Shown: in pieces, positions 1-64,000 of the stretch
Numbering within the stretch: position 1 is the stretch's first letter
How the letters are laid out: the number at the start of each line of letters is the position of its first letter
Source of the DNA: Thalassomonas viridans
GTDB lineage: Bacteria; Pseudomonadota; Gammaproteobacteria; Enterobacterales; Alteromonadaceae
NCBI RefSeq assembly: GCF_000948985.2
Contig: NZ_CP059733.1
Location: forward strand, 62,001 to 126,000
DNA length: 64,000 bases
Direction: 5' to 3'
Position numbers and translations under genes: made by a program
The notes under the pieces: generated by a model
What the model was told of the DNA's origin: nothing
The model's database searches: none
Seen by the model: the letters and a program-made list of their open reading frames with translations, nothing else

Positions 1-2124
1 GTTATTGGTACAGATAATAAAGAATCTAAATCTAAATCTCCGGGTAATCGAATAGTTAATGGTGCTAAAGGTATTGGGCGTTTTGCTTTGGATAGGCTTG
101 GTAATCAATGTGATTTGTTTTCATTATCAGGAGATGGTTTTATTCATTGGAGAGCTAATTGGTCCGATTTTGAAGGAAAAGGAAAGGTTTTAGGGGATGT
201 AACAGCTGAACTAAATGATATTAGCGGTACACTTTCAGGATTGTTTAATAAATTTGGTATAAAAAATTTAATTCCAACTTACGAACCTAGTGATACAAAA
301 GAGCAGAGTAACATTGACTTTTCTAAGGGAACTGGCATTAAGATCAGTTTTATGCGTGACCTTTGGACAGATAAAGATGTAAAAAACTTGCAAAGATCAC
401 TTTCTTCACTAATTCCACCCAAAGAACAAAAAGATTTTAATATTTATCTATGTGATGTGAGAACTGATAGTAATGATAAAAACTGGATAGCTCGTACAAT
501 ACCGGATGAGAGTGACTACTCTATTGAGGCTTTAGTTAATGAGAACGGTGAAGTATCAATTACTATCGGTAGACAGGAGTTTGATTGCTCACAGATAAGT
601 CCTACTTTTTATACTTTCGATCAAGTGAAAGAAGAAGGGTATACCAAAAGTGATATTGAAGAAGGTTATTATACTTATACAAAGTCAATAGGTGAGTTAC
701 TAAAATTAGATGATCAGCAGGAAATTGATGATTATTCCGCTTTAGGATCATTTTCATTAAATTTATTCTATTTTAAGTTGAGTCTTCCGAATAAAGATAA
801 TTTAAAACGCTTCCCTTATAAAAATTATGATGTAAAAACTCGAAAGAGTTGGCTTTCGAATTCTGGTGGAGTAAGGCTTTATAGAGATAATTTTAGAGTA
901 AGACCATATGGAGAACCAGAATCACACTCTTTTGATTGGTTGTTATTAGGTCAAAGAGTTGCGAAAAGTCCAGCAGCAGTAACACGTATAGGTGGTTGGA
1001 GAGTGAGCCCACAAAATGTAGCTGGTACAATTAGCATTTCTAAAGAGACAAACCCACTTTTAGCAGACCAGTCCAACCGAGAAGGGATAGCTAATTCTAG
1101 GGCTTTCAAGTTATTCAAAGAGCTAGTAACAGCCATTATTGCTGAATTAGAAAGGGATAGGAGTATTCTTTTTAATCATTTTGAAAAAGCATACAAGATC
1201 GATAATCCAGACGAAGAAAAAAAGCAGAAAGGTGAAAAAGCTGCTTCGAAAGCAAAATCAACAAAAGGGGAAGGAATTTCACCTGAACAAGCGTTAGATA
1301 TGGCGCAAACAATAGAAATTAATAAAGAAGAGAAGAAAGAGCTTAAAGATGAAAACCAACTCTTAAGAGGGCTAGCCACTTTAGGAACAGTATTAGTCTC
1401 TTTTACACATGAGTTAAAGCAGATACAGGCTGGTATGAAAAACAGATCTAGGAGGATGGAAGGAGCGTTAAACAAGGTTGTTGATGAGTCGAAATTAACA
1501 GAAATATCAGATGGGCTTAATCCGTATAACATGTTGGAAAGGTGGAAAAGAGAAGATAAAAAAGTTTCATATTGGGTTGATTTTGCTTTGACATCCGTTA
1601 AATCGAAAAAAAGGCGAAGACGTCGTATTCAAGTAAAAGAGTACTTTGATGAGCTGCATGCTCATTGGGAAAATTATTTAGATGCTAAGAAAACCAAACT
1701 GAAAGTTAATTGCCCTGATGACTTAGATATTAAGATCCTTGCTCATGAGATTGATTTGGATAGTGTTTTTTTTAACCTTATTATCAACTCTGTAGAAGTA
1801 TTGACTAATCCGAAAAAACCATGGGTTGGTGAGAGGAATATCAACATTGAAATAGATGGTTCAATGAGAGAGTACCTAACTATTGAATATGCTGATTCTG
1901 GGCCAGGACTATCACAATCTTTTAAAAAGCCGGAAGATATATTTATTTATGGAGAATCAACCAAATCTAATAGCTCAGGTGATAGTGATGAAGGCGATAG
2001 TACAGGGATTGGAATGTGGATTTTGAAAACTATTATAGATGAATATAAAGGAAAGGTTGTCATAAAAAATGTAGGGCAACCAGGTTTTCAGCTAAGGATT
2101 GATTTGCCTGTAGTGGAGGATTAA
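1..2124 (+). CDS. Double-GHKL sensor histidine kinase, 5' truncated by window
   Basis: The reading frame is open from base 1, so the true start lies outside the window. The visible part (707 residues) begins in an Hsp90/MutL-like GHKL ATPase region, with the glycine-rich motif GAKGIGRFA near residue 22. A segment with SNREGI near residue 360 resembles the region after such ATPase folds. A lysine-rich charged helix follows, then an H-box (FTHELKQ, His codon 1408-1410). A second GHKL kinase domain ends the protein, with N-box (NLIINS), G1 (DSGPGL) and G2 (GIGMWIL). There is no membrane segment in the visible part, so it is probably cytosolic. The receiver gene starts 2 bases after the stop. Histidine kinase chemistry is well supported; the sensed signal is unknown. 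Its place among defence-type genes suggests, by inference, a role in sensing invading DNA. Confidence 0.85.
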   Translation, partial: VIGTDNKESKSKSPGNRIVNGAKGIGRFALDRLGNQCDLFSLSGDGFIHWRANWSDFEGKGKVLGDVTAELNDISGTLSGLFNKFGIKNLIPTYEPSDTKEQSNIDFSKGTGIKISFMRDLWTDKDVKNLQRSLSSLIPPKEQKDFNIYLCDVRTDSNDKNWIARTIPDESDYSIEALVNENGEVSITIGRQEFDCSQISPTFYTFDQVKEEGYTKSDIEEGYYTYTKSIGELLKLDDQQEIDDYSALGSFSLNLFYFKLSLPNKDNLKRFPYKNYDVKTRKSWLSNSGGVRLYRDNFRVRPYGEPESHSFDWLLLGQRVAKSPAAVTRIGGWRVSPQNVAGTISISKETNPLLADQSNREGIANSRAFKLFKELVTAIIAELERDRSILFNHFEKAYKIDNPDEEKKQKGEKAASKAKSTKGEGISPEQALDMAQTIEINKEEKKELKDENQLLRGLATLGTVLVSFTHELKQIQAGMKNRSRRMEGALNKVVDESKLTEISDGLNPYNMLERWKREDKKVSYWVDFALTSVKSKKRRRRRIQVKEYFDELHAHWENYLDAKKTKLKVNCPDDLDIKILAHEIDLDSVFFNLIINSVEVLTNPKKPWVGERNINIEIDGSMREYLTIEYADSGPGLSQSFKKPEDIFIYGESTKSNSSGDSDEGDSTGIGMWILKTIIDEYKGKVVIKNVGQPGFQLRIDLPVVED

Positions 2125-2126
2125 CT

Positions 2127-2792
2127 ATGGAGGGTAACAAGTTGAATATAGTGTATATAGATGAGGAGCGCGATCAGCTGGCTGACTTTCAGGCTGATGC
2201 AGAGCTATCTGGTTTATTTGAAGAAATTTATTTGCTAGAGCCAAAATCAAATTTAGATGAAATGGTTACTGAAATTCTAGAGCTTAAAGTTGATGCTGTT
2301 ATTTCTGATTTCGCATTGAATGAAGCAAAAGTCATTAATTACAATGGCGATCAGTTGTTAAATGCAATTCAGGATATTCGTCACAATTTTCCTTGTTTTC
2401 TTAGGACTTCATATGAAGATGATGCTGTATCAAACTCATTTGACGTAAATAGGGTTTATGTGAAGGAAGACAGTATGGAGCTTCATTCGGAAAGCAATCT
2501 ATTTAAGAGAGTTGCTGCGCAAATAAGTGCTTATCATAGAAGGTTTGAAGCAATAAAGAAGGAACATATTAATTTGAAGCATAAGCTTGCAAATGAAGGA
2601 CTTAACAGCCAAGAAACTGATAGGTTGATTGAACTAGATGATTTGATTGAGTCCATGCTGTCTGCAGAAACTAAAACTCCAACCGAAGTCAAAAAGTTAG
2701 CTTTAAGTAAATTTGACGCGTTAATGGATTCAACAGACAAGTTAATCAATGATATTGAAGCTAATTTAAAAGGTAACTCATCTGATGCTTAA
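2127..2792 (+). CDS. Receiver-domain protein, partner of the histidine kinase
   Basis: This 221-residue protein has an N-terminal response-regulator receiver fold. It shows the acidic pair DE near residue 12, the likely phosphoacceptor Asp61 (VISDF), the Thr in LRTSY and the Lys in VYVKED, so all phosphorelay residues are present. The remaining 90 or so residues are charged and helical, probably a coiled coil, with no recognisable DNA-binding output domain. It starts 2 bases after the kinase stop, with a GGAGG-like site inside the kinase end, and its own end overlaps the HNH gene by 8 bases. The layout suggests that phosphorylation controls a protein partner, plausibly the nuclease, rather than transcription. 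That last step is inference. Confidence 0.85.
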   Translation: MEGNKLNIVYIDEERDQLADFQADAELSGLFEEIYLLEPKSNLDEMVTEILELKVDAVISDFALNEAKVINYNGDQLLNAIQDIRHNFPCFLRTSYEDDAVSNSFDVNRVYVKEDSMELHSESNLFKRVAAQISAYHRRFEAIKKEHINLKHKLANEGLNSQETDRLIELDDLIESMLSAETKTPTEVKKLALSKFDALMDSTDKLINDIEANLKGNSSDA

Positions 2793-3372
2793 GGTAAGGG
2801 AGATAGTACCAAAAAGAAATTTTGTAGAAAAAAAAGGACATTATAGAGAGTATCGCCCTGATTTAAGGAAAGACTTTAATGGTGCTTGTGGTTATTGTGA
2901 TGACAATGATGAATTCCAAGATAAGTCGACATTTCATATAGATCACTTTGCTCCGAAATCTAAATTTCCTGAATTAGAGTTGGAATATGAAAACTTAGTA
3001 TATAGTTGCCGTTTCTGTAACGTGGCTAAATCAAATAAATGGATATCAAATGACGCTGAAATTTCTCACAATGGAGTAAAAGGGTTCATTGATCCGTGTG
3101 ATGATAACTATGATGAGCATATATACAGAGACTTTAAAGGGGCTATAAATGCTAAATCAAGTATCGGTGCTTATTTAGTCAAGGAATTGAATCTAGGTTT
3201 AATAAGGCATGAATATTTATGGAAAGCGCGAAAGTTGAGGGCTCAGAAACTTAAATTAGAAGAGATTTTACCGAGGCTCCCTAAAGATTCAAAGGCTAGA
3301 GTTGATGTGTTAGAGGCCATTGTGGATTTAGTTCGTGAGTATGAAACATATTTCTCATGGGCTTGCAGGTGA
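2785..3372 (+). CDS. HNH-family endonuclease
   Basis: The 195-residue protein has a zinc-supported HNH nuclease core: CGYC near residue 36, HIDHFAPKS near residue 52, then CRFCN near residue 77. This CxxC-HxxH-CxxCN layout is typical of His-Me finger nucleases found in restriction and retron or Septu-like defence loci. The C-terminal half is helical and basic, with no assigned domain. The ATG lies inside the end of the receiver gene (8-base overlap), which implies translational coupling. It is the only obvious effector in the three-gene operon, so it probably cuts DNA when the kinase-receiver pair is triggered. Nuclease assignment is firm; regulation by phosphorelay is inferred. Confidence 0.85.
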   Translation: MLKVREIVPKRNFVEKKGHYREYRPDLRKDFNGACGYCDDNDEFQDKSTFHIDHFAPKSKFPELELEYENLVYSCRFCNVAKSNKWISNDAEISHNGVKGFIDPCDDNYDEHIYRDFKGAINAKSSIGAYLVKELNLGLIRHEYLWKARKLRAQKLKLEEILPRLPKDSKARVDVLEAIVDLVREYETYFSWACR

Positions 3373-3448
3373 TTATTAGTGCAAGTTTATGTTGGTTTAT
3401 TTTTTAAGACTGCAGACAAACCCTAATAAATAAATTATTCTATCCAGT

Positions 3449-3468
3449 AATTCCTATTTATAGGAATT
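3449..3468. promoter_or_regulatory. Palindrome upstream of the DNA methyltransferase gene
   Basis: Two perfect 8-base arms (AATTCCTA / TAGGAATT) flank a 4-base centre, 45 bases before the methyltransferase ATG and 77 bases after the HNH stop. It could be an operator for the methyltransferase, since such genes are often regulated through upstream palindromes, or a weak hairpin ending the HNH operon. There is no clear T-run beyond TTTC. Confidence 0.35.
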
Positions 3469-3513
3469 TCTATCGTAGACACTAAATCTATAAACTGGAA
3501 TGAAGTCAATTAA

Positions 3514-5109
3514 ATGAGTAAAAAAAGCGGTTCTTATTATACACCTACAAGTTTAGCTAATTTTATGGTGAAGTATTTATTCGATAATGAATACTTTTCA
3601 AATAAAGCTATAAGTGTTCTAGAGCCAAGTTGTGGCGATGGTGTTTTTTTATCTGCATTAAATGAGCTGCCCTTGGGGAGCTTTGATAATGTAGATGCTA
3701 TTGACTCAGATTTAGTTGCTGTCGATAAAGCGAAAAGCTTGAAATTACCTGAATTATACAAAATTTATCATGCCGACTATCTTGAGTGGAACTTAATAAA
3801 TCACAAATGTTATGATCTCATTATAGGTAATCCGCCATATATATCTAAAAAGCTACTCTCCCAAAAGCAAAAAGAAAATTGTCGAAAAGCTCACGAAAAG
3901 ACTCCAGGGTTTGGTAGTGAAGTTAATAATATATGGACTTCATTTTTAAGTGATGCAATTTATCGAGTTAATGATAAAGGTATAATTTCATTTGTATTGC
4001 CAGCAGAGATTCTGAAGGTAAAATTTGGGGTGCGTATTCAGAAAACTCTGCTAAACCTTTTCAAAAGAGTTGAAATATTTACTTTTTCTTCAAATGTTTT
4101 TCCAAATATTGAGCAGGATACGGTTATTTTATTCTTATATAAAGAACATGTATCAGAAGGACTGTATTTTACAACTATTAATTCGTCGACCTGTTTAATT
4201 AACAATAGGTTTATATTAAAGCGTAAACGTTCATTAGAAAAACAAAAGTTAAAGTGGAGCGCTTATCCATTATTTGAATATCAAATAGCTCATGTCCACA
4301 AGATTAAAAAATCTATACCTCAAATTACAGATTATTGTGAAACAATCCCTGGTATTGTTACGGCAGCTAATAGTTATTTCATAGCTTCGCAATCTACAGT
4401 TGATGAATATGATTTAAGTAGCATTAGTCAACCGATTATTCAAAAAGGTATGTATGTTAATGGCTGTGTAAAGTTATCGAAGAGTAAAATGGGGAGACTT
4501 ATAAATGAAGGTAAGCCATCGTTTTTCTTGGATTTTTCAAAAGCAGATCTTTCCAATCCTAGACACAAGAAATATCTAAAATCTGGAATTGAGCAAAGAA
4601 TTCCTGAGCGTTATAAATGTACTTTGAGGGAAAATTGGTATGAAGTCCCAGGAGCCTGGGTTGCAGAAGGCTTTTTCTTTAAAAGGTGTCATGACTATCC
4701 TAAGCTAATCTTTAATGAAGCATTAGCTTTGGTAACAGATGCATCCTATAGAATAAAAATGAAAAATGGGTTTGATATAAAATCGTTAATTTTTTCTTTT
4801 TATAACTCAATGACTTTAGCATTTGCTGAATTACAAGGAAGATACTACGGAGGGGGGGTTTTAGAGCTAACACCTTCTGAATTTAAGTCTCTACCTATTC
4901 CTTATATCAAAATAACTGATGAATTATTTGATGAGTTTGTCGCTCGATTTCATGATAAAACTTCAATTGAAGATATACTCGAATTTAATGATGAAATCAT
5001 ACTCAAACAAGAGCTAGATATGCCACACTCAGAAATAGCCTCTCTAAAAAAAGTTCGAGATATTTTACTGGATAGAAGACTAAATATAAGCAAAAGTCAA
5101 TTTACCTAG
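3514..5109 (+). CDS. N6-adenine DNA methyltransferase (Eco57I/TaqI type)
   Basis: The 531-residue protein carries the SAM-binding motif I (VLEPSCGDG, near residue 37) and the catalytic motif IV NPPY (IIGNPPY, near residue 107), diagnostic of N6-adenine class I DNA methyltransferases. The second half resembles the TaqI/Eco57I-type target recognition region, with LTPSEFKSLPIP near residue 455. The length fits a stand-alone type II-like enzyme. No restriction endonuclease follows: the next gene is convergent and 21 bases away. It may be an orphan methyltransferase, or protect host DNA from one of the neighbouring effectors. No strong ribosome site precedes the ATG. The recognition sequence cannot be predicted. 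Confidence 0.85.
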   Translation: MSKKSGSYYTPTSLANFMVKYLFDNEYFSNKAISVLEPSCGDGVFLSALNELPLGSFDNVDAIDSDLVAVDKAKSLKLPELYKIYHADYLEWNLINHKCYDLIIGNPPYISKKLLSQKQKENCRKAHEKTPGFGSEVNNIWTSFLSDAIYRVNDKGIISFVLPAEILKVKFGVRIQKTLLNLFKRVEIFTFSSNVFPNIEQDTVILFLYKEHVSEGLYFTTINSSTCLINNRFILKRKRSLEKQKLKWSAYPLFEYQIAHVHKIKKSIPQITDYCETIPGIVTAANSYFIASQSTVDEYDLSSISQPIIQKGMYVNGCVKLSKSKMGRLINEGKPSFFLDFSKADLSNPRHKKYLKSGIEQRIPERYKCTLRENWYEVPGAWVAEGFFFKRCHDYPKLIFNEALALVTDASYRIKMKNGFDIKSLIFSFYNSMTLAFAELQGRYYGGGVLELTPSEFKSLPIPYIKITDELFDEFVARFHDKTSIEDILEFNDEIILKQELDMPHSEIASLKKVRDILLDRRLNISKSQFT

Positions 5110-5130
5110 CATGAAGTGAATTAGCTTGGA

Positions 5131-6744
5131 TTAGTTCTTGTTAGGTTTTAGTTGGGCTTTGATAAAAGACTTTTTACAATAAAATTTATTTAGATAAATA
5201 GCACTATCAACAATATCTTTTTGTAACTTGGCTTTAATAAAGCTTTTGATAATAGCGTTAATTGATTTGGAAACTATTTTTTTTACTTCTGGCTCTTTAA
5301 TAGGAGCTTGGGACAATAATATAACGCTTCCTTTACTTCCTTTTGCTATAGATACTACACCGTCATCGGTAATATTTAGTGATATTTCATTTTCACCAAA
5401 CCCCTCTGATCTTAAAGCTAAATAATTACAAAAAACAGTTAGTGTAAACTGCTTAATAAATTCGTTTAAGCTAATTTTCTCTTCATATTGCGAGAGAAAA
5501 TAATCATGCATTTTTTTTTGTCTTTTAGATATTTTAAGGCTTTTAAATGGGTTCTCAGTTTGCCACCTCTTTTTTGAAAGAGTGAATTCTGTATTTTCTA
5601 GTGCATCTACTAATTCATTGTTTGTGTTTACTTTAGTAAAAAAAACAGATGAAATTTTTGACCTTAGATAAACCTCTCCTGTATGGGTAAGGTATTCGAT
5701 AATTAAGCTAGATGAATTAGTATAAAGCCATAATTGATATAAAAACTGTGAGGCATGAATGGCTCGAGCTTCATAGTCGCTATACAGTTGCATATCAGTT
5801 ACTTTTAAAAGCGAATCTTCTTTGTCTGTTTGAAGATCGATAACCTTAAACCCCTGAGAACTTAGCTTGCCTATGAAATCGACTTCTCTTGATTCATTTC
5901 TGACTTTAATATGGTTGCTATTAGAACTGTCTAACACTTTATGAATAGAGTCTTGATTGTTAAAAGAAAAGATATTTTCTGAAAGGCGCATTAAAGTAAA
6001 AGATAAAACAACCTTTTTTACAATAAGAAATAACTCAGTTCTTGAAAGATTTATTTCTTCTCGCTGGTTTTTTTGTAAATATGAAATATAGATATTGTTT
6101 TCAATAACTTTAATATTATGGTGATAGGCGATATTCCTCCATTGGTTTAATCGAATGTTGTGGGGAGTAATAACTAAAATAGAATCAAGATTAGAGGTGT
6201 TTATAAGCTCATCAATACATTCACCTAAATCTCTATTTTTGATGTCTCCTGCAATAGCATTCTTTCCCCTTTTAATTCTATTTAGGTGTATAAGCAAGAA
6301 AACAAAGTTCTTTATGACACCTTCAATCATTTTGCCAATTGTATCCATAGATATCTCTACAAAATCATCAAGCGATAACTTACTTAAATCATGTTGATAG
6401 TTTAATAGAGACCATAATCTTGATATTCCATGTGATATTTCGGGGAGCCATTCTACATAAGCATTTAAGGTCGCTATGTGATTGGCTTTCTTAGCCTCAT
6501 TAAATATATTTAGAATTTCTTCTAATGAGGTTAAAAACTCTGGAAACTCTTTGTAAACTGAGAGGTACATTTGCCAAGTATTTATTAGTTCTGAAAAGGC
6601 GTATTTTTTGAAATTTTGTTTGTCTAGAAAGTAAGTAGATAAGCTGTCAAATAGAGACTCTTTTATTTCTTCTGGTGACATACCACAGTCATAAAAGTGA
6701 GAAAGAAAGTTGGACTTGTAATAGTTTTCAATGTTTTTTGTCAT
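5131..6744 (-). CDS. Uncharacterised protein with HEPN-like RNxxxH motif
   Basis: I do not recognise this 537-residue protein as a named family. It is mostly helical and rich in Lys, Asn and Ser, with no signal peptide. Around residue 208 it has RNIAYHHN followed by alternating strands and acidic residues. This matches the RNxxxH signature and following pattern of HEPN domains, which are often RNases or nucleotide-transfer targets in abortive-infection and toxin systems. The start at 6744 is preferred over 6750 because the AGGG ribosome site is then correctly spaced. It converges on the methyltransferase gene and shares its low GC content. HEPN assignment is motif-based and moderate; any RNase role is inferred. 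Confidence 0.55.
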   Translation of the reverse strand: MTKNIENYYKSNFLSHFYDCGMSPEEIKESLFDSLSTYFLDKQNFKKYAFSELINTWQMYLSVYKEFPEFLTSLEEILNIFNEAKKANHIATLNAYVEWLPEISHGISRLWSLLNYQHDLSKLSLDDFVEISMDTIGKMIEGVIKNFVFLLIHLNRIKRGKNAIAGDIKNRDLGECIDELINTSNLDSILVITPHNIRLNQWRNIAYHHNIKVIENNIYISYLQKNQREEINLSRTELFLIVKKVVLSFTLMRLSENIFSFNNQDSIHKVLDSSNSNHIKVRNESREVDFIGKLSSQGFKVIDLQTDKEDSLLKVTDMQLYSDYEARAIHASQFLYQLWLYTNSSSLIIEYLTHTGEVYLRSKISSVFFTKVNTNNELVDALENTEFTLSKKRWQTENPFKSLKISKRQKKMHDYFLSQYEEKISLNEFIKQFTLTVFCNYLALRSEGFGENEISLNITDDGVVSIAKGSKGSVILLSQAPIKEPEVKKIVSKSINAIIKSFIKAKLQKDIVDSAIYLNKFYCKKSFIKAQLKPNKN

Positions 6745-7082
6745 GTACATCCCTGAATTATTTTTAATAGCTTATAAGCATATGAATAATAATTGTATTT
6801 TAAAATAGAATATAAGGAGGAATTATAAAAAAAGGTCAAAGCCATATGGAGAAAATCTTAATACTGACAATATCCATTAAATTATAAATGGTTTGTTATT
6901 TGATTAGAAGCCGAACGGTAACTCTCCAATTTTTAACCGAAATTGTAAGTAGGGGTTAATCAGAATGCTATGATGGTAAGGAGAAAGGAGATGAGAAGGT
7001 AAAGTTTAATAATTGTTGGATTTCCTTCCTGCGCCTTGAAGAAAATAAATGTAGTAAAACTTTAAATTGAATAGGAATTCTA
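6745..7082. other. Intergenic AT-rich region, no gene seen
   Basis: It should hold the promoter for the leftward HEPN-like gene and for the rightward 54-residue ORF. A perfect AAGGAGG at 6815-6821 on the plus strand is not followed by a usable start codon. Nothing else stands out. Confidence 0.4.
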
Positions 7083-7247
7083 ATGAACTCATTGAATTTA
7101 AAAGATGAAGAGCTTGAATTAGTTAAAGAAGCTTTAGGTTATTACAAGGACAAAATTATTAATTACTCTGATTACCCGGATTATAAATTTAAGCAGAAAC
7201 AATTGGAACGAGTGGATAATCTACTTAGAAAGTTGATAAAGTCGTAA
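7083..7247 (+). CDS. Small 54-residue helical protein
   Basis: A 54-codon ATG frame with an AGGAA ribosome site 5 bases upstream encodes a charged, amphipathic peptide rich in Glu, Lys and Leu, ending LLRKLIKS. It is predicted to be a helical hairpin with a Tyr/Asp-rich turn in the middle. No family is assigned. It is the last gene before the Tn7-like end at 7434, so it is the outermost cargo of that element. Good start context and AT-rich composition like its neighbours support it. A small regulator or antitoxin-like role would be guesswork. Confidence 0.5.
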   Translation: MNSLNLKDEELELVKEALGYYKDKIINYSDYPDYKFKQKQLERVDNLLRKLIKS

Positions 7248-7433
7248 TATTTATTTTTTATCTAACTTGAGTGGTGAAGCTGTGTTATATCATGCCTATA
7301 GAAATAATGCTGCTTCGCTCTGTTCTTTGGATTTCTATAAACATTTTAATGATTGGCTGCCGTCTGGTGTATTTTATGTGTGCTCTAGTTCTGGTGTCTG
7401 TGTTCTAATTCATAGCGGTGAAAAAACGAGTTT

Positions 7434-7581
7434 CAGTATGATACTTTATTACTCAAAATTTTGATATTTTTTAAAGATAGTCAAATTCAGTATGAAACTT
7501 TATTTTTAAAACCTTGAAAAATCTAACAGAAAAACAGGCCTTGCGGGACAATCCAGTATGCAACTTTATTACTCTCCCACA
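7434..7581. mobile_element. Tn7-like transposon distal end (element 1)
   Basis: Three direct repeats of CAGTATGnnACTTTATT begin at 7434, 7488 and 7554 (spacing 54 and 66). The last runs into the terminal octamer CTCCCACA at 7574-7581. Read on the other strand the terminus is TGTGGGAG, then AATAAAGT, then a conserved ACTGAA-type tail, closely resembling Tn7 ends (TGTGGGCG..., TnsB sites containing AATAAAGT). Known Tn7-like ends have several TnsB sites per end. The cargo lies to the left, so the kinase, methyltransferase and HEPN genes would belong to this element; its other end is outside the window. Confidence 0.7.
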
Positions 7582-7586
7582 AAATT

Positions 7587-7618
7587 TGTGGGAGAGTAAT
7601 AAAGTATCATACTGAAAC
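7587..7618. mobile_element. Tn7-like proximal end (element 2 left terminus)
   Basis: Terminal TGTGGGAG at 7587-7594 is followed by a TnsB-type site with AATAAAGT and ACTGAAAC up to 7618. Together with the end of element 1 it forms a near-perfect inverted repeat of about 30 bases per arm around AAATT (7582-7586). Further inner TnsB sites are not clearly seen. Confidence 0.65.
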
Positions 7619-7662
7619 CGTCCTGTTTGGCTCAAAGTCAGAGTTAAATAGGGCGGTTTTTT

Positions 7663-7755
7663 ATGGCATCGAGAAAACTTGGCAACTCAAAAGCTAAGAA
7701 CAGGAAGTGGGTTAAAGAAGGCAGCAGGGGCTCCGGACAAAACGTAGGCTGCTAG
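7663..7755 (+). pseudogene. tnsA: Possible relic of tnsA 5' end
   Basis: A 30-codon basic frame starts 76 bases inside the transposon end. It ends KEGSRGSGQNVGC, and after its stop the same frame continues PWISVK. From memory, E. coli TnsA has KEGRGQGHGKDYIPWLTV near its N-terminus, so order and spacing match (10 versus 11 positions between KEG and PW). tnsA lies just inside one end of Tn7, which agrees with this position. The rest of the gene and all other tns genes are gone. The match is short, so the call is tentative. Confidence 0.4.
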
Positions 7756-7840
7756 CCTTGGATCTCCGTCAAGAATTGACCATTGTTTACTCGTGCCTTA
7801 AAGTCTCATTTATACCATTATCTATAAGCATGACTTTCCT

Positions 7841-8716
7841 TTGCAAAGAAAAACTGAACTTGAATCTATTGAGCTTAGGCTGGTTCAATTAGAGCAAGAG
7901 AGAAAGCACTTGTTACTTCGAAAACAAGCGCTAATTTCTGCTATGAATGATGAGCGGCGGGTTGTCGTGAATTTCACTCCGGAGCAGAAGGTTCATATCT
8001 TTGCAGAGCTTTTTCGAGGACGAACTGACATTTATGCTAATCGCTGGCAGAATAAACAACAACGCAGTGGTTACTCTGTTGCTTGCCACAATGAATGGCA
8101 ACAGGGAAAATGTCATAAACCAAAAGTCAAATGTACTGAATGTTCATATCAGGCGTTTAAAAGGTTAGATCATCAAGCTATTTATCAGCATCTATCCGGT
8201 AAACAGTCAATTGGCCTTTACCCCTTGTTGGAAGATGATCATTGCTGGTTATTGGTAGTAGATTTTGACAAATCTGATTGGCGGGAAGCGGTAACGGCTT
8301 TTCGCAAAGCCTGTCATGAATGGCAACTCCCCTGCAGTGTTGAGATTTCTCGTTCCGGTAACGGGGCTCATGTCTGGCTGTTTTTTGATTCCCCTTTATT
8401 GGCTAGAGATGTTCGTCAGTTAGGTTTTTCCTTGTTGGATAAGGCGATGAGTTTTCATGCTGGTTTATCTTTTGAATCTTACGACAGGCTTTTTCCTAAT
8501 CAGGATGTATTACCTGTTGGCGGTTTTGGCAATTTGATTGCCCTGCCCTTGCAATATGGTCCACGGCAAAACGGTAATAGCGTGTTTGTTGATGAAGAGT
8601 TTCACGCATATTTCGATCAATGGGGTTATTTAGCTGCTATTGAAAAAGTGACTTTAAAACAAGTCGAGTCATGTTTAAATCAAAAAGAAATGGGTATACA
8701 AGTAGCTTCTGACTTA
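7841..8716 (+). pseudogene. TOTE-type AEP primase part of frameshifted gene
   Basis: The frame starts at TTG 7841 with a coiled-coil helix of about 30 residues. Next comes a module with conserved NRW, a zinc-like Cys set (CHNEW, GKC, CTEC) and YQHLSG near residue 120. An archaeo-eukaryotic primase core follows, with VVDFDK near residue 144, then SRSGNGAHVW and LFPNQD. This order is that of TOTE conflict-system primases, normally fused to a helicase in one protein. The frame stays open to 8809, but its homologous content stops near 8713. There it must shift by -1 to continue as LKPWEM and the helicase. The cause is either a one-base deletion or recoding at CTTAAAC (8713-8719). Without a shift only the primase would be made. 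Confidence 0.75.
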
Positions 8717-8727
8717 AACCTTGGGAA

Positions 8728-10209
8728 ATGTCATTCATTGGCAATAAGGAGGCTATTGCCGGCTGCCCTGTGGAAGTTACTCTGGTGTTGGCAAATCGTA
8801 TTTATATAGAAATTGATGCTTTACCACAGGCTTTGTTGGCAAAACTCAAGCGTATTGCCAGTTTTTCCAATCCGGTTTTCTTTAAAACCCAGGCCTTGCG
8901 TTTCTCAACTAACGGCATGCCCCGTTTTATTTGCTTGGCCTATGTAGAAAGCGGTTATTTATCTCTGCCCAGAGGCTGTATTGATGAAGTGATTGAGTTG
9001 CTCAGTCAGCAAGCCATAGAAATTAAGTTTGACGATAAACGTCGTAATGGTGTGCGATTAAAGGGCTTGGTGTTTAAAGGAGAACTTAGAAAAGATCAAA
9101 AAAAAGCCGTATCAGCTATGGTGAAGCATGATACTGGCGTACTGCATGCGCCAACGGCTTTTGGTAAAACGGTCACCGCCATAGGACTTATTAACAGGCG
9201 TAAGGTGAATACACTTATTCTGGTTCACAGTCGCCAGTTGTTGGATCAGTGGAAAGAGCGATTGGCTATTTTTCTTGGTGGTTGCGAAGTCGGAATAATA
9301 GGCGGAGGCAAACGTAAGCAAACTAAACAAGTTGATATAGCCACTTACCAGAGCATAATAAACCGCAAGGATAATACAGTAGACCCGATGTTATATGAGT
9401 ATGGGCAGGTTATCATCGATGAATGTCACCATATTCCCGCGTCAAATTATGAAATGATCTTGAGTGAAGTGCATGCCAAATTTGTGCTTGGTATTACTGC
9501 TACGCCGAACAGGCAAGACGGGCATCAACCGATTATATTTATGCAAGCAGGACCTATTCGGCATACTGTTGCAGCTGCAGGCGAAACCAGGTTTACTCAG
9601 CAAGTATTACTTAGCAATATACAAACCCAATTTCCTGTAGAGTTTTTAGAAAAAGATGCCCGACCGCATATCGCGGATGTTTATAGGTATTTGATGAATC
9701 ATAAGGAAAGAAATGATCTCATTATCTCTGATGTAGAGGTTGCGGTTAATCAAGGCCGAGTCCCCATTGTCTTAACAGAACGAAGAGAGCATGCTCAATT
9801 GATGGGTGAGCTATTGTCTGAAAGAGGCATTAGTTTTCAGGTATTACGCGGTGCAATGAGGGCTAAGGAAAGGGAAGCTGCGATGGCAGTTTTGAATGAA
9901 ACCCAGGTATTGGTTGCCACCGGTAAATATATAGGCGAAGGCTTTGATCTGCCTAAACTTGACACTTTGTTTCTAGCTCTGCCTATTTCCTGGAAAGGTT
10001 CTTTAGTTCAATATGTTGGGCGGATCCACAGACAATTTGAAGGTAAAGAAAAAGTTTTGGTTTATGACTATGTTGATGAGCTTTTGCCTATGCTGCAAAG
10101 GATGTATCAAAAACGAGCTAAAGGATATTCGGCAATGGATTACACAGTTACTGAAAAAGGAGAAGAGGAGTTACTACAAGCTCCACTTCAGTTGGAAGCA
10201 AATGATTGA
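8728..10209 (+). CDS. TOTE-type superfamily 2 helicase part
   Basis: The 493-codon frame holds the helicase half of a TOTE-like primase-helicase. Motifs in order are Walker A FGKT near residue 146, IIDECHH near residue 228 (a DEAH-box variant), GITATP near residue 254, and the C-terminal lobe with GEGFDLPKLD and QYVGRIHR near residue 430. The frame upstream reads LKPWE before the ATG at 8728, showing it originally continued from the primase. It may be made separately from this ATG or as a frameshift fusion. Biological role of TOTE systems, from family knowledge: counter-selfish-element conflict systems. Integrity of this copy is uncertain. Confidence 0.75.
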   Translation: MSFIGNKEAIAGCPVEVTLVLANRIYIEIDALPQALLAKLKRIASFSNPVFFKTQALRFSTNGMPRFICLAYVESGYLSLPRGCIDEVIELLSQQAIEIKFDDKRRNGVRLKGLVFKGELRKDQKKAVSAMVKHDTGVLHAPTAFGKTVTAIGLINRRKVNTLILVHSRQLLDQWKERLAIFLGGCEVGIIGGGKRKQTKQVDIATYQSIINRKDNTVDPMLYEYGQVIIDECHHIPASNYEMILSEVHAKFVLGITATPNRQDGHQPIIFMQAGPIRHTVAAAGETRFTQQVLLSNIQTQFPVEFLEKDARPHIADVYRYLMNHKERNDLIISDVEVAVNQGRVPIVLTERREHAQLMGELLSERGISFQVLRGAMRAKEREAAMAVLNETQVLVATGKYIGEGFDLPKLDTLFLALPISWKGSLVQYVGRIHRQFEGKEKVLVYDYVDELLPMLQRMYQKRAKGYSAMDYTVTEKGEEELLQAPLQLEAND

Positions 10210-10570
10210 TAACAATTTCAGTATGATTAAAGGTGCTTGGAATGTCTGCATGTCCAATGAATAAGATAAATATACTTGAATAGTTGCAATATTAATTCAT
10301 ACAAATCTGTTTATTTAAGTTAGGGCGCCTTTGATAGCTTTCTATTGATATATAGGTAAAATGCATAGATCGTTTTGTTATTCGGTTTTTGATATAAATG
10401 AGTGCAATTGATTTGTTTGCAGATGCTGGTGGTTACTGTGTAGCTCTGGCTTTGATAATTACAGGCAAAGCTGAATGCTCTTAGATTCAAACCATTATTA
10501 GTGGAAAACTCTATATGAACTTATACCTGGGAGAAACCTGGTCACAGCAACAATCAGGGGAGCTGATCTG
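10210..10570. other. Intergenic region inside element 2
   Basis: No convincing gene is present. A TTTCAGTATGAT string at 10,216-10,227 resembles the first half of a transposon-end repeat. A 28-codon frame at 10,398-10,484 starts like a cytosine-5 methyltransferase (AIDLFADAGG) but stops at once. The ribosome site GGGGAG of the AAA ATPase gene lies at 10,557-10,562. Confidence 0.4.
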
Positions 10571-11668
10571 ATGAAACAGGTAAAAAGTGAGTCTCACCTT
10601 AGCCACCTTAGCATTGAAGGTTATAAATCTATTGCTAAGTGTGACATGGAAATGGCGGCTCTTAACGTTTTGATAGGCGCTAATGGTGCGGGAAAGTCTA
10701 ATTTTATTAGTTTTTTTAAGTTGATTGCAACTGTTCTGGATGAGCGGCTACAAAGCTATGTAAGTAAATCAGGCGGACCTGATGCTTTATTGCATTTTGG
10801 ACGAAAAACCACGGAGCATCTGACTGCTAGTGTAAAATGTGGTGAAAATGGTTATGGTTTTAGGCTAGAGCCAACTAATGATAACCGCATGATGTTCGAA
10901 CGTGAAGCTCTATGGTGGAAGCCGCATGGGGAGTGGCGCCCTCGTAGTGGGCACTTTGAAAGTGTGGTAGAAGAGCAAAAACGTAAAACCGCTATTTATG
11001 ATTATACCATTCCAAGGTTACGCCAATGGCGTGTGTACCATTTCCATGATACCAGTGATTCTGCAAAAGTTAAGCAGATTCATCGTATTAATGATAATGA
11101 TTATCTGAGAGAAGATGGAGCTAACCTTGCCGCTTTTCTGTATCGATTACAAAGGCACCATGAAAGCCAGTACAAACGCATTGTTAAAACTATTCAGATG
11201 GTTGCGCCATTCTTTGGAAACTTTTACTTAAGGTCAACGCCTGATAGTCCTGACAATATACAGCTGGAATGGACAGAACTAGGGCAGGATATACCGTTTA
11301 AAGCCAGTGAGCTTTCCGATGGCACCTTGCGCTTTATTCTACTGGCAACGGTTTTGTTACAGCCTGAAGAATTTATGCCAAGTGCCATTATAGTAGATGA
11401 GCCTGAGCTTGGCTTACATCCTTATGCCATATCGGTTTTGGCTGCACTGATTAAAAGTGCTAGTTATTTACATCAGTTGATTATCTCTACTCAGTCAGTA
11501 GAACTTGTTAATGAGTTTGAGGCTGAAGACCTTATTGTGGTTGATAAAAAAGAGGGGGCGTCAACCTTTAAGCGTTTGGATGAAAACCACCTTAAAGAGT
11601 GGTTGGAAGATTATAGTCTTGGAGAGTTGTGGAAGAAAAACCTGCTTGGCGGGAGGCCACAACGATGA
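10571..11668 (+). CDS. AAA ATPase (ABC/OLD-like, AAA_21 type)
   Basis: The 365-residue protein has Walker A GANGAGKSN near residue 40, an ABC-like signature region SELSDGTLRF near residue 245, and Walker B IIVDEPELGLHP near residue 275. A switch segment STQS replaces the usual STHS. This is the architecture of single-subunit SMC/RecF-like ATPases of OLD, PARIS and Septu-type systems. The next gene overlaps it as ATGA, a strong sign of a functional pair. A GGGGAG site precedes the ATG. By analogy it may sense a phage-derived trigger and hold or release the partner effector; that is inference. Confidence 0.85.
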   Translation: MKQVKSESHLSHLSIEGYKSIAKCDMEMAALNVLIGANGAGKSNFISFFKLIATVLDERLQSYVSKSGGPDALLHFGRKTTEHLTASVKCGENGYGFRLEPTNDNRMMFEREALWWKPHGEWRPRSGHFESVVEEQKRKTAIYDYTIPRLRQWRVYHFHDTSDSAKVKQIHRINDNDYLREDGANLAAFLYRLQRHHESQYKRIVKTIQMVAPFFGNFYLRSTPDSPDNIQLEWTELGQDIPFKASELSDGTLRFILLATVLLQPEEFMPSAIIVDEPELGLHPYAISVLAALIKSASYLHQLIISTQSVELVNEFEAEDLIVVDKKEGASTFKRLDENHLKEWLEDYSLGELWKKNLLGGRPQR

Positions 11669-12324
11669 TCCGGGTTAATATCTTGGTTGAGGGGCAAACA
11701 GAAGAGACTTTTGTTCGTGACGTTTTGATTCCTGCATATTCAAGTGCTGGCATTTTCTTTACGGCTATCTTGGCTGAGACCAGTCCCGGGCATAAAGGCG
11801 GTATTGTAAACTACGGTAAAACTAAACGTCAGTTGGTGCGTTTGTGCCAGAGAGATCAAAGTGCCTATGTGACGACTATGATTGATTACTATGGCTTGCC
11901 AACCGATTTTCCCGGCATAAATGATTCTGCTATTTCTAATGAGGTAAACATTCAAACTCGTATGGAATTGCTAGAAAGTGCATTGGAGTTGGATGTTAAT
12001 CAGAACAACTTTATTGCCAATTATTTGCTTCATGAGTTTGAGGCATTACTGTTTTGTCAGCCTGATAAATTTGAAACTTGGCTAGATAATGCCCCTGTTT
12101 CAGATTTAGAGAGAGTGAGAGCTGAATTCCCAACGCCTGAGCATATTAATAATAGTCCACAAACATCCCCGTCAAAACGTATCATGGCGATGGCTCCTCA
12201 TTATAAAAAAGTACTGCATGGCCCTATGATAGCTGGAGACATAGGCCTTGAAAATATTCGCCAACAGTGCCCTCATTTTAATCATTGGCTGGAACGTATT
12301 GAAGCGTTAGCTGTAAATAATTAA
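11665..12324 (+). CDS. DUF4276 family protein, putative effector partner
   Basis: This 219-residue protein begins VNILVEGQTEETFVRDVL, then has MIDYYGLPTDFPG near residue 70 and LLHEFEALLF near residue 118. These are the hallmarks of DUF4276, whose acidic residues resemble a TOPRIM-like metal site. The start at 11,665 gives a 4-base overlap with the ATPase stop. ATPase plus TOPRIM-like nuclease pairs are known as phage defence (for example PARIS, with a different DUF), so a nuclease role is plausible but unproven. No frame damage is visible. Confidence 0.8.
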   Translation: MIRVNILVEGQTEETFVRDVLIPAYSSAGIFFTAILAETSPGHKGGIVNYGKTKRQLVRLCQRDQSAYVTTMIDYYGLPTDFPGINDSAISNEVNIQTRMELLESALELDVNQNNFIANYLLHEFEALLFCQPDKFETWLDNAPVSDLERVRAEFPTPEHINNSPQTSPSKRIMAMAPHYKKVLHGPMIAGDIGLENIRQQCPHFNHWLERIEALAVNN

Positions 12325-12627
12325 TATCGGGCTTAAAGAGCAAGATGAGTAATACGCAGTAACTTAGTCTCTCTATTTTATATGAATATATAGAAGCTAT
12401 TTTCAGTATGATACTTTATTACTCAAAATTTTGATGTTTTTTGAAGATTGCCAAATTCAGTATGAAACTTTATTTTTAGAGCTTGGAAAAATCTAACAGA
12501 AGAATGGGCCCTGTGAGGTAATCCAGTATGTAGATAAAGTAAGTTCACTATTGTGTGATTAGAAGTGCTTCTCTACCTGCCTTTAGCTATAGTTAAAGGC
12601 TCAGTGTTAGTTTTAAAAGGATTTAAA
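12325..12627. other. Intergenic: distal transposon end plus effector leader
   Basis: It contains the distal-end repeats of element 2 (12,401-12,528) and the 99-base leader of the effector gene. The leader starts at TGTAGATAAAGT (12,529) and has an AAAAGGA ribosome site before ATG 12,628. No other gene is seen. Confidence 0.6.
12401..12528. repeat. Second copy of Tn7-like distal end, terminus lost
   Basis: Aligning 12,401-12,530 with 7431-7560 gives 114 identical bases of 130 by hand count. The CAGTATG repeats at 12,404, 12,458 and 12,524 have exactly the same spacing (54, 66) as in element 1. After the third CAGTATG the expected ACTTTATTACTCTCCCACA is absent and effector-leader DNA begins. 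Confidence 0.8.
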
Positions 12628-12762
12628 ATGACCAGCCCTTCTGTTCAAGAAAAAGCAATTGAAATTTGCTTTCCGGACAATAACGCTTTTGCATTGCCGT
12701 GTGATCCCAATAACCCGGCAGAAATAGCCTGTTTCAGGCAAGATAATCCACATATTAAAAGC
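12529..12762. repeat. Effector leader and 5' end, copy 1 of direct repeat
   Basis: This 234-base block is repeated colinearly at 15,403-15,636. It covers the leader (TGTAGATAAAGT onward) and the first 45 codons of the effector. The two ATGs lie at the same offset of 99 bases. It marks an ancient duplication of the toxin-immunity unit. Confidence 0.85.
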
Positions 12763-13533
12763 ACAGTTATTCCTCCTGGGACGCCGTATATTCTTCGAAG
12801 GGAAATCGGTGAAAATCCCCGCCCATGGCAGGAGTTGAGGCCTGATCTTTCTGATACTTTTACCCGGCTGAATAATCTAGATGCTGAAACCAGACGAAAC
12901 ATTGCCAATATGAATCAGACATTTGGTAGTGAATTGCTGGTTGCTTTGTCTGAATTTCACCGTGTTGAAATTGCTCCTCTGGTGTTAAGAGCTAAAGAGT
13001 ACGCGAAGAATAAAGTATGGAAACCCGTAAATAAGGAATCTGGTGGTTTGATTGGAGCCGGTGTAGGGGCACTAGATAATCGTTTAACTAACTTTAATAA
13101 GGCGGTTCTGGAGAGTCAGCGGGCACTTGAAGAAGTACGTAAAGGCTATCAGGCTAAAATCCCCAAGCTGGAGCTATATAAATTAGAGCAGACCGCGAGA
13201 GAGTTGTTGTGTGAAATGAAACATAACTTTCAGGCTGAGCTGACTAAATATATGGGCAATGCCAGAGCAAGTGTCAGAGGTACCGTATGGAGTAATCCGG
13301 AGCGTGCCATAGCTATTGCCAAAAGTGGCCGAACAGCTACTCCTATCCAATTATCAAATGCTAAAGAAATGCAAAGGATTAAAGAGCTTGGCCTGGTGGG
13401 AAAGTTGGCCGGTCCAGGGCTGCTGATACTCGATATTGGAGTTAGAGTTGGTAATGTGCATGTAGATCTGAAGTGGTCTAATACAGCCGGACACCTCTAA
13501 TGACATAAAGTATAATGTCCCGTAGAGGTAAAT

Positions 13534-13839
13534 ATGAGTAATAAATCTAAACGTCCAAAGTATTCAGTAGAGTTTAAGCAAGATGCTGTAAAGCTGGTAA
13601 CCGAGCAAGGTTATACTCAGCAAGAAGCAGCTGATAGTTTAGGAATTTCACTTAGTGCTATCGGTCGCTGGGTTCGTACAGAGCAAGGCTATCGTTCACC
13701 AAGTTCAGGTAAACAAACCAACACTAACTTAGCTGAACGAGCTGAATTAGAAAAGCTACGAAAAGAAGTCGCTAAATTGAAAATGGAGCGAGATATTTTA
13801 AAAAAGGCCGCAGTCTTCTTTGCGAAGGAAAACGAATAA
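13534..13839 (+). CDS. IS3-family OrfA (DNA-binding transposase subunit)
   Basis: The 101-residue protein has an N-terminal helix-turn-helix (YTQQEAADSLGISLSAIGRWV, residues 30-50) and a C-terminal leucine-zipper-like helix (ELEKLRKEVAKLKMERDILKKA). This is the standard OrfA plan for inverted-repeat recognition and dimerisation. A slippery A AAA AAG at 13,800-13,806 lies near its 3' end and allows -1 frameshifting into OrfB, which produces the OrfAB transposase in this family. Confidence 0.93.
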   Translation: MSNKSKRPKYSVEFKQDAVKLVTEQGYTQQEAADSLGISLSAIGRWVRTEQGYRSPSSGKQTNTNLAERAELEKLRKEVAKLKMERDILKKAAVFFAKENE

Positions 13840-13886
13840 GGTTTCAATTTATTCGTGAGAATAAGAAGACTTGGCCAGTTCTTCAA

Positions 13887-14699
13887 ATGTGCAGAGTAAT
13901 GGAAGTTAGCTCCAGTGCTTTTTATGATTGGTGTAATAGACCTATAGCGCCCGATAATCGGCAAAATAGTTTAGATGAAGATGCCCGTAAACTTTTCACA
14001 GAGCACAGGCAAACACTCGGCTCTAGACGTATGGTGAAGGAATTAATTAAGCTTGGCCATCAAGTAGGACGATTTAAGGTTCGTCGTATGATGGCAAGAT
14101 TAGGTTTGATAGCTCGTTACCCCAAAAAATTTAAGGTAACAACTGACAGCGAGCATAACTATGGTATAGCGCCCAACATACTCGCTCGGCAGTTTGATGT
14201 TAATCAGCCTAATCAGGTTTGGACAACAGACATCACATACGTTTGGACCCTGCAAGGTTGGATGTATCTGGCGGCCGTAATGGATCTTTCTAACCGCCAA
14301 ATCGTTGGTTGGGCAATTGATGAACACATGCGTACTGAACTGTGTGTCAAAGCCTTACAAATGGCCTATTGGCGTAGAAAACCCGGTAAAGGGCTTATCC
14401 ATCACTCAGATCGTGGAAGCCAATATGCTAGCGATAAATACCGCAAGCATCTAAGAACGATGGGGATGCAAGCTAGCATGAGCGGTAAAGGGGATTGCTG
14501 GGACAACGCACCAACAGAGCGTTTTTTCAGAAGTTTAAAATATGAGCAGTTAAATTATCAAAGCTTTCGAACTAAGTCAGAAGCCAAGCTCAGCATTTTA
14601 GATTATTTGGCGTATTACAACAGCAAACGGCCTCATTCAAAACTGGGTTATGTTTCGCCAATGGAATACGAACGAATAAAATTAGCCGATGTAGCTTAA
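13887..14699 (+). CDS. IS3-family OrfB (DDE integrase-core transposase)
   Basis: The 270-residue frame holds the HTH_21 region (TLGSRRMVKELIKLG) and an rve integrase core. The DDE residues are visible in TTDITYV, HHSDRGSQY and DNAPTERFF. The frame is open upstream of the listed ATG back to the A6G heptamer at 13,800. The bases between 13,806 and 13,887 therefore encode the typical OrfB N-terminus (FIRENKKTWPV), read as the OrfAB fusion. No frame damage is seen. Confidence 0.93.
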   Translation: MCRVMEVSSSAFYDWCNRPIAPDNRQNSLDEDARKLFTEHRQTLGSRRMVKELIKLGHQVGRFKVRRMMARLGLIARYPKKFKVTTDSEHNYGIAPNILARQFDVNQPNQVWTTDITYVWTLQGWMYLAAVMDLSNRQIVGWAIDEHMRTELCVKALQMAYWRRKPGKGLIHHSDRGSQYASDKYRKHLRTMGMQASMSGKGDCWDNAPTERFFRSLKYEQLNYQSFRTKSEAKLSILDYLAYYNSKRPHSKLGYVSPMEYERIKLADVA

Positions 14700-15036
14700 C
14701 TAGGTGTCCAGTTTGACTTGACCATTACAATCAGATGTCGGGACTAGATTGGCAAAGACGTGCTGTTGTTGAGACTACGGGATTAGGAACTGCCGGCTTT
14801 TTGGGAACTGCAGGTGTATATGCCGGTGGTGCTGTAGGTACCGCAGCGATTAGTGCTCTTAATGTTGCTTTATTGGCAACACCAGTGGGTTGGTGTGTAG
14901 TTATCGGTTCGGGTCTGGCTTTGGGGTATCTGGCTGCTAAAGGGGGTGATATAGCTGGCCAGTGGCTTGCTGGGTTGTTTTATGATGCCAGTGCAAGTAT
15001 CAAATGGAATCGCTTATTTTAATTTGAGGCTTTAGC

Positions 15037-15387
15037 ATGATTGAGATTACTACAGAGCTATTGTTTGCCATCATTTTTGCACTATCAATTTTTGTGGCGG
15101 GGATTGCTACTTTTTGTTTTATCCGGATTTCCGGTAAGCATATCGAACGGGAAATGAAGAAGGAAGGAAAGGTACCGCCGGGGTGGGATTCAACCATGGG
15201 GTTCAGATATGGACTTTATGCTATTACTATTGTGCGTAATTCCATAGGGCCCATGTCATTTGTTGATGATGAAGCTGTGTTGCGGCATGCCCGTAAGAAA
15301 GACAGGTTTTTAGCACTGTTTTTGGTGATCTCTACGATTGTGTTGATGGTTGTAGGTTGTCTGGTTTATTTTTTATATGCGTCCTAG
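15037..15387 (+). CDS. Two-TM immunity-like protein, paralogue 1
   Basis: The 116-residue protein has two membrane helices (residues 8-30 and 93-113) flanking a polar loop with the family core RISGKHIEREMKKEGK, PPGWDST, then FVDDEAVLRHARKKDR. It starts 14 bases after the effector stop, with a GAGG ribosome site, so it belongs to the same transcription unit. A small two-helix inner-membrane protein directly after a putative pore-forming effector is the expected form of an immunity protein. Four further paralogues follow. I know no family name, and function is inferred from position and topology. Confidence 0.7.
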   Translation: MIEITTELLFAIIFALSIFVAGIATFCFIRISGKHIEREMKKEGKVPPGWDSTMGFRYGLYAITIVRNSIGPMSFVDDEAVLRHARKKDRFLALFLVISTIVLMVVGCLVYFLYAS

Positions 15388-15402
15388 TTTGAAGTTTTTT
15401 AG

Positions 15403-15660
15403 TGTAAATAAAGTCAGTTCACTATTGTGTGATTAGAAGTACTTCTCTGCCTGCCTTTAGCTATAGTTAAAGGCTCAGTATCAATTTTAAAAGGATTTAA
15501 AATGACCAGACCTTCTGCTCAAGAAAAAGCAATTGAAATATGCTTTCCGAACAATAACGTCTTTGCATTGCCGTGCGATCTCAATAACCCTGTAGAAATA
15601 GCCTGCTTCAGGCAAGATAATCCACATAGTAAAAGCCTTAATTGGAATCGACTATCTTAA
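15403..15660 (+). pseudogene. Deletion remnant of a second effector gene
   Basis: Bases 15,403-15,636 repeat 12,529-12,762 (leader plus first 45 codons). The text then jumps to TGGAATCG and a stop, matching the last codons of the full effector (KWNRL, stop at 15,022). The result is a 52-codon frame (15,502-15,660) with about 320 codons deleted from the middle. An immunity-like gene follows 17 bases later, just as after the complete effector. It shows that whole effector-immunity units were duplicated and that the toxin part was then lost. Confidence 0.85.
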
Positions 15661-15677
15661 TTTTATAGGGAGATAGA

Positions 15678-16028
15678 ATGATTGAAGACACTGCTGAGCT
15701 ATGGTTTGCCATTGTTCTTACTATTATATTGTTTGTGATGGCTATCGCTACTTTTTGTTTCATTAGGATTTCTGGTAAACATATTGAGCGGGAAATGAAG
15801 AAGGAGGGGAAGTTGCCCCCAGGGTGGGATTCCACCATGGGACTCAGGTATGGATTTTATGCCATTACCATTGTACGAAATTCTATAGCACCTATGTCGT
15901 TTGTCGATGATGAAGCTGTTTTACGTCATGCCCGAAAAAAGGACAGGTACCTTGCATTATTTTTGGTAATTTCATCAATTGCTTTAATGATTGTAGGTGG
16001 GCTGGTTTATTTTTTATATGTGCCTTAA
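15678..16028 (+). CDS. Two-TM immunity-like protein, paralogue 2
   Basis: 116 residues, with the same two-helix plan and an almost identical central core (GKHIEREMKKEGKLPPGWDS). It is closest to paralogue 1; variation is concentrated in the first 20 residues and the last helix. It follows the effector remnant directly, with GGGAG at 15,667. It probably once protected against the lost second effector and is kept as orphan immunity; this is inference. Confidence 0.7.
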   Translation: MIEDTAELWFAIVLTIILFVMAIATFCFIRISGKHIEREMKKEGKLPPGWDSTMGLRYGFYAITIVRNSIAPMSFVDDEAVLRHARKKDRYLALFLVISSIALMIVGGLVYFLYVP

Positions 16029-16057
16029 TTGGGCTGTTTTTCTATTGATAGCGATGG

Positions 16058-16125
16058 AAAGTATCGTATTGAAACTGTTCTGGTTTTAAGTGCAAGCAAG
16101 GCGTTTTTTATGAGAACTTTAAATT
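16058..16125. mobile_element. Decayed copy of Tn7-like proximal end
   Basis: AAAGTATCGTATTGAAACTG and the following bases match the left end of element 2 (AAAGTATCATACTGAAACCG at 7601-7620) with few differences. Similarity resumes at GGCGTTTTTTATG (16,098-16,110) against GGCGGTTTTTTATG before the tnsA-like ATG at 7663. The terminal TGTGGGAG is missing. It appears to be a remnant of another insertion of the same transposon family. Confidence 0.45.
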
Positions 16126-16136
16126 AGGCTCTGGAT

Positions 16137-16487
16137 ATGAATGAAACCACAATGGAGGATTGGTTTTTTATCTGTATTGGAGTCATGTTTTTTATAACGG
16201 CTATTGCTACTTTCTGTTTTATCCGGATTTCAGGTAAATATATAGAACAGGAAATGAAAAAAGAGGGAAAGTTACCGCCAGGATGGGATTCTACTATAGG
16301 ACTTAGATACGGGATTTACGCTATTGTTCTCGTGCGTAATTCGGTAGCTGCCGTATCGTTTGTTGATGATGAATCCGTATTGCGTTATGCCAGGAAAAAG
16401 GACAGGTATCTGGCATTTTTCTTTGTTATTTCCTCTTCAGTGTTAATGGTTATCGGTGGGATAACTTATTTCTTATATGCTTCGTAG
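16137..16487 (+). CDS. Two-TM immunity-like protein, paralogue 3
   Basis: 116 residues with two helices and the core RISGKYIEQEMKKEGKLPPGWDST. It is more diverged at the N-terminus than paralogues 1 and 2, and Gln replaces Arg in the KHIER motif. It lies directly after a decayed transposon end, so its original promoter may be gone; no strong ribosome site is seen. Likely orphan immunity within the array. Confidence 0.68.
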   Translation: MNETTMEDWFFICIGVMFFITAIATFCFIRISGKYIEQEMKKEGKLPPGWDSTIGLRYGIYAIVLVRNSVAAVSFVDDESVLRYARKKDRYLAFFFVISSSVLMVIGGITYFLYAS

Positions 16488-16513
16488 CAGACTGAACGGC
16501 ACAGGTCTTAGTT

Positions 16514-16873
16514 ATGAGCTTTAACTTAGTGGATGTTGGAATTGAAAATTGGCTACTGTATGGCGGTGGAGTATTCCTATTAATATTCTCTATTGCCATC
16601 GTTTGTTTTATCAGAGTCTCTGGTAAGCATATTGAACGGGAAATGAAAAAAGAAGGTATTCTACCGCCACATTGGGATTCTGTTATGGGTCTTAGATACG
16701 CTATGTATGCCATTGTTATCGTAAGAAATACTGTATCGCCTGTGTCATTGGTTAATGATGAAGCTATTTTGCGCCATGCCCGGAAAAAAGATAGATATTT
16801 AGCTGCTTTTTACCTTGTTTCAGGGGGCTTAACTTTGATCTTAGCTACATCATATTATTTCTATGCAGCCTAG
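16514..16873 (+). CDS. Two-TM immunity-like protein, paralogue 4
   Basis: 119 residues, with the same plan (GKHIEREMKKEGILPPHWDSVMG; NDEAILRHARKKDR). It is the most divergent copy: the invariant PPGWDS reads PPHWDS, and the second helix lacks the usual VGG pattern. It starts 26 bases after paralogue 3 and ends 24 bases before paralogue 5, so the last three genes are probably co-transcribed. Sequence drift suggests specificity for a different effector variant. Confidence 0.66.
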   Translation: MSFNLVDVGIENWLLYGGGVFLLIFSIAIVCFIRVSGKHIEREMKKEGILPPHWDSVMGLRYAMYAIVIVRNTVSPVSLVNDEAILRHARKKDRYLAAFYLVSGGLTLILATSYYFYAA

Positions 16874-16897
16874 TGTTTGAATAAGCTGGTTCGGGTT

Positions 16898-17251
16898 ATG
16901 AGTGAGATTACTATAGAGCTATGGCTGGCCATTATTTTTGCTTTATCGCTATTCATGTTGGCTATTGCAGCTTTTTGCTTTATTAGAATATCTGGAAAGC
17001 ATATTGAGCGGGAAATGAAAAATGAAGGCAAGCTACCACCTGCCTGGGATTCCACTATGGGACTCAGATATCACTTTTATGCCATTGTTATAGTACGTAA
17101 TTCTATTGAGCCTATGTCTTTTGTTGATGATGAAGCTGTGTTGCGTTTTGCCCGAAAAAAAGACCGTTACCTTGCTTACTTTTTTGTTATTACCTCTGCT
17201 ATTTTTTTGCTGGTTATCTTTATTGCCTACTTTTTCTTTGATTTAGAGTAA
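16898..17251 (+). CDS. Two-TM immunity-like protein, paralogue 5
   Basis: 117 residues from ATG 16,898; an upstream TTG at 16,877 would add seven residues not shared with the paralogues. The core is GKHIEREMKNEGKLPPAWDST, with one Lys-to-Asn change and PPAWDS. The final helix is longer and Phe-rich (FIAYFFFDLE). It is the last member of the array; no terminator hairpin with a T-run follows closely. Confidence 0.66.
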   Translation: MSEITIELWLAIIFALSLFMLAIAAFCFIRISGKHIEREMKNEGKLPPAWDSTMGLRYHFYAIVIVRNSIEPMSFVDDEAVLRFARKKDRYLAYFFVITSAIFLLVIFIAYFFFDLE

Positions 17252-17664
17252 AAGAAAGATTGAATATTTATCAACAGCTAAGCTCAGGCACGCACAAGGG
17301 GCAGGCTTGAGTGTCTGTTCGTCATAAAAACTACCGCATCAAGTCAAAATTGGCTGGTACTTTAGCACCAATACCCATTTCTTCACTTTAAAAGCCGTTC
17401 AACATTTAGTATAAAATCTGTGCTCGCTTTATGTACAAGGACTGTATCACCGTGGCCAATTCTCTTTTTCTGAACTTCACTGCTATCTTTATTTCTGCTT
17501 TATCTTCGGCGCTGTACTCTGTGCTCACGGCAGCCCAAATGTAAATCACCCAGGTCAAAGGCATATGGATTGCCCGCTGTTATTAACTGCCAGGCTTAAT
17601 AACAGCGGGGAGTCCATATTATTTGTTAGACAATTTAATGAGAATCTCAATGGAGGAGAATTTG
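17252..17664. other. Intergenic region between immunity array and hydrolase gene
   Basis: No gene is seen. A TATAAAAT box at 17,411-17,418 may be a -10 element. The region ends in the long hairpin at 17,562-17,620. It marks the change from AT-rich accessory DNA to GC-richer sequence. Confidence 0.4.
17562..17620. repeat. Long imperfect inverted repeat upstream of hydrolase gene
   Basis: A perfect 14-base stem CCCGCTGTTATTAA / TTAATAACAGCGGG (17,573-17,586 and 17,596-17,609, 9-base loop) is extended by ATATGGA and TCCATAT outside a 3-base mismatch. No T-run follows, so it is not a typical terminator. It could be a regulatory RNA structure in the leader of the next gene or a small palindromic repeat element. 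Confidence 0.6.
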
Positions 17665-18561
17665 ATGATAGGTTTGAACAATGCTCTTACAGCGCCTGCG
17701 CTGCCCGGTATTAAGCAAAGAAATGAAATTTTTGACAATTTATTTTATGACACAGGTTCGCTCACCGCGGAAGAGAAACAAAACCTGTCCCCGCTGGAAA
17801 ATCACGAAGGTTCAATCATCGTGGTATCGCCTAAAGCTGCAAACAAAGCAATATTGGAGTTTGATACGGTTGACGAGTTTCTGGCATCATCGCCGCGCTC
17901 GGTAAAAGCCTTGGTGGTGGCCGGGGTTGGCAGTTCGGTGATCGGTACTGCATCCCTGGCGCGTAATGTGGCCAATGCCTACAACATTCCTGTGGCCGGG
18001 ATAGTGTCCGGATATGGCGCGGCGGATTTGCTTTCCGAGGCGCTTGGCGGTTGGTTCTTTTATGGGGCGGCAGACAAGTACCGCCTTAAGGTGAGAGAGG
18101 CGGTTGACGATTTCGGCTCTATGATAAATTTCAATCCGTTTTTTCCGTCTATGATGCCGGCTGCTGCACCGGCAGATAATGATAAGCCGCAAAAGACCGA
18201 TATCGGAGCGCTGATGGAAATACTGGAGTCGGATGCCCTTGATTTATCCCTTATTGTCGGCCATAGCAAAGGCAATCTGCTGATCGACTTTGCCTTGGAG
18301 AAGTTTTCCAAGGACTTTTCAGATAACCACAAATATTTCGACAACCTGCACATAGTGTCGTTAGGCGCCGTAACCAACTTTCCGCCTAAGTTTACCAATG
18401 TTTATCAGTTCCTCGGCGGTATCGACTGGTTTGGCGGGTTAAATTCCCGGCTGGGGCTAGAACACACCACAGTGCCGAGTGCCTGGCATCATTTGAATAC
18501 TGAGTTGCCCTACCATATTTCGATAGAATCGCTGTTAAAAGAAAATGTTGAGCTGAGCTGA
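17665..18561 (+). CDS. Alpha/beta-hydrolase-like protein (lipase-type GHSKGN)
   Basis: 298 residues from the ATG at 17,665, chosen because GGAGGAG lies 7 bases upstream; earlier TTG and ATG codons lack such a site. The motif GHSKGN with likely nucleophile Ser201 matches the GxSxG elbow of lipases and esterases. Later Asp (GGIDWFGG) and His (SAWHHLN) residues could complete the triad. There is a hydrophobic Gly-rich stretch near residues 85-130 and no signal peptide. The substrate is unknown. Its position beside an effector-immunity array raises the possibility of a lipase effector, but no adapter or immunity partner is obvious. Confidence 0.6.
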   Translation: MIGLNNALTAPALPGIKQRNEIFDNLFYDTGSLTAEEKQNLSPLENHEGSIIVVSPKAANKAILEFDTVDEFLASSPRSVKALVVAGVGSSVIGTASLARNVANAYNIPVAGIVSGYGAADLLSEALGGWFFYGAADKYRLKVREAVDDFGSMINFNPFFPSMMPAAAPADNDKPQKTDIGALMEILESDALDLSLIVGHSKGNLLIDFALEKFSKDFSDNHKYFDNLHIVSLGAVTNFPPKFTNVYQFLGGIDWFGGLNSRLGLEHTTVPSAWHHLNTELPYHISIESLLKENVELS

Positions 18562-18626
18562 TCCTGTGTAGCTCACGGCAACTGAGCCCGATTTAGTGTT
18601 TGTACCGGCTTGTGGTCAGTTGTTAA

Positions 18627-18655
18627 AAAGCCCGGTTCTTATTGAACCGGGCTTT
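18627..18655. terminator. Bidirectional terminator hairpin
   Basis: AAAGCCCGGTTC and GAACCGGGCTTT form a perfect 12-bp stem with a 5-base loop, between the convergent hydrolase gene and the small leftward gene. A-runs and T-runs flank it on both strands. Confidence 0.85.
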
Positions 18656-18681
18656 GGCCGTTTAAGCTGTCAGGGGCAGAA

Positions 18682-18948
18682 TTAAGCGTCCGTTTGCGCT
18701 GCTATCCGTCGTTGCAGCTCGTGTATTCTGCGATCCATAAGTATCACCTGCTCTTTGAGGGTGTCGCTATAGCGTCTGATGCCGTAGCCGGTGTAGTCGT
18801 CAACATCTTCCAAATCCTCGGCAATCGCGGCCAGGGCGTCGCAGTAAAAGGCACAGTCTGCGCTGAAACCGGCAAAGTCGTCAGTCAGTGTTAAAAGCTC
18901 GCTGGCTACCGGCTTTTGCTCTTCTGGAGGGGTTATATCATCAGTCAT
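18682..18948 (-). CDS. Small acidic protein of 88 residues
   Basis: An AGGAGG site lies 8 bases before the ATG. The protein is acidic, with a disordered N-terminus and a helical core (CAFYCDALAAIAEDL, then YSDTLKEQVILMDRRIHELQRR). Similar FYCDA-type small proteins occur widely in gammaproteobacteria without a known role, in my recollection. The ATG overlaps the stop of the upstream 58-codon frame, so translation of the two is probably coupled. It ends before a strong terminator. Function unknown. Confidence 0.65.
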   Translation of the reverse strand: MTDDITPPEEQKPVASELLTLTDDFAGFSADCAFYCDALAAIAEDLEDVDDYTGYGIRRYSDTLKEQVILMDRRIHELQRRIAAQTDA

Positions 18949-19117
18949 GCTGGCGGCCTCCTGTTGCGGTTATACAAACGCAGTCAGCGGCTTGCGTAAC
19001 CGGGCTGCGGTAAGCGGCTGCTGGCGGGGGGCACTGTTGCGTGACAAGGCGGGTTAACAAGTTTGTTAATAAAACTTTAAGCGAGTGAAACTCTAGCTTA
19101 TCATTAGATTTAGCCAT
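18941..19117 (-). CDS. Small 58-residue ORF coupled to the acidic protein
   Basis: An ATG with GAGG 8 bases upstream opens a 58-codon frame encoding KLEFHSLKVLLTNLLTRLV, a Pro-rich middle and three Cys. Its stop overlaps the next ATG by 8 bases. The amphipathic N-terminal helix and coupling support a real gene; the low-complexity tail is less convincing. No family is recognised. It could be a leader peptide controlling translation of the downstream protein. Confidence 0.4.
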   Translation of the reverse strand: MAKSNDKLEFHSLKVLLTNLLTRLVTQQCPPPAAAYRSPVTQAADCVCITATGGRQHD

Positions 19118-19524
19118 AATTGATACCTCTATCGTATCGGTTTTGGTTAGCTTCCTCTGGATGTTGTCGCATTCAGGGGAAGCGCCTGGCGCTAAATTTG
19201 CGCTTGGTTCGTGTACTTAATGACCTCCTGAAAAGTGTGTAAGGGGTGACTTTAAATATAGTATATGAGGCTAGATCTATCCTCAGTGTCGGGGTGTTTT
19301 TTTGTGAAAAAAGCTGCCTGATTTGCTTTATTTTATCCGGATAAAAAACATTAAAATTTTCACCTGCCGAAGGCCCGCTATGTCTTTGTTTTAAAGGGCT
19401 TCACCGTAACTTCACCTAAATTCATCAACTCTTCACCGAGTTTTCCCTGCAACGGGCTGAATTCTTTAGCGGTTCTGATAACGTATTAGCATCTGTTCAC
19501 AACAAGCAATAACTCGGGCAATTT
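19118..19524. other. Intergenic regulatory region
   Basis: No gene is seen. It separates the leftward small ORFs from the rightward esterase gene and holds the phased TTCACC repeats at 19,359-19,437. A possible -10 (GATAAC) lies near 19,477. Confidence 0.5.
19359..19437. promoter_or_regulatory. Phased TTCACC direct repeats upstream of esterase gene
   Basis: TTCACC occurs at 19,400, 19,411 and 19,432, with TTCATC at 19,421, giving spacings of 11, 10 and 11 bases. An outlying TTCACC lies at 19,359. The cluster ends 88 bases before the esterase ATG. Direct repeats at one helical turn are the usual target of OmpR-type winged-helix regulators. The same motif with 11-base phasing occurs upstream of the POT transporter gene. 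Confidence 0.55.
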
Positions 19525-20766
19525 ATGATAAAAATAATAACGGCAATTTTTGCCTTGTTCACCGCCTGCTCTTTCAGCCTGGCGGCGAGTGAAAAAACGT
19601 TAGATCCGCAGGCCATTATCAGCGGCTATCAATACCAGCACCCTTCCCGCCTGTTCGGGGAAAACCGGCGTTATATGGTGTCCCTGCCGGAACGCTACCA
19701 TATGAATAACCGCCACTATGCCAGCCTGTATGTGGTGGATGCCGACTTTCAATTCCAGCATGTGTCGGCGGTGGTGAAAAACCTGGCGCGCATGGGCAAG
19801 CTGCCGCCTATGATAGTGGTTGGCATTGCCAACCAGGGCAGTGACGATTACCTTAAATCCACCACCTGGCCTGACCCGGAAGATAAAGCTTTCGGCGGGG
19901 CGGAGACATTTCAGGCGTATCTTAAACAGGAGTTGCTGCCGTTAATCGACAGCCGCTACCGCACGAATCATCAAAAAGCCTTATCCGGTTATTCCCTCGG
20001 CGGTTTGTTTACCCTGTACAGCATGATGCAGCCGGATACCCCTTTTAACGCCTTTCTGGCCATGAGTCCCAGCGCCTGGTTTGACAAAAACAGCTTACCG
20101 GGCAAGCTGGAACCTTTGCTGAAACAGGGCAAGCTGACGGCTCCTGTGTTTATTTCCCTGGCCAGTGAAGAAGGCATGGGGGTTGATAACCTGGTTGAGG
20201 TGTTTGAACAGTCCGCACCTGCCACCCTGAACTGGCAATACCGCCATTACCCAAACGAGAATCACTTTACTACGGCGTTACCGGCCCTTTACGATGGCTT
20301 GCAGTTTCTTGCCCCCGAGTATGCCGTTGATGGCAGTGATATGCTGGCTTTAGGAGATTACAAGCAAGTGCTGGCGCACTTTAAGGCCCAGCAGAAAAAC
20401 TGGGCGGGCTTTCAGTTTGAGTGGTTGCATGCCTATCAATTTTCCAAGTATATGTTCTGGTCAAAACAGTTAGATCTGGTAGATGATGCTTTGCAGCTTA
20501 TCGAAAAAGAGTTTCCCGAGTCGCTGACCGGGGTGACGATTCAGCTGGCCAACGGTTTTAATAAAAGAAAAAACTTTAAGCGCGTGGCCCAGCTGCTGGC
20601 ACAGGTGAAAACTGACGGTGAAATTCTGCCGGGCTGGCACAAGCAGATGAGTGTTTATTACCAGGGGGTGAATAAACCCGAACTGGCCCGGCAGCATCAG
20701 CAGCAGGCGCTAAAACTGGCGCGGCAATACCAGCTGGAAAGCTGGGAAGTGTGGGAGCTGAAATAA
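19525..20766 (+). CDS. Secreted alpha/beta-hydrolase esterase (COG2819/IroE-like)
   Basis: 413 residues with a signal peptide (residues 1-21, ending SLAAS). The hydrolase domain follows the putative esterase / enterobactin-esterase plan: YVVDADFQF near residue 70, GIANQGSDDY near residue 110, the nucleophile Ser157 in GYSLGGLF, and a likely His in ENHFTT near residue 248. Residues 265-413 form helical TPR-like repeats. It probably hydrolyses an ester in the periplasm; the substrate is unknown. Upstream TTCACC repeats suggest control by an OmpR-type regulator. Confidence 0.8.
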   Translation: MIKIITAIFALFTACSFSLAASEKTLDPQAIISGYQYQHPSRLFGENRRYMVSLPERYHMNNRHYASLYVVDADFQFQHVSAVVKNLARMGKLPPMIVVGIANQGSDDYLKSTTWPDPEDKAFGGAETFQAYLKQELLPLIDSRYRTNHQKALSGYSLGGLFTLYSMMQPDTPFNAFLAMSPSAWFDKNSLPGKLEPLLKQGKLTAPVFISLASEEGMGVDNLVEVFEQSAPATLNWQYRHYPNENHFTTALPALYDGLQFLAPEYAVDGSDMLALGDYKQVLAHFKAQQKNWAGFQFEWLHAYQFSKYMFWSKQLDLVDDALQLIEKEFPESLTGVTIQLANGFNKRKNFKRVAQLLAQVKTDGEILPGWHKQMSVYYQGVNKPELARQHQQQALKLARQYQLESWEVWELK

Positions 20767-21295
20767 CCTTAACTTATCGGCGTATGTTTAGCTGTGCTGG
20801 CCGGTTTAGCACTGACTTTTTGGAATCAGATATCGGCAGCAACGGGCTTTTAATACCCGGGATAAATGATGCGACTTAACCGGGAGACTCTTCCGTAGAA
20901 CAAGGAAATTTACCGGTTTACAGCTACATCTTAGCCATGATTTATGGTCAGTTTTTGATTGTTGCTATTGATAATACAAGGTTGTATAAAGCTGTTTTTT
21001 GTTGGTAAAACCGGTCAGCCAAGAGATTGCCCAAGCCAGGCTCAGGATAGAAAAGTGAGCAATAAAAAATCCTCTTTTTGAATGGCATTACTTCATGACA
21101 CAACGATGCCTTTTATCCAGGCCATATGCGCTTTCATTTTACTGCGCTTAATCAGTTTTTTTAATTTTTTATGGACCATATATGCACCATAACGACCTGT
21201 TTTTCGCTGTATCAGATTATAAATAGACCAAATATACTTGCTCCAGATTGACTTTTACCATTCAGGTACTGACCGAAATCCGTGAGGAGCAAGCA
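20767..21295. other. Intergenic region, no gene seen
   Basis: A weak hairpin GTGCT/AGCAC followed by TGACTTTTT (about 20,794-20,821) may terminate the esterase transcript. An interrupted palindrome TATGGACCATATATGCACCATA lies at 21,169-21,190. Otherwise nothing recognisable. Confidence 0.4.
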
Positions 21296-21832
21296 ATGAA
21301 AATCAGCAGAACAGTGACTATCAAGAAGCCGGTTAACCAGGTGTGGCAGGTGGCGGCGGAAGATTTCGCCAATGCCTATAAGTGGATGACCGGCGTGGTT
21401 CATTCATATGAGAATTCGGCTCCCAAGAAGACGGATTCCCCGGTAGCGGGCCGTATCTGCAATCTGGAAAATAAAAAAGAAGACCCGTTTCATGCGGTGG
21501 AAAACATCCTCAGGTTTGACGGCAACCGGCATATTCTGGAATTTGAAATTTTCCCGGTGAAAAAATCCGGTCCGGGTATTCCCATCATTAAGAACCATGT
21601 GGTGTTGAGCCTTAGCGCCAACCAGGATGGCAGCACCCAGGTATACTGGAATTGCAATGTCGAGCTTAAGCTGCTGGGTAAACTCCTTTACCCCCTATTA
21701 AAACTTGGCTTAAACAAGGGGTTTGACGGTGTTTTGAATGACCTGAAAGTTTATTTGGAAACCGGCCGGGTGAGTGCGAAGAAGCAAAAGTTCGATGAAA
21801 AAATCGGGCCTGTTGTTTCCGCAGGCGCCTGA
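21296..21832 (+). CDS. SRPBCC-family (polyketide cyclase-like) protein
   Basis: 178 residues from ATG 21,296, where GAGGAG lies 6 bases upstream. The sequence follows a START/SRPBCC fold: MKISRTVTIKKPVNQVWQVAAEDF at the N-terminus, alternating strands in the middle and a long C-terminal helix (FDGVLNDLKVYLETG). Such proteins bind hydrophobic ligands or act as cyclases. No signal peptide, so cytosolic. It stands alone, with a terminator 200 bases downstream. Confidence 0.75.
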   Translation: MKISRTVTIKKPVNQVWQVAAEDFANAYKWMTGVVHSYENSAPKKTDSPVAGRICNLENKKEDPFHAVENILRFDGNRHILEFEIFPVKKSGPGIPIIKNHVVLSLSANQDGSTQVYWNCNVELKLLGKLLYPLLKLGLNKGFDGVLNDLKVYLETGRVSAKKQKFDEKIGPVVSAGA

Positions 21833-22146
21833 GCCTATGAACAGGTTTCAACAGCCAGCTTATAACTGGGCTTAGGTTATACCCTTAACTTCTTAATTAA
21901 TAAGAGATTGCATAGTCCGTGATCGGCAAAGTATGGAAACCTTGGTACTGAAAAAACATAGGGGCGGCAGCTGGAAGATCACTATCATCCATTGGTCGGG
22001 TTAAGCCGGTTTGTAATAACCAGGCCACTTGAGTTTAAATGCCCGGTTGAATATAGATTGCAGCCGGGCGTTTTTGATGCTGGCGATAAAGGTGTATCTT
22101 TTGTTTTTCCTGAGTATATATGGAGCTTAAACTGCCGGTGTGTCGG
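21833..22146. other. Intergenic region with a terminator
   Basis: The only clear structure is the hairpin at 22,041-22,075. No gene is seen. Confidence 0.4.
22041..22075 (+). terminator. Rho-independent terminator
   Basis: GCCCGGTTG and CAGCCGGGC form a 9-bp stem (one G-T pair) with a T5 run after GCG, on the plus strand. Confidence 0.65.
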
Positions 22147-22575
22147 CTAGGCAGCTTCCGGCTTGCCTATGGCCGTTAGTTCCTGTACCTGCTCCCGGGT
22201 AACGGGATGGATAGCTTTAATAAAACATTTCACTCCAGGGGCATTCAGTGCAGCAACCGAGTCAAACTTGGTGGTTAAACTTGAGTGGTTGCTTTGCTTA
22301 ATTACAATCCCCTGAGAGAAATCAAAATCCGGACAAAAGCCTTCCAGCTCCAGCAGGTATTGCTTTTTATGTGCAGCGGAAACTATCAGAAATTCGTCAG
22401 ACAATGCCTGCCAGCCGCGCATCTTAAAGGTTCTTACTTTATCCAGGCTAGGTAATTGTTGCTTGGTAATATAGTCTTGGTAGGCAAGGTTTTTTTCTTG
22501 TCTGGTCATGGTTTCTGTCGATGAACAGGCCGAGACCAGGGCCGTTAATATGAGTGCTGTTATGAACTTTTTCAT
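22147..22575 (-). CDS. Lipoprotein, DUF6491-like
   Basis: 142 residues with a lipoprotein signal: hydrophobic residues 5-14 and lipobox VSAC at 14-17, then a Ser/Thr linker. The mature part contains WQALSDEFLIVSAAHKKQYLLEL and two further Cys (GFCPDFDF, GVKCFIKAIHPVT), probably disulfide-bonded in the periplasm. This pattern recalls the DUF6491 lipoproteins. Function unknown. An AGGAGAACC site precedes the ATG. Confidence 0.75.
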   Translation of the reverse strand: MKKFITALILTALVSACSSTETMTRQEKNLAYQDYITKQQLPSLDKVRTFKMRGWQALSDEFLIVSAAHKKQYLLELEGFCPDFDFSQGIVIKQSNHSSLTTKFDSVAALNAPGVKCFIKAIHPVTREQVQELTAIGKPEAA

Positions 22576-22779
22576 CTTGGTTCTCCTGTCATTCCTGTTT
22601 CTGTGCCGTAAAGGGGCTATAAGGCTGAATCCCGGTTATCTGCATATATGTACATTGTGCGCCAGCAGCCGAAGTTTTGCGCGTCCTTTTGCGCCAAAGA
22701 CTGTGCCATTGGCGACAATTACCGGCCAGGATGGCATATTCAGAGGGTAATGACCTGCTTTGCTGCTTGCTGTGACCAT

Positions 22780-22914
22780 AACAAAAAGACACTAATGTCG
22801 ATGACGGAAATTGCTTATCAGTTGAGCTACAGTTCCCCCGGCACCTTTGCCCGTGCCTTTAAAAAACAGCTGACGTTATCGCCGCAGGAATATCGTTTAG
22901 GGAACAGCGGCTAA
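22780..22914 (+). pseudogene. C-terminal remnant of an AraC-family regulator
   Basis: About 45 codons encode MTEIAYQLSYSSPGTFARAFKKQLTLSPQEYR, the second helix-turn-helix of an AraC/XylS DNA-binding domain. The codons before it do not continue into the first helix-turn-helix or an effector domain, so the gene has lost its 5' part. It ends 10 bases from the convergent antiporter gene. Confidence 0.65.
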
Positions 22915-22924
22915 TTGCTTGAGC

Positions 22925-24136
22925 TTATATTTTTAATTTTCTCACTAATAAAGGGGTCGTGGTGGCTTGTACTATTAGGGTAAACAAGACAACGCCAAAG
23001 CCGATGGATTGTATGGTCCACCAGTAAGGCAGCTCGGTGGGCAGCGACAGCACCAGGGCTATGGTGACGGCGCCGCGCAGGCCGCCCCAGATCATGATGG
23101 GCGGGTATCCGGGGTCTATGGTCTGTCCCAGGGTGAATTTGTTTAACGTGGTGGAAGTATACACGGCGACAAAACGCGCCAGGGTAGCGGCGATCACCGC
23201 CAGCAAGATGGCGAGCCAGCGCTCGGTGAACATATCTATTGAAATCACCAGGCCCAATAACACGAAGACAAAGACATTGGCGATAAAGCCGATAGACTCC
23301 CAGATATTGTGGATCTCATGTTCCACGGCATTCAGGGCTTGCCGGCCGGTTTTTTTAAAGATAATGGCGGCAAACAGCACGGCGACTATGCCGGAAACGT
23401 GGAAAACATGCTCGCCGATATAAAAACTGCCGTAGGCCAGTACCAGGGAAACCAGCACCAGGGCCGGTATGTTTACGTCAAACAGCTTCAGGGAAAAGGC
23501 AAACAGGTAGCCCATGAGCACGCCGGTTAAAATGCCACCGAAAAATATTTTCAGGAACTGGAGCACCCCCGAGAGTAGATCTGGCTCGGCGGCCCCTATG
23601 CCTATGCTGACCAAGATGGTAAACAAGGCGATTGCGGTGGCGTCGTTAAATAAACTCTCCCCTTCAATCAACACATTCAGTTCGGCCGGGGCTTTCAGGG
23701 CTTTTAACTGTGCCACAACCGCTACCGGATCTGTGGCGGATACCACGGCCCCGGTGATCAGGGCGGCAATAAAGGGAAAGCCCGGGTGATTGATGCCGTA
23801 AAACAGCAGGAGTGCGGTTAATACCGTAGACAAAACCAGCCCCAGGGTCGCCAGTGTCAGTACATTCGGCAGGAATTTAAACAGCAGTTTGCTGTCCAGA
23901 ACAAAAGCCGCCTCGAAAATTAATACCGGCAATAACACGAACAGCATCAGATCCTGGAAATTGCTGGCGCGGATGCCGCTGTCCCAGCCAAAAATGCCTA
24001 TGGTGAAGGAGAGCAGGAAGCCCAACAGCACCAGGGCCAGGGAATAAGGGATTTTAATGAACTTTATCACCATCAGGCCGGCGATGCCGGTTGCGGCGAA
24101 AATCAGCATGACCGCGATAATCTCGGTGGCGCTCAT
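22925..24136 (-). CDS. CPA1-family Na+/H+ antiporter (NhaP-like)
   Basis: 403 residues with about 11-12 membrane helices. The conserved ion-transport motifs are present: SATDPVAVVAQLK near residue 132 and EGESLFNDATAIALF near residue 158, with GGLRGAVTIALVLSLP near residue 348. It exchanges Na+ (or K+) for H+ at the inner membrane, fitting a marine lifestyle. The length lacks the C-terminal cytosolic regulatory tail found in longer members. It is a single-gene unit by spacing. Confidence 0.87.
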   Translation of the reverse strand: MSATEIIAVMLIFAATGIAGLMVIKFIKIPYSLALVLLGFLLSFTIGIFGWDSGIRASNFQDLMLFVLLPVLIFEAAFVLDSKLLFKFLPNVLTLATLGLVLSTVLTALLLFYGINHPGFPFIAALITGAVVSATDPVAVVAQLKALKAPAELNVLIEGESLFNDATAIALFTILVSIGIGAAEPDLLSGVLQFLKIFFGGILTGVLMGYLFAFSLKLFDVNIPALVLVSLVLAYGSFYIGEHVFHVSGIVAVLFAAIIFKKTGRQALNAVEHEIHNIWESIGFIANVFVFVLLGLVISIDMFTERWLAILLAVIAATLARFVAVYTSTTLNKFTLGQTIDPGYPPIMIWGGLRGAVTIALVLSLPTELPYWWTIQSIGFGVVLFTLIVQATTTPLLVRKLKI

Positions 24137-24456
24137 TTATTTGCTCCTGTCCGGAAAAAAGTACTTTGATTTGCGCAGGCATATCTGTGAAAGGGGGAGG
24201 TTTCGGCAGCAATAACTGCGGTTAAGCTCATACAGGCTCATACAAGTAAATACCTTATCCGGGCTGAATATCGGGTTAAATGTCTATTAGTTTAGCGCTT
24301 GGTGATAAGAAGGGGGTTGTTTAAGCATGGAAAGTGTCTGTTTTAGTTAAACTATAGAGCCTGGCCGGGTGTTAGGTTTATTTTTTATTTCGCCAGCCTG
24401 CTTTCGTGTTTTATATCAATTTGCAGCTTCTTTGCCGTGGTAATAGTCTGATTTGT
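24137..24456. other. Intergenic region, no gene seen
   Basis: It separates the antiporter gene's start from the end of the CadC-like regulator; both are leftward. It should hold the antiporter promoter. No clear terminator or repeat. Confidence 0.4.
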
Positions 24457-26160
24457 TTAACCGAGCGGCACGGCTTCTGATTTTGTTTGAAAAAAGGCCA
24501 GTTCACTACTGAGCTGGTTTTCCTGGTTTTGTTTAAGCTTCATGCGGGCAAGCAGACGCTTAAAGCTGTCTGATGTTTTCAGGGATTGGAACAGGGGATG
24601 CTGCTCAACTTTGCTTACCTGGGTCAAGCCCTGCTCCACCGCCTGTACCAGATAGCGGATAGCTTGTTGTTCCTGCTGCTGGCGGGCGTATATCAGGGCC
24701 AGGTGATAACTGAGGCCGGCCTTATCCGAGCCTTCATAAAGGCTGCTCTTTAAGGATTCGGCCAGGTCGGCGATGTCGTCCGTTGCCGGTTCGGGGGCGG
24801 TCAGCAAAAACATCAGGCGTACCCGGGGCAGCACCTTGTTTTCCTGTCTGTGTATGATGTCCCGGTAAATTTTATGGGCCAGCCCTGTTTGGCCGTTGTA
24901 GAAATAGCTGTCCGCCAGCCCTTCGGACAATAAGGCGTGGTGCTGATAGCGTTTAAGTGCCCCCTGATAGGTGTCGATTGCCTTTTGGTATTGTCCGGAT
25001 CTCAGCTGCGCCTGTCCCAGGTGGTAGCTGGCCAGCAGGTAGTCCGGTTGTTGGTCGATTGCTTTTCGGAACCAGGCTTGTGCCAGCTGTTGGTGACCTA
25101 GCTGGCTTAAGGTCTGCCCTGCATGCACCATAGTCACCACATGGCCGGGTTCGATCGCCAGGGCTTTTTTATGCCAGTTGATGGCCTGGGCCAGCTTGCC
25201 CTGCTCGCTGTAAATAAAGCCTAAATTGGAGATGGTTTCTAAATTGTCGGGGGCCAGGGACAAGGCCTTTAGATGGGCATTGATGCTTTTCGATAACCAG
25301 CCGGAGACATAATAAGCGATGCCGAGGGCCTTGTAGGCATCTGCCGAATTGTTGTCAAAGGCGATGGCCTGGTAGGCATTGTCTATGGCTTTGATTCTGT
25401 CGCTCTCCTCACCGTTGAACTGAAACAGCTGCTGGCTGTAGGCCTGGCTTAATCCTGCATAAGCCGGGGAAAACTCGGGGTCTTTGCCCAGGGCTTTTTG
25501 AAAAAACTCTATGGCGATGCTGTTGTCGAGTTCACGGTAGCGTTGGTAGTATTCTTTTCCCTTCAGATAATAGTCGTTGGCTATTTCTTTGCTGGTTAAC
25601 ATGTCGGCGGGAGCCGTAGCTCCGGCGGTCAGCCGGCCGGTATCTTGCTGCGGCCCTGAATACAGATGGGAATATAACAGGGTAGCCAGGCTCAGGCCGA
25701 CGATCAGGCTAAGCCCCAATTTGGATATTCTGCGCCAGATGCCGGTCAGTTGCTGATAGGTGATATTGGGGAAATGGTCATTGGCGGTTAAGTCGACAAT
25801 GGCCGCCGGGGCCTGGTTGATCACACATTCGCATTTGACCTTGGGACGCAGGCGATATCCTCGCCCGCGGATGGCTTCGATATACCTGGGGGCGCTGGCG
25901 TCGTCCCCGAGGGATTTGCGTAATAGCTTGATTCTTTGTTTCAGGGTTTCATCGCCGATCACCCGGTCGGGCCAGACTTTTTCCATTAAAACCTGCTGGC
26001 TTAACAACGCCGGCGACGACTCAACCAGGGAGACTAGTAAGTCGTAACTGAGCTTGGGCAGGTAAATTTCTTCGTCGTTCCTTAATACCCTGCCTTGCTG
26101 GATATCCAGGATAAGATCGTCGAATACATACCGGGTTACCTTGGTTTTGTTCTCCCCCAT
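24457..26160 (-). CDS. CadC/ToxR-like membrane regulator with TPR repeats
   Basis: 567 residues. An OmpR/CadC-type winged-helix DNA-binding domain occupies residues 8-110 (LSYDLLVSLVESSP; VWPDRVIGDETLKQRIKLLRKSLGDD; YIEAIRGRGYRL). A single membrane helix lies near residues 150-170 (SLIVGLSLATLLYSHLYSG). The periplasmic part contains about eight TPR-like helix pairs from residue 195. It senses in the periplasm and binds DNA from the membrane, as CadC and ToxR do. It is divergent from the POT peptide transporter, 200 bases away, which has phased TTCACC repeats in its promoter, so it probably controls that gene; inference. Confidence 0.85.
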   Translation of the reverse strand: MGENKTKVTRYVFDDLILDIQQGRVLRNDEEIYLPKLSYDLLVSLVESSPALLSQQVLMEKVWPDRVIGDETLKQRIKLLRKSLGDDASAPRYIEAIRGRGYRLRPKVKCECVINQAPAAIVDLTANDHFPNITYQQLTGIWRRISKLGLSLIVGLSLATLLYSHLYSGPQQDTGRLTAGATAPADMLTSKEIANDYYLKGKEYYQRYRELDNSIAIEFFQKALGKDPEFSPAYAGLSQAYSQQLFQFNGEESDRIKAIDNAYQAIAFDNNSADAYKALGIAYYVSGWLSKSINAHLKALSLAPDNLETISNLGFIYSEQGKLAQAINWHKKALAIEPGHVVTMVHAGQTLSQLGHQQLAQAWFRKAIDQQPDYLLASYHLGQAQLRSGQYQKAIDTYQGALKRYQHHALLSEGLADSYFYNGQTGLAHKIYRDIIHRQENKVLPRVRLMFLLTAPEPATDDIADLAESLKSSLYEGSDKAGLSYHLALIYARQQQEQQAIRYLVQAVEQGLTQVSKVEQHPLFQSLKTSDSFKRLLARMKLKQNQENQLSSELAFFQTKSEAVPLG

Positions 26161-26217
26161 AGCGTTTTACCCTGTTTGTCTCCATCTTGGTGTCGTAAAG
26201 GCCATAATTACCGCTTT

Positions 26218-26297
26218 TTCACCAAACATCAAGCTTGCTGCCCGGCCTTCACCAAAGCTTCACCCAAGTTTTTTTCAGTCTTCACCCTGGCTTCAAG
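26218..26297. promoter_or_regulatory. Phased TTCACC repeats in regulator/transporter promoter
   Basis: TTCACC starts at 26,248, 26,259 and 26,281, with TTCAAG at 26,292, all in one 11-base register (26,270 is the degenerate position). A further TTCACC lies at 26,218. The cluster ends about 65-75 bases before the transporter ATG and lies between the two divergent genes. It is the likely operator of the adjacent winged-helix regulator. Confidence 0.6.
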
Positions 26298-26360
26298 CCT
26301 GTGTTTCTTAAAGATTTATGCTTGATAACAAGTAAATAATAACAGGAGCAGGGAGAATAT

Positions 26361-27884
26361 ATGACAACATTAAATGCCACCGGCGAGCAAGCCGCTATTG
26401 CCGGGGAAGTTAACCGGTATGAGGATTTATGGGGGCACCCCAAGCCGCTGTGGATGTTATTTATGGCCGAGTTTTGGGAGCGTTTTGCCTTTTACGGCAT
26501 CCGCTGGGCCCTGACCCTGTATATAGTCGCGCAATTTTTTAACGGTGATGCCAGCGGACAAACTTTTGCCGCCAATACCTATGGCGCCTACCTGGCGCTG
26601 GTGTACGGCAGCGCCATCTTTGGCGGTTATGTCGCCGATAAAATCATCGGTTCGCAGCACGCCATTTTAACCGGCGCCCTGATTATGGCGGGCGGTTTGT
26701 TCCTGATCATGTTGCCGGATCAGACGTTTTTTATGGTGGGGCTGGCCACGGTCATTATCGGCAATGGCCTGTTTAAGCCGAATATCTCCAACCTGGTGGG
26801 CAAAATCTATCGGCAGGGGGACCCGCGCCGCGACCGAGGATTCAGTATTTTTTATATGGGCATCAATGCCGGTGCCATGATCTCGCCGATAGTTACCCAG
26901 TGGCTGGCCAGTACTATTACCGATACCCCTATGACGGATAATTATAAGGTGGTGTTTGCCGCTGCCGGTATAGGCATGGTGATCAGCTATCTCTGGTTTT
27001 ATCTTGGACGGCGCCAGCTAAAAGGCACGGGGGCGATAGCCAAAAGCTCGGAGCGCAGTAAAAATCTGGCTTATGTGGTGATCGGGGCGCTTGGCTCGAT
27101 AATGCCGGTTTATTTGCTGATGGCTTATGCCGGGGCCAAGATCCTGGCCTGGCTGTTGTTTATCTTGTTTATCGGCCTGGCGGCTTTGCTGATTAAAGGC
27201 GCCAGAAAAGAGGGAAAAGTTGCCCTGGACCGGGTGCTGGCCTGCCTGATCATGTGTGCCTTTAATGTCATCTTTTTTATGTTTTTCGAGCAGGCGGGCA
27301 GTTCTTTTACTTTCCTGGCGCAAAACTTGGTGGACAGGAGCCTGGGGGGCGGTTTTGAATTTAAGCTGGCCTGGTTCCAGTCGGTGAATGCCGTGGCTAT
27401 TTTGCTGCTGGCGCCTGTGGTTTCGCTGATTTGGCTGAAAATGTCCAGGCGTAACCTGGAGCCTAATATCCCGCAGAAGTTCGCTTTGGGTTTGCTGGGC
27501 ACGGGAGCCGGTTTTCTGGTGCTGGTGTTTGCCCTGGAAAACCTGCTCGATGCCAATAACCTGATCCCCCTATGGCCGCTGGCAGCCTGTTATGTGCTGC
27601 ATACGGTGGGGGAATTATGTTTATCGCCGATAGGTTTATCTATGGTCAGCAAGTTGGTGCCGGCTTCCATGGCGGGGCTGGCGTTTGGCGGCTGGTTTTT
27701 AAGTACCGCTATCGGTAATAATTTCTCCGGTATTCTGGCTGGCAGTATCAGTGGCGAAACCGGAATGACAGTGGCTTCAGCCATCAGCGGTTTTGATTTT
27801 AGTTTCTGGCTGTTAACCGGCGGCGGGATATTGCTCTTTATGCTTGCCCCGTTAATCAATAAGTTGATGCACGGAGTAAAATAA
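26361..27884 (+). CDS. POT/PTR-family proton-coupled oligopeptide transporter
   Basis: 507 residues with about 14 membrane helices. The POT signature is present: EFWERFAFYGIRW near residue 34 (ExxER[F]xYYG type), the GNGLFKPNISNLVGKIY motif near residue 135, and FSIFYMGINAGAMISP near residue 163. It imports di- and tripeptides with protons across the inner membrane. An AGGAGCAGGGAG ribosome site precedes the ATG. It faces the CadC-like regulator and has phased TTCACC repeats in its promoter. The assignment to DtpA/DtpT-like subgroups is not resolved. Confidence 0.9.
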   Translation: MTTLNATGEQAAIAGEVNRYEDLWGHPKPLWMLFMAEFWERFAFYGIRWALTLYIVAQFFNGDASGQTFAANTYGAYLALVYGSAIFGGYVADKIIGSQHAILTGALIMAGGLFLIMLPDQTFFMVGLATVIIGNGLFKPNISNLVGKIYRQGDPRRDRGFSIFYMGINAGAMISPIVTQWLASTITDTPMTDNYKVVFAAAGIGMVISYLWFYLGRRQLKGTGAIAKSSERSKNLAYVVIGALGSIMPVYLLMAYAGAKILAWLLFILFIGLAALLIKGARKEGKVALDRVLACLIMCAFNVIFFMFFEQAGSSFTFLAQNLVDRSLGGGFEFKLAWFQSVNAVAILLLAPVVSLIWLKMSRRNLEPNIPQKFALGLLGTGAGFLVLVFALENLLDANNLIPLWPLAACYVLHTVGELCLSPIGLSMVSKLVPASMAGLAFGGWFLSTAIGNNFSGILAGSISGETGMTVASAISGFDFSFWLLTGGGILLFMLAPLINKLMHGVK

Positions 27885-27923
27885 GCCGCCTAAGGTATCC
27901 CGGAATATAGCCAAGAAATTGTT

Positions 27924-28727
27924 TCAGTCTGGCTTTTTCCGGGATCTCCAGGGCTTTTCCTGCTGGTACTTTTTATAAATAGCCTGGTATTCGCCGTTCT
28001 TTTTGATTTTCGCCAGTCCCAGGTTGAAATCGTTCCTGATACGGCGGTCTAAAAACCCCATATAGGTATAGGCGGTGGGGATAGGAAACAGATAGTGGTA
28101 TTTAAGAATATCCTGGCTGAATTTGCCGTGAAAATAGGTATCGAGGTAATAAGGCACCATATGAATATCTATGATAATGAGCTCGACCCGGTTATTTATT
28201 AGTAACTGTATCGTGGTATCCACCTGGGGGTATTCCTGATAGCTGAAATGTTCTTTGGTGATGCTGTTGAAAGGTTCGCCAAAAAATTTATCGGCCCCCT
28301 GAAAAGTGGCGATGGAATATTTGCTTAAATCCTCCAGGCTGTTCACCGACAGTTTGTTTTGTTTCAGCGAGATGGCAACATCTGAATATAAGAATACTGG
28401 ATGTGACAGGTAGCCGTGATTAAGTTGCTGCGGGGTCAGGATGTTGGCGGCGCCGTCGAGGCGGCCCATTTTAAGCTCTTCGAGTATCCTGTGGTTACTC
28501 ATATATTTGAGCTTGATCCGGTATTGGGGTAGCCGGGCAAAGACAGACTTTATGATCTCGACAAAGAGCCCGCTGTTATTTTTTTCGATGAAAAATGGCG
28601 CGAAATTCCCCACCCCGATCATCAGTTCTTGCCGGGGAGCAGGATTTGGGTTTTGTCCGGCGCTTATCGAGACCGGCAGGCAAAAGAGACCGAATATTAA
28701 GGCGATAAAACCGTTTTGAATGGGCAC
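27924..28727 (-). CDS. Periplasmic solute-binding protein, family 3-like
   Basis: 267 residues with a signal peptide (MPIQNGFIALIFGLFCLPVSISAGQ) and an SBP_bac_3 fold: LMIGVGNFAPFFIEKNNSGLFVEIIKSVF at the N-terminus, GRLDGAANILTP near residue 95, and SIATFQGADKFFGEPFNSI near residue 140. These bind amino acids or small polar ligands. No permease or ATPase gene is adjacent, so it may serve a distant transporter or act as a signal receptor. It converges on the POT transporter gene. Confidence 0.8.
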   Translation of the reverse strand: MPIQNGFIALIFGLFCLPVSISAGQNPNPAPRQELMIGVGNFAPFFIEKNNSGLFVEIIKSVFARLPQYRIKLKYMSNHRILEELKMGRLDGAANILTPQQLNHGYLSHPVFLYSDVAISLKQNKLSVNSLEDLSKYSIATFQGADKFFGEPFNSITKEHFSYQEYPQVDTTIQLLINNRVELIIIDIHMVPYYLDTYFHGKFSQDILKYHYLFPIPTAYTYMGFLDRRIRNDFNLGLAKIKKNGEYQAIYKKYQQEKPWRSRKKPD

Positions 28728-28809
28728 TTTTCCCCCTTGCCGTCCCGCTTATATACCGGGCGTGCATCAAGTATAAGCAGAGTCTTGGCAGGGGGAAAGA
28801 AAGCCGGGC

Positions 28810-29493
28810 TTAAGTTAAGTCTTGCGTCAACAGTTGCTGCAGTTCTGTCAGGCAAGCCACCTGGTAGTGGGGATCTATGCCGTCGGGTTTCTCCTGGTTA
28901 TGCCGGTTAAGCCAGCAGGTATGGATACCGGCATTGAGGCCGCCGAGGATATCGGAATGGGGATTGTCCCCTACCATAAGTATTTGTTCTTTATCCGGGT
29001 TGTCCATCAGCTCAAAGGCATGTTCGAAAATGGCGATATCCGGTTTGGCCCTGCCCACCTGCTCGGAGATGATCAGCGGATAAAAAATATCTTTCAGGCC
29101 GGTGCGCTCCAGGCGTATGCTTTGCAGTTCGGTAAAACCGTTGGTGATTATGCCCATATTCACTTTGCCGTGCAGCGTCTGGATCAGTTCCCGGGCGCCG
29201 GGCAACAAGGCGCAGATATCCGCCATGGCATTGAGAAACTCGCTGTTGAGGCTTTGTGTGCTGACATCGAGTTTTTCCGCCCAGCCCTGGAAGCGGATAT
29301 TCTGTACCTGTTCGGCGGTTTTTTTCCCGTCCTGGTAATCGTCCCACAGCGGCTTGTTGACGGTTTGGTAGTGGTGAAAATCTTCACGGGAAAAGTCAAT
29401 GTCAAAGCGGGAAAACATCAGTTTTAAGCCCTGGTAGGCATCGAAATGAAACAGGGTTTCGTCGGCGTCAAAGAGTATCCATTGATATTTCAT
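28810..29493 (-). CDS. yjjG: Pyrimidine 5'-nucleotidase, HAD family
   Basis: 227 residues of HAD hydrolase with motif I DADETLFHFD near residue 9, motif II ITNGF near residue 115, the motif III Lys in GRAKPDIAIFEHA, and motif IV MVGDNPHSDILGG near residue 175. The length and the YjjG-type sequence GITNGFTELQSIRLERTGLKDIFYPLI point to the house-cleaning nucleotidase YjjG, which dephosphorylates noncanonical pyrimidine nucleotides. Leftward, single gene. Confidence 0.87.
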   Translation of the reverse strand: MKYQWILFDADETLFHFDAYQGLKLMFSRFDIDFSREDFHHYQTVNKPLWDDYQDGKKTAEQVQNIRFQGWAEKLDVSTQSLNSEFLNAMADICALLPGARELIQTLHGKVNMGIITNGFTELQSIRLERTGLKDIFYPLIISEQVGRAKPDIAIFEHAFELMDNPDKEQILMVGDNPHSDILGGLNAGIHTCWLNRHNQEKPDGIDPHYQVACLTELQQLLTQDLT

Positions 29494-29623
29494 TTATGTT
29501 ACGGCTCACTTCTTTATTCGGATAAGGGGAAAGCTGACGGGAGGGCATATTAGCAGGGATTTGCCTGCTGCGGATAGCAAAAAGAGAAAATACTTTTACC
29601 GTTAAAAGGTATAAAAGGCGCGG

Positions 29624-30367
29624 CTATTGCTGTTGCCGGCCCTTGATCAAAGGGACAAAACGTACCGGCAGGATTTTACGTTTAAAGATTTGTCCCTTGG
29701 CATCTTTAGTGATCAGGGTCAGGTACTGGGTTTCATAATAGCCGCCCACGGGAATGATCATAGTGCCGCCGGGTTTTAACTGTTGCAGCAGCTGCTGCGG
29801 GATCTCGCCGCCGGCGGTGACGATAATACCGTCGAACGGCGCCTGTTCCGGCCAGCCGAGGTAACCGTCTCCCGCGCGCACATAAACATTGTTATATTCC
29901 AGGCGCTTCAGGGTGTTTTGGGCGGTTTCGGCCAGTTCGGCAATGATTTCTATGGTGTATACCTGGCTTACCAGGCGGGACAGTATCGCCGCCTGGTAGC
30001 CGGAGCCTGTGCCTATTTCCAGCACCTTGTGCCCGGGTTGCGGGTCGATCAGTTCGGTCATAATCGCCACTATATAGGGCTGGGATATGGTTTGCTTATG
30101 GCCTATGGGCAAAGGGCTGTTGATATAGGCCTGCGGGCGCATCGGCCGGGGCACGAATTCATGCCTGGGCACCGTCTGTAGAGCCCGTATCACTTCGGGA
30201 GCCAGAACTTGCCTGCCGGTATAACCGGCGGTTTCGGCAACTTCATAAAGAATGGTATCCACCATTTGCTGCCGGTCTGCCCGGTAAAGATCGCTGGTGT
30301 CGGCCGGGGTTACGATGATCAATACTCCGATAAGTAAAATGTTCACTTTCATGATAAAACGAAACAT
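29624..30367 (-). CDS. pcm: Protein-L-isoaspartate O-methyltransferase, exported form
   Basis: 247 residues. The catalytic domain carries PLPIGHKQTISQPYIVA near residue 85 and the SAM motif VLEIGTGSGYQAAIL near residue 112, typical of PCMT, which repairs isoaspartyl residues in damaged proteins. Unlike the usual cytosolic enzyme of about 210 residues it has an N-terminal hydrophobic segment (residues 6-22) like a signal peptide or anchor, so it may work outside the cytoplasm. SAM supply there would be a problem, so the start may be an artefact. It is not in the common surE-pcm-rpoS context. Confidence 0.83.
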   Translation of the reverse strand: MFRFIMKVNILLIGVLIIVTPADTSDLYRADRQQMVDTILYEVAETAGYTGRQVLAPEVIRALQTVPRHEFVPRPMRPQAYINSPLPIGHKQTISQPYIVAIMTELIDPQPGHKVLEIGTGSGYQAAILSRLVSQVYTIEIIAELAETAQNTLKRLEYNNVYVRAGDGYLGWPEQAPFDGIIVTAGGEIPQQLLQQLKPGGTMIIPVGGYYETQYLTLITKDAKGQIFKRKILPVRFVPLIKGRQQQ

Positions 30368-30488
30368 ATGAAAGATGGCTTTAACTTAAGCTGTGTATTA
30401 ATTATAGGTTTTAAAATAGCTGCTGTTTCCCGTGGCAGTAAAAAATCGGTTGCTATAGGGATTGTTTGTTTTTTGTGCTTTTACAGGC

Positions 30489-30539
30489 TTGACCTTGAAG
30501 GGAAACGGCATTTATAATTGCATTCGAATTATGTTCGAA
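30489..30539 (+). promoter_or_regulatory. Promoter and probable operator of the TetR-RND operon
   Basis: TTGACC (30,489-30,494) and TATAAT (30,513-30,518), 18 bases apart, form a good sigma70 promoter. Just downstream, two TTCGAA palindromes (30,523-30,528 and 30,534-30,539) are spaced by 11 bases over the expected start site. This is where a TetR repressor would block transcription. Confidence 0.65.
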
Positions 30540-30561
30540 TAAAGTTCATTGAGATGTGAAT

Positions 30562-31284
30562 ATGGCGCCCGCCCCTAAATATACTATGCAGGAACAAGAG
30601 CTGATGATCCTGGATGCGGCAGAAAAAAGCATCGAAAACAGCTCGCTACTTGATTTTACCATGTCGGCCATCGCCAAGGGGGCCGGATTGTCCATGGGTT
30701 CTGTCTACAAACATGTGCAGAGCAAAGAGGATGTGTTGATCGCCCTGGCGGCGAATATGTACACCAATGAAGCCGATATGTATCACACAGTGCTGACCTT
30801 ACCCCTAACGATACCGGAAAAAATCATCGCCACTAACCTTATTGATCGCAACAAGGTACATACCTACAGCTTTGAAGGCCAGCTGGATAACCTGGTCAGC
30901 AGTGCGGCCTTGTTAAAGCGGGGCTCCCTCATGTGGATTGAGCGTATGAGAAACAACAGTAAAAAAATTGAACATGAATTTGACCGCTTATATTCGGATG
31001 CCGCCCAAAGCGGTGAATTTATCAGCGGCATGGCTGCGGTAGAGGAGATCGGCTTGCTGTTTTGGTCGCTAACCGCGGGTTATTTCCAGCTGGTGCGCCA
31101 GCACCAGAGTTTGCTGCAGGGGGACGATGCCGCTGCCAGCGGGGCTTTGTTGGCATTGGCGCCGGACGCCCCCCATATCCGCGGCCTGAAAAGAATGTTA
31201 AATGCCTATGAATGGCGGCAGCCGCTGACGCAGCAGGGCATAGAGAAAGCCTGCCGTTTGCTGGAAGAGATTGATTTTAGGTAA
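30562..31284 (+). CDS. TetR-family transcriptional repressor
   Basis: 240 residues from ATG 30,562; a GTG at 30,556 lies too close to the GAG ribosome site. Residues 10-55 form the TetR helix-turn-helix (IENSSLLDFTMSAIAKGAGLSMGSVYKHVQSKEDVLIALA). The rest is the all-helical ligand-binding domain. It lies 38 bases before the RND adaptor gene and downstream of a promoter with paired TTCGAA palindromes. It therefore most likely represses its own operon until an efflux substrate binds. Confidence 0.87.
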   Translation: MAPAPKYTMQEQELMILDAAEKSIENSSLLDFTMSAIAKGAGLSMGSVYKHVQSKEDVLIALAANMYTNEADMYHTVLTLPLTIPEKIIATNLIDRNKVHTYSFEGQLDNLVSSAALLKRGSLMWIERMRNNSKKIEHEFDRLYSDAAQSGEFISGMAAVEEIGLLFWSLTAGYFQLVRQHQSLLQGDDAAASGALLALAPDAPHIRGLKRMLNAYEWRQPLTQQGIEKACRLLEEIDFR

Positions 31285-31322
31285 AAATTTTAGACAAGAA
31301 TTTATCCGAGGTAGAGGAAAAT

Positions 31323-32423
31323 ATGAATATTCGTCGCTGGGTTATTACCCTGGTTGTCCTGCTGCTCAGCCTGGCAGGCATATTTGGTTATAAAGAATCC
31401 CTTAATGCCGCCCGGGCACAGCAGGGGCAAGGTATGCCCGAACCTTCGGCCACTGTGGTTGCCGAATCGGTACAAACCCTGACTTACCAGGCAAGCGCTA
31501 AAGTCAGCGGCGAGGTGCAGGCCTATAAGCAGCTGGAGCTGAATAACGAGCTGGCGGGTAAAATCAGCAAGCTTAACCTGGTATCCGGCAGCCGGGTAGA
31601 AGCCGGCGATTTGTTGCTGGAGCTGGATCACAGCGAAGAAAGCGCCCGGGTGATCGGAGTAAAAGCGCGGCTGGAGCTAAACCGCCACACCTATAAACGC
31701 TACCTGAAACTGCAGAAAAACAATGAGATCAGCGACGAGCTGGTGGATCAGGCCAGGGCGGAGGTTGAAATCGCCCAGTCGGAGCTGGCGGTATTGCAGG
31801 CCAATATCCGCAAAAAGCAAATTTATGCGCCTTTTACCGCCCATGTCGGTATCCATAACCTGGAAGTGGGCCAGTACCTCGACAGCAATACCATGATAAC
31901 CAAACTGATAGGCGTGTATGACTATACCTGGGTGGATTTCAGCCTGCCCCAGACCTATGGCGAACTGGCTTTGGGCACCCGGGTCAGCATCAATACCATA
32001 GCCGATAATAACCGTGAATATCAGGCGGAAATCATTGCCGTTGATCCCCAGCTGTCCAGCAGTTCGAGGCAGTTAAAATACCGGGCGCAGTTTGCCAAAA
32101 GCTCTGGTTTCCTAAAGCCCAATACCTTAGTGACAGTGAAGGCTCCGGTAGCCGAGGCCCGCGAGCTGGTGGCGGTTTCCGATCTGGCCATTACCCGGGA
32201 TCACCTGGGAGAATATGTCTTTATTCTGCAGGACGAGGGCAATAACAGCTACCGTGCCAAGCGCCAGAAAGTGGTGCTGGGGGATCGCCGCGGCGATCGG
32301 GTGATGGTGATGGACGGTTTAGCACCGGGCACTTTGATTGCCACTAAGGGGGCGTTTAAGCTCAGACCCGGCCTTAAGGTGTTCATCAGTGATGAAAACA
32401 GTGCCGCCGATACGGCTTCGTAA
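31323..32423 (+). CDS. RND efflux periplasmic adaptor (membrane fusion protein)
   Basis: 366 residues with an N-terminal signal-anchor (WVITLVVLLLSLAGIFGY). The HlyD/MFP layout follows: beta-barrel and lipoyl halves (KISKLNLVSGSRVEAGDLLLELD near residue 80; IYAPFTAHVGIHNLEVGQYL near residue 170) around an alpha-hairpin. It bridges the inner-membrane pump and an outer-membrane channel. No lipobox is seen. It lies between the TetR gene and the pump gene, 17 bases from the latter. No TolC-like gene is in the operon, so a housekeeping channel is likely used. Confidence 0.9.
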   Translation: MNIRRWVITLVVLLLSLAGIFGYKESLNAARAQQGQGMPEPSATVVAESVQTLTYQASAKVSGEVQAYKQLELNNELAGKISKLNLVSGSRVEAGDLLLELDHSEESARVIGVKARLELNRHTYKRYLKLQKNNEISDELVDQARAEVEIAQSELAVLQANIRKKQIYAPFTAHVGIHNLEVGQYLDSNTMITKLIGVYDYTWVDFSLPQTYGELALGTRVSINTIADNNREYQAEIIAVDPQLSSSSRQLKYRAQFAKSSGFLKPNTLVTVKAPVAEARELVAVSDLAITRDHLGEYVFILQDEGNNSYRAKRQKVVLGDRRGDRVMVMDGLAPGTLIATKGAFKLRPGLKVFISDENSAADTAS

Positions 32424-32440
32424 GCTTCGGGAGATTCGTT

Positions 32441-35400
32441 ATGCATCAAGTTAATCAGCCGGGGCAGGAAAAAACCTCGGTTATGGATATTTTTGTCCAC
32501 CGTCCCGTGGTCGCCCTGGTTTTGTCGATTGTTATCTGCCTGGCGGGCCTGTGGGCGGTCACCAAGATCCCGGTATTGCAGTTTCCGAAAATTGAAAGTT
32601 CTTCCCTGGTGATCAGCACTAACTATACCGGCGCTTCTGCCAGCGTGGTGCAGGGTTTTGTCAGCGAGCCGATCGAAAGGGTTGCCGCCAGCGTGCCCGG
32701 GGTGGAATATGTCGACTCCGTCACCAACTCGGGCCACAGTACGGTAACCGCCTGGTTAAAACTCAATGAAAACAGCACCCATGCCCTGGCGGAGCTGAAT
32801 GCGAGATTAAGCCAGATACGTTTTGAACTGCCGCCGGGAGCGGAAGATCCCGTGGTGTCGGTCAGCCGTACCGACCGTCCGTTTGCGGTTTTTTACCTGA
32901 ATGTCCACGCCAAAGACATCAGCCGCTCCGAGCTGACGGATTATCTGACCCGTCAGGTTAACCCCATAATCAACGGCATCGAAGGAGTGCAGAGAGTGGG
33001 GGTCGAAGGGGCGCGGACGCCGGCCATGCGGGTGTGGCTGGATGCCGATCGCCTGTCGGTATTTAACCTCAGCGCCGAAGAGGTTTATAACGCCCTGGCG
33101 GCCAACAATACCATTGCCACTTTGGGCTACAGCGAAAATAACCGCCAGCGTATCGATATTATTGCCAACAGCCAGCTGTCCAAAGTCAGCGAGTTTGAAC
33201 GCCTGGTGGTGAAAAAAGTCGACGATGCCGTGGTTTACCTGAAAGATGTCGCCAAAGTGGAGCTGGGGGCGGAAGAAGCCAGCGTTACCGCCCGCCTGGA
33301 CAGGGAAGATACGGTTTATATTTCCGTGTGGCCCCTGCCCGGCGCCAATGAAATCGCCATAGGGGATCGCTTATATAAGGTACTGGATGAGGTAAACGCT
33401 TCCCTGCCTTCGGGCATGTCGATTGATTTTGCCTACGACGGCACCTTGTATATGCGCGATGCCCTGAAAGAAATTTTCTCCACCCTGACGGAAACCGTGA
33501 TCTTGGTGGGGCTGGTGGTGCTTATGCTGATGGGCTCCTTCAGAAGCGCCCTGGTGCCCCTGGTGACTATTCCTATTTCCATTTTAGGGGCGGTAGCCGC
33601 CATGTCGGCCATGGGCTTTTCCCTGAATCTGTTGACCGTGCTGGCCATAGTCCTGTCCGTCGGCCTGGTGGTGGATGACGCCATAGTGGTGGTGGAAAAT
33701 GTCGCCCGCTTTATGCGCCAGGGCATGTCACGGACCCGGGCGGCCCTGCTGAGCTCGCGCCAGCTGCTGGTGCCCATTATTGCCATGACCCTGACGCTGG
33801 CGGCCGTTTATGCGCCGATAGGTTTCCTGTCCGGTTTAACCGGGGTGTTGTTTAAGGAGTTTGCCTTTACTCTGGCGATTGCCGTGATTATTTCCGGGAT
33901 AGTGGCCATTACCCTGTCGCCGATCATGAGTGCTTATGTGTCTCCCAGGGGCGGTGAAGAAGGCTGGTTAACCGCTAAGGTCAACGGTATTTTTGACCGG
34001 GTGCAGCGCAGGTATGCCGAGGTACTGGCGCGGGCATTCCACTGGCAGGGGCAGATTTTCCTGGTGGCCCTGGTGGTTTCCCTGCTGGTGATCCCTTTTT
34101 ATCTGTTTTCCGCCAAAGAGCTGGCGCCGATTGAAGATCAAAGCAGCATCAATGTCGTAGTGCAGGCGCCGCCCGAGTCGTCCCTGAGCTACAATGTCGG
34201 CGAAATGCAGCAGGTGGTTGCCGATCTGCTGCAGGTGGAAGGCGGTACCCATATGTGGCAGATCGTCCAGACTTCCGGCGGCTTCGGCGGGCTGGAGCTG
34301 GTGTCCAGCGACGAGCGGGATTTCAGGCCGCAGCAAAAACTGCCGGAAGTGTATGGCCGCTTATCCGGTATTGCCGGCTTGGATTTGTTGCCTATTTTGC
34401 CGGGATCTTTGCCGACGGCGGGACAGTTTGAGATAGAGCTGGTGGTGAAATCCAGCGATCCCTACGACAAAATGAAAGTGTATGCCGACCAGCTGGTGGG
34501 GGCCGCTTTCCAAAGCGGTAAGTTTTTGTTTGCCGATACCGATCTGAAAATCGACTTGCCGCAGCTGGAGCTGAAGCTTAACCGGGAAAAAATCGCCGAT
34601 CTCGGCATGAATATCTCGGCGGTAAGCGACCAGCTGGGCATTCTGTTGTCCAGCAATTATGTCAACCGTTTCGATGCCAACGGCAAGGCCTACCGGGTGA
34701 TCCCTATCGTCGGCGACGAGGTGCGCAGCAAACCGGAAACCATTTTGGATCTGACCCTCAAATTGCCCGACGGCGAACTGATCCCGGTTTCCGCTATTGC
34801 CGAGCTTAACTGGCAGACGGGGCCGAGGAAACTCGGCACTTTCGGGCAGCAGAAGTCGTTCCGCGTATACGGCGGCGTACTGCCCGGCACCACCAAGGAA
34901 GAAGCGCTGTCAACCCTGGAAGCCGCGGCGGCGGAGATTCTGCCGCCTTCCTACAGCCTGGATTATGCCGGCGAGTCGCGCCAGTTGAGGAAAGAAGGCA
35001 ATACCCTGCTGGCGGTGCTGGCGGTTTCCCTGCTGATCGTATACCTGGTGCTGGCGGTGCAGTTCAACAGCTTTCGGGATCCTTTGGTGGTACTGCTGGG
35101 TTGTGTGCCGCTGGCCTTATCCGGCGCCCTGCTGTTGCCTTATATCGAGCTGACCACCATCAATATCTATTCCCAAATAGGTTTGATCACTTTGATCGGC
35201 CTGATTGCGAAAAACGGTATCCTGATCGTGGAATTTGCCAACCATATGCAGGAACAGGGCATGGATAAGCTGGCGGCGGTGACCGAGGCGGCCACCACGC
35301 GTCTGCGTCCTATCCTGATGACCACGGCTGCCACTGTGCTCGGCCACTTCCCCCTGGTGCTGGTAACCGGCGCCGGCGCCGAAGCCCGCAACAGCATAGG

Positions 35401-35539
35401 CATTATTCTGGTGGCGGGTATGCTGATCGGCACTATGTTTACCCTGTTCGTACTGCCGGCGTTTTATCTGTGGCTGGCAACAAGTCGGGATACGGACAAG
35501 GCAGCAGACGTGAGTCTAACGCCGGAAATGGCCGCCTAG
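32441..35539 (+). CDS. RND multidrug efflux pump, inner-membrane subunit
   Basis: 1032 residues, the normal RND length, with 12 membrane helices and two large periplasmic loops. The proton-relay residues are present: the paired Asp in GLVVDDAIVVVEN near residue 410 and Lys in LIAKNGILIVEFAN near residue 930. It extrudes drugs or other amphiphiles using the proton gradient together with the upstream adaptor. A GGGAG site supports the 32,441 start. The stop overlaps the convergent hypothetical gene by 4 bases. The substrate cannot be told. Confidence 0.92.
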   Translation: MHQVNQPGQEKTSVMDIFVHRPVVALVLSIVICLAGLWAVTKIPVLQFPKIESSSLVISTNYTGASASVVQGFVSEPIERVAASVPGVEYVDSVTNSGHSTVTAWLKLNENSTHALAELNARLSQIRFELPPGAEDPVVSVSRTDRPFAVFYLNVHAKDISRSELTDYLTRQVNPIINGIEGVQRVGVEGARTPAMRVWLDADRLSVFNLSAEEVYNALAANNTIATLGYSENNRQRIDIIANSQLSKVSEFERLVVKKVDDAVVYLKDVAKVELGAEEASVTARLDREDTVYISVWPLPGANEIAIGDRLYKVLDEVNASLPSGMSIDFAYDGTLYMRDALKEIFSTLTETVILVGLVVLMLMGSFRSALVPLVTIPISILGAVAAMSAMGFSLNLLTVLAIVLSVGLVVDDAIVVVENVARFMRQGMSRTRAALLSSRQLLVPIIAMTLTLAAVYAPIGFLSGLTGVLFKEFAFTLAIAVIISGIVAITLSPIMSAYVSPRGGEEGWLTAKVNGIFDRVQRRYAEVLARAFHWQGQIFLVALVVSLLVIPFYLFSAKELAPIEDQSSINVVVQAPPESSLSYNVGEMQQVVADLLQVEGGTHMWQIVQTSGGFGGLELVSSDERDFRPQQKLPEVYGRLSGIAGLDLLPILPGSLPTAGQFEIELVVKSSDPYDKMKVYADQLVGAAFQSGKFLFADTDLKIDLPQLELKLNREKIADLGMNISAVSDQLGILLSSNYVNRFDANGKAYRVIPIVGDEVRSKPETILDLTLKLPDGELIPVSAIAELNWQTGPRKLGTFGQQKSFRVYGGVLPGTTKEEALSTLEAAAAEILPPSYSLDYAGESRQLRKEGNTLLAVLAVSLLIVYLVLAVQFNSFRDPLVVLLGCVPLALSGALLLPYIELTTINIYSQIGLITLIGLIAKNGILIVEFANHMQEQGMDKLAAVTEAATTRLRPILMTTAATVLGHFPLVLVTGAGAEARNSIGIILVAGMLIGTMFTLFVLPAFYLWLATSRDTDKAADVSLTPEMAA

Positions 35540-36630
35540 TCGGAGGAAAGCGCCTGTTCGGCGGCAGCCTTAAATTGCGGTAATTGTGCCAATACCGAAG
35601 CTGACAGGCCTGTGGTGGATAGGTCTGGGCTGGACAGGCCAGAGGTGGACAGGGCCGTTGCCGCTACTTCGCTATTGCTGCCTGCTGCTGTCTGGTCGGT
35701 TTCACTGCCCAGTACTGAGTCGGTAATGCCGTCGAAAAGTCCCTGGTAGTCAAAATCAATCACGGTGCTGTTAATGGAGTTGCCTGTGATGCCTTCCAGG
35801 GTCAGATCTGCCGCCGAGACCGCCAGTCCCACCGGGCCGCCGTAAAGAAAGCCGCCGGTTAATTTGGCTACGGCACTCATGTCCTGCTCGGTGACCTGCT
35901 GGTAGATACCCGAGACCACAGGGATATGTTGCAGTATATTGACGGAGTCGAAGGCATCGGTTAATTCCAGGCCGTTATCGCCAAAGGAAAATTCGGCGAT
36001 GCTATCCAGCATAGAAGTTTCGCCGCCGGTCCCGGCAATTTGCTCAGCGGCGGCAGCTGCGCCGGTTTTGCCGTTAGTTTCTGCCTGCCTGGTTTTGCCG
36101 CTGAACAGGCTGGCCTGCAGAGAAGACAATAAAGCCCCCTGCAAAGCGTCCAGTGAACCGGCTGAAGTGATATTGTCCGTATCCAGGCCTTGGCTGTCGG
36201 TGAAGTTCAGCCCCAGGGTCGACAATATCTGCTGCTGGATGCCGGCATTCATATCCGGCGTTTGCGTTTTTTCCGTTACCTGTTGTTCTGCCGGCGGGGG
36301 ATTGCCGTTATCTGCCTCTTGCCTGGCCGCTGCCGCCGCGGTTCTGACGGCAACGCCGGCAGCAATTTTTTTCGCATGTTCGGCATTGTTAGCCATGGCG
36401 GGATCGCTTGAGATTAGCGGTGTTGCATTGTTTTTTGCTGTTGCACCGGTTTTTGGCGATGCAGCTGCTACCGGATCGTCTGTCAGCCGGGAGAGAAGCG
36501 TATTGAATCCCTGCCCCAGGTCCGTGAGTCCGCCTACGGCCCGGTCGGTAACCTGTTCTAACTGGTTTAACCCCCTGTCCAGCATAGAGCTGGTTGCTGG
36601 GGCTGAAGCTGGCTGGTTGGCTATTTTCAC
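35536..36630 (-). CDS. Uncharacterised Ala/Ser/Gly-rich protein beside flgH-flgT
   Basis: 364 residues with no recognised domain. The N-terminus is disordered with repeated helical segments (RGLNQLEQVTDRAVGGLTDLGQGFNTLL). The middle is rich in Ala and Gln. A more ordered stretch follows near residues 215-290 (SIAEFSFGDNGLELTDAFDSVNILQHIPVVSGIYQQVTEQDMSAVAKLTGGFLYGGPVGLAVSAADL), with a glycine-rich hydrophobic part. No signal peptide. It is divergent from flgH, 200 bases away. Low-complexity composition recalls flagellar hook-length or rod proteins, but this is a guess. Confidence 0.6.
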   Translation of the reverse strand: MKIANQPASAPATSSMLDRGLNQLEQVTDRAVGGLTDLGQGFNTLLSRLTDDPVAAASPKTGATAKNNATPLISSDPAMANNAEHAKKIAAGVAVRTAAAAARQEADNGNPPPAEQQVTEKTQTPDMNAGIQQQILSTLGLNFTDSQGLDTDNITSAGSLDALQGALLSSLQASLFSGKTRQAETNGKTGAAAAAEQIAGTGGETSMLDSIAEFSFGDNGLELTDAFDSVNILQHIPVVSGIYQQVTEQDMSAVAKLTGGFLYGGPVGLAVSAADLTLEGITGNSINSTVIDFDYQGLFDGITDSVLGSETDQTAAGSNSEVAATALSTSGLSSPDLSTTGLSASVLAQLPQFKAAAEQALSSD

Positions 36631-36829
36631 TCTACCTCCCGGGCACTAAACCTGGTGCTGTGCTTAATTAAGGTTATAGCAATATTGTTAGTTATATCAG
36701 TGACCTGTCAACCAAGGTTACACTCGATTACACCTTTGACACTTGTTTACCCGGTTATAACAAAAGGCTACAGAAGTTCAGGAAAGCGGCTGCCATAATC
36801 AAATGTAAACTTCGCCCGAGCTGAAACTT

Positions 36830-37576
36830 ATGAGAAACCGGATTTTTATACTAGCCATGTTAAACAGTTTGTTATTTGCCTGTAGCAGTACCGGTGAGCT
36901 GGATAAGCAGGTGATTAGCGACAGCCCCACCAACCCTAAGGTCAGCCAGCGGCCAGCGCAGGAGCAAAGCGATGAAGTGATGCCGGATGCCCCCGCCTAC
37001 CGGCCCATCAGGGGCAGCCAGATGGAGGTGGTGCAGCTGCCGACCGGCTCTTTGTTTAACCCCAGGCGGGCGGTAGGTTTGTACCAGCCCAGCAGCCATT
37101 ACCAGGTGGGGGATATGATACTGATCCGCCTGGAAGAGAAAACCACGGCGAAAAAATCCCTGGACTATAAAACCGATAAAACCGGGCACTTTGAACTCCA
37201 GCCGGTGACCTTTAATGCCGGCAATATCCAGGTAGGCGGCAATGATCTCAGCGCCGAATTCGAGCAGGAAAATACCTTTGACAGCTCGGCGCAAACCAGG
37301 CAAAACAATTCATTGAGCGGTGATATCACCGTTTCTGTGCGCGAGCTTTTACCCAACGGCAACTTGCTTGTCAGCGGGGAGAAATGGCTGACATTAAACA
37401 CAGGCGATGAATATATACGTTTTTCCGGGCAAATCCGCACCAGCGATATCGACAGCGATAACTCCATCAGTTCGGTCAAGGTCGGCAATGCCCGCATCGA
37501 ATACAGCGGCAAGGGCGGACAGCAAAGCAACCAGGAGAAATCCCTGCTGGGTAAATTATTCGGTATCCTGGAATAG
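36830..37576 (+). CDS. flgH: Flagellar L-ring protein FlgH
   Basis: 248 residues with a lipoprotein signal (lipobox LFAC near residue 17). The FlgH core is clear: GSLFNPRRAVGLY near residue 73, YQVGDMILIRLEEKTTAKKSLDY, and VSVRELLPNGNLLVSGEKWLTLNTGDEYIRFSGQIR near residue 170. FlgH forms the outer-membrane ring of the flagellar basal body. It is usually found in the flgBCDEFGHIJKL cluster; here it sits only with flgT, 11 bases downstream. The extended N-terminal linker is Pro/Glu-rich. Confidence 0.88.
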   Translation: MRNRIFILAMLNSLLFACSSTGELDKQVISDSPTNPKVSQRPAQEQSDEVMPDAPAYRPIRGSQMEVVQLPTGSLFNPRRAVGLYQPSSHYQVGDMILIRLEEKTTAKKSLDYKTDKTGHFELQPVTFNAGNIQVGGNDLSAEFEQENTFDSSAQTRQNNSLSGDITVSVRELLPNGNLLVSGEKWLTLNTGDEYIRFSGQIRTSDIDSDNSISSVKVGNARIEYSGKGGQQSNQEKSLLGKLFGILE

Positions 37577-37587
37577 GGAAAATACTT

Positions 37588-38763
37588 ATGCTGCCTGCCG
37601 TGATCCGTTGCTTCCTTACCTGTGTGGTACTGTGTTGTGCCTGTGCCGCCAACAGCCAGTGGTATCAGGGCAGCGCCCAGGTTGCCGTTAAAGGCTTTGA
37701 TTTTGATGAGATCCGCGGTTCGGCCATCAAAAGGGCCATCACCAATGCCGCATTCCAGGCCAGCAGTTATATAGATGCCGAGGAGATAGTGCTCGACGGT
37801 TTGTTGCAAAGCAGTAAGTCGGCGATACGCAGTGAAGGCCGCCTCCGGCGGGTGGAAATTCTGAGTGAAACGGTACGCGACGATATTCTGACCGTAGAGG
37901 TGCGGGTGGACTTTGAGCCCCTGATGGATTGCCGCAGCGACGATTACCGCAAAAGCCTGGTGATCGCCCAGATGCCTTTATTAAATGCCGTACAGGGGGC
38001 GAACGGCGGTTTGTTCAATATCGGCAGCCATGTCAGCAAACGTTTCGAACAGCAGCTGCTGGCGCAGCAAGACGTTGCCGTCGGCCAGCTGCTGAACCAG
38101 GCTTTCCTGCCCCATAACAGTATGCAGCAAATCGATTACCGGGATGCGGCGGAAACCGCCCGTTACCTGGCGGGGGAATATGCCAGCCAGTTTATCCTGT
38201 TCGGTTTTATCCGGGATATCAGTTTATTCGAGCAGGTAAAAGATCAGCTGCTCTTTGATGATGTCAAACTCAGGCGTAATTTTACCATGCAGATTTACCT
38301 GTTTGACGGTATCCGCGGCAGCATTTTGATGCAAAAGGAATATCACGGCGAAAGCGACTGGTTATTTGCTGCCCATGAAACCGTCGATACCTATAACAGC
38401 CTGTTCTGGCGCAGTGACTACGGTCGTATGATGCTCAACACCATCAACGGTGCGGTGACGGATATTAACGATGTGTTAAGGTGCCAGCAGACCCTGGCGC
38501 AGGTGATCAGCAAAGGCGAGCATGAGCTGGTGATCAATATGGGCAACAGGCACGGGTTAAAAGTCAGGGATGAATTCAGGCTGATGAAATACCGTTTGCT
38601 GTCCGGCGTCAACGGCCAAAGCCTGCCGTTACTGTCCGCCAACGAACAGAGGTTTTTCATGGTATCCAGGGTGGACAGCCGGAGCGCGGTATTAACCAGT
38701 GCCAGCGCCAGCTTGCTGGAAAACAGCCATTTATTTGATTTTGTCAGCCCCAAACCCCAATAA
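37588..38763 (+). CDS. flgT: Flagellar H/T-ring assembly protein FlgT
   Basis: 391 residues with a signal peptide (VIRCFLTCVVLCCACAANSQ). The N-terminal domain (WYQGSAQVAVKGFDFDEIRGSAIKRAITNAAFQASSYI) is the FlgT signature. FlgT builds the H ring and supports the T ring of sodium-driven polar flagella in Vibrio and relatives. It follows flgH by 11 bases, so the two form an operon. The C-terminal part (about residues 310-390) is a small beta domain as in Vibrio FlgT. This suggests a Na+-driven polar flagellum. Confidence 0.87.
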   Translation: MLPAVIRCFLTCVVLCCACAANSQWYQGSAQVAVKGFDFDEIRGSAIKRAITNAAFQASSYIDAEEIVLDGLLQSSKSAIRSEGRLRRVEILSETVRDDILTVEVRVDFEPLMDCRSDDYRKSLVIAQMPLLNAVQGANGGLFNIGSHVSKRFEQQLLAQQDVAVGQLLNQAFLPHNSMQQIDYRDAAETARYLAGEYASQFILFGFIRDISLFEQVKDQLLFDDVKLRRNFTMQIYLFDGIRGSILMQKEYHGESDWLFAAHETVDTYNSLFWRSDYGRMMLNTINGAVTDINDVLRCQQTLAQVISKGEHELVINMGNRHGLKVRDEFRLMKYRLLSGVNGQSLPLLSANEQRFFMVSRVDSRSAVLTSASASLLENSHLFDFVSPKPQ

Positions 38764-38783
38764 AAGTCTTCCGGCCGGCAAGG

Positions 38784-39113
38784 TTAAAAGCGTTTGTTCT
38801 GGTATTGGGGGTAGAGCTCCATATAGTCGCACCAGATGCTGAAATGGCTGGCATTAAAGCGGGTGTCCGTGGCCTTATACCATTTGGAGCTGTTCAGTGG
38901 CTGCAGCCTAAAGCGGATCTTATAGCCGTCGATGGCGACATAACAAAGCAGCTCTTCGCGGGTTTCATTGGAGACCTGCACCCTGGCGTAGTTTTGGGTA
39001 TTGCGGTCATGGGTGATTTTTATTTTCGGCATGGCGTTAAGTTCAAAGGAAGGCAAGGATATAACGAATATCCAGCAGATAATGGCCAGTATTTGTGAAG
39101 TTGTTTTTAACAT
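38784..39113 (-). CDS. Small secreted protein, 109 residues
   Basis: A signal peptide (about residues 1-26, IICWIFVISLPSFELNA) precedes a mature domain of about 80 residues with two Cys (LLCYVAIDGYKIRF; SIWCDYMELYP), likely a periplasmic beta-rich domain with a disulfide. No family is recognised. It lies 28 bases after the DMT transporter gene on the same strand and probably shares its transcript. Confidence 0.65.
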   Translation of the reverse strand: MLKTTSQILAIICWIFVISLPSFELNAMPKIKITHDRNTQNYARVQVSNETREELLCYVAIDGYKIRFRLQPLNSSKWYKATDTRFNASHFSIWCDYMELYPQYQNKRF

Positions 39114-39141
39114 CTCTCCCCTCCTTTTTATCCCTTGACCG

Positions 39142-40002
39142 TCAGTCTACCTCATTTTGCAGCCTTTGGGTGAGTTGTTGTGCCCAGTACAGGCTGAAAA
39201 TAATCAGGGTGCCCCCTATGGCCAGCCGGGTGATATCGGCGCTTTCGTTAAACACCGTCAGGGCCAGCAGCACGGCAATGGGTACATAGGCGTTATTCAT
39301 GATGGCCAGCAAGGGGGCGGAAACCTGCCTGGCCCCCAGGTTCCACAGGAAAAATCCCAGGCCGGAGGCGATCAGGCCGAGATAAACCAGTACCGTCCAC
39401 TGGCGTGTGCTTATGGAAATGTCTGTGCCTGCGGCCTGGGGCAGTGCTGCCAAAGCCGTCAACAACATGGCTCCCAGGTACATGGAGGCCATGTTGACTT
39501 TGTGGGGGCTGGTCAGGCTGGTGGAATAATGCTTATAGGCCATCTGGCCAAAAGCAAAGGCCAGGTTGGCCAGCTGTAAAATCACAAAGCCGGTGAGCAC
39601 CTGCCCTGAGTCGGGCATTTTAAAGACGATCACCGCGGTGGCCAATACCGATAACAGCACCGGCTGCAGCAGCACAGGGTTAAAGCGTTTTGCCAGCAGG
39701 GCATCGAAAAGCATGACGTATAACGGGGTGAAGATAGTAAAAACCGCCACCAGGTAGCCGGGAAGATATTGGTAAGAGGCGATATAGGCCAGGTACATAA
39801 CGCCGAACTGGATACTGCCGAGCAGCACCAGGCGCAGGTTGGGCCGGTAACTTTTGGCCATCAGCGCCAGCGGCAGAAAGAGGATAAAACAAAAGCCCAG
39901 GCGGATAAAAGCCACCAGCGCCGGGGGAATACCGGTAAGCTCCCCTTTGATCAAACCGAAAGAAAATGCCCAGAGCAGGGATACAGCGAATAATGCCAGC
40001 AA
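39142..40002 (-). CDS. EamA/DMT-family transporter (RarD/YedA-like)
   Basis: 286 residues with ten membrane helices in two EamA repeats (about 5-140 and 145-280). FGLIKGELTGIPPALVAFIRLGFCFILFLPLAL is typical of the first repeat and LGARQVSAPLLAIMNNAYVPIAVLLALTVFNE of the second. The family exports amino acids or metabolites, or acts as a drug/metabolite carrier; the substrate is unknown. Upstream of the small secreted protein gene. Confidence 0.85.
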   Translation of the reverse strand: MLALFAVSLLWAFSFGLIKGELTGIPPALVAFIRLGFCFILFLPLALMAKSYRPNLRLVLLGSIQFGVMYLAYIASYQYLPGYLVAVFTIFTPLYVMLFDALLAKRFNPVLLQPVLLSVLATAVIVFKMPDSGQVLTGFVILQLANLAFAFGQMAYKHYSTSLTSPHKVNMASMYLGAMLLTALAALPQAAGTDISISTRQWTVLVYLGLIASGLGFFLWNLGARQVSAPLLAIMNNAYVPIAVLLALTVFNESADITRLAIGGTLIIFSLYWAQQLTQRLQNEVD

Positions 40003-40241
40003 AGTAAACTACCTTTTCCAAAAATGCGCACTTATGGGTGCCAGTGGGGAATATCAATTTATTTCTGCCGGTTATTGTACTGAATTTCATCAACAAGGGA
40101 GGAAATTGATCAAGGAATTACGGCTTTTTTCCGGTTAATTTGAAAAAGACCATTGAAAGCGCCGGATTATGCCGCCATTATAACTGGCAACATTATAAAA
40201 ATTATGCTGCTGTTGCAGCGATCAGAGAAAGAGATTTATTC

Positions 40242-41006
40242 ATGGCTAATATGGTTCCAGTAAAAAAAGAACAACATCAAAATTTAAAGGTAGCGGCAAA
40301 GCGTGATTTATCTCATGTAGCTAACCAGCATATAGTGCCGGTAAATGCCATCGAGTTTGCCCAGGCGGCCACCAGCTTCCCTGTGGTTATCGTGAAAGAT
40401 CCCGATTCCAACCGTTACCGCTCTGTGGCTATGTTAGGTTTAGAAACCGGCGAGAACCTGTTTTACAGCAAAGAAAAATGGAATGCCATTTTTGTTCCGC
40501 AAAGCATAGGCATGGTGCCTTTTGCCTTAGGCCTGGATCCGGAAAAAGAAAAAACCCTGACCGCCTGTATCGATACGGACAGCCCTTTTGTCGGTGAAGA
40601 CAAAGAAAACGCCCTGTTTGATGACAAAGGCGAAGAAACTGAATTCCTGAAAAAAATCCAGGAATCTTTAGGCCGCTTATATGATAATGAAGTGGCTTCC
40701 GAAAGATTTATCAAGGAACTGGTAGACAACGATCTGCTGCAGGAGCTTGAGCTGAACATGTCCCTGGTCAGCGGCGAAAAGAAAAAGCTGGTAGGCATCT
40801 TCACCGTTAACGAGAAGAAGTTACAAGAGCTGAGCGATGAAAAAGTTGTCGACTTCCACAAGCGCGGTTTATTCGTGCCTCTGCATGCCATGTTAGGTTC
40901 AGTTGCCCAGGTGAACCGCCTGGTACAATTGCGCAATGAAAACTCTGACAAGAAAATCAACGGTATCCAGATCAGCCCGGTTGCCGCTGAAGCTGAAGCC
41001 AAATAA
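40242..41006 (+). CDS. SapC-family protein
   Basis: 254 residues from ATG 40,242, preferred over 40,140 because a GAAAGAG site lies upstream and homologues start with a short polar stretch. The sequence AATSFPVVIVKDPDSNRYRSVAMLGLETGENLFYSKEKWNAIFVPQSI matches the SapC family, first linked to Campylobacter S-layer genes and common in marine gammaproteobacteria beside TonB receptors and tryptophan halogenases. No such neighbours are present here. Role unclear, probably cytosolic. Confidence 0.83.
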   Translation: MANMVPVKKEQHQNLKVAAKRDLSHVANQHIVPVNAIEFAQAATSFPVVIVKDPDSNRYRSVAMLGLETGENLFYSKEKWNAIFVPQSIGMVPFALGLDPEKEKTLTACIDTDSPFVGEDKENALFDDKGEETEFLKKIQESLGRLYDNEVASERFIKELVDNDLLQELELNMSLVSGEKKKLVGIFTVNEKKLQELSDEKVVDFHKRGLFVPLHAMLGSVAQVNRLVQLRNENSDKKINGIQISPVAAEAEAK

Positions 41007-41131
41007 CACCGGCTTTTACCGGTGGAAGTAAACTTAAGGGGCGTTGTTCGGTTGAATCTCGCCTCTTTTTATTGATATCTTATATATACTAAAAAATATA
41101 CATAAGCAGATATTCACGGCATAATAGTCTG

Positions 41132-41767
41132 ATGGAACAGATCAAAAATGTTGATGCCATCCTGGCACAGTTAAAAAACCGCGGGCCTATGACCTCGGGA
41201 AGCTTGGCCGAAATCCTGGATATGACCAGTATGGGAGCACGTCAGCATCTGTTACGCCTGGAAAAACAGCAACTGGTTTCCTCCTTTTCCCAAAGAGCCG
41301 TGGTAGGCAGGCCAAAAAAACTCTGGCAACTCACCGCCAAGGCCCATGCAAAATTCCCCGACCGCCATGCGGATTTAACCCTGCACCTGATTGATTCCGT
41401 AAAAGTGATTTATGGCGACAGTGGCCTGGATAAACTTATCCGCGCCCGGGAAGAAAAAATTATCGTGCTTTATAAAACCTTGCTGGATAAATGCGAAGGC
41501 TTGGGCGCTAAGGTTGCGGCACTGGCCCACCAGCGCTGTGAAGAAGGTTATATGGCCACGGTAGAGTCCGTCAATGAGCATGAATATTTGCTGATTGAGA
41601 ACCACTGCCCTATCTGCAGTGCTGCCAAATCCTGCCAGAATTTTTGCCGTTCTGAGCTGGCTATTTTTCAGCACAGCTTTGGCGAGAATTTCCTGGTAGA
41701 GCGCCAGGATTACCTGCTAAGCGGGGACCGCCGCTGCAGCTACAAGATCACAAGTATTGCCCGCTAA
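41132..41767 (+). CDS. HTH regulator with C-terminal cysteine cluster (SufR-like)
   Basis: 211 residues. The N-terminal winged helix-turn-helix (ILAQLKNRGPMTSGSLAEILDMTSMGARQHLLRLEKQQLVSS, residues 9-50) is DeoR/ArsR-like. The C-terminal third has the Cys motif HCPICSAAKSCQNFCRSELAIFQ near residue 154. SufR-type repressors use such Cys to bind an iron-sulfur cluster, so redox or iron sensing is plausible. No suf genes are adjacent; the target is unknown. ATG start without an outstanding ribosome site. Confidence 0.8.
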   Translation: MEQIKNVDAILAQLKNRGPMTSGSLAEILDMTSMGARQHLLRLEKQQLVSSFSQRAVVGRPKKLWQLTAKAHAKFPDRHADLTLHLIDSVKVIYGDSGLDKLIRAREEKIIVLYKTLLDKCEGLGAKVAALAHQRCEEGYMATVESVNEHEYLLIENHCPICSAAKSCQNFCRSELAIFQHSFGENFLVERQDYLLSGDRRCSYKITSIAR

Positions 41768-41840
41768 AAACTAACAGATAATCAATCCTGTGCTAATTTA
41801 AAGTTATTACTGGTTTAAGTCAGCCCGGAATGAGGACGTT

Positions 41841-43277
41841 ATGGCGGATTCACGCAAGCTGCCGAAGGAATTAGCAGAACAAATACAAACCATTGCCGGC
41901 GGCGTATACGTGCAAGTGGAAGAGGAGCTGACCTCTTTACTCGCCGGACACATGTCTCCTCCCGAAATCAGGCCTGAAGATATCAGCCGTGAACAACTGG
42001 CCCTGCATCCCGACTATCAGGCGCTTGAAACCAAAATGCATACCCTGCAGATAAAGTATGATGAGCTGGTCGCCAGCGACAGACAGGTTGTGCTGGAAAA
42101 AAAGCAGGCGCAAGAGTTGCTGGATAAGCAGAATGTGGCCTTATTCACTTTTGAACAAAGTGAAAACAAGCTCAGCAAGGAAAATGCCGCCAAAGCCGCG
42201 ACTTTAGAGATCCAGAATAAACAAATTTCTTCCCTGCAGCAGGCACTGGACGAAACCGCCAGTGAACTGGAACGGGTAAAATCCGATGCCGTGCAGCAGC
42301 AGAAGGCTGAGCAGCAGACAATTGCCGAATTAAGCCAGAGCAAGCGGTTATTGGAAGGGCAGTTAGCACAGGCACAGGAAGAGCTGCAACGGGTTAATCT
42401 GGACAGTGCACAGCTGCTGGAATCTGTTCGGGAGCAGTTGGCGGATGAACAGCAGCAAGTGGCTGAATTAAGCCAGATTAACCACATGCTGAACAAGCAG
42501 TTAACGCAAACGCAAAGCGAACTGGATCAGGCGTTAGCCGATGTCAGGCAGGAACAGGAGTCGGCTAAAGCGCAGGAGCAATATTTAGCTGAGTTAAGCC
42601 AAAGTCAGCAAAAGCTTATTGGCGAATCTAAGCTGCAAGAAAATGAGATGAAAAAGCTGCAAAAGGTTTTAATAAATAAGGATAGTGTTATTAAGCAGTT
42701 CACTGCAGAAACCGATGCCTTGCAAGTGGAAAAAGCACAACAGGCGGAAACGATTTCGGCGCAGGGAGAACAGCTGGAGCAGCAGGCCAGGGAAACGGCC
42801 GGGGCGTTAAAAAGCGCCGAACAAAGGGAGCAGGAATTGAAGGACAAGCTGGACAAGGCCGAAGCCCGGCTGGGCGCTAAGCAGCAAGATCTGGCACAAT
42901 TACAGAGTAAACTGCAAAGCGAGCAGGAAAAATGGCTATCCCAGTTGCAAGATGTGCAAAATAAACAAGATGAATTAAATGAACAGCTTCACCTGAGGGA
43001 TGAGCAGGTAAGCCAGTATCAACAGCAATGTAGCGAACTTGAACAAAAAGTGGCGGGGCAAAGGGGTGACCTGAAAAAAGCCGAGCAAAGGCTGAAGAAA
43101 AACCGCGAGAAATTTCAGGCGGACGGCGATAAAGCCAGGGAAACCATTAAATACCTGCGGGATGAAAACTTTGAGCTCAATGCCCGGCTGGAAAGCGAAC
43201 TCGGGGAGCTGGAGAATAAACTGACGGAATACCGTCTGCGCTTTGAATACGCACAAAAGCAGCTGGAGAAAAATTAG
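41841..43277 (+). CDS. Long coiled-coil protein, 478 residues
   Basis: After a short ordered N-terminus (PEDISREQLALHPDYQALETKM), residues 60-478 form an almost unbroken Gln/Glu/Leu/Lys-rich coiled coil with heptad character and many QQ and EL pairs. There is no signal peptide or membrane helix. Such proteins are structural or scaffold-like; no function can be assigned. A GAGGAC site precedes the ATG. The yjaG gene follows at 43,345 and may be co-transcribed. Confidence 0.75.
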   Translation: MADSRKLPKELAEQIQTIAGGVYVQVEEELTSLLAGHMSPPEIRPEDISREQLALHPDYQALETKMHTLQIKYDELVASDRQVVLEKKQAQELLDKQNVALFTFEQSENKLSKENAAKAATLEIQNKQISSLQQALDETASELERVKSDAVQQQKAEQQTIAELSQSKRLLEGQLAQAQEELQRVNLDSAQLLESVREQLADEQQQVAELSQINHMLNKQLTQTQSELDQALADVRQEQESAKAQEQYLAELSQSQQKLIGESKLQENEMKKLQKVLINKDSVIKQFTAETDALQVEKAQQAETISAQGEQLEQQARETAGALKSAEQREQELKDKLDKAEARLGAKQQDLAQLQSKLQSEQEKWLSQLQDVQNKQDELNEQLHLRDEQVSQYQQQCSELEQKVAGQRGDLKKAEQRLKKNREKFQADGDKARETIKYLRDENFELNARLESELGELENKLTEYRLRFEYAQKQLEKN

Positions 43278-43344
43278 CCCTGCGGCGCATTTGACGGGAA
43301 TCTTTGATATAATAGCCCAAATACCAATAACAAAAGTTTATGCC

Positions 43345-43983
43345 GTGGCCATTCACCTACCTTTATCCCGCTTAAGCCAGTGGCAGCAAGTCACCTTCTG
43401 TGCTGCTTTATTGGAGCGTATGCTGCCTAATTATCAGATGTTTGCCCGGGCCGTTGAGTTCGGCGATGCCGCCCTGTTGCGCAACCAGCTGGATTTGCTG
43501 TGGCAATGGCTGGATAAAAATAACCGGACTAAGATCAATTTTGAGGCGCAGCTGAACAAGCTCGAAGCCGCCACGCCGAATCCCGAGCTTTTTGATACTT
43601 ACGGGGTATTTCCGGCGTTAGATGTTTGTATGGCCCTGATGTCTGTTTTCCAGGGCATACAGGATAAGAACAGCGCCGACTTTGCCAGTGTCGGGCGTTT
43701 GTCCGCCAACAGCGTTTATGGTTATGTTGAATTGCTTTTACTTGAAGAAAGAGCTGAAGAAAGAGCCGAAGAAAGCACCGGAGACAGCGCTGAGCCAAAC
43801 GATGAAGCACTCGATATAGCCCCGGATGTCCTGGAGCAACACCCGCTGGTGCAATGGGAAGTGGCGACGCAAAACGAGCTGTTCGACTTTTTGAAAAATG
43901 CCCCGGAAAATAAAAAAACCTGTGAACAAGCCAAAGAGATGGTGATGGAAGAAGGCTTGTCCAACTTAGGCATTGAAGTCTAA
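43345..43983 (+). CDS. yjaG: DUF416 family protein YjaG
   Basis: 212 residues from a GTG start at 43,345, chosen because E. coli YjaG homology begins here (LSRLSQWQQVTFCAALLERMLPNYQMF). The frame is open further upstream into the coiled-coil gene, which homologues do not share. FDTYGVFPALDVCMALMS near residue 86 is also conserved. An acidic low-complexity insert (EERAEERAEE) at about residue 135 is not typical. Function unknown in the family. Confidence 0.8.
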   Translation: MAIHLPLSRLSQWQQVTFCAALLERMLPNYQMFARAVEFGDAALLRNQLDLLWQWLDKNNRTKINFEAQLNKLEAATPNPELFDTYGVFPALDVCMALMSVFQGIQDKNSADFASVGRLSANSVYGYVELLLLEERAEERAEESTGDSAEPNDEALDIAPDVLEQHPLVQWEVATQNELFDFLKNAPENKKTCEQAKEMVMEEGLSNLGIEV

Positions 43984-44022
43984 ACTTTATCCGCCGCCTG
44001 TATCTGAGCTTAGTGCCTTAAA

Positions 44023-44625
44023 TTATCCGGCACAATAACGGTACAGCCGGTAACTCACCTGCCCCGCGTTTTTTTCTTTTAGCAGCTGCCAGTTTGCCGG
44101 CAGCTGCTGATCGCTGTTTTGTTCGGTTTCCACATAAATGATGGCGTTTTCTGCCAGCCAGCCGCTATTTAATAAAGCCGCGGCTTGCCCGGCCAGTTGC
44201 TTATTAAAGGGCGGGTCGAGAAACACCAGATCAAATAAGGGAGCTGTTCCGCTTTTGCCGGAATCACGTAAATAACTCAGGCTGTCGGTATGCACTATGT
44301 GCATGTTTTCTGCTTTCAACAGCTGCTGGTTTTGCTTTAACTGGCTCACGGCGGTTTTATTCAACTCCAGCAGGGTGACCTGCCCGGCTCCACGTGACAA
44401 GGCTTCAAAGCCTAAACTGCCGGAGCCGGCAAAACAGTCAAGGCAAGTGCTTTGCTGTATATAGGGCATTAACCAGTTAAATACCGTTTCTTTAACCCTG
44501 TCTGTGGTGGGTCTCAGACCTTCTGCCAGGATCACGGGTAATTTTCTGCCCCTGTGCTTGCCGGCGATAATGCGGATATTGCCTTTGGCAGCAGTTTGTT
44601 TGTTTTTTTGGGGTCGTTTATTCAT
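44023..44625 (-). CDS. rsmD: 16S rRNA (guanine(966)-N2)-methyltransferase
   Basis: 200 residues. The family markers are IRIIAGKHRGRKLPV and GLRPTTDRVKETVFNWL at the N-terminus, the SAM motif LDCFAGSGSLGFEALSRGA near residue 60, and the catalytic DPPF (LVFLDPPFN) near residue 134. It methylates G966 of 16S rRNA. It is divergent from ftsY, the classic arrangement in gammaproteobacteria. Confidence 0.93.
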   Translation of the reverse strand: MNKRPQKNKQTAAKGNIRIIAGKHRGRKLPVILAEGLRPTTDRVKETVFNWLMPYIQQSTCLDCFAGSGSLGFEALSRGAGQVTLLELNKTAVSQLKQNQQLLKAENMHIVHTDSLSYLRDSGKSGTAPLFDLVFLDPPFNKQLAGQAAALLNSGWLAENAIIYVETEQNSDQQLPANWQLLKEKNAGQVSYRLYRYCAG

Positions 44626-44743
44626 CTTGATGGCAGCTTTTGTTTTTCGTATGGATATATGGTGTTATTATACCGGCAATTTTATCCTTGTTTGATGCGT
44701 GAATACTAATAGTATTGCCACGCCATGATTGAATTTATTCTAT

Positions 44744-46219
44744 ATGTCTAAGAAAAAAGGTTTATTTTCCTGGTTAGGTTTAGGTGGCCAGAAGAAAGAA
44801 AAGCAAGAAGAAGCCCGTCTTGAAGCAGAAAAACTAGCAGCGGAACAAGCCGCGTCAGAACAGGCCGAAGCGGAGCGTCTGGCCGCAGAGCAGGCGGCAG
44901 CAGAAAAAGCCGAAGCAGAACAGGCAGAAGCTGAACGTCTGGCCGCAGAGCAGGCGGCAGCGGAACAAGCCGCGGCAGAACAGGCAGAAGCTGAACGTTT
45001 GGCCGCGGAGCAGGCGGCAGCGGAAAAAGCCGCGGCAGAACAGGCAGAAGCGGAGCGTTTGGCCGCAGAGCAGGCGGCAGCAGAAAAAGCCGCGGCAGAA
45101 CAGGCCGAAGCGGAGCGTCTGGCCGCAGAGCAGGCGGCAGCGGAAAAAGCCGCGGCAGAACAGGCAGAAGCGGAGCGTCTGGCCGCAGAGCAGGCGGCAG
45201 CGGAAAGAGCTGCGGCGGAACAGGCCGAAGCCGAACGTCTGGCCGCAGAGCAGGCGGCAGCAGAACAAGCCGAAGCTGAAAAGGCTAAAGCCGAACCTAA
45301 GAAAGCCGGCTTTTTCACCCGGTTAAAACAAAGCCTGACCAAGACCCGGCAAAATATCGGCGGTGGTATTTTTGATTTATTCCGTGGTAAAAAGATCGAT
45401 GATGAATTATTTGAAGAGCTGGAAACCCACCTGTTACTGGCAGATGTTGGGGTGGATACTACTACGAAAATTATCGACTCCCTGACAGAATCCGCCAGCC
45501 GCAGCCAGTTAAAAGATGCGGAAGCCCTGTACGACCTGCTTAAGCAGGAACTGAAAAAGGTGATTGAGCCGGTTAACCAGCCGCTGGAAATTCCCGATAC
45601 TGAGGGCCCTTATGTGATCCTTATGGTGGGTGTTAACGGTGTAGGTAAAACCACTACCATAGGTAAACTGGCGAAACAGTTCCAGGCCCAGGGAAAATCT
45701 GTGATGTTAGCCGCCGGTGATACCTTCCGTGCCGCCGCGGTGGAACAGTTGCAGGTTTGGGGGGAGCGTAACGATATTCCTGTGATCGCCCAGCATACCG
45801 GGGCAGACAGCGCTTCGGTGATTTTTGACGCCATCAGCGCCGCCAAGGCCCGTGGCGCAGATATTCTGATCGCCGATACCGCAGGCCGTTTGCAGAATAA
45901 GAATCACCTGATGGAAGAATTGAAAAAGGTGGTGCGGGTCATGAAAAAACAGGATGTTAACGCACCCCATGAGGTGATGCTGACCCTGGACGCCGGAACC
46001 GGGCAAAATGCCCTGAGCCAGGCGTCGCTGTTTGATCAGGCGGTGGGGCTGACAGGGTTAACCCTGACCAAGCTGGACGGCACCGCCAAAGGCGGCGTTG
46101 TTTTTGCCATTGCAGACAAGTTTGCCCTGCCAATCCGTTATCTCGGTGTCGGTGAAGGCATAGATGATTTGCGGCCTTTTAACGGCGATGATTTTATCAA
46201 TGCACTTTTTGAAAAGTAA
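44744..46219 (+). CDS. ftsY: Signal recognition particle receptor FtsY
   Basis: 491 residues from ATG 44,744 (MSKKKGLFSWLGLG), which matches usual FtsY starts better than a TTG five codons earlier. The N-terminal acidic A-domain is a long Ala/Glu/Gln repeat (residues 38-180). The NG GTPase domain follows: GVNGVGKTTTIGKLA near residue 294, DTFRAAAVEQL, DTAGRLQNKNHLMEEL, and TKLDGTAKGG near residue 443. It docks SRP-ribosome complexes at the inner membrane. First gene of the ftsY-ftsE-ftsX-rpoH cluster. Confidence 0.95.
   Translation: MSKKKGLFSWLGLGGQKKEKQEEARLEAEKLAAEQAASEQAEAERLAAEQAAAEKAEAEQAEAERLAAEQAAAEQAAAEQAEAERLAAEQAAAEKAAAEQAEAERLAAEQAAAEKAAAEQAEAERLAAEQAAAEKAAAEQAEAERLAAEQAAAERAAAEQAEAERLAAEQAAAEQAEAEKAKAEPKKAGFFTRLKQSLTKTRQNIGGGIFDLFRGKKIDDELFEELETHLLLADVGVDTTTKIIDSLTESASRSQLKDAEALYDLLKQELKKVIEPVNQPLEIPDTEGPYVILMVGVNGVGKTTTIGKLAKQFQAQGKSVMLAAGDTFRAAAVEQLQVWGERNDIPVIAQHTGADSASVIFDAISAAKARGADILIADTAGRLQNKNHLMEELKKVVRVMKKQDVNAPHEVMLTLDAGTGQNALSQASLFDQAVGLTGLTLTKLDGTAKGGVVFAIADKFALPIRYLGVGEGIDDLRPFNGDDFINALFEK
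44856..45280 (+). repeat. 60-bp in-frame tandem repeats in ftsY
   Basis: Seven near-identical 60-base units, each starting GGCCGCAGAGCAGGCGGCAG (one with a single change), encode 20-residue Ala/Glu repeats (ERLAAEQAAAEKAAAEQAEA type) in the acidic domain. The high DNA identity, not only protein similarity, suggests recent expansion and likely length variation between strains. Confidence 0.9.
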
Positions 46220-46295
46220 GGTACAGCAGAAAACGGCGCGAAAGCAGTAGTAAGATATTGATTATTAAATAATAACAAGAAAAGTATTAAACTTT

Positions 46296-47000
46296 ATGAT
46301 CCGCTTTAATAATGTTAACAAATCCTATCCCGGGGGCTATATTGCCCTGAAAAGGGTCAGCTTTTCCCTTGCAGCCGGCGAAATGGCTTTTTTGACCGGC
46401 CATTCCGGCGCCGGGAAAAGCACCTTGTTAAAGCTGATCAGTTTGATGGAAACCCCGACCTCCGGCAGCATAGAAATCAACGGTACCGAGCTGGCAAGCA
46501 TCAAGTACCGGCAGATCCCTTTTGTGCGCCGGGGCATAGGCATGATTTTCCAGAACCATAACCTGTTAATGGACCGCACGGTTTTTGATAATGTCGCCCT
46601 GCCCCTGATCATCGAAGGCTACAGCCAGAAAGAAATCGCCCATCGGGTGGAAGCCGCTTTGGACAAGGTGCATCTGAGCAGCAAATTGCGCTGTTTTCCC
46701 TATATGTTATCCGGGGGGGAGCAGCAAAGGGTGGGCATAGCCCGCGCTATTGTCAATAAACCGCCGATCTTGCTTGCCGATGAACCTACCGGCAACCTGG
46801 ATCCTAAATTATCTTTAGATATTATCCGGTTATTTGAGGAATTTAATGCCCTGGGCATTTCCGTCCTGATCGCCACCCACGATTTGGGCCTGATCGCCCG
46901 TATGAAATACCGTACCTTAACCTTGAAAAGCGGCACTATGATCACCGACGGTATCGTTGATGGCCTAACCGCTGCCGATACGGGAGTCGCCGATGTCTGA
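46296..47000 (+). CDS. ftsE: Cell division ATP-binding protein FtsE
   Basis: 234 residues with Walker [14 protein letters not shown] near residue 36, ABC signature [15 protein letters not shown] near residue 142, and Walker [13 protein letters not shown] near residue 163. With FtsX it forms the divisome complex that activates peptidoglycan amidases through EnvC-type partners. It overlaps ftsX by 8 bases. A C-terminal extension after residue 215 is longer than in E. coli. Confidence 0.93.
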
Positions 47001-47967
47001 GCAGGGAGAAATGGCCAACAGCCGACAGTCGCCTTGGTTGCAGTTTTTATATGTCATGCCGATGCGCCATTTGCAGCAAGCCATAGGCAGCCTGGGGGAT
47101 TTATGGCGGACCCCCTTGTCATCCGTGATGACGGTGCTGGTGCTGGGCATCAGCCTGACCCTGCCGGCGACTTTGCATTTATTTGTTAAAAATTCGAAAG
47201 TGGTCACCGAACAGTGGGGTTCGGCATCGGAAATCAGTTTGTTTTTAAAGCTGTCTGTGGATGACAAAACGGCAAAAAATCTCGTGCAGCGGCTCAGGCT
47301 CTATCCGGAAATTGCCGAGGTACAGTATATTTCCGCCACGGATGCCTTAACCGAGTTTAAATCCCTGTCCGGCTTTGGCCAGGCGCTGGATTACCTGGAC
47401 AAGAACCCCTTACCGGCAACCGTGCTGGTGACGCCGACAAAACGGGCATCGCAAACCCAGGCGGCGCGCGAGCTGCTGGCCAAGCTGGAACAGGAGCGGG
47501 AAGTGGAGCTGGGTAAGCTGGATTTAGAGTGGCTGTCGCGGCTTGAAGCCATGGCGCAGCTGGTGGAGGATATAGTGCTCGGCGTGGCCGTACTGCTCTG
47601 CCTGTCCGTGGTGCTGATCATAGGCAATACCATACGCCTGGCGATTATGCAGCAAAAAGACGCCATAGCCGTGATGAAACTGGTGGGAGCCACCGACGGC
47701 TTTATCCAGCGGCCGTTTTTATATTGCGGTGTCTGGTACGGTATTTTCGGCGGCCTGCTGGCCTGTGTTGCCGTGGCGGCCCTGGCGGAATACCTTTCGG
47801 GGGCGATTTTTAAACTTACCCAGCTGTACCACAGCAGTTTTGTGCTAAAAGGTTTGTCTTTTAATGAAGGATCTTTGCTGATCCTTTATGCGGTACTATT
47901 GGGACTTAGCGGCAGTTATATTTCGGTGCGCCAGCATATCAAAGAGATAGAGCCGACCGCCGACTGA
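46993..47967 (+). CDS. ftsX: Cell division protein FtsX
   Basis: 324 residues with four membrane helices (about 50-70, 190-215, 235-265, 290-315) and the periplasmic loop after the first (SASEISLFLKLSVDDKTAKNLVQRL). QQKDAIAVMKLVGATDGFIQRPFLY near residue 222 is the FtsX/MacB-type coupling region. It is membrane partner of FtsE. Its start lies inside the ftsE end. Confidence 0.92.
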   Translation: MSEQGEMANSRQSPWLQFLYVMPMRHLQQAIGSLGDLWRTPLSSVMTVLVLGISLTLPATLHLFVKNSKVVTEQWGSASEISLFLKLSVDDKTAKNLVQRLRLYPEIAEVQYISATDALTEFKSLSGFGQALDYLDKNPLPATVLVTPTKRASQTQAARELLAKLEQEREVELGKLDLEWLSRLEAMAQLVEDIVLGVAVLLCLSVVLIIGNTIRLAIMQQKDAIAVMKLVGATDGFIQRPFLYCGVWYGIFGGLLACVAVAALAEYLSGAIFKLTQLYHSSFVLKGLSFNEGSLLILYAVLLGLSGSYISVRQHIKEIEPTAD

Positions 47968-47985
47968 TCCTCTGCCGGCAGCCTG

Positions 47986-48007
47986 AAGGATCATCCGGAG
48001 GATCCTT
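47986..48007 (+). terminator. Hairpin after ftsX
   Basis: AAGGATC and GATCCTT form a 7-bp stem with an 8-base loop 18 bases after the ftsX stop. No T-run follows, so termination is likely weak; rpoH has its own start region downstream. Confidence 0.4.
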
Positions 48008-48178
48008 AGACTTGCCCCCTGTTACAAAATCAAACATTTTTTTACCTCCTGTTTCCCATAATTATGTCATTTGGCATTGTTTTGTCCTGTTGGCTGGGGT
48101 AATGTTGTCCTACAATACTCGCCAGCTAATATAAAGCGTGTTAGAATCGCGAGTGAATAACAGTAATGGAGTTTTTTG

Positions 48179-49042
48179 ATGAGTAACATATCGCAATCAA
48201 TGGCACTGACCGTCCCCCAAAGCGGTAGCATTGAAGCATACATGCAGTCGGCGTATAGCATACCTATGCTCAGCGCTGAGCGTGAGCATGAGCTGGCAAC
48301 TCGTCTTTATGAAAGCAATGACCTGCATGCAGCCCAGGAGCTGATCATGTCGCATTTACGCTTCGTTATTCATATTGCCAAAGGTTATGCCGGTTATGGC
48401 CTGCCGCAGGCGGATCTGGTTCAGGAAGGCAATGTCGGCCTGATGAAGGCGGTGAAGCGTTTCAATCCTGAAGTGGGTGTGCGCCTGGTGTCTTTTGCCG
48501 TTCACTGGATCAAAGCGGAAATTCACGAATATGTACTGCGCAACTGGCGTATCGTGAAGGTGGCTACCACCAAAGCCCAGCGGAAACTGTTTTTTAACCT
48601 GCGCAAGAATAAAAAGCGCCTTGGCTGGTTCAGCAATGAAGAAATCAGCACAGTGGCGGATACTCTCGGGGTAACCGAGAAAGATGTTATCGAGATGGAA
48701 TCTCGCATGAGCAACCAGGACCAGGCCTTTGAATTGTCTTCGGACGATGATGACAGCAGCGCCAGCCTGGGGAACTTTGCCCCGGCACAATACCTGGAAG
48801 ACAAACAGTCGGATCTGGCCACCAGTGTCGAAGATGCCAACTGGGAAGACCATGCCAACCAGCGTTTATCCACGGCGCTGGTGGCGTTGGACGAGCGCAG
48901 CCAGGATATTATCCGTACCCGCTGGTTAAATGAAGACAAGTCTACCTTGCAGGAGCTGGCGGACAAATACCAGATCTCGGCGGAACGCGTCAGACAGCTG
49001 GAAAAGAATGCCCTGGGCAAACTGAAGAGTACCATGGCTTAA
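48179..49042 (+). CDS. rpoH: Heat-shock sigma factor RpoH (sigma 32)
   Basis: 287 residues from ATG 48,179, with TGGAG 7 bases upstream. Region 2 contains [18 protein letters not shown] and [29 protein letters not shown]. The RpoH-specific box [10 protein letters not shown] lies near residue 137, and region 4 ends [19 protein letters not shown]. It directs transcription of heat-shock genes. Its place after ftsX is the standard gammaproteobacterial arrangement. Thermosensor structure in the mRNA could not be assessed here. Confidence 0.95.
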
Positions 49043-49058
49043 ATTACCGCTTTTCGAG

Positions 49059-49084
49059 AAAACCGGCTATTCGCCGGTTTTTTT
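49059..49084 (+). terminator. Rho-independent terminator of rpoH
   Basis: AAAACCGGC and GCCGGTTTT pair over a 5-base loop, and a run of T follows, 17 bases after the rpoH stop. Confidence 0.9.
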
Positions 49085-49309
49085 ATGTCGCGGATTCATG
49101 GATGAACAAGAGCAGAGTTTATGCCCGGACTGGGTATCGATAAGCCTGCGAGAGAATCCCTTATTGCGGCCGGTAAAAAAGTAATATAACCCGGGTATTT
49201 ATTTTTCTTGCCATAAGGGGATGATTAATTTCACTTTACGCTGGCAATAGCCAAATAATTTGATAGACTAATCGCTTAAAAATAATACTAATAAAAAAAT
49301 GAGCTGTCC

Positions 49310-51907
49310 TTGAGAGAATCCGGGGAAAAAGACGACGTACGCGCCCTTCGTCAACTTCCAAAACTGAAGTCATTATTAAAAAAGTACCGGCATGTGAAAA
49401 ACATACAGTCCGGCCTTTTGCAGTTGTCGGAGCTGGCAAGCACTGTGACCGAGATGGAAAGCTTCTATCCGTCCCTGGTTTCCCTGATCCGCTCGTTATT
49501 GTCCACCGAAGATTTTCATATCTGCCTGGCGGATGCCGATAACCGGCTGACGTTAACCTATGCCCACAGCACCGGCACGCCTGCGGCTGTTTCCCCCGAT
49601 TGTTTAAGCCGGCTGGTATTCGACCAGGGCGGGCCGCTGCATGTTAATGCCGTAGGGATGAAACAGCTGAAAAAGTCCGGCAAGATCTTAAGTTTTAATC
49701 CTGCCTGTTTCGACTGGCTTGGGGTGCCGTTAAAACGTGGCCGGGAAGTGATCGGCGTGGTCGCGCTGCAAACTTATCAGCCAGGCACGGCCTTTGCTGA
49801 GCGGGACAATCAGTTGCTACAGTTTATTTCCGAACACCTGGTGACCGCCATAGACAGGGTTAACCGCAGGGAACTGCTGGAGCTGAGTATAAAACAAAGG
49901 GCTGGTAAGCTTATCCAGACCAACCTGGAACTGCAGCGGGAAATTGCCGAACGGCAAAAAGCGGTGAAAATGCACCAGGCCCTGCTGGCGATGTCGGAAA
50001 TTACCGCAGGCGCCCATGAGATAGAGGTGTTTTATCAGCTGCTGCATGCCGAAATTAAAGGTCTGATCAATGCGGATAATCTCTATATTGCCTTATTGTC
50101 TAAAGACAAGTCCCGGTTAAGTTTTCCCTATTATGTCGATGAGTTTAAGGCGGCGTCTGAGCCGAGAAAGCTGGCGGGCGGTTTAACTGAGCTGGTGCTG
50201 AAAAGGGGTTGCCCGATACTGATTTCCTCCGGGCAGATCCATGCCCTGACGGAGCAGAATAAACAGCAGTCCGAGCCCTTTATTTATCTTACCGCTCAAG
50301 GGCGGATGCCGGAGTCCTGGCTGGCGGCGCCGTTAATGGAGCAGGGAGAAATCTTTGGCGTATTGGCGATCCAGGATTACCACAATAAAGATGCCTATCA
50401 AAAACCGGATATGGAGCTGATCCGCTTTGTCGGGCAGCATATTGCCACCGCGATATTACGCAAGCGGGATCTGACTAAAACCCTGGAGCATAAAGCCGAA
50501 CTTGAGCGCCTGGTGAACGAAAGGACACAGGAGCTGCAGGCGACCAACCTTAACTTGCGCATGCAGATCGAAGAGCGGCGTAAAGCGGAAAGCCAGTTAT
50601 ATTATGATGCCCACCACGATGCCCTGACCAAGCTGGCCAACCGGGCGATGTTTTCCGACCGCCTGACCTATGCCATCAGGCATTTAAAACGCCACCCCGA
50701 TTATAAGTTTTCGGTGTTATTTATCGACCTTGACCGCTTTAAACTGATCAACGATACCCTGGGCCACCATACCGGTGACTTATTCCTGGTGGAGATTGCC
50801 GCCCGCCTGAAAGAGTGTGTCCGGGAAAATGATGTCCTGGCCCGGCTGGGGGGAGATGAGTTTGTGGTTTTGCTGGATGCGATTCAGTCCCAGGACGATG
50901 TTGAAGATATCGCCACCCGTATTATTGAACGCATCGCCCAGCCCTTTGATCTCGAAGGGCAGATTCTGCATTCCAGCGCCAGTATCGGCATTTCCCTTAG
51001 CCGCGGCCACTACCAGGATGCCGATGAAATCCTGCGGGATGCCGATGCCGCTATGTATCAGGCGAAAAGTTTAGGCCGCGGCCGTTATGTCTTTTTTGAT
51101 GAAAGCATGCGTGAGCAGTTGCTGGCCAGTATGACGCTGGAGCAGGAGCTGAGGGTGGCTATCAACCGGCAGCAGTTTGAACTGCATTACCAGGAAATTT
51201 CCAATCTGGACTGCAGCCAGGTGATAGGCTTCGAAGCCCTGCTGCGCTGGCAGCATCCGGAAAAGGGGCTGCTGAGTCCGAATGAATTCCTGTTTATGGC
51301 GGAAGAAACCGGCATGATCCTGGAGATAGAAAACTGGGTGATTGCAGAGGTTGCCCGCCAGTTGCTGAGCTGGCAATACAGCGCCGAGTATGACAATGCC
51401 TTTATTGCCGTGAACCTTTCCGGCAAGCATTTAACCCAGATGAATCACTTGAGTAAGCTCATTGACAATATCCGGAAAAATATCGCCCTGCCGCAGCGGT
51501 TGATCCTGGAGTTTAATGAGTCGGCGTTTGAGCAGCATAACGAACAGGCGCTCAAAGGTCTTAGAAAGTTAAAAAACCTTGGGGTCAAGCTGGCCCTGGA
51601 CGATTACGGCGCCGGTTTATCGTCACTGAATTTTTTATACAGCTATCCGTTTGAGATCATCAAGCTTGACCACAGTTTTGTCCGTTCCCTGAAAAACAAT
51701 GAAAAGAATTTGTCCGTGATCCGGGCACTGCATGAGCTGGGGCAAGATTTCGGCTATCGCCTTGTGGCGGAGGGGATAGAAAACGAAGATACCCTGAAGA
51801 AGCTCTATGCCGCCGGCTGTGAATTTGGCCAGGGCTATTACCTGAACCGTCCGGCGAAAATAGCGCGGGATGACTCATCCGAAGATGACAACAAGCATTA
51901 TGCCTGA
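49310..51907 (+). CDS. GAF-GAF-GGDEF-EAL cyclic di-GMP protein
   Basis: 865 residues starting at TTG 49,310; no in-frame ATG lies before the first GAF domain. Two GAF-like sensor domains (about 30-190 and 220-385) are each followed by coiled-coil linkers. A GGDEF domain follows with an intact active site (RLGGDEFVVLL near residue 522), then an EAL domain (GFEALLRWQHP near residue 645; DDYGAGLSSLNFL near residue 765). Both synthesis and hydrolysis of c-di-GMP are possible; the net activity is unknown. No membrane helices, so cytosolic. Confidence 0.9.
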   Translation: MRESGEKDDVRALRQLPKLKSLLKKYRHVKNIQSGLLQLSELASTVTEMESFYPSLVSLIRSLLSTEDFHICLADADNRLTLTYAHSTGTPAAVSPDCLSRLVFDQGGPLHVNAVGMKQLKKSGKILSFNPACFDWLGVPLKRGREVIGVVALQTYQPGTAFAERDNQLLQFISEHLVTAIDRVNRRELLELSIKQRAGKLIQTNLELQREIAERQKAVKMHQALLAMSEITAGAHEIEVFYQLLHAEIKGLINADNLYIALLSKDKSRLSFPYYVDEFKAASEPRKLAGGLTELVLKRGCPILISSGQIHALTEQNKQQSEPFIYLTAQGRMPESWLAAPLMEQGEIFGVLAIQDYHNKDAYQKPDMELIRFVGQHIATAILRKRDLTKTLEHKAELERLVNERTQELQATNLNLRMQIEERRKAESQLYYDAHHDALTKLANRAMFSDRLTYAIRHLKRHPDYKFSVLFIDLDRFKLINDTLGHHTGDLFLVEIAARLKECVRENDVLARLGGDEFVVLLDAIQSQDDVEDIATRIIERIAQPFDLEGQILHSSASIGISLSRGHYQDADEILRDADAAMYQAKSLGRGRYVFFDESMREQLLASMTLEQELRVAINRQQFELHYQEISNLDCSQVIGFEALLRWQHPEKGLLSPNEFLFMAEETGMILEIENWVIAEVARQLLSWQYSAEYDNAFIAVNLSGKHLTQMNHLSKLIDNIRKNIALPQRLILEFNESAFEQHNEQALKGLRKLKNLGVKLALDDYGAGLSSLNFLYSYPFEIIKLDHSFVRSLKNNEKNLSVIRALHELGQDFGYRLVAEGIENEDTLKKLYAAGCEFGQGYYLNRPAKIARDDSSEDDNKHYA

Positions 51908-51921
51908 TGGGCAGGGAGAAT

Positions 51922-51943
51922 AACCGGCTTATCATAGCCGGTT
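51922..51943. terminator. Bidirectional hairpin between convergent genes
   Basis: AACCGGCT and AGCCGGTT form an 8-bp stem with a 6-base loop between the GGDEF-EAL gene and the leftward barrel-like gene. Confidence 0.65.
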
Positions 51944-51956
51944 TGCCTTTACCGGC

Positions 51957-53015
51957 TTATTGCTTCGAAAAATAGCCTTCTACCCTTAAGGCTATGCCGG
52001 GAGTGGTTTTATGATCCGCTTCATCGGGCCATTCGAGAAAGGGTTCGATATCAAAAAACAGCCATTCTCTTAAGGCATTAAAGCGGTAACGGTAACTTAG
52101 GGTATAGTTGTCGATCAAAAAGCCGTTCTCACCGTTCCTTTCCCCTTCCACCAGCAGGCCGAGCACGGCGGCGCGGTCATTGGCGATTTGCTTTAAGTGG
52201 TAAAAGCCGTGTTTCCAGCGGATGCCGCTGTAGGACTCGGATCCCCTGACACTGTAATTGACCCTCAACTGCTCTTTTTCATTGAGCTGGTAATCGTATT
52301 CCAGCAGTAAACGGGCGCCGAGGCCGTCGTCGAGGAAGTAGAATACCGAAGGCTCTATTTTAAAGCCGTGAATATCCTGCCAGCTGTAATGCCGCCTGTG
52401 GCGGGACTTTAAAAAGATATCGCCGCCGGACAGGCCCAACCGGGTATCGGTAAACTTTTCATCGGTATTGGTATGGATTAAACGCACCGCGGCGGCAAAA
52501 GGCTCGTCGTTAATTTCTGATTTAGGCTTGAGGCTGGTTTCCAGCGGCAGTTGGCTGAGTTCGTCGTCGCTGTCGTCGGAGAGGATAAGGTCGAGCTTGT
52601 TTTTAAAATGGGGTAATTTCAGCTTGACTCTGAAGCGGGTGTCAAATTCCCCCAGATCCCGGCTTCTCGGTTCCCAGCCCAGGCGGATGCGGGCGGTTGT
52701 CTGGGGTGTTTGCTGCAGGCTGTCGTCGTGGCTGAAAAAGCTGTCGAACCATACCGCGCTCTGGTAGACGGAATTGGATATGGTGTCGTGAAAGCTATGC
52801 ATCCAGTCGCCGGGCGGTTCTTCGCCGCTTTCTTCCGCCGGGGCAAACTGGTTCCTGTCGGGCAATTTTTTGCTGATTTCGGATGAATTATTATTTGCTA
52901 TTGTCTTAAAAGAGGTGACAGTAAAAAAGAAAATAACGGCATAAAAAATCGGAAACGGTTTTTTAGTTAATCTTTCACGCAAAGTTTGTTTTACCTCATA
53001 AATAAGCTTATTCAA
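51957..53015 (-). CDS. Putative outer-membrane beta-barrel protein
   Basis: 352 residues with an N-terminal hydrophobic segment (residues 22-40) that may be a signal peptide after a basic start. The mature part has many alternating amphipathic strands with aromatic ends (ARLLLEYDYQLNEKEQLRVNYSV; LIDNYTLSYRYRFNALREWLFFDIEPFLEWP), and ends in VEGYFSKQ. This is the pattern of an outer-membrane barrel. No family name is recognised. It is divergent from tatA. Confidence 0.65.
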   Translation of the reverse strand: MNKLIYEVKQTLRERLTKKPFPIFYAVIFFFTVTSFKTIANNNSSEISKKLPDRNQFAPAEESGEEPPGDWMHSFHDTISNSVYQSAVWFDSFFSHDDSLQQTPQTTARIRLGWEPRSRDLGEFDTRFRVKLKLPHFKNKLDLILSDDSDDELSQLPLETSLKPKSEINDEPFAAAVRLIHTNTDEKFTDTRLGLSGGDIFLKSRHRRHYSWQDIHGFKIEPSVFYFLDDGLGARLLLEYDYQLNEKEQLRVNYSVRGSESYSGIRWKHGFYHLKQIANDRAAVLGLLVEGERNGENGFLIDNYTLSYRYRFNALREWLFFDIEPFLEWPDEADHKTTPGIALRVEGYFSKQ

Positions 53016-53074
53016 AGGGTGCTTTTTACGGCTGAAACCTTATAATGATCTCATATAGATTATAGGAGTTTTTT

Positions 53075-53305
53075 ATGGCTGGCATCAGTATTTGGCAATT
53101 ATTAATCATAGCGGTAATTGTAATATTATTATTTGGAACTAAAAAGTTACGCAATATGGGCACAGATCTTGGCTCTGCTGTGAAAGGCTTTAAAAAGGCC
53201 GTGGCAGATGACAGCGAAAAGTCTGCCGATGCGCTGGCGGATAAATCCGCTGCTGCGAACGACCAGGTGAAAACCACAGCCGAAAAAGAAAAAGATCAGG
53301 CCTAA
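53075..53305 (+). CDS. tatA: Twin-arginine translocase subunit TatA
   Basis: 76 residues: one N-terminal membrane helix ([22 protein letters not shown]), the conserved [23 protein letters not shown] amphipathic helix, and a charged tail. TatA oligomers form the passage for folded proteins. A TATAAT at 53,041 and TAGGAG before the ATG mark the operon start. tatB follows after 3 bases. Confidence 0.94.
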
Positions 53306-53308
53306 TCA

Positions 53309-53806
53309 ATGTTTGATATCGGCTTTTGGGAATTAATACTGATTTCCGTTATCGGTTTGCTGGTGTTGGGGCCGGAGCGCCTGCCTGTGGCCATCCGCAC
53401 CGTACGTTCCTGGATTGCCGGGGTGCGCAGGTTCAGCGATAACGTTAAGTCGGAATTAACGGAAGAGTTGCGTATTCAAGAGCTTCACAATAATTTGAAA
53501 AAAGCCGAGCAGTCTAATTTAAAGGATTTAAGCCCGGAAGTGGCGGAATCGTTGAAGTCGCTGCAGGATGCCGCACAAATGGTGACCCGTCCCTACCAGA
53601 AACAGGAAGGCGGTGACACAGGCCCGGCAGCGCAGGAAAACGTGTCTGCTCCGGAGCAACAGGCCGCTGCTGTCAATGAAGCGCCGCCGGCAGCGCCGGG
53701 TCAAGCAACCTTATCTGGCGCCGTGCCCGGCCCTGAGGTTGCGCCCGGGTCTTCATCAGGTTCTTCATTAGACTCTTCACTAGACAAAGAGAAGCAAACA
53801 CCTTAA
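53309..53806 (+). CDS. tatB: Twin-arginine translocase subunit TatB
   Basis: 165 residues. The N-terminal helix MFDIGFWELILISVIGLLVLGPERLPVAIRTVRSWIAG carries the TatB-specific Glu and GPERLP motif. The C-terminal half is an unusually Pro/Ala/Ser-rich low-complexity tail. With TatC it forms the signal-peptide receptor. Second gene in tatABC. Confidence 0.94.
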   Translation: MFDIGFWELILISVIGLLVLGPERLPVAIRTVRSWIAGVRRFSDNVKSELTEELRIQELHNNLKKAEQSNLKDLSPEVAESLKSLQDAAQMVTRPYQKQEGGDTGPAAQENVSAPEQQAAAVNEAPPAAPGQATLSGAVPGPEVAPGSSSGSSLDSSLDKEKQTP

Positions 53807-53808
53807 GT

Positions 53809-54558
53809 ATGAGTTCACAACCCCAATCCTCCCTGTTCGACCATCTGCTGGAACTACGCAACCGCCTGTTACACTCGGTGCTTGGCGTGTTGGTGATTTT
53901 TTGCTGTCTGGTATATTTTGCCCAGGATATTTATCAGTATCTGGCCCAGCCTTTGTTGGCCACTATGCCGGAAGGGGCGCAAATGATAGCAACCGATGTT
54001 GCCTCCCCCTTCTTTGCTCCCTTTAAGCTGACCATGGTGCTGTCTTTTTTCCTGGCAATGCCCTATATCCTGTTCCAGATCTGGTCTTTTATTGCACCCG
54101 GCCTGTACCAGAATGAGAAAAAGCTGATTGCCCCCCTGATGTTCGGCAGTACCTTTTTGTTCTATGCCGGCATTGCCTTTGCCTATTTTGTCGTGTTCCC
54201 GCTGGCGTTTTCGTTTTTTACTTCGGTGGCGCCGCAGGGGGTGACGATAGCTACGGATATCAGCAGCTACCTGGATTTTGTCCTGAAGCTGTTCTTTGCC
54301 TTCGGGGCAACCTTTGAGATCCCCGTGGCAATCGTTTTATTGTGCTGGACCGGGGTAACCGAACCCGCCAGTTTACGGGCCAAACGTCCTTATGTTATCG
54401 TGGGGGCCTTTGTTATTAGTATGCTGCTGACGCCGCCGGATGTGATTTCGCAAACCTTGCTGGCGGTGCCTATGTTGTTATTGTTTGAGTTAGGCATTTT
54501 GGTGGCTTCCCTCTACCATAAAAAAGATCCGGAAGCGGATTCTGAGGACATAGGATGA
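53809..54558 (+). CDS. tatC: Twin-arginine translocase subunit TatC
   Basis: 249 residues with six membrane helices. FDHLLELRNRLLHSV at the start and FAFGATFEIPVAI near residue 166 contain the conserved signal-peptide-binding region. The last residues overlap the next gene by 4 bases (ATGA). It recognises the twin-arginine motif. Confidence 0.95.
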   Translation: MSSQPQSSLFDHLLELRNRLLHSVLGVLVIFCCLVYFAQDIYQYLAQPLLATMPEGAQMIATDVASPFFAPFKLTMVLSFFLAMPYILFQIWSFIAPGLYQNEKKLIAPLMFGSTFLFYAGIAFAYFVVFPLAFSFFTSVAPQGVTIATDISSYLDFVLKLFFAFGATFEIPVAIVLLCWTGVTEPASLRAKRPYVIVGAFVISMLLTPPDVISQTLLAVPMLLLFELGILVASLYHKKDPEADSEDIG

Positions 54559-55076
54559 GTCGTTGTATAATGTGGGGCCTGAGTGTGCTCGTGGTCAGCC
54601 TGGGGTTTGTACCTGCAACCCGGGCCGCCGATTTAAGAACTGAGCTGAGGACCTGTGCCGCCAGCAAAGACAGCCTGAGCCGTTTGGCCTGTTACGATAA
54701 GCTGGCGCAGCAAAGCCGGCTGGCGGGCGAGGACGCAGGCATGCCGGTAAAACCCCGTCAAAAAACTGCGGCTGACAATAAAACCGCGACTGCGGCAGGC
54801 GGCAATCAGGCGGACAATTTCGGTAAAGCCCACTTGCAGGCTGTCGCCGAAGTTGAAAATGGCAGCATGTTTTCCGTGATCGATAAAGTCCAGGAACTGC
54901 ATTACGGCAAACTCGCCCTGACCCTGACCAACGGCCAGGTGTGGCACCAGACCGACAACAATAAGTTGTTGCTGGAAGCCGGCGATAAGGTCGAGCTGAT
55001 GGAAGGCATGCTCAGTGCCATCTACTTAAGAAAAGACGGCTTAAATAAGAGAATCCGTGTTAAAAGAATAAAATAG
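54555..55076 (+). CDS. Secreted protein of the tat operon, 173 residues
   Basis: A signal peptide (residues 1-24, ending TRAAD) precedes an N-terminal TELRTCAASKDSLSRLACYDKLAQQ motif. The RLxCYD pattern occurs in several small periplasmic families, including some T6SS- and phage-linked proteins. The C-terminal half is a small beta domain (LALTLTNGQVWHQTDNNKLLLEAGDKVEL). ATGA overlap with tatC implies co-translation. Function unknown. Confidence 0.75.
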   Translation: MSRCIMWGLSVLVVSLGFVPATRAADLRTELRTCAASKDSLSRLACYDKLAQQSRLAGEDAGMPVKPRQKTAADNKTATAAGGNQADNFGKAHLQAVAEVENGSMFSVIDKVQELHYGKLALTLTNGQVWHQTDNNKLLLEAGDKVELMEGMLSAIYLRKDGLNKRIRVKRIK

Positions 55077-55086
55077 CAGTTATCCC

Positions 55087-55884
55087 TTGATCGATATTGG
55101 CGTAAACCTTACCAACAACAGGTTTGATAAAGACCGGAACGACGTTTTATCCAGGGCAAAGGCCGCCGGCGTTCAGGCTATGCTGATTACCGGCACCAAT
55201 ATAGTCGAAAGCCGGGAAGCCGTGGCCCTTTGTCAGCAGGAACCAGGTTTTCTTTATAGCACCGCCGGCGTTCATCCCCATGATGCCGACGGTGTCAGCA
55301 GTGATTATCTGGATATCTTAAGCGAGTTATCACAGCAGCCCTGTGTCAGGGCGATCGGCGAATGCGGCCTGGATTTCAACCGTAATTTTTCCGCCCCCGA
55401 ACAGCAAAAGCGGGTGTTTTCGGAGCAAATTGCCCTGGCGGCCCGCTTGGATAAGCCCCTTTTTCTCCACCAGAGGGATGCTTTCGACACCTGGTTTGAA
55501 CTGCTGTCGCCTTACCTGGGCCGTATTCCTGCCCTGGTTGCCCACTGCTTTACCGGCAGCAGGGAAGAATTATTAACCTGCCTCGATGCCGGCATGTATG
55601 TCGGTATCACCGGCTGGTTATGTGATGAAAGGCGCGGACAGGAACTCAGGGATATAGTGAAGCTGATCCCGCTGCAGCAGCTGATGATAGAAACCGATGC
55701 CCCTTATTTACTGCCGCGGAATATCCGCCCCAAGCCGAAAAGCAGCCGTAATGAACCCGCCTATCTGCCTGTGATTGTTGATATGCTGGCGCAGTTAACC
55801 GGTTATAGCCGGCAAGAGATTATTGCCCATACCCGGGAGAACACGGCAAAAGTTTTTGCTTTGACGGCGCAGGGAGCTGATTGA
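55087..55884 (+). CDS. tatD: TatD-family metal-dependent DNase
   Basis: 265 residues from a TTG start at 55,087, where family alignment begins (IDIGVNLTN). Metal ligands and active-site segments are visible: GVHPHD near residue 62, GECGLDFNR near residue 90, AHCFTGSREELL near residue 152, and IETDAPYLLPR near residue 202. It is a 3'-5' exonuclease or DNase linked to quality control. It is in the tat operon, as in E. coli. Confidence 0.92.
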   Translation: MIDIGVNLTNNRFDKDRNDVLSRAKAAGVQAMLITGTNIVESREAVALCQQEPGFLYSTAGVHPHDADGVSSDYLDILSELSQQPCVRAIGECGLDFNRNFSAPEQQKRVFSEQIALAARLDKPLFLHQRDAFDTWFELLSPYLGRIPALVAHCFTGSREELLTCLDAGMYVGITGWLCDERRGQELRDIVKLIPLQQLMIETDAPYLLPRNIRPKPKSSRNEPAYLPVIVDMLAQLTGYSRQEIIAHTRENTAKVFALTAQGAD

Positions 55885-55885
55885 T

Positions 55886-58772
<2,887 letters not shown>

Positions 58773-58780
58773 CGTTTGTG

Positions 58781-58795
58781 CCGCCTGCCAGGCGG
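58781..58795. terminator. Short hairpin between convergent hemB and ppx/gppA
   Basis: CCGCCTG and CAGGCGG pair perfectly with a 1-base centre, which is short for a real loop; inner pairs would open. No T-run. Weak candidate. Confidence 0.3.
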
Positions 58796-58799
58796 GTGG

Positions 58800-60305
58800 C
58801 TAACATTCGATGCTTAAGCTCAAATCCAGGGTTCTCAGGTAAAGGTTTTCCTGGCGCAGCTCATCGACAATCAAGGGATGCTGCGCCAGCCATTGCTGGG
58901 GTAAACACAGATAGATGGTTTGCCCTTCGATTCTTGACTGGTAATCCGGTAAAACATCATCTCTGCGCCTGCGGCACAAGATCACCGCCAGGCGTAAAGC
59001 CGCCAGCAATAAACAGGCGTCCCGGTAAGGCACGGTTGCCTGATCTTTTAATTGCTCCAGATTGATATCCGCTTTATATAAACGCACCAGGGCCACCAGT
59101 AACTGGCGCTCCGACTGATCAAAACCCGGCAGGTCCGCATGCTGGATAATATAGGCGCCGTGCTGCTGGTGATGCTTATATTCCATCAGTAACCCGACCT
59201 CATGCAGGGCGCAGGCTGTGGTTAATAACTGCACTTGGTTTGTATGCGGTTTGGCTTGCGGTAGCTGCCATAACTGGATTAAGCGGCCGGCCTGTTCGTT
59301 GACCCGGCTGGCATGGGGCTGATCAATATGGAATCTCTGGGTTAGGGAATTGATGGTGCGCTGGCGTATGCTGATTTTGCGCATATCCGGCAACATTTCA
59401 TAAAGCAGGCCTTCGCGCAGGGCGCCGCTGGAAAGTTGCAATTGCCGTATGTTTAAGGTTTCAAATAACGCGGTTAAGATGGCCAACCCGCTGGCAAAAA
59501 CCGGTTTGCGGTCAATGGCCAGGCCGGGAATGGTGATGTCTGCCACCCGTTTGCAGGCCAGCAACTGCTGCTGGAGAGCATGGAGAAAGTCCAGGGTGAT
59601 AATCGCTGGACGCTTCTGATACATCAGGATTTCCGCTAACGCCTGCATAGTGCCCGAGCCTCCCAGTACGTCCTGCCAGCCGATATCGGTATAGCTTGCC
59701 ACTAAGGGGGCAAGTTCGGCTTTTGCCCGGGTGATGGCTGCAGTAAAGTTCTTTTCCGATAGCAAACCATCGGCAAAATAGCGGCGGTTGAAGGTGACGC
59801 AGCCGATATCCAGGCTGGTAATTTTTTTCACCGCAAAGGCTTCGCCGATGATGATCTCCGTGCTGGCGCCGCCGATATCCAGTACCAGGCGTTGATCCGC
59901 GCTGCAACTGGTATGGGCAACCCCTAAATAAATGGTCTCTGCCTCCTCCAGTCCGGTGAGCAGGCTGACCTTAGTGCCGAGGATTTTTTCTGCCCGGGTC
60001 AGAAAAAGCCCGGCATTGTTGGCGATCCTTAAGGTGGCGGTGGCCACTACCCGGATATTTTCTGCGGGAATATCCTGCAGGCGCTCGGCAAAAAAGCTCA
60101 GGCATTCCAGGCCACGGGAAATGGCGGCCTCATCCAGGTTATTGTCCTCGTCCAGTCCCCCGGCCAAACGCACCTTACGCTTGACCTTATCCACGGTTTG
60201 TACGCTGTCAGCAAGCAGACGGGCGATAAGCATATGGAAGCTGTTCGATCCGAGATCGATAATGGCATACAAGGGGCTTTCCGCGTTCTGTTTACTGATC
60301 ATCAT
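58800..60305 (-). CDS. ppx: Exopolyphosphatase / guanosine pentaphosphatase
   Basis: 501 residues. The ASKHA phosphatase motifs are present: YAIIDLGSNSFHMLIARL near residue 12, LVLDIGGASTEIIIGE near residue 140, and GGSGTMQALAEIL near residue 215. The C-terminal half is an HD-like helical domain (ALHEVGLLMEYKHHQQHGAYIIQ near residue 370). It hydrolyses polyphosphate and/or pppGpp; Ppx and GppA cannot be separated by eye. It follows rhlB, with only 5 bases between them, on the same strand, as in E. coli rhlB-gppA. Confidence 0.88.
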   Translation of the reverse strand: MMISKQNAESPLYAIIDLGSNSFHMLIARLLADSVQTVDKVKRKVRLAGGLDEDNNLDEAAISRGLECLSFFAERLQDIPAENIRVVATATLRIANNAGLFLTRAEKILGTKVSLLTGLEEAETIYLGVAHTSCSADQRLVLDIGGASTEIIIGEAFAVKKITSLDIGCVTFNRRYFADGLLSEKNFTAAITRAKAELAPLVASYTDIGWQDVLGGSGTMQALAEILMYQKRPAIITLDFLHALQQQLLACKRVADITIPGLAIDRKPVFASGLAILTALFETLNIRQLQLSSGALREGLLYEMLPDMRKISIRQRTINSLTQRFHIDQPHASRVNEQAGRLIQLWQLPQAKPHTNQVQLLTTACALHEVGLLMEYKHHQQHGAYIIQHADLPGFDQSERQLLVALVRLYKADINLEQLKDQATVPYRDACLLLAALRLAVILCRRRRDDVLPDYQSRIEGQTIYLCLPQQWLAQHPLIVDELRQENLYLRTLDLSLSIEC

Positions 60306-60310
60306 ACTTA

Positions 60311-61567
60311 TCAGGACCTGTGACCCCTGGGTTTGCGGCCCCGGTTTTGCCCGCTGCCGTGCGGTTTGTGCCGGCGTTGCCTCGGCTTAGGTTTAGGCAA
60401 GTCCGTGAGCAGGGCGTCCGGGTCGTATTTGCTTACCGGCAGGGCATGATCTATATATTCTTCAATTGCCGGCAGGTTGAAAACATAGTCCTCACAGGCA
60501 AAACTGATGGCGTGGCCGGTGGCGCCGGCACGACCGGTGCGGCCGATGCGGTGGACATAATCTTCAAAGTCGTCGGGCAGGTCATAGTTAAATACATGGG
60601 TGACATTGGGGATATGCAGTCCCCGGGCGGCGACATCTGTGGCGACCAGCACATCCAGGTGGCCGGCGGTAAAGCCTTCAAGGATTTTCAGGCGTTTTTT
60701 CTGTATCACATCGCCGGTTAATAAGCCGACGCGGATCTTATCGGCGGCTAAATGGGCGTGGATTTTTTCACAGCTGTGTTTGGTATTGGCAAAAATAATG
60801 GCTTTATCCGGCCATTCTTCTTCTATCAGGGTTTGCAGTAATGCCATCTTATCTTCGTTGGAGGGATAAAACAGCTCTTCCGTGATACGGACATTGGTTT
60901 TCTGTTCGGGTTCGACTTCGACGCTTTCCGGCGAGTTCATGTGTTCAAAAGCAAGTTCCTTGACCCTGAAAGAAAGGGTGGCGGAAAATAACATGCTCAG
61001 GCGTTCGCTGGCCGGTGGCATTCTGCGGAACATATAACGTATATCTTTGATAAAGCCGAGATCAAACATGCGATCCGCTTCATCAAGCACTACGGCTTCG
61101 ATATGGTTAAGGTTATAAATTCCTTGTTTGAGGTAGTCGATCAGCCGGCCACAGGTGCCGATTAAAATATCTACGCCTTTGGCTAATTCTTCCCGTTGAC
61201 TTTCGTAACCCTCGCCCCCATATACTATGCCAAGGCGCAATCCTGTGCTTTTGGCCATAGAGATGGCATCCCGGTGAATTTGTATTGCCAATTCGCGGGT
61301 CGGCGCCATAATTAACGCCCTTGGCTGGTTATGGTCCGGAGCAGGCTTTTGCAGCAGGTGATGGAAAGTGGCGGCTAAAAACGCTATCGTTTTTCCTTCC
61401 CCTGTCTGGGCCTGGCCGGCAAGATCTTTTCCCTTGAGTAAGATCGGGAGAGATTTTGCCTGGATCGAGGTGCAATTTTGAAAGCCCATGGCTTCCAGTC
61501 CGGTCACAACTTTTTCATTAAGTTGCAAATCGGTGAATTTGATTTCAGTTAAATGTGTTTTTTTCAT
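60311..61567 (-). CDS. rhlB: DEAD-box RNA helicase RhlB
   Basis: 418 residues. Q motif [16 protein letters not shown], Walker [12 protein letters not shown] near residue 55, DEAD ([14 protein letters not shown]) near residue 161, SAT (LFSATLS), and [10 protein letters not shown] near residue 340. The basic C-terminal tail ([22 protein letters not shown]) resembles RhlB. RhlB works with RNase E in mRNA decay. It is divergent from trxA, and with trxA-rho on the other side this is the E. coli arrangement. Confidence 0.92.
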
Positions 61568-61712
61568 ACGGCTAGCTTAACACCTTACGCGCGTAATAAA
61601 AACGGTATCGCATAAGATGGAAGAAAAAACTGTATTGAATAAATAGCAAAAAATAAAGATGACGGTATACTCTCGTCATCAGGCAATTGTGCCACCATTA
61701 ACGGAGAATAAA

Positions 61713-62039
61713 ATGAGCGATAAAATTGTTCAGTTGTCAGATGACAGTTTTGAAGCAGATGTTCTGAACGCATCTAGCCCGGTATTAGTAGATTTTTGGG
61801 CTGAGTGGTGTGGACCATGTAAAATGATCGCGCCTTTACTAAACGAAATTGCCGATGAATATGACGGCAAGCTTGTTGTCGGTAAATTAAACATAGACCA
61901 GAATGCAGATACCCCGCCTAAATACGGCATCCGCGGTATCCCGACATTATTGTTGTTTAAAGACGGCCAGGTAGCTGACACTAAAGTGGGTGCCCTGTCC
62001 AAGACTCAATTAAAAGAGTTTTTAGACAAAAATTTATAA
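61713..62039 (+). CDS. trxA: Thioredoxin 1
   Basis: 108 residues from ATG 61,713 with GGAG upstream. The active site [13 protein letters not shown] is near residue 30, and the conserved cis-Pro (RGIPTLLLF) near residue 75. It reduces protein disulfides in the cytosol. It is followed by a terminator and then rho, as in E. coli. Confidence 0.96.
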
Positions 62040-62042
62040 GAG

Positions 62043-62072
62043 AAAGGCTCGGATTATGACGGGCCTTTTTTC
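62043..62072 (+). terminator. Terminator of trxA
   Basis: AAAGGCTC and GGGCCTTT pair (one G-T) over a loop of 10-12 bases, followed by TTTT, just after the trxA stop. Confidence 0.7.
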
Positions 62073-62305
62073 TATTCTTCAACAAGCAGATAAAAATAAC
62101 AGCATGCAGCGGTGACAGGGATGCCATAATGTGGCAAAGCCATATTATTAATGAATATAAAATGAGTTACTTACTTTACGCAATGCCATTTTAATGCTAA
62201 GTTTAGCGTTCAATTAATTTTATAACACATCCAAATTCTATTCCTCGTTACTACTTTGCCGTTGAGCAAAAGCATAACAACATTTAATAGTTAAGAACTT
62301 CCACT

Positions 62306-63565
<1,260 letters not shown>

Positions 63566-63586
63566 CTTTGTTGCTTTCAGTATTTT

Positions 63587-63616
63587 AAAAGCTAGCTTAA
63601 CCGCTGGCTTTTTTGT
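63587..63616 (+). terminator. Terminator of rho
   Basis: AAAAGCTAGC and GCTGGCTTTT pair (one wobble) over a 6-base loop and are followed by TT-G-TTTTT, 22 bases after the stop. Confidence 0.8.
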
Positions 63617-63827
63617 TTTTACAGCGTTTATTTTCTGTGTCTATGTGCAAGCCACGCTTTCCTGTGTCGCGCTAATCGTTGTCGGTGATACAAGCTGAAA
63701 TGTTTTTTGTTTGTTAAGTTTTTGTTGACAGTTTGTGGTGGTTTTTGTTAATTTTCCTGGTGATGGGGAGGACTTGTTTCATCAGGTTTTCTTTATTATT
63801 ACTAATAAAGATATAAGGAATATAACA

Positions 63828-64000
63828 ATGAATAAAAAAGTATTATCAAGTTTGTTCGTAGCAGGGTTTGGTTTAAGCAGTGCTTTTACCGGTTTATCTG
63901 CGCAGGCTGTTGGCGAGTCTTACATAGTGGAATGTTATAACATGCCAGGTGGCGGTTACTGGATGAAGACAGCGTATAGCTGGTCGGAAGCGCGCACCCT
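63828..64000 (+). CDS. Secreted protein, 3' truncated by window
   Basis: The ATG at 63,828 follows AAGGA with 8-base spacing. The first 57 codons encode a signal peptide (MNKKVLSSLFVAGFGLSSAF, cleavage probably after LSAQA) and the start of a mature domain with Cys and Gly-Tyr motifs (ECYNMPGGGYWMKTAYSWSEAR). The family cannot be told from this fragment. It has its own leader of about 210 bases after the rho terminator. Confidence 0.75.
   Translation, partial: MNKKVLSSLFVAGFGLSSAFTGLSAQAVGESYIVECYNMPGGGYWMKTAYSWSEART

What the first reader, a model, noticed from the sequence alone, without database searches (positions are those of the whole stretch)
1..3372. Phosphorelay-controlled HNH nuclease module
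A kinase with two GHKL-type regions and an H-box (His codon 1408), a receiver protein with all phosphorelay residues but no DNA-binding output domain, and an HNH nuclease are joined by a 2-base gap and an 8-base overlap inside a defence-type island. Detocs is a known two-component-like phage defence with other effectors, and MORC/MutL-like GHKL ATPases are known near restriction systems. A histidine kinase plus receiver plus HNH combination is not one I can name. The receiver's coiled-coil tail could hold or release the nuclease.
Basis: partly seen in the sequence, partly recalled or inferred. Interest (0 to 1): 0.78.

Follow-up and report, generated by a model that had tools for sequence, protein, structure and literature searches.

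The report
Phosphorelay-type restriction-modification operon in Tn7
Four genes that travel together across many bacteria look like a DNA-restriction system in which a DNA-clamp-like sensor kinase switches a DNA-cutting enzyme on by phosphate transfer, while a companion enzyme marks the cell's own DNA; this reading is untested.

Summary
The kinase gene is intact (834 aa, starting 380 bases before the window), followed after 2 bases by a 221-aa receiver and, with an 8-base overlap, a 195-aa HNH nuclease. Of 88 related loci, 77 keep kinase-receiver-HNH-methyltransferase in that order; 3 have the methyltransferase upstream, 6 are cut by contig ends, 1 lacks a near one, 1 has the kinase alone. Kinase, receiver and HNH, searched separately in 398 genomes, have the same three best genomes (one is this genome). 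The modelled kinase joins a MORC/Hsp90-type ATPase cassette to a complete histidine kinase; His, receiver Asp and HNH residues are invariant. Methyltransferase class is swapped repeatedly against a conserved core. Here the operon, plus one reverse-strand ORF, is the whole cargo of a 15.8-kb Tn7-type element; two other tns sets carry divergent copies in the same slot. Closest in print: HEF_HK/Response_reg_2 pairs (PMC8011034); both defining domains fail here. Likely restriction-modification-type defence with a His-Asp-gated nuclease: phosphotransfer, cutting and phage protection are inferred; defence-island enrichment was not shown. New variant of a known kind.

The parts
1..2124 (+). MORC-type ATPase / histidine kinase, C-terminal 707 of 834 aa; the gene starts 380 bases before the window (G000:C1:61620). 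DHp His H597 at codon 1408-1410
   Evidence: HATPase_c_3 23-175, HATPase_c 710-831; H597 92 of 92; model of the L042 orthologue: residues 7-525 match MORC/Hsp90, 597-846 match histidine kinases
2127..2792 (+). Stand-alone receiver (CheY-like) with three-helix C-terminal tail; acidic pair D12/E13, phospho-acceptor D61, T94, K113
   Evidence: D61 88 of 88; AlphaFold2 pLDDT 91.4; 38 PDB matches at E <= 0.001, mostly receiver-bearing proteins, 4 lysine decarboxylases
2785..3372 (+). HNH nuclease, PtuB/TIGR02646-like; H54, N70, N79 and Cys C35/C75 invariant in 86 rows; second Cys pair C38/C78 present or lost together
3514..5109 (+). N6-adenine DNA methyltransferase (M.Eco57I/BseCI-like, NPPY at residue 106), fourth component
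5131..6750 (-). 539-aa ORF of unknown family, convergent to the methyltransferase; a relative sits in the same place in L077 (Pedobacter). Possible accessory gene, not part of the conserved core
   Evidence: no family; 33% identity over 510 aa
7430..7581 (.). Left end of the Tn7-type element (repeats matching, inverted, the right end between glmS and tnsA from L002:7817); bounds the cargo

Best explanation
A four-gene restriction-modification-type defence system in which cleavage is gated by a His-Asp phosphorelay. The methyltransferase marks host DNA with N6-methyladenine at its site. The kinase is a MORC/MutL-like ATP-driven clamp joined to a DHp-CA histidine kinase; when it engages DNA lacking the mark, directly or through the methyltransferase as site scanner, clamp closure triggers autophosphorylation on H597. 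The phosphate passes to D61 of the receiver, whose helical tail then releases or activates the HNH nuclease, which cuts the invading DNA. Shown by sequence and models: composition, gene order, folds, conserved active sites, mutual co-occurrence, exchange of methyltransferase class against a constant core, carriage on mobile elements. Inferred: the signal, phosphotransfer, control of HNH by the receiver, DNA as substrate, phage protection.
Against: No biochemical or phage data. No second gene with the methyltransferase's sequence specificity is visible, so how the nuclease finds unmethylated sites is unknown. The PtuB-like HNH might cut RNA or host DNA instead. No partner model of receiver with HNH was run. 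Neighbour scan did not show defence-gene enrichment over arbitrary regions. MORC-type ATPases can work without phosphotransfer (recalled). No core residue tracks the methyltransferase class. Part of the kinase's N-terminal motif conservation (G130, T131, G148-R154) is built in, because loci were found by patterns over those residues.
Confidence: 0.55

Rival explanations
1. Abortive or guard system: the methyltransferase (or its product) keeps the kinase silent; when a phage disturbs it or its own DNA metabolism, the relay unleashes the HNH nuclease on host DNA or RNA and the cell dies, as PtuB-type effectors of Septu/retron systems are used.
For: The HNH belongs near PtuB/TIGR02646 (PADLOC PtuB model E 3e-21; TIGR02646 49.1 bits; PtuB chains), a family recalled to act as abortive effector. 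No restriction specificity protein is visible apart from the methyltransferase.
Against: A dedicated methyltransferase in 77+3 of 88 loci is what a self/non-self restriction system needs; a guard would have less reason for repeated change of methyltransferase class (inference).
Confidence: 0.2
2. Mechanical paraMORC model: the GHKL domains are only an ATP-driven DNA-looping clamp that brings nuclease and sites together; the histidine-kinase part is a dimerisation/ATPase module without phosphotransfer and the receiver is an adaptor.
For: Iyer et al. 2008 proposed looping for MORC/paraMORC ATPases in R-M operons (PMC2292703, passages read). Two ATPase sites in one chain.
Against: H597 92 of 92 and D61 88 of 88, with D12/E13, T94 and K113 nearly invariant, are residues of phosphotransfer, not needed for looping.
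Confidence: 0.13
3. Two-component regulation of an ordinary R-M system: the receiver adjusts expression or stability of HNH and methyltransferase.
For: Kinase plus receiver next to R-M genes; Bellieny-Rabelo et al. suggest a regulatory role for their related pairs (PMC8011034).
Against: No DNA-binding domain in the receiver by Pfam; the model shows a receiver core and three tail helices. The HNH is a tight operon partner, its gene overlapping the receiver gene by a median of 8 bases.
Confidence: 0.07
4. Chance neighbourhood: unrelated signalling and R-M genes in a mobile element.
For: Mobile elements gather unrelated cargo.
Against: Order conserved in 77 of 88 loci from several phyla and reciprocal co-occurrence.
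Confidence: 0.01

Closest known systems
HEF_HK (PF19191) / Response_reg_2 (PF19192) two-component-like pairs near R-M genes, Bellieny-Rabelo et al. 2021, PMC8011034 (parts 1-5 of 7 read)
   Same: HATPase_c_3 + DHp-like + HATPase_c kinase beside a receiver-like protein, with DNA methyltransferases and sometimes HNH genes nearby; paraMORC relation proposed.
   Different: PF19191 and PF19192 do not match here. In three loci that do match the kinase (991-1003 aa) bears HEF_HK, the receiver protein is 555-617 aa and the methyltransferase is C5 type, 3 of 3 each; here 834 aa, 221 aa, N6 type and a separate HNH gene.
paraMORC1 ATPases of Iyer et al. 2008, PMC2292703 (passages read)
   Same: GHKL+S5 ATPase with intact motifs and a C-terminal extension, in operons with DNA methylases, some with HNH endonucleases.
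   Different: The passages name no histidine kinase in the extension, and the word 'receiver' does not occur in the text; member sequences were not compared.
Septu PtuAB / retron PtuB (TIGR02646) HNH effectors
   Same: HNH nuclease of the same broad family.
   Different: No PtuA match for the kinase; a receiver and a methyltransferase are added.
Detocs (recalled; the original paper was not in the listing)
   Same: Two-component-like phage defence with an effector.
   Different: From memory: no MORC cassette, no methyltransferase, other effectors.
DefensePredictor predicted systems, PMC13092281 (passages and one legend read)
   Same: A figure legend lists HATPase and REC domains among unvalidated predicted systems.
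   Different: Whether any of them is this operon cannot be told from the text held.

Membership tests
HEF_HK/Response_reg_2 system | Kinase has HATPase_c_3 N-terminal and HATPase_c C-terminal | tested here: met
   relatives
HEF_HK/Response_reg_2 system | HEF_HK (PF19191) domain in the kinase | tested here: not met
   No match at E 0.01, nor in five relatives at E 1 (L036, L042, L038 and the more distant L037, L040); 0 of 17 genomes. Positive control: 3 of 3 kinases of Response_reg_2 loci match
HEF_HK/Response_reg_2 system | Response_reg_2 (PF19192) in the receiver protein | tested here: not met
   0 of 17 genomes; the same model rings in 3 of 274 genomes of the class
HEF_HK/Response_reg_2 system | C5-cytosine methyltransferase neighbour (common, not universal) | tested here: not met
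   Here N6-adenine type; C5 type in 3 of 3 control loci
Two-component phosphorelay | DHp His and CA ATP-binding motifs in one chain | tested here: met
Two-component phosphorelay | Receiver fold with acidic pocket, Asp, Thr/Ser, Lys | tested here: met
Two-component phosphorelay | Phosphotransfer from His to Asp | not testable with these tools
   needs biochemistry
MORC/paraMORC ATPase | GHKL + S5-type cassette | tested here: met
Type II restriction-modification | Methyltransferase gene coupled with a nuclease gene | tested here: met
Type II restriction-modification | Nuclease cuts the same site that the methyltransferase protects | not testable with these tools
   needs methylome and cleavage assays
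Septu (PtuAB) | PtuB-type HNH | tested here: inconclusive
   PADLOC PtuB E 3e-21, TIGR02646 49.1 bits under its 52.15 cut-off
Septu (PtuAB) | PtuA ATPase partner | tested here: not met
   Full kinase: one weak PADLOC match (REase_II, E 5.5e-4, over the ATPase motif), no PtuA; Pfam matches are GHKL only
Detocs | DtcA/DtcB/DtcC proteins | not tested
   No sequences or paper at hand

The most novel reading that the evidence does not exclude
A widespread, uncatalogued class of restriction-modification system in which a MORC-type DNA clamp kinase licenses an HNH nuclease by His-Asp phosphotransfer, and whose target specificity is supplied by an exchangeable methyltransferase, so that the same kinase-receiver-nuclease core can be re-aimed by swapping one gene.
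Probability: 0.35. Interest if true: 0.85.

Novelty: new variant of a known kind. Interest (0 to 1): 0.62.

Why it matters
Classical restriction enzymes decide by site recognition. A restriction system gated by a signalling phosphorelay, with a MORC-like clamp as sensor, would join two-component signalling, MORC/MutL ATPases and R-M in one pathway, would give a tractable bacterial model for MORC function, and would explain a family that PADLOC 2.0.0 does not model: 0 matches at E 0.01 for four receivers and none better than 1.8e-4 for four full kinases, although 486 relatives of the kinase turned up in one genome scan. The clear active-site residues make it directly testable.

Tried and rejected
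The search for homologous proteins was tried with kinase and receiver and failed or timed out; I did not repeat it and used genome and contig scans instead. A viral-contig scan with the receiver alignment could not run.

Defence-island enrichment: 148 neighbouring ORFs (of 151 picked, at most the two nearest per locus, from 673) against PADLOC gave at most 5 members for any family and at most 3 for any Pfam family. As control, 106 ORFs from 11 arbitrary regions (16 asked for, 5 contigs too short) matched 93 PADLOC families against 118 for the neighbours. The tool does not count distinct members, and the arbitrary regions were not checked to be free of islands; they held PrrC and type I specificity matches. 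I call this inconclusive, not support. It shows no fifth partner recurring among the nearest ORFs.

I looked for a residue of kinase, receiver or HNH that tracks the methyltransferase class; none separates the classes (best 0.66 of 0.94 bits; the HNH Cys-pair state disagrees in 18 rows), so direct coupling to the methyltransferase is not shown. Transcription control by the receiver was set low for lack of a DNA-binding domain. Chance neighbourhood was rejected.

The 80 genome loci are the best of 486 relatives, so conservation in the other 406 was not examined; more distant cousins (Campylobacter, Enterobacter: kinase plus a 340-357-aa receiver protein, no HNH gene among the annotated neighbours) exist. 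L128 has the kinase alone; L053 lacks a near methyltransferase by my cut-off (a weak match lies about 670 bases on); L129, a 4.5-kb fragment, was not scored. Many loci are MAGs, among them the archaeal one (Methanolobus, L099).
Full report
Observation. The three ORFs lie exactly where stated. The window is G000:C1:62001-126000; the stretch before it (L002) gives the whole kinase, L002:15620-18124, 834 aa, with HATPase_c_3 at 23-175 and HATPase_c at 710-831. The receiver has only matches under cut-off (Pfam DUF6715, E 0.0018; NCBIfam response regulator LM5578_1851, E 1.4e-4). The HNH protein matches PF01844 (6e-10), TIGR02646 (49.1 bits, just under its cut-off) and PADLOC's PtuB models (best 3e-21). 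The next gene, 3514-5109, is an N6-adenine methyltransferase: M_Eco57I_C and N6_Mtase in Pfam, MTase_II in PADLOC (1e-130), M.BseCI and M.TaqI among solved structures.

Setting. Upstream of the kinase lie a glmS-like gene (SIS and glutamine amidotransferase domains; the name glmS is my reading) and tnsA, B, C, D, E (TnsB by position and a weak Mu-transpos_C match); the kinase starts 14 bases after tnsE. Three tandem repeats between glmS and tnsA (from L002:7817) recur inverted at window 7430-7581, so the element runs from L002:7817 to window 7581, 15,765 bases by my count, and its cargo is the four-gene operon plus one reverse-strand ORF (5131-6750). Five bases (AAATT; ATATT at the glmS side, so not a perfect duplication) separate it from the right end of a second element at 7587 that keeps only a piece of tnsA (67.5% identity over 40 aa at 7663-7782) and carries TOTE-type primase/helicase genes and a HEC-01 pair before left-end-like repeats at 12,400-12,530. 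The 'defence island' is thus two stacked Tn7-type insertions.

Conservation. A scan of one genome per species with a six-kinase alignment gave 486 relatives, of which the best 80 were kept; viral contigs gave 9. Of these 89 loci 88 were scored (not L129): 77 have kinase-receiver-HNH-methyltransferase in that order on one strand, 3 have kinase-receiver-HNH with the methyltransferase upstream, 6 are cut by a contig end, 1 (L053) lacks a near methyltransferase and 1 (L128) has the kinase alone. Junctions are tight: kinase-receiver median 1 base (82 of 87 within 60), receiver-HNH median -8 (83 of 83), HNH-methyltransferase median -4 (73 of 77). Plasmids of Salipiger, Ensifer and Bacteroides have all four genes in that order; one of Deinococcus has the methyltransferase first, and one of Rhizobium has a kinase gene split by a stop and only a weak, more distant methyltransferase match. 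Organisms in the tree are from Pseudomonadota, Bacteroidota, Bacillota, Campylobacterota, Verrucomicrobiota, Kiritimatiellota, Myxococcota, Thermodesulfobacteriota, Auribacterota and one archaeal MAG. Reciprocal test: in 398 genomes of the phylum the kinase, receiver and HNH each have G000, G339 and G326 as their best matches, with E-values dropping after the third from 4e-38 to 3e-22, 5e-23 to 1e-8 and 6e-25 to 8e-16. G000 is this genome, and the queries are or hold its proteins, so two genomes carry the test. In viral contigs, of 9 HNH matches under 1e-30 (local profile), 8 have kinase and receiver next to them; 6 of those contigs had already been found with the kinase, 2 are new, and the ninth (L155) shows neither.

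Active sites. In 92 kinases E30, N34, D37 (91 plus one gap), D112, G114, G116, H597, N719, N723, G796 and G798 are kept; 598 is E or D. G130, T131 and the GxKGxGR motif are kept too, but loci were found by patterns over them. In 88 receivers D61 is invariant, D12 84 D and 3 E, T94 85 T and 2 S, K113 86 K and 1 R, each with one gap. In 86 HNH proteins C35, H54, N70, C75, N79 and K82 are invariant; the second Cys pair 38/78 is Cys-Cys in 56 and lost on both sides in 30, never on one.

Methyltransferase exchange. Across 82 loci, pairwise identities of kinase and receiver correlate at 0.86, kinase and HNH at 0.76, kinase and methyltransferase at 0.50. By similarity the methyltransferases fall into five classes (50, 28, 2, 1, 1); on the kinase tree these need 13 changes where 4 is the least possible, though classes cluster far more than shuffles (27.1 on average) (quick tree, SH-aLRT support only). 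Pairs such as L102/L105 share 66% of the kinase and 62% of the HNH but about 20% of the methyltransferase. I read this as a constant core served by exchangeable methyltransferases. In a type II system with an independent nuclease such a swap would leave sites unprotected; it hints that site choice comes through the methyltransferase, which is inference. No core residue tracks the methyltransferase class.

Mobility. Two other loci have the operon as next gene after tnsE of a tnsABCDE set: L109 (Pseudocolwellia; tns proteins 62-83% identical to ours, glmS-like 85%) and L060 (Rheinheimera; 28-43%, no glmS-like match in the stretch held), although their kinases are only 35-36% identical to ours and lie elsewhere in the tree. 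Their transposon ends were not sought. The same slot was thus filled more than once.

Known or new. Bellieny-Rabelo et al. 2021 (PMC8011034, parts 1-5 of 7 read) describe HEF_HK kinases with the same outer domains, linked to Response_reg_2 proteins near R-M genes, often with C5 methyltransferases and with HNH_2 genes in seven genera. Their two defining domains do not match our proteins or the relatives tested, nor anything in 17 genomes, this one and 16 reached through loci of this family. As control, PF19192 rang in 3 of 274 genomes, and at these three loci the kinase matches PF19191, the receiver protein PF19192 and the neighbour the C5 methyltransferase PF00145, 3 of 3 each. Iyer et al. 2008 (PMC2292703, passages) noted paraMORC1 genes near HNH endonucleases. 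In the listings of six searches for parts of the combination (four of the six listings were cut short) I saw no title or abstract opening describing the four-gene unit, and the passages I opened do not describe it; preprints and most subscription papers are not held. A DefensePredictor legend names HATPase and REC domains in a predicted system that may or may not be related. PADLOC gave at best a weak match (E 5.5e-4, REase_II, over the ATPase motif) for the full kinase and none for the receiver.

Verdict. A real, conserved four-gene system; best read as restriction-modification with a phosphorelay-gated HNH nuclease, a new variant of a known but, as far as I saw, untested kind. Phosphotransfer, nuclease control and phage defence are inferred.

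Noticed in passing
window 5131-6750 (-); L077:15718-17307 (-): A 539-aa ORF without any family match sits convergent to the methyltransferase; a 33%-identical relative sits in the same place behind the operon of Pedobacter steynii. Possible accessory gene.
   Followed up: partly
window 7582-12540: A second, eroded Tn7-type element directly behind the first: right end at 7587, a 40-aa tnsA remnant at 7663, TOTE-type primase (7841-8809) and helicase (8728-10209), HEC-01A/B pair (10571-12324), degenerate left-end repeats at 12400-12530.
   Followed up: partly
L060, L109: Other tnsABCDE sets with divergent copies of the operon as next gene after tnsE: a preferred cargo slot.
   Followed up: partly
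HNH protein, residues 38 and 78: One zinc-type Cys pair is either complete (56 of 86) or replaced on both sides (30 of 86), mostly by Thr/Val.
   Followed up: yes
L040, L037: More distant cousins (Campylobacter and Enterobacter plasmids): MORC-type kinase with a 340-357-aa receiver protein, in Campylobacter next to a C5 methyltransferase by annotation, that match neither HEF_HK nor Response_reg_2.
   Followed up: no
L033:7941-10568: The Rhizobium phaseoli plasmid copy of the kinase is split by an in-frame stop.
   Followed up: no
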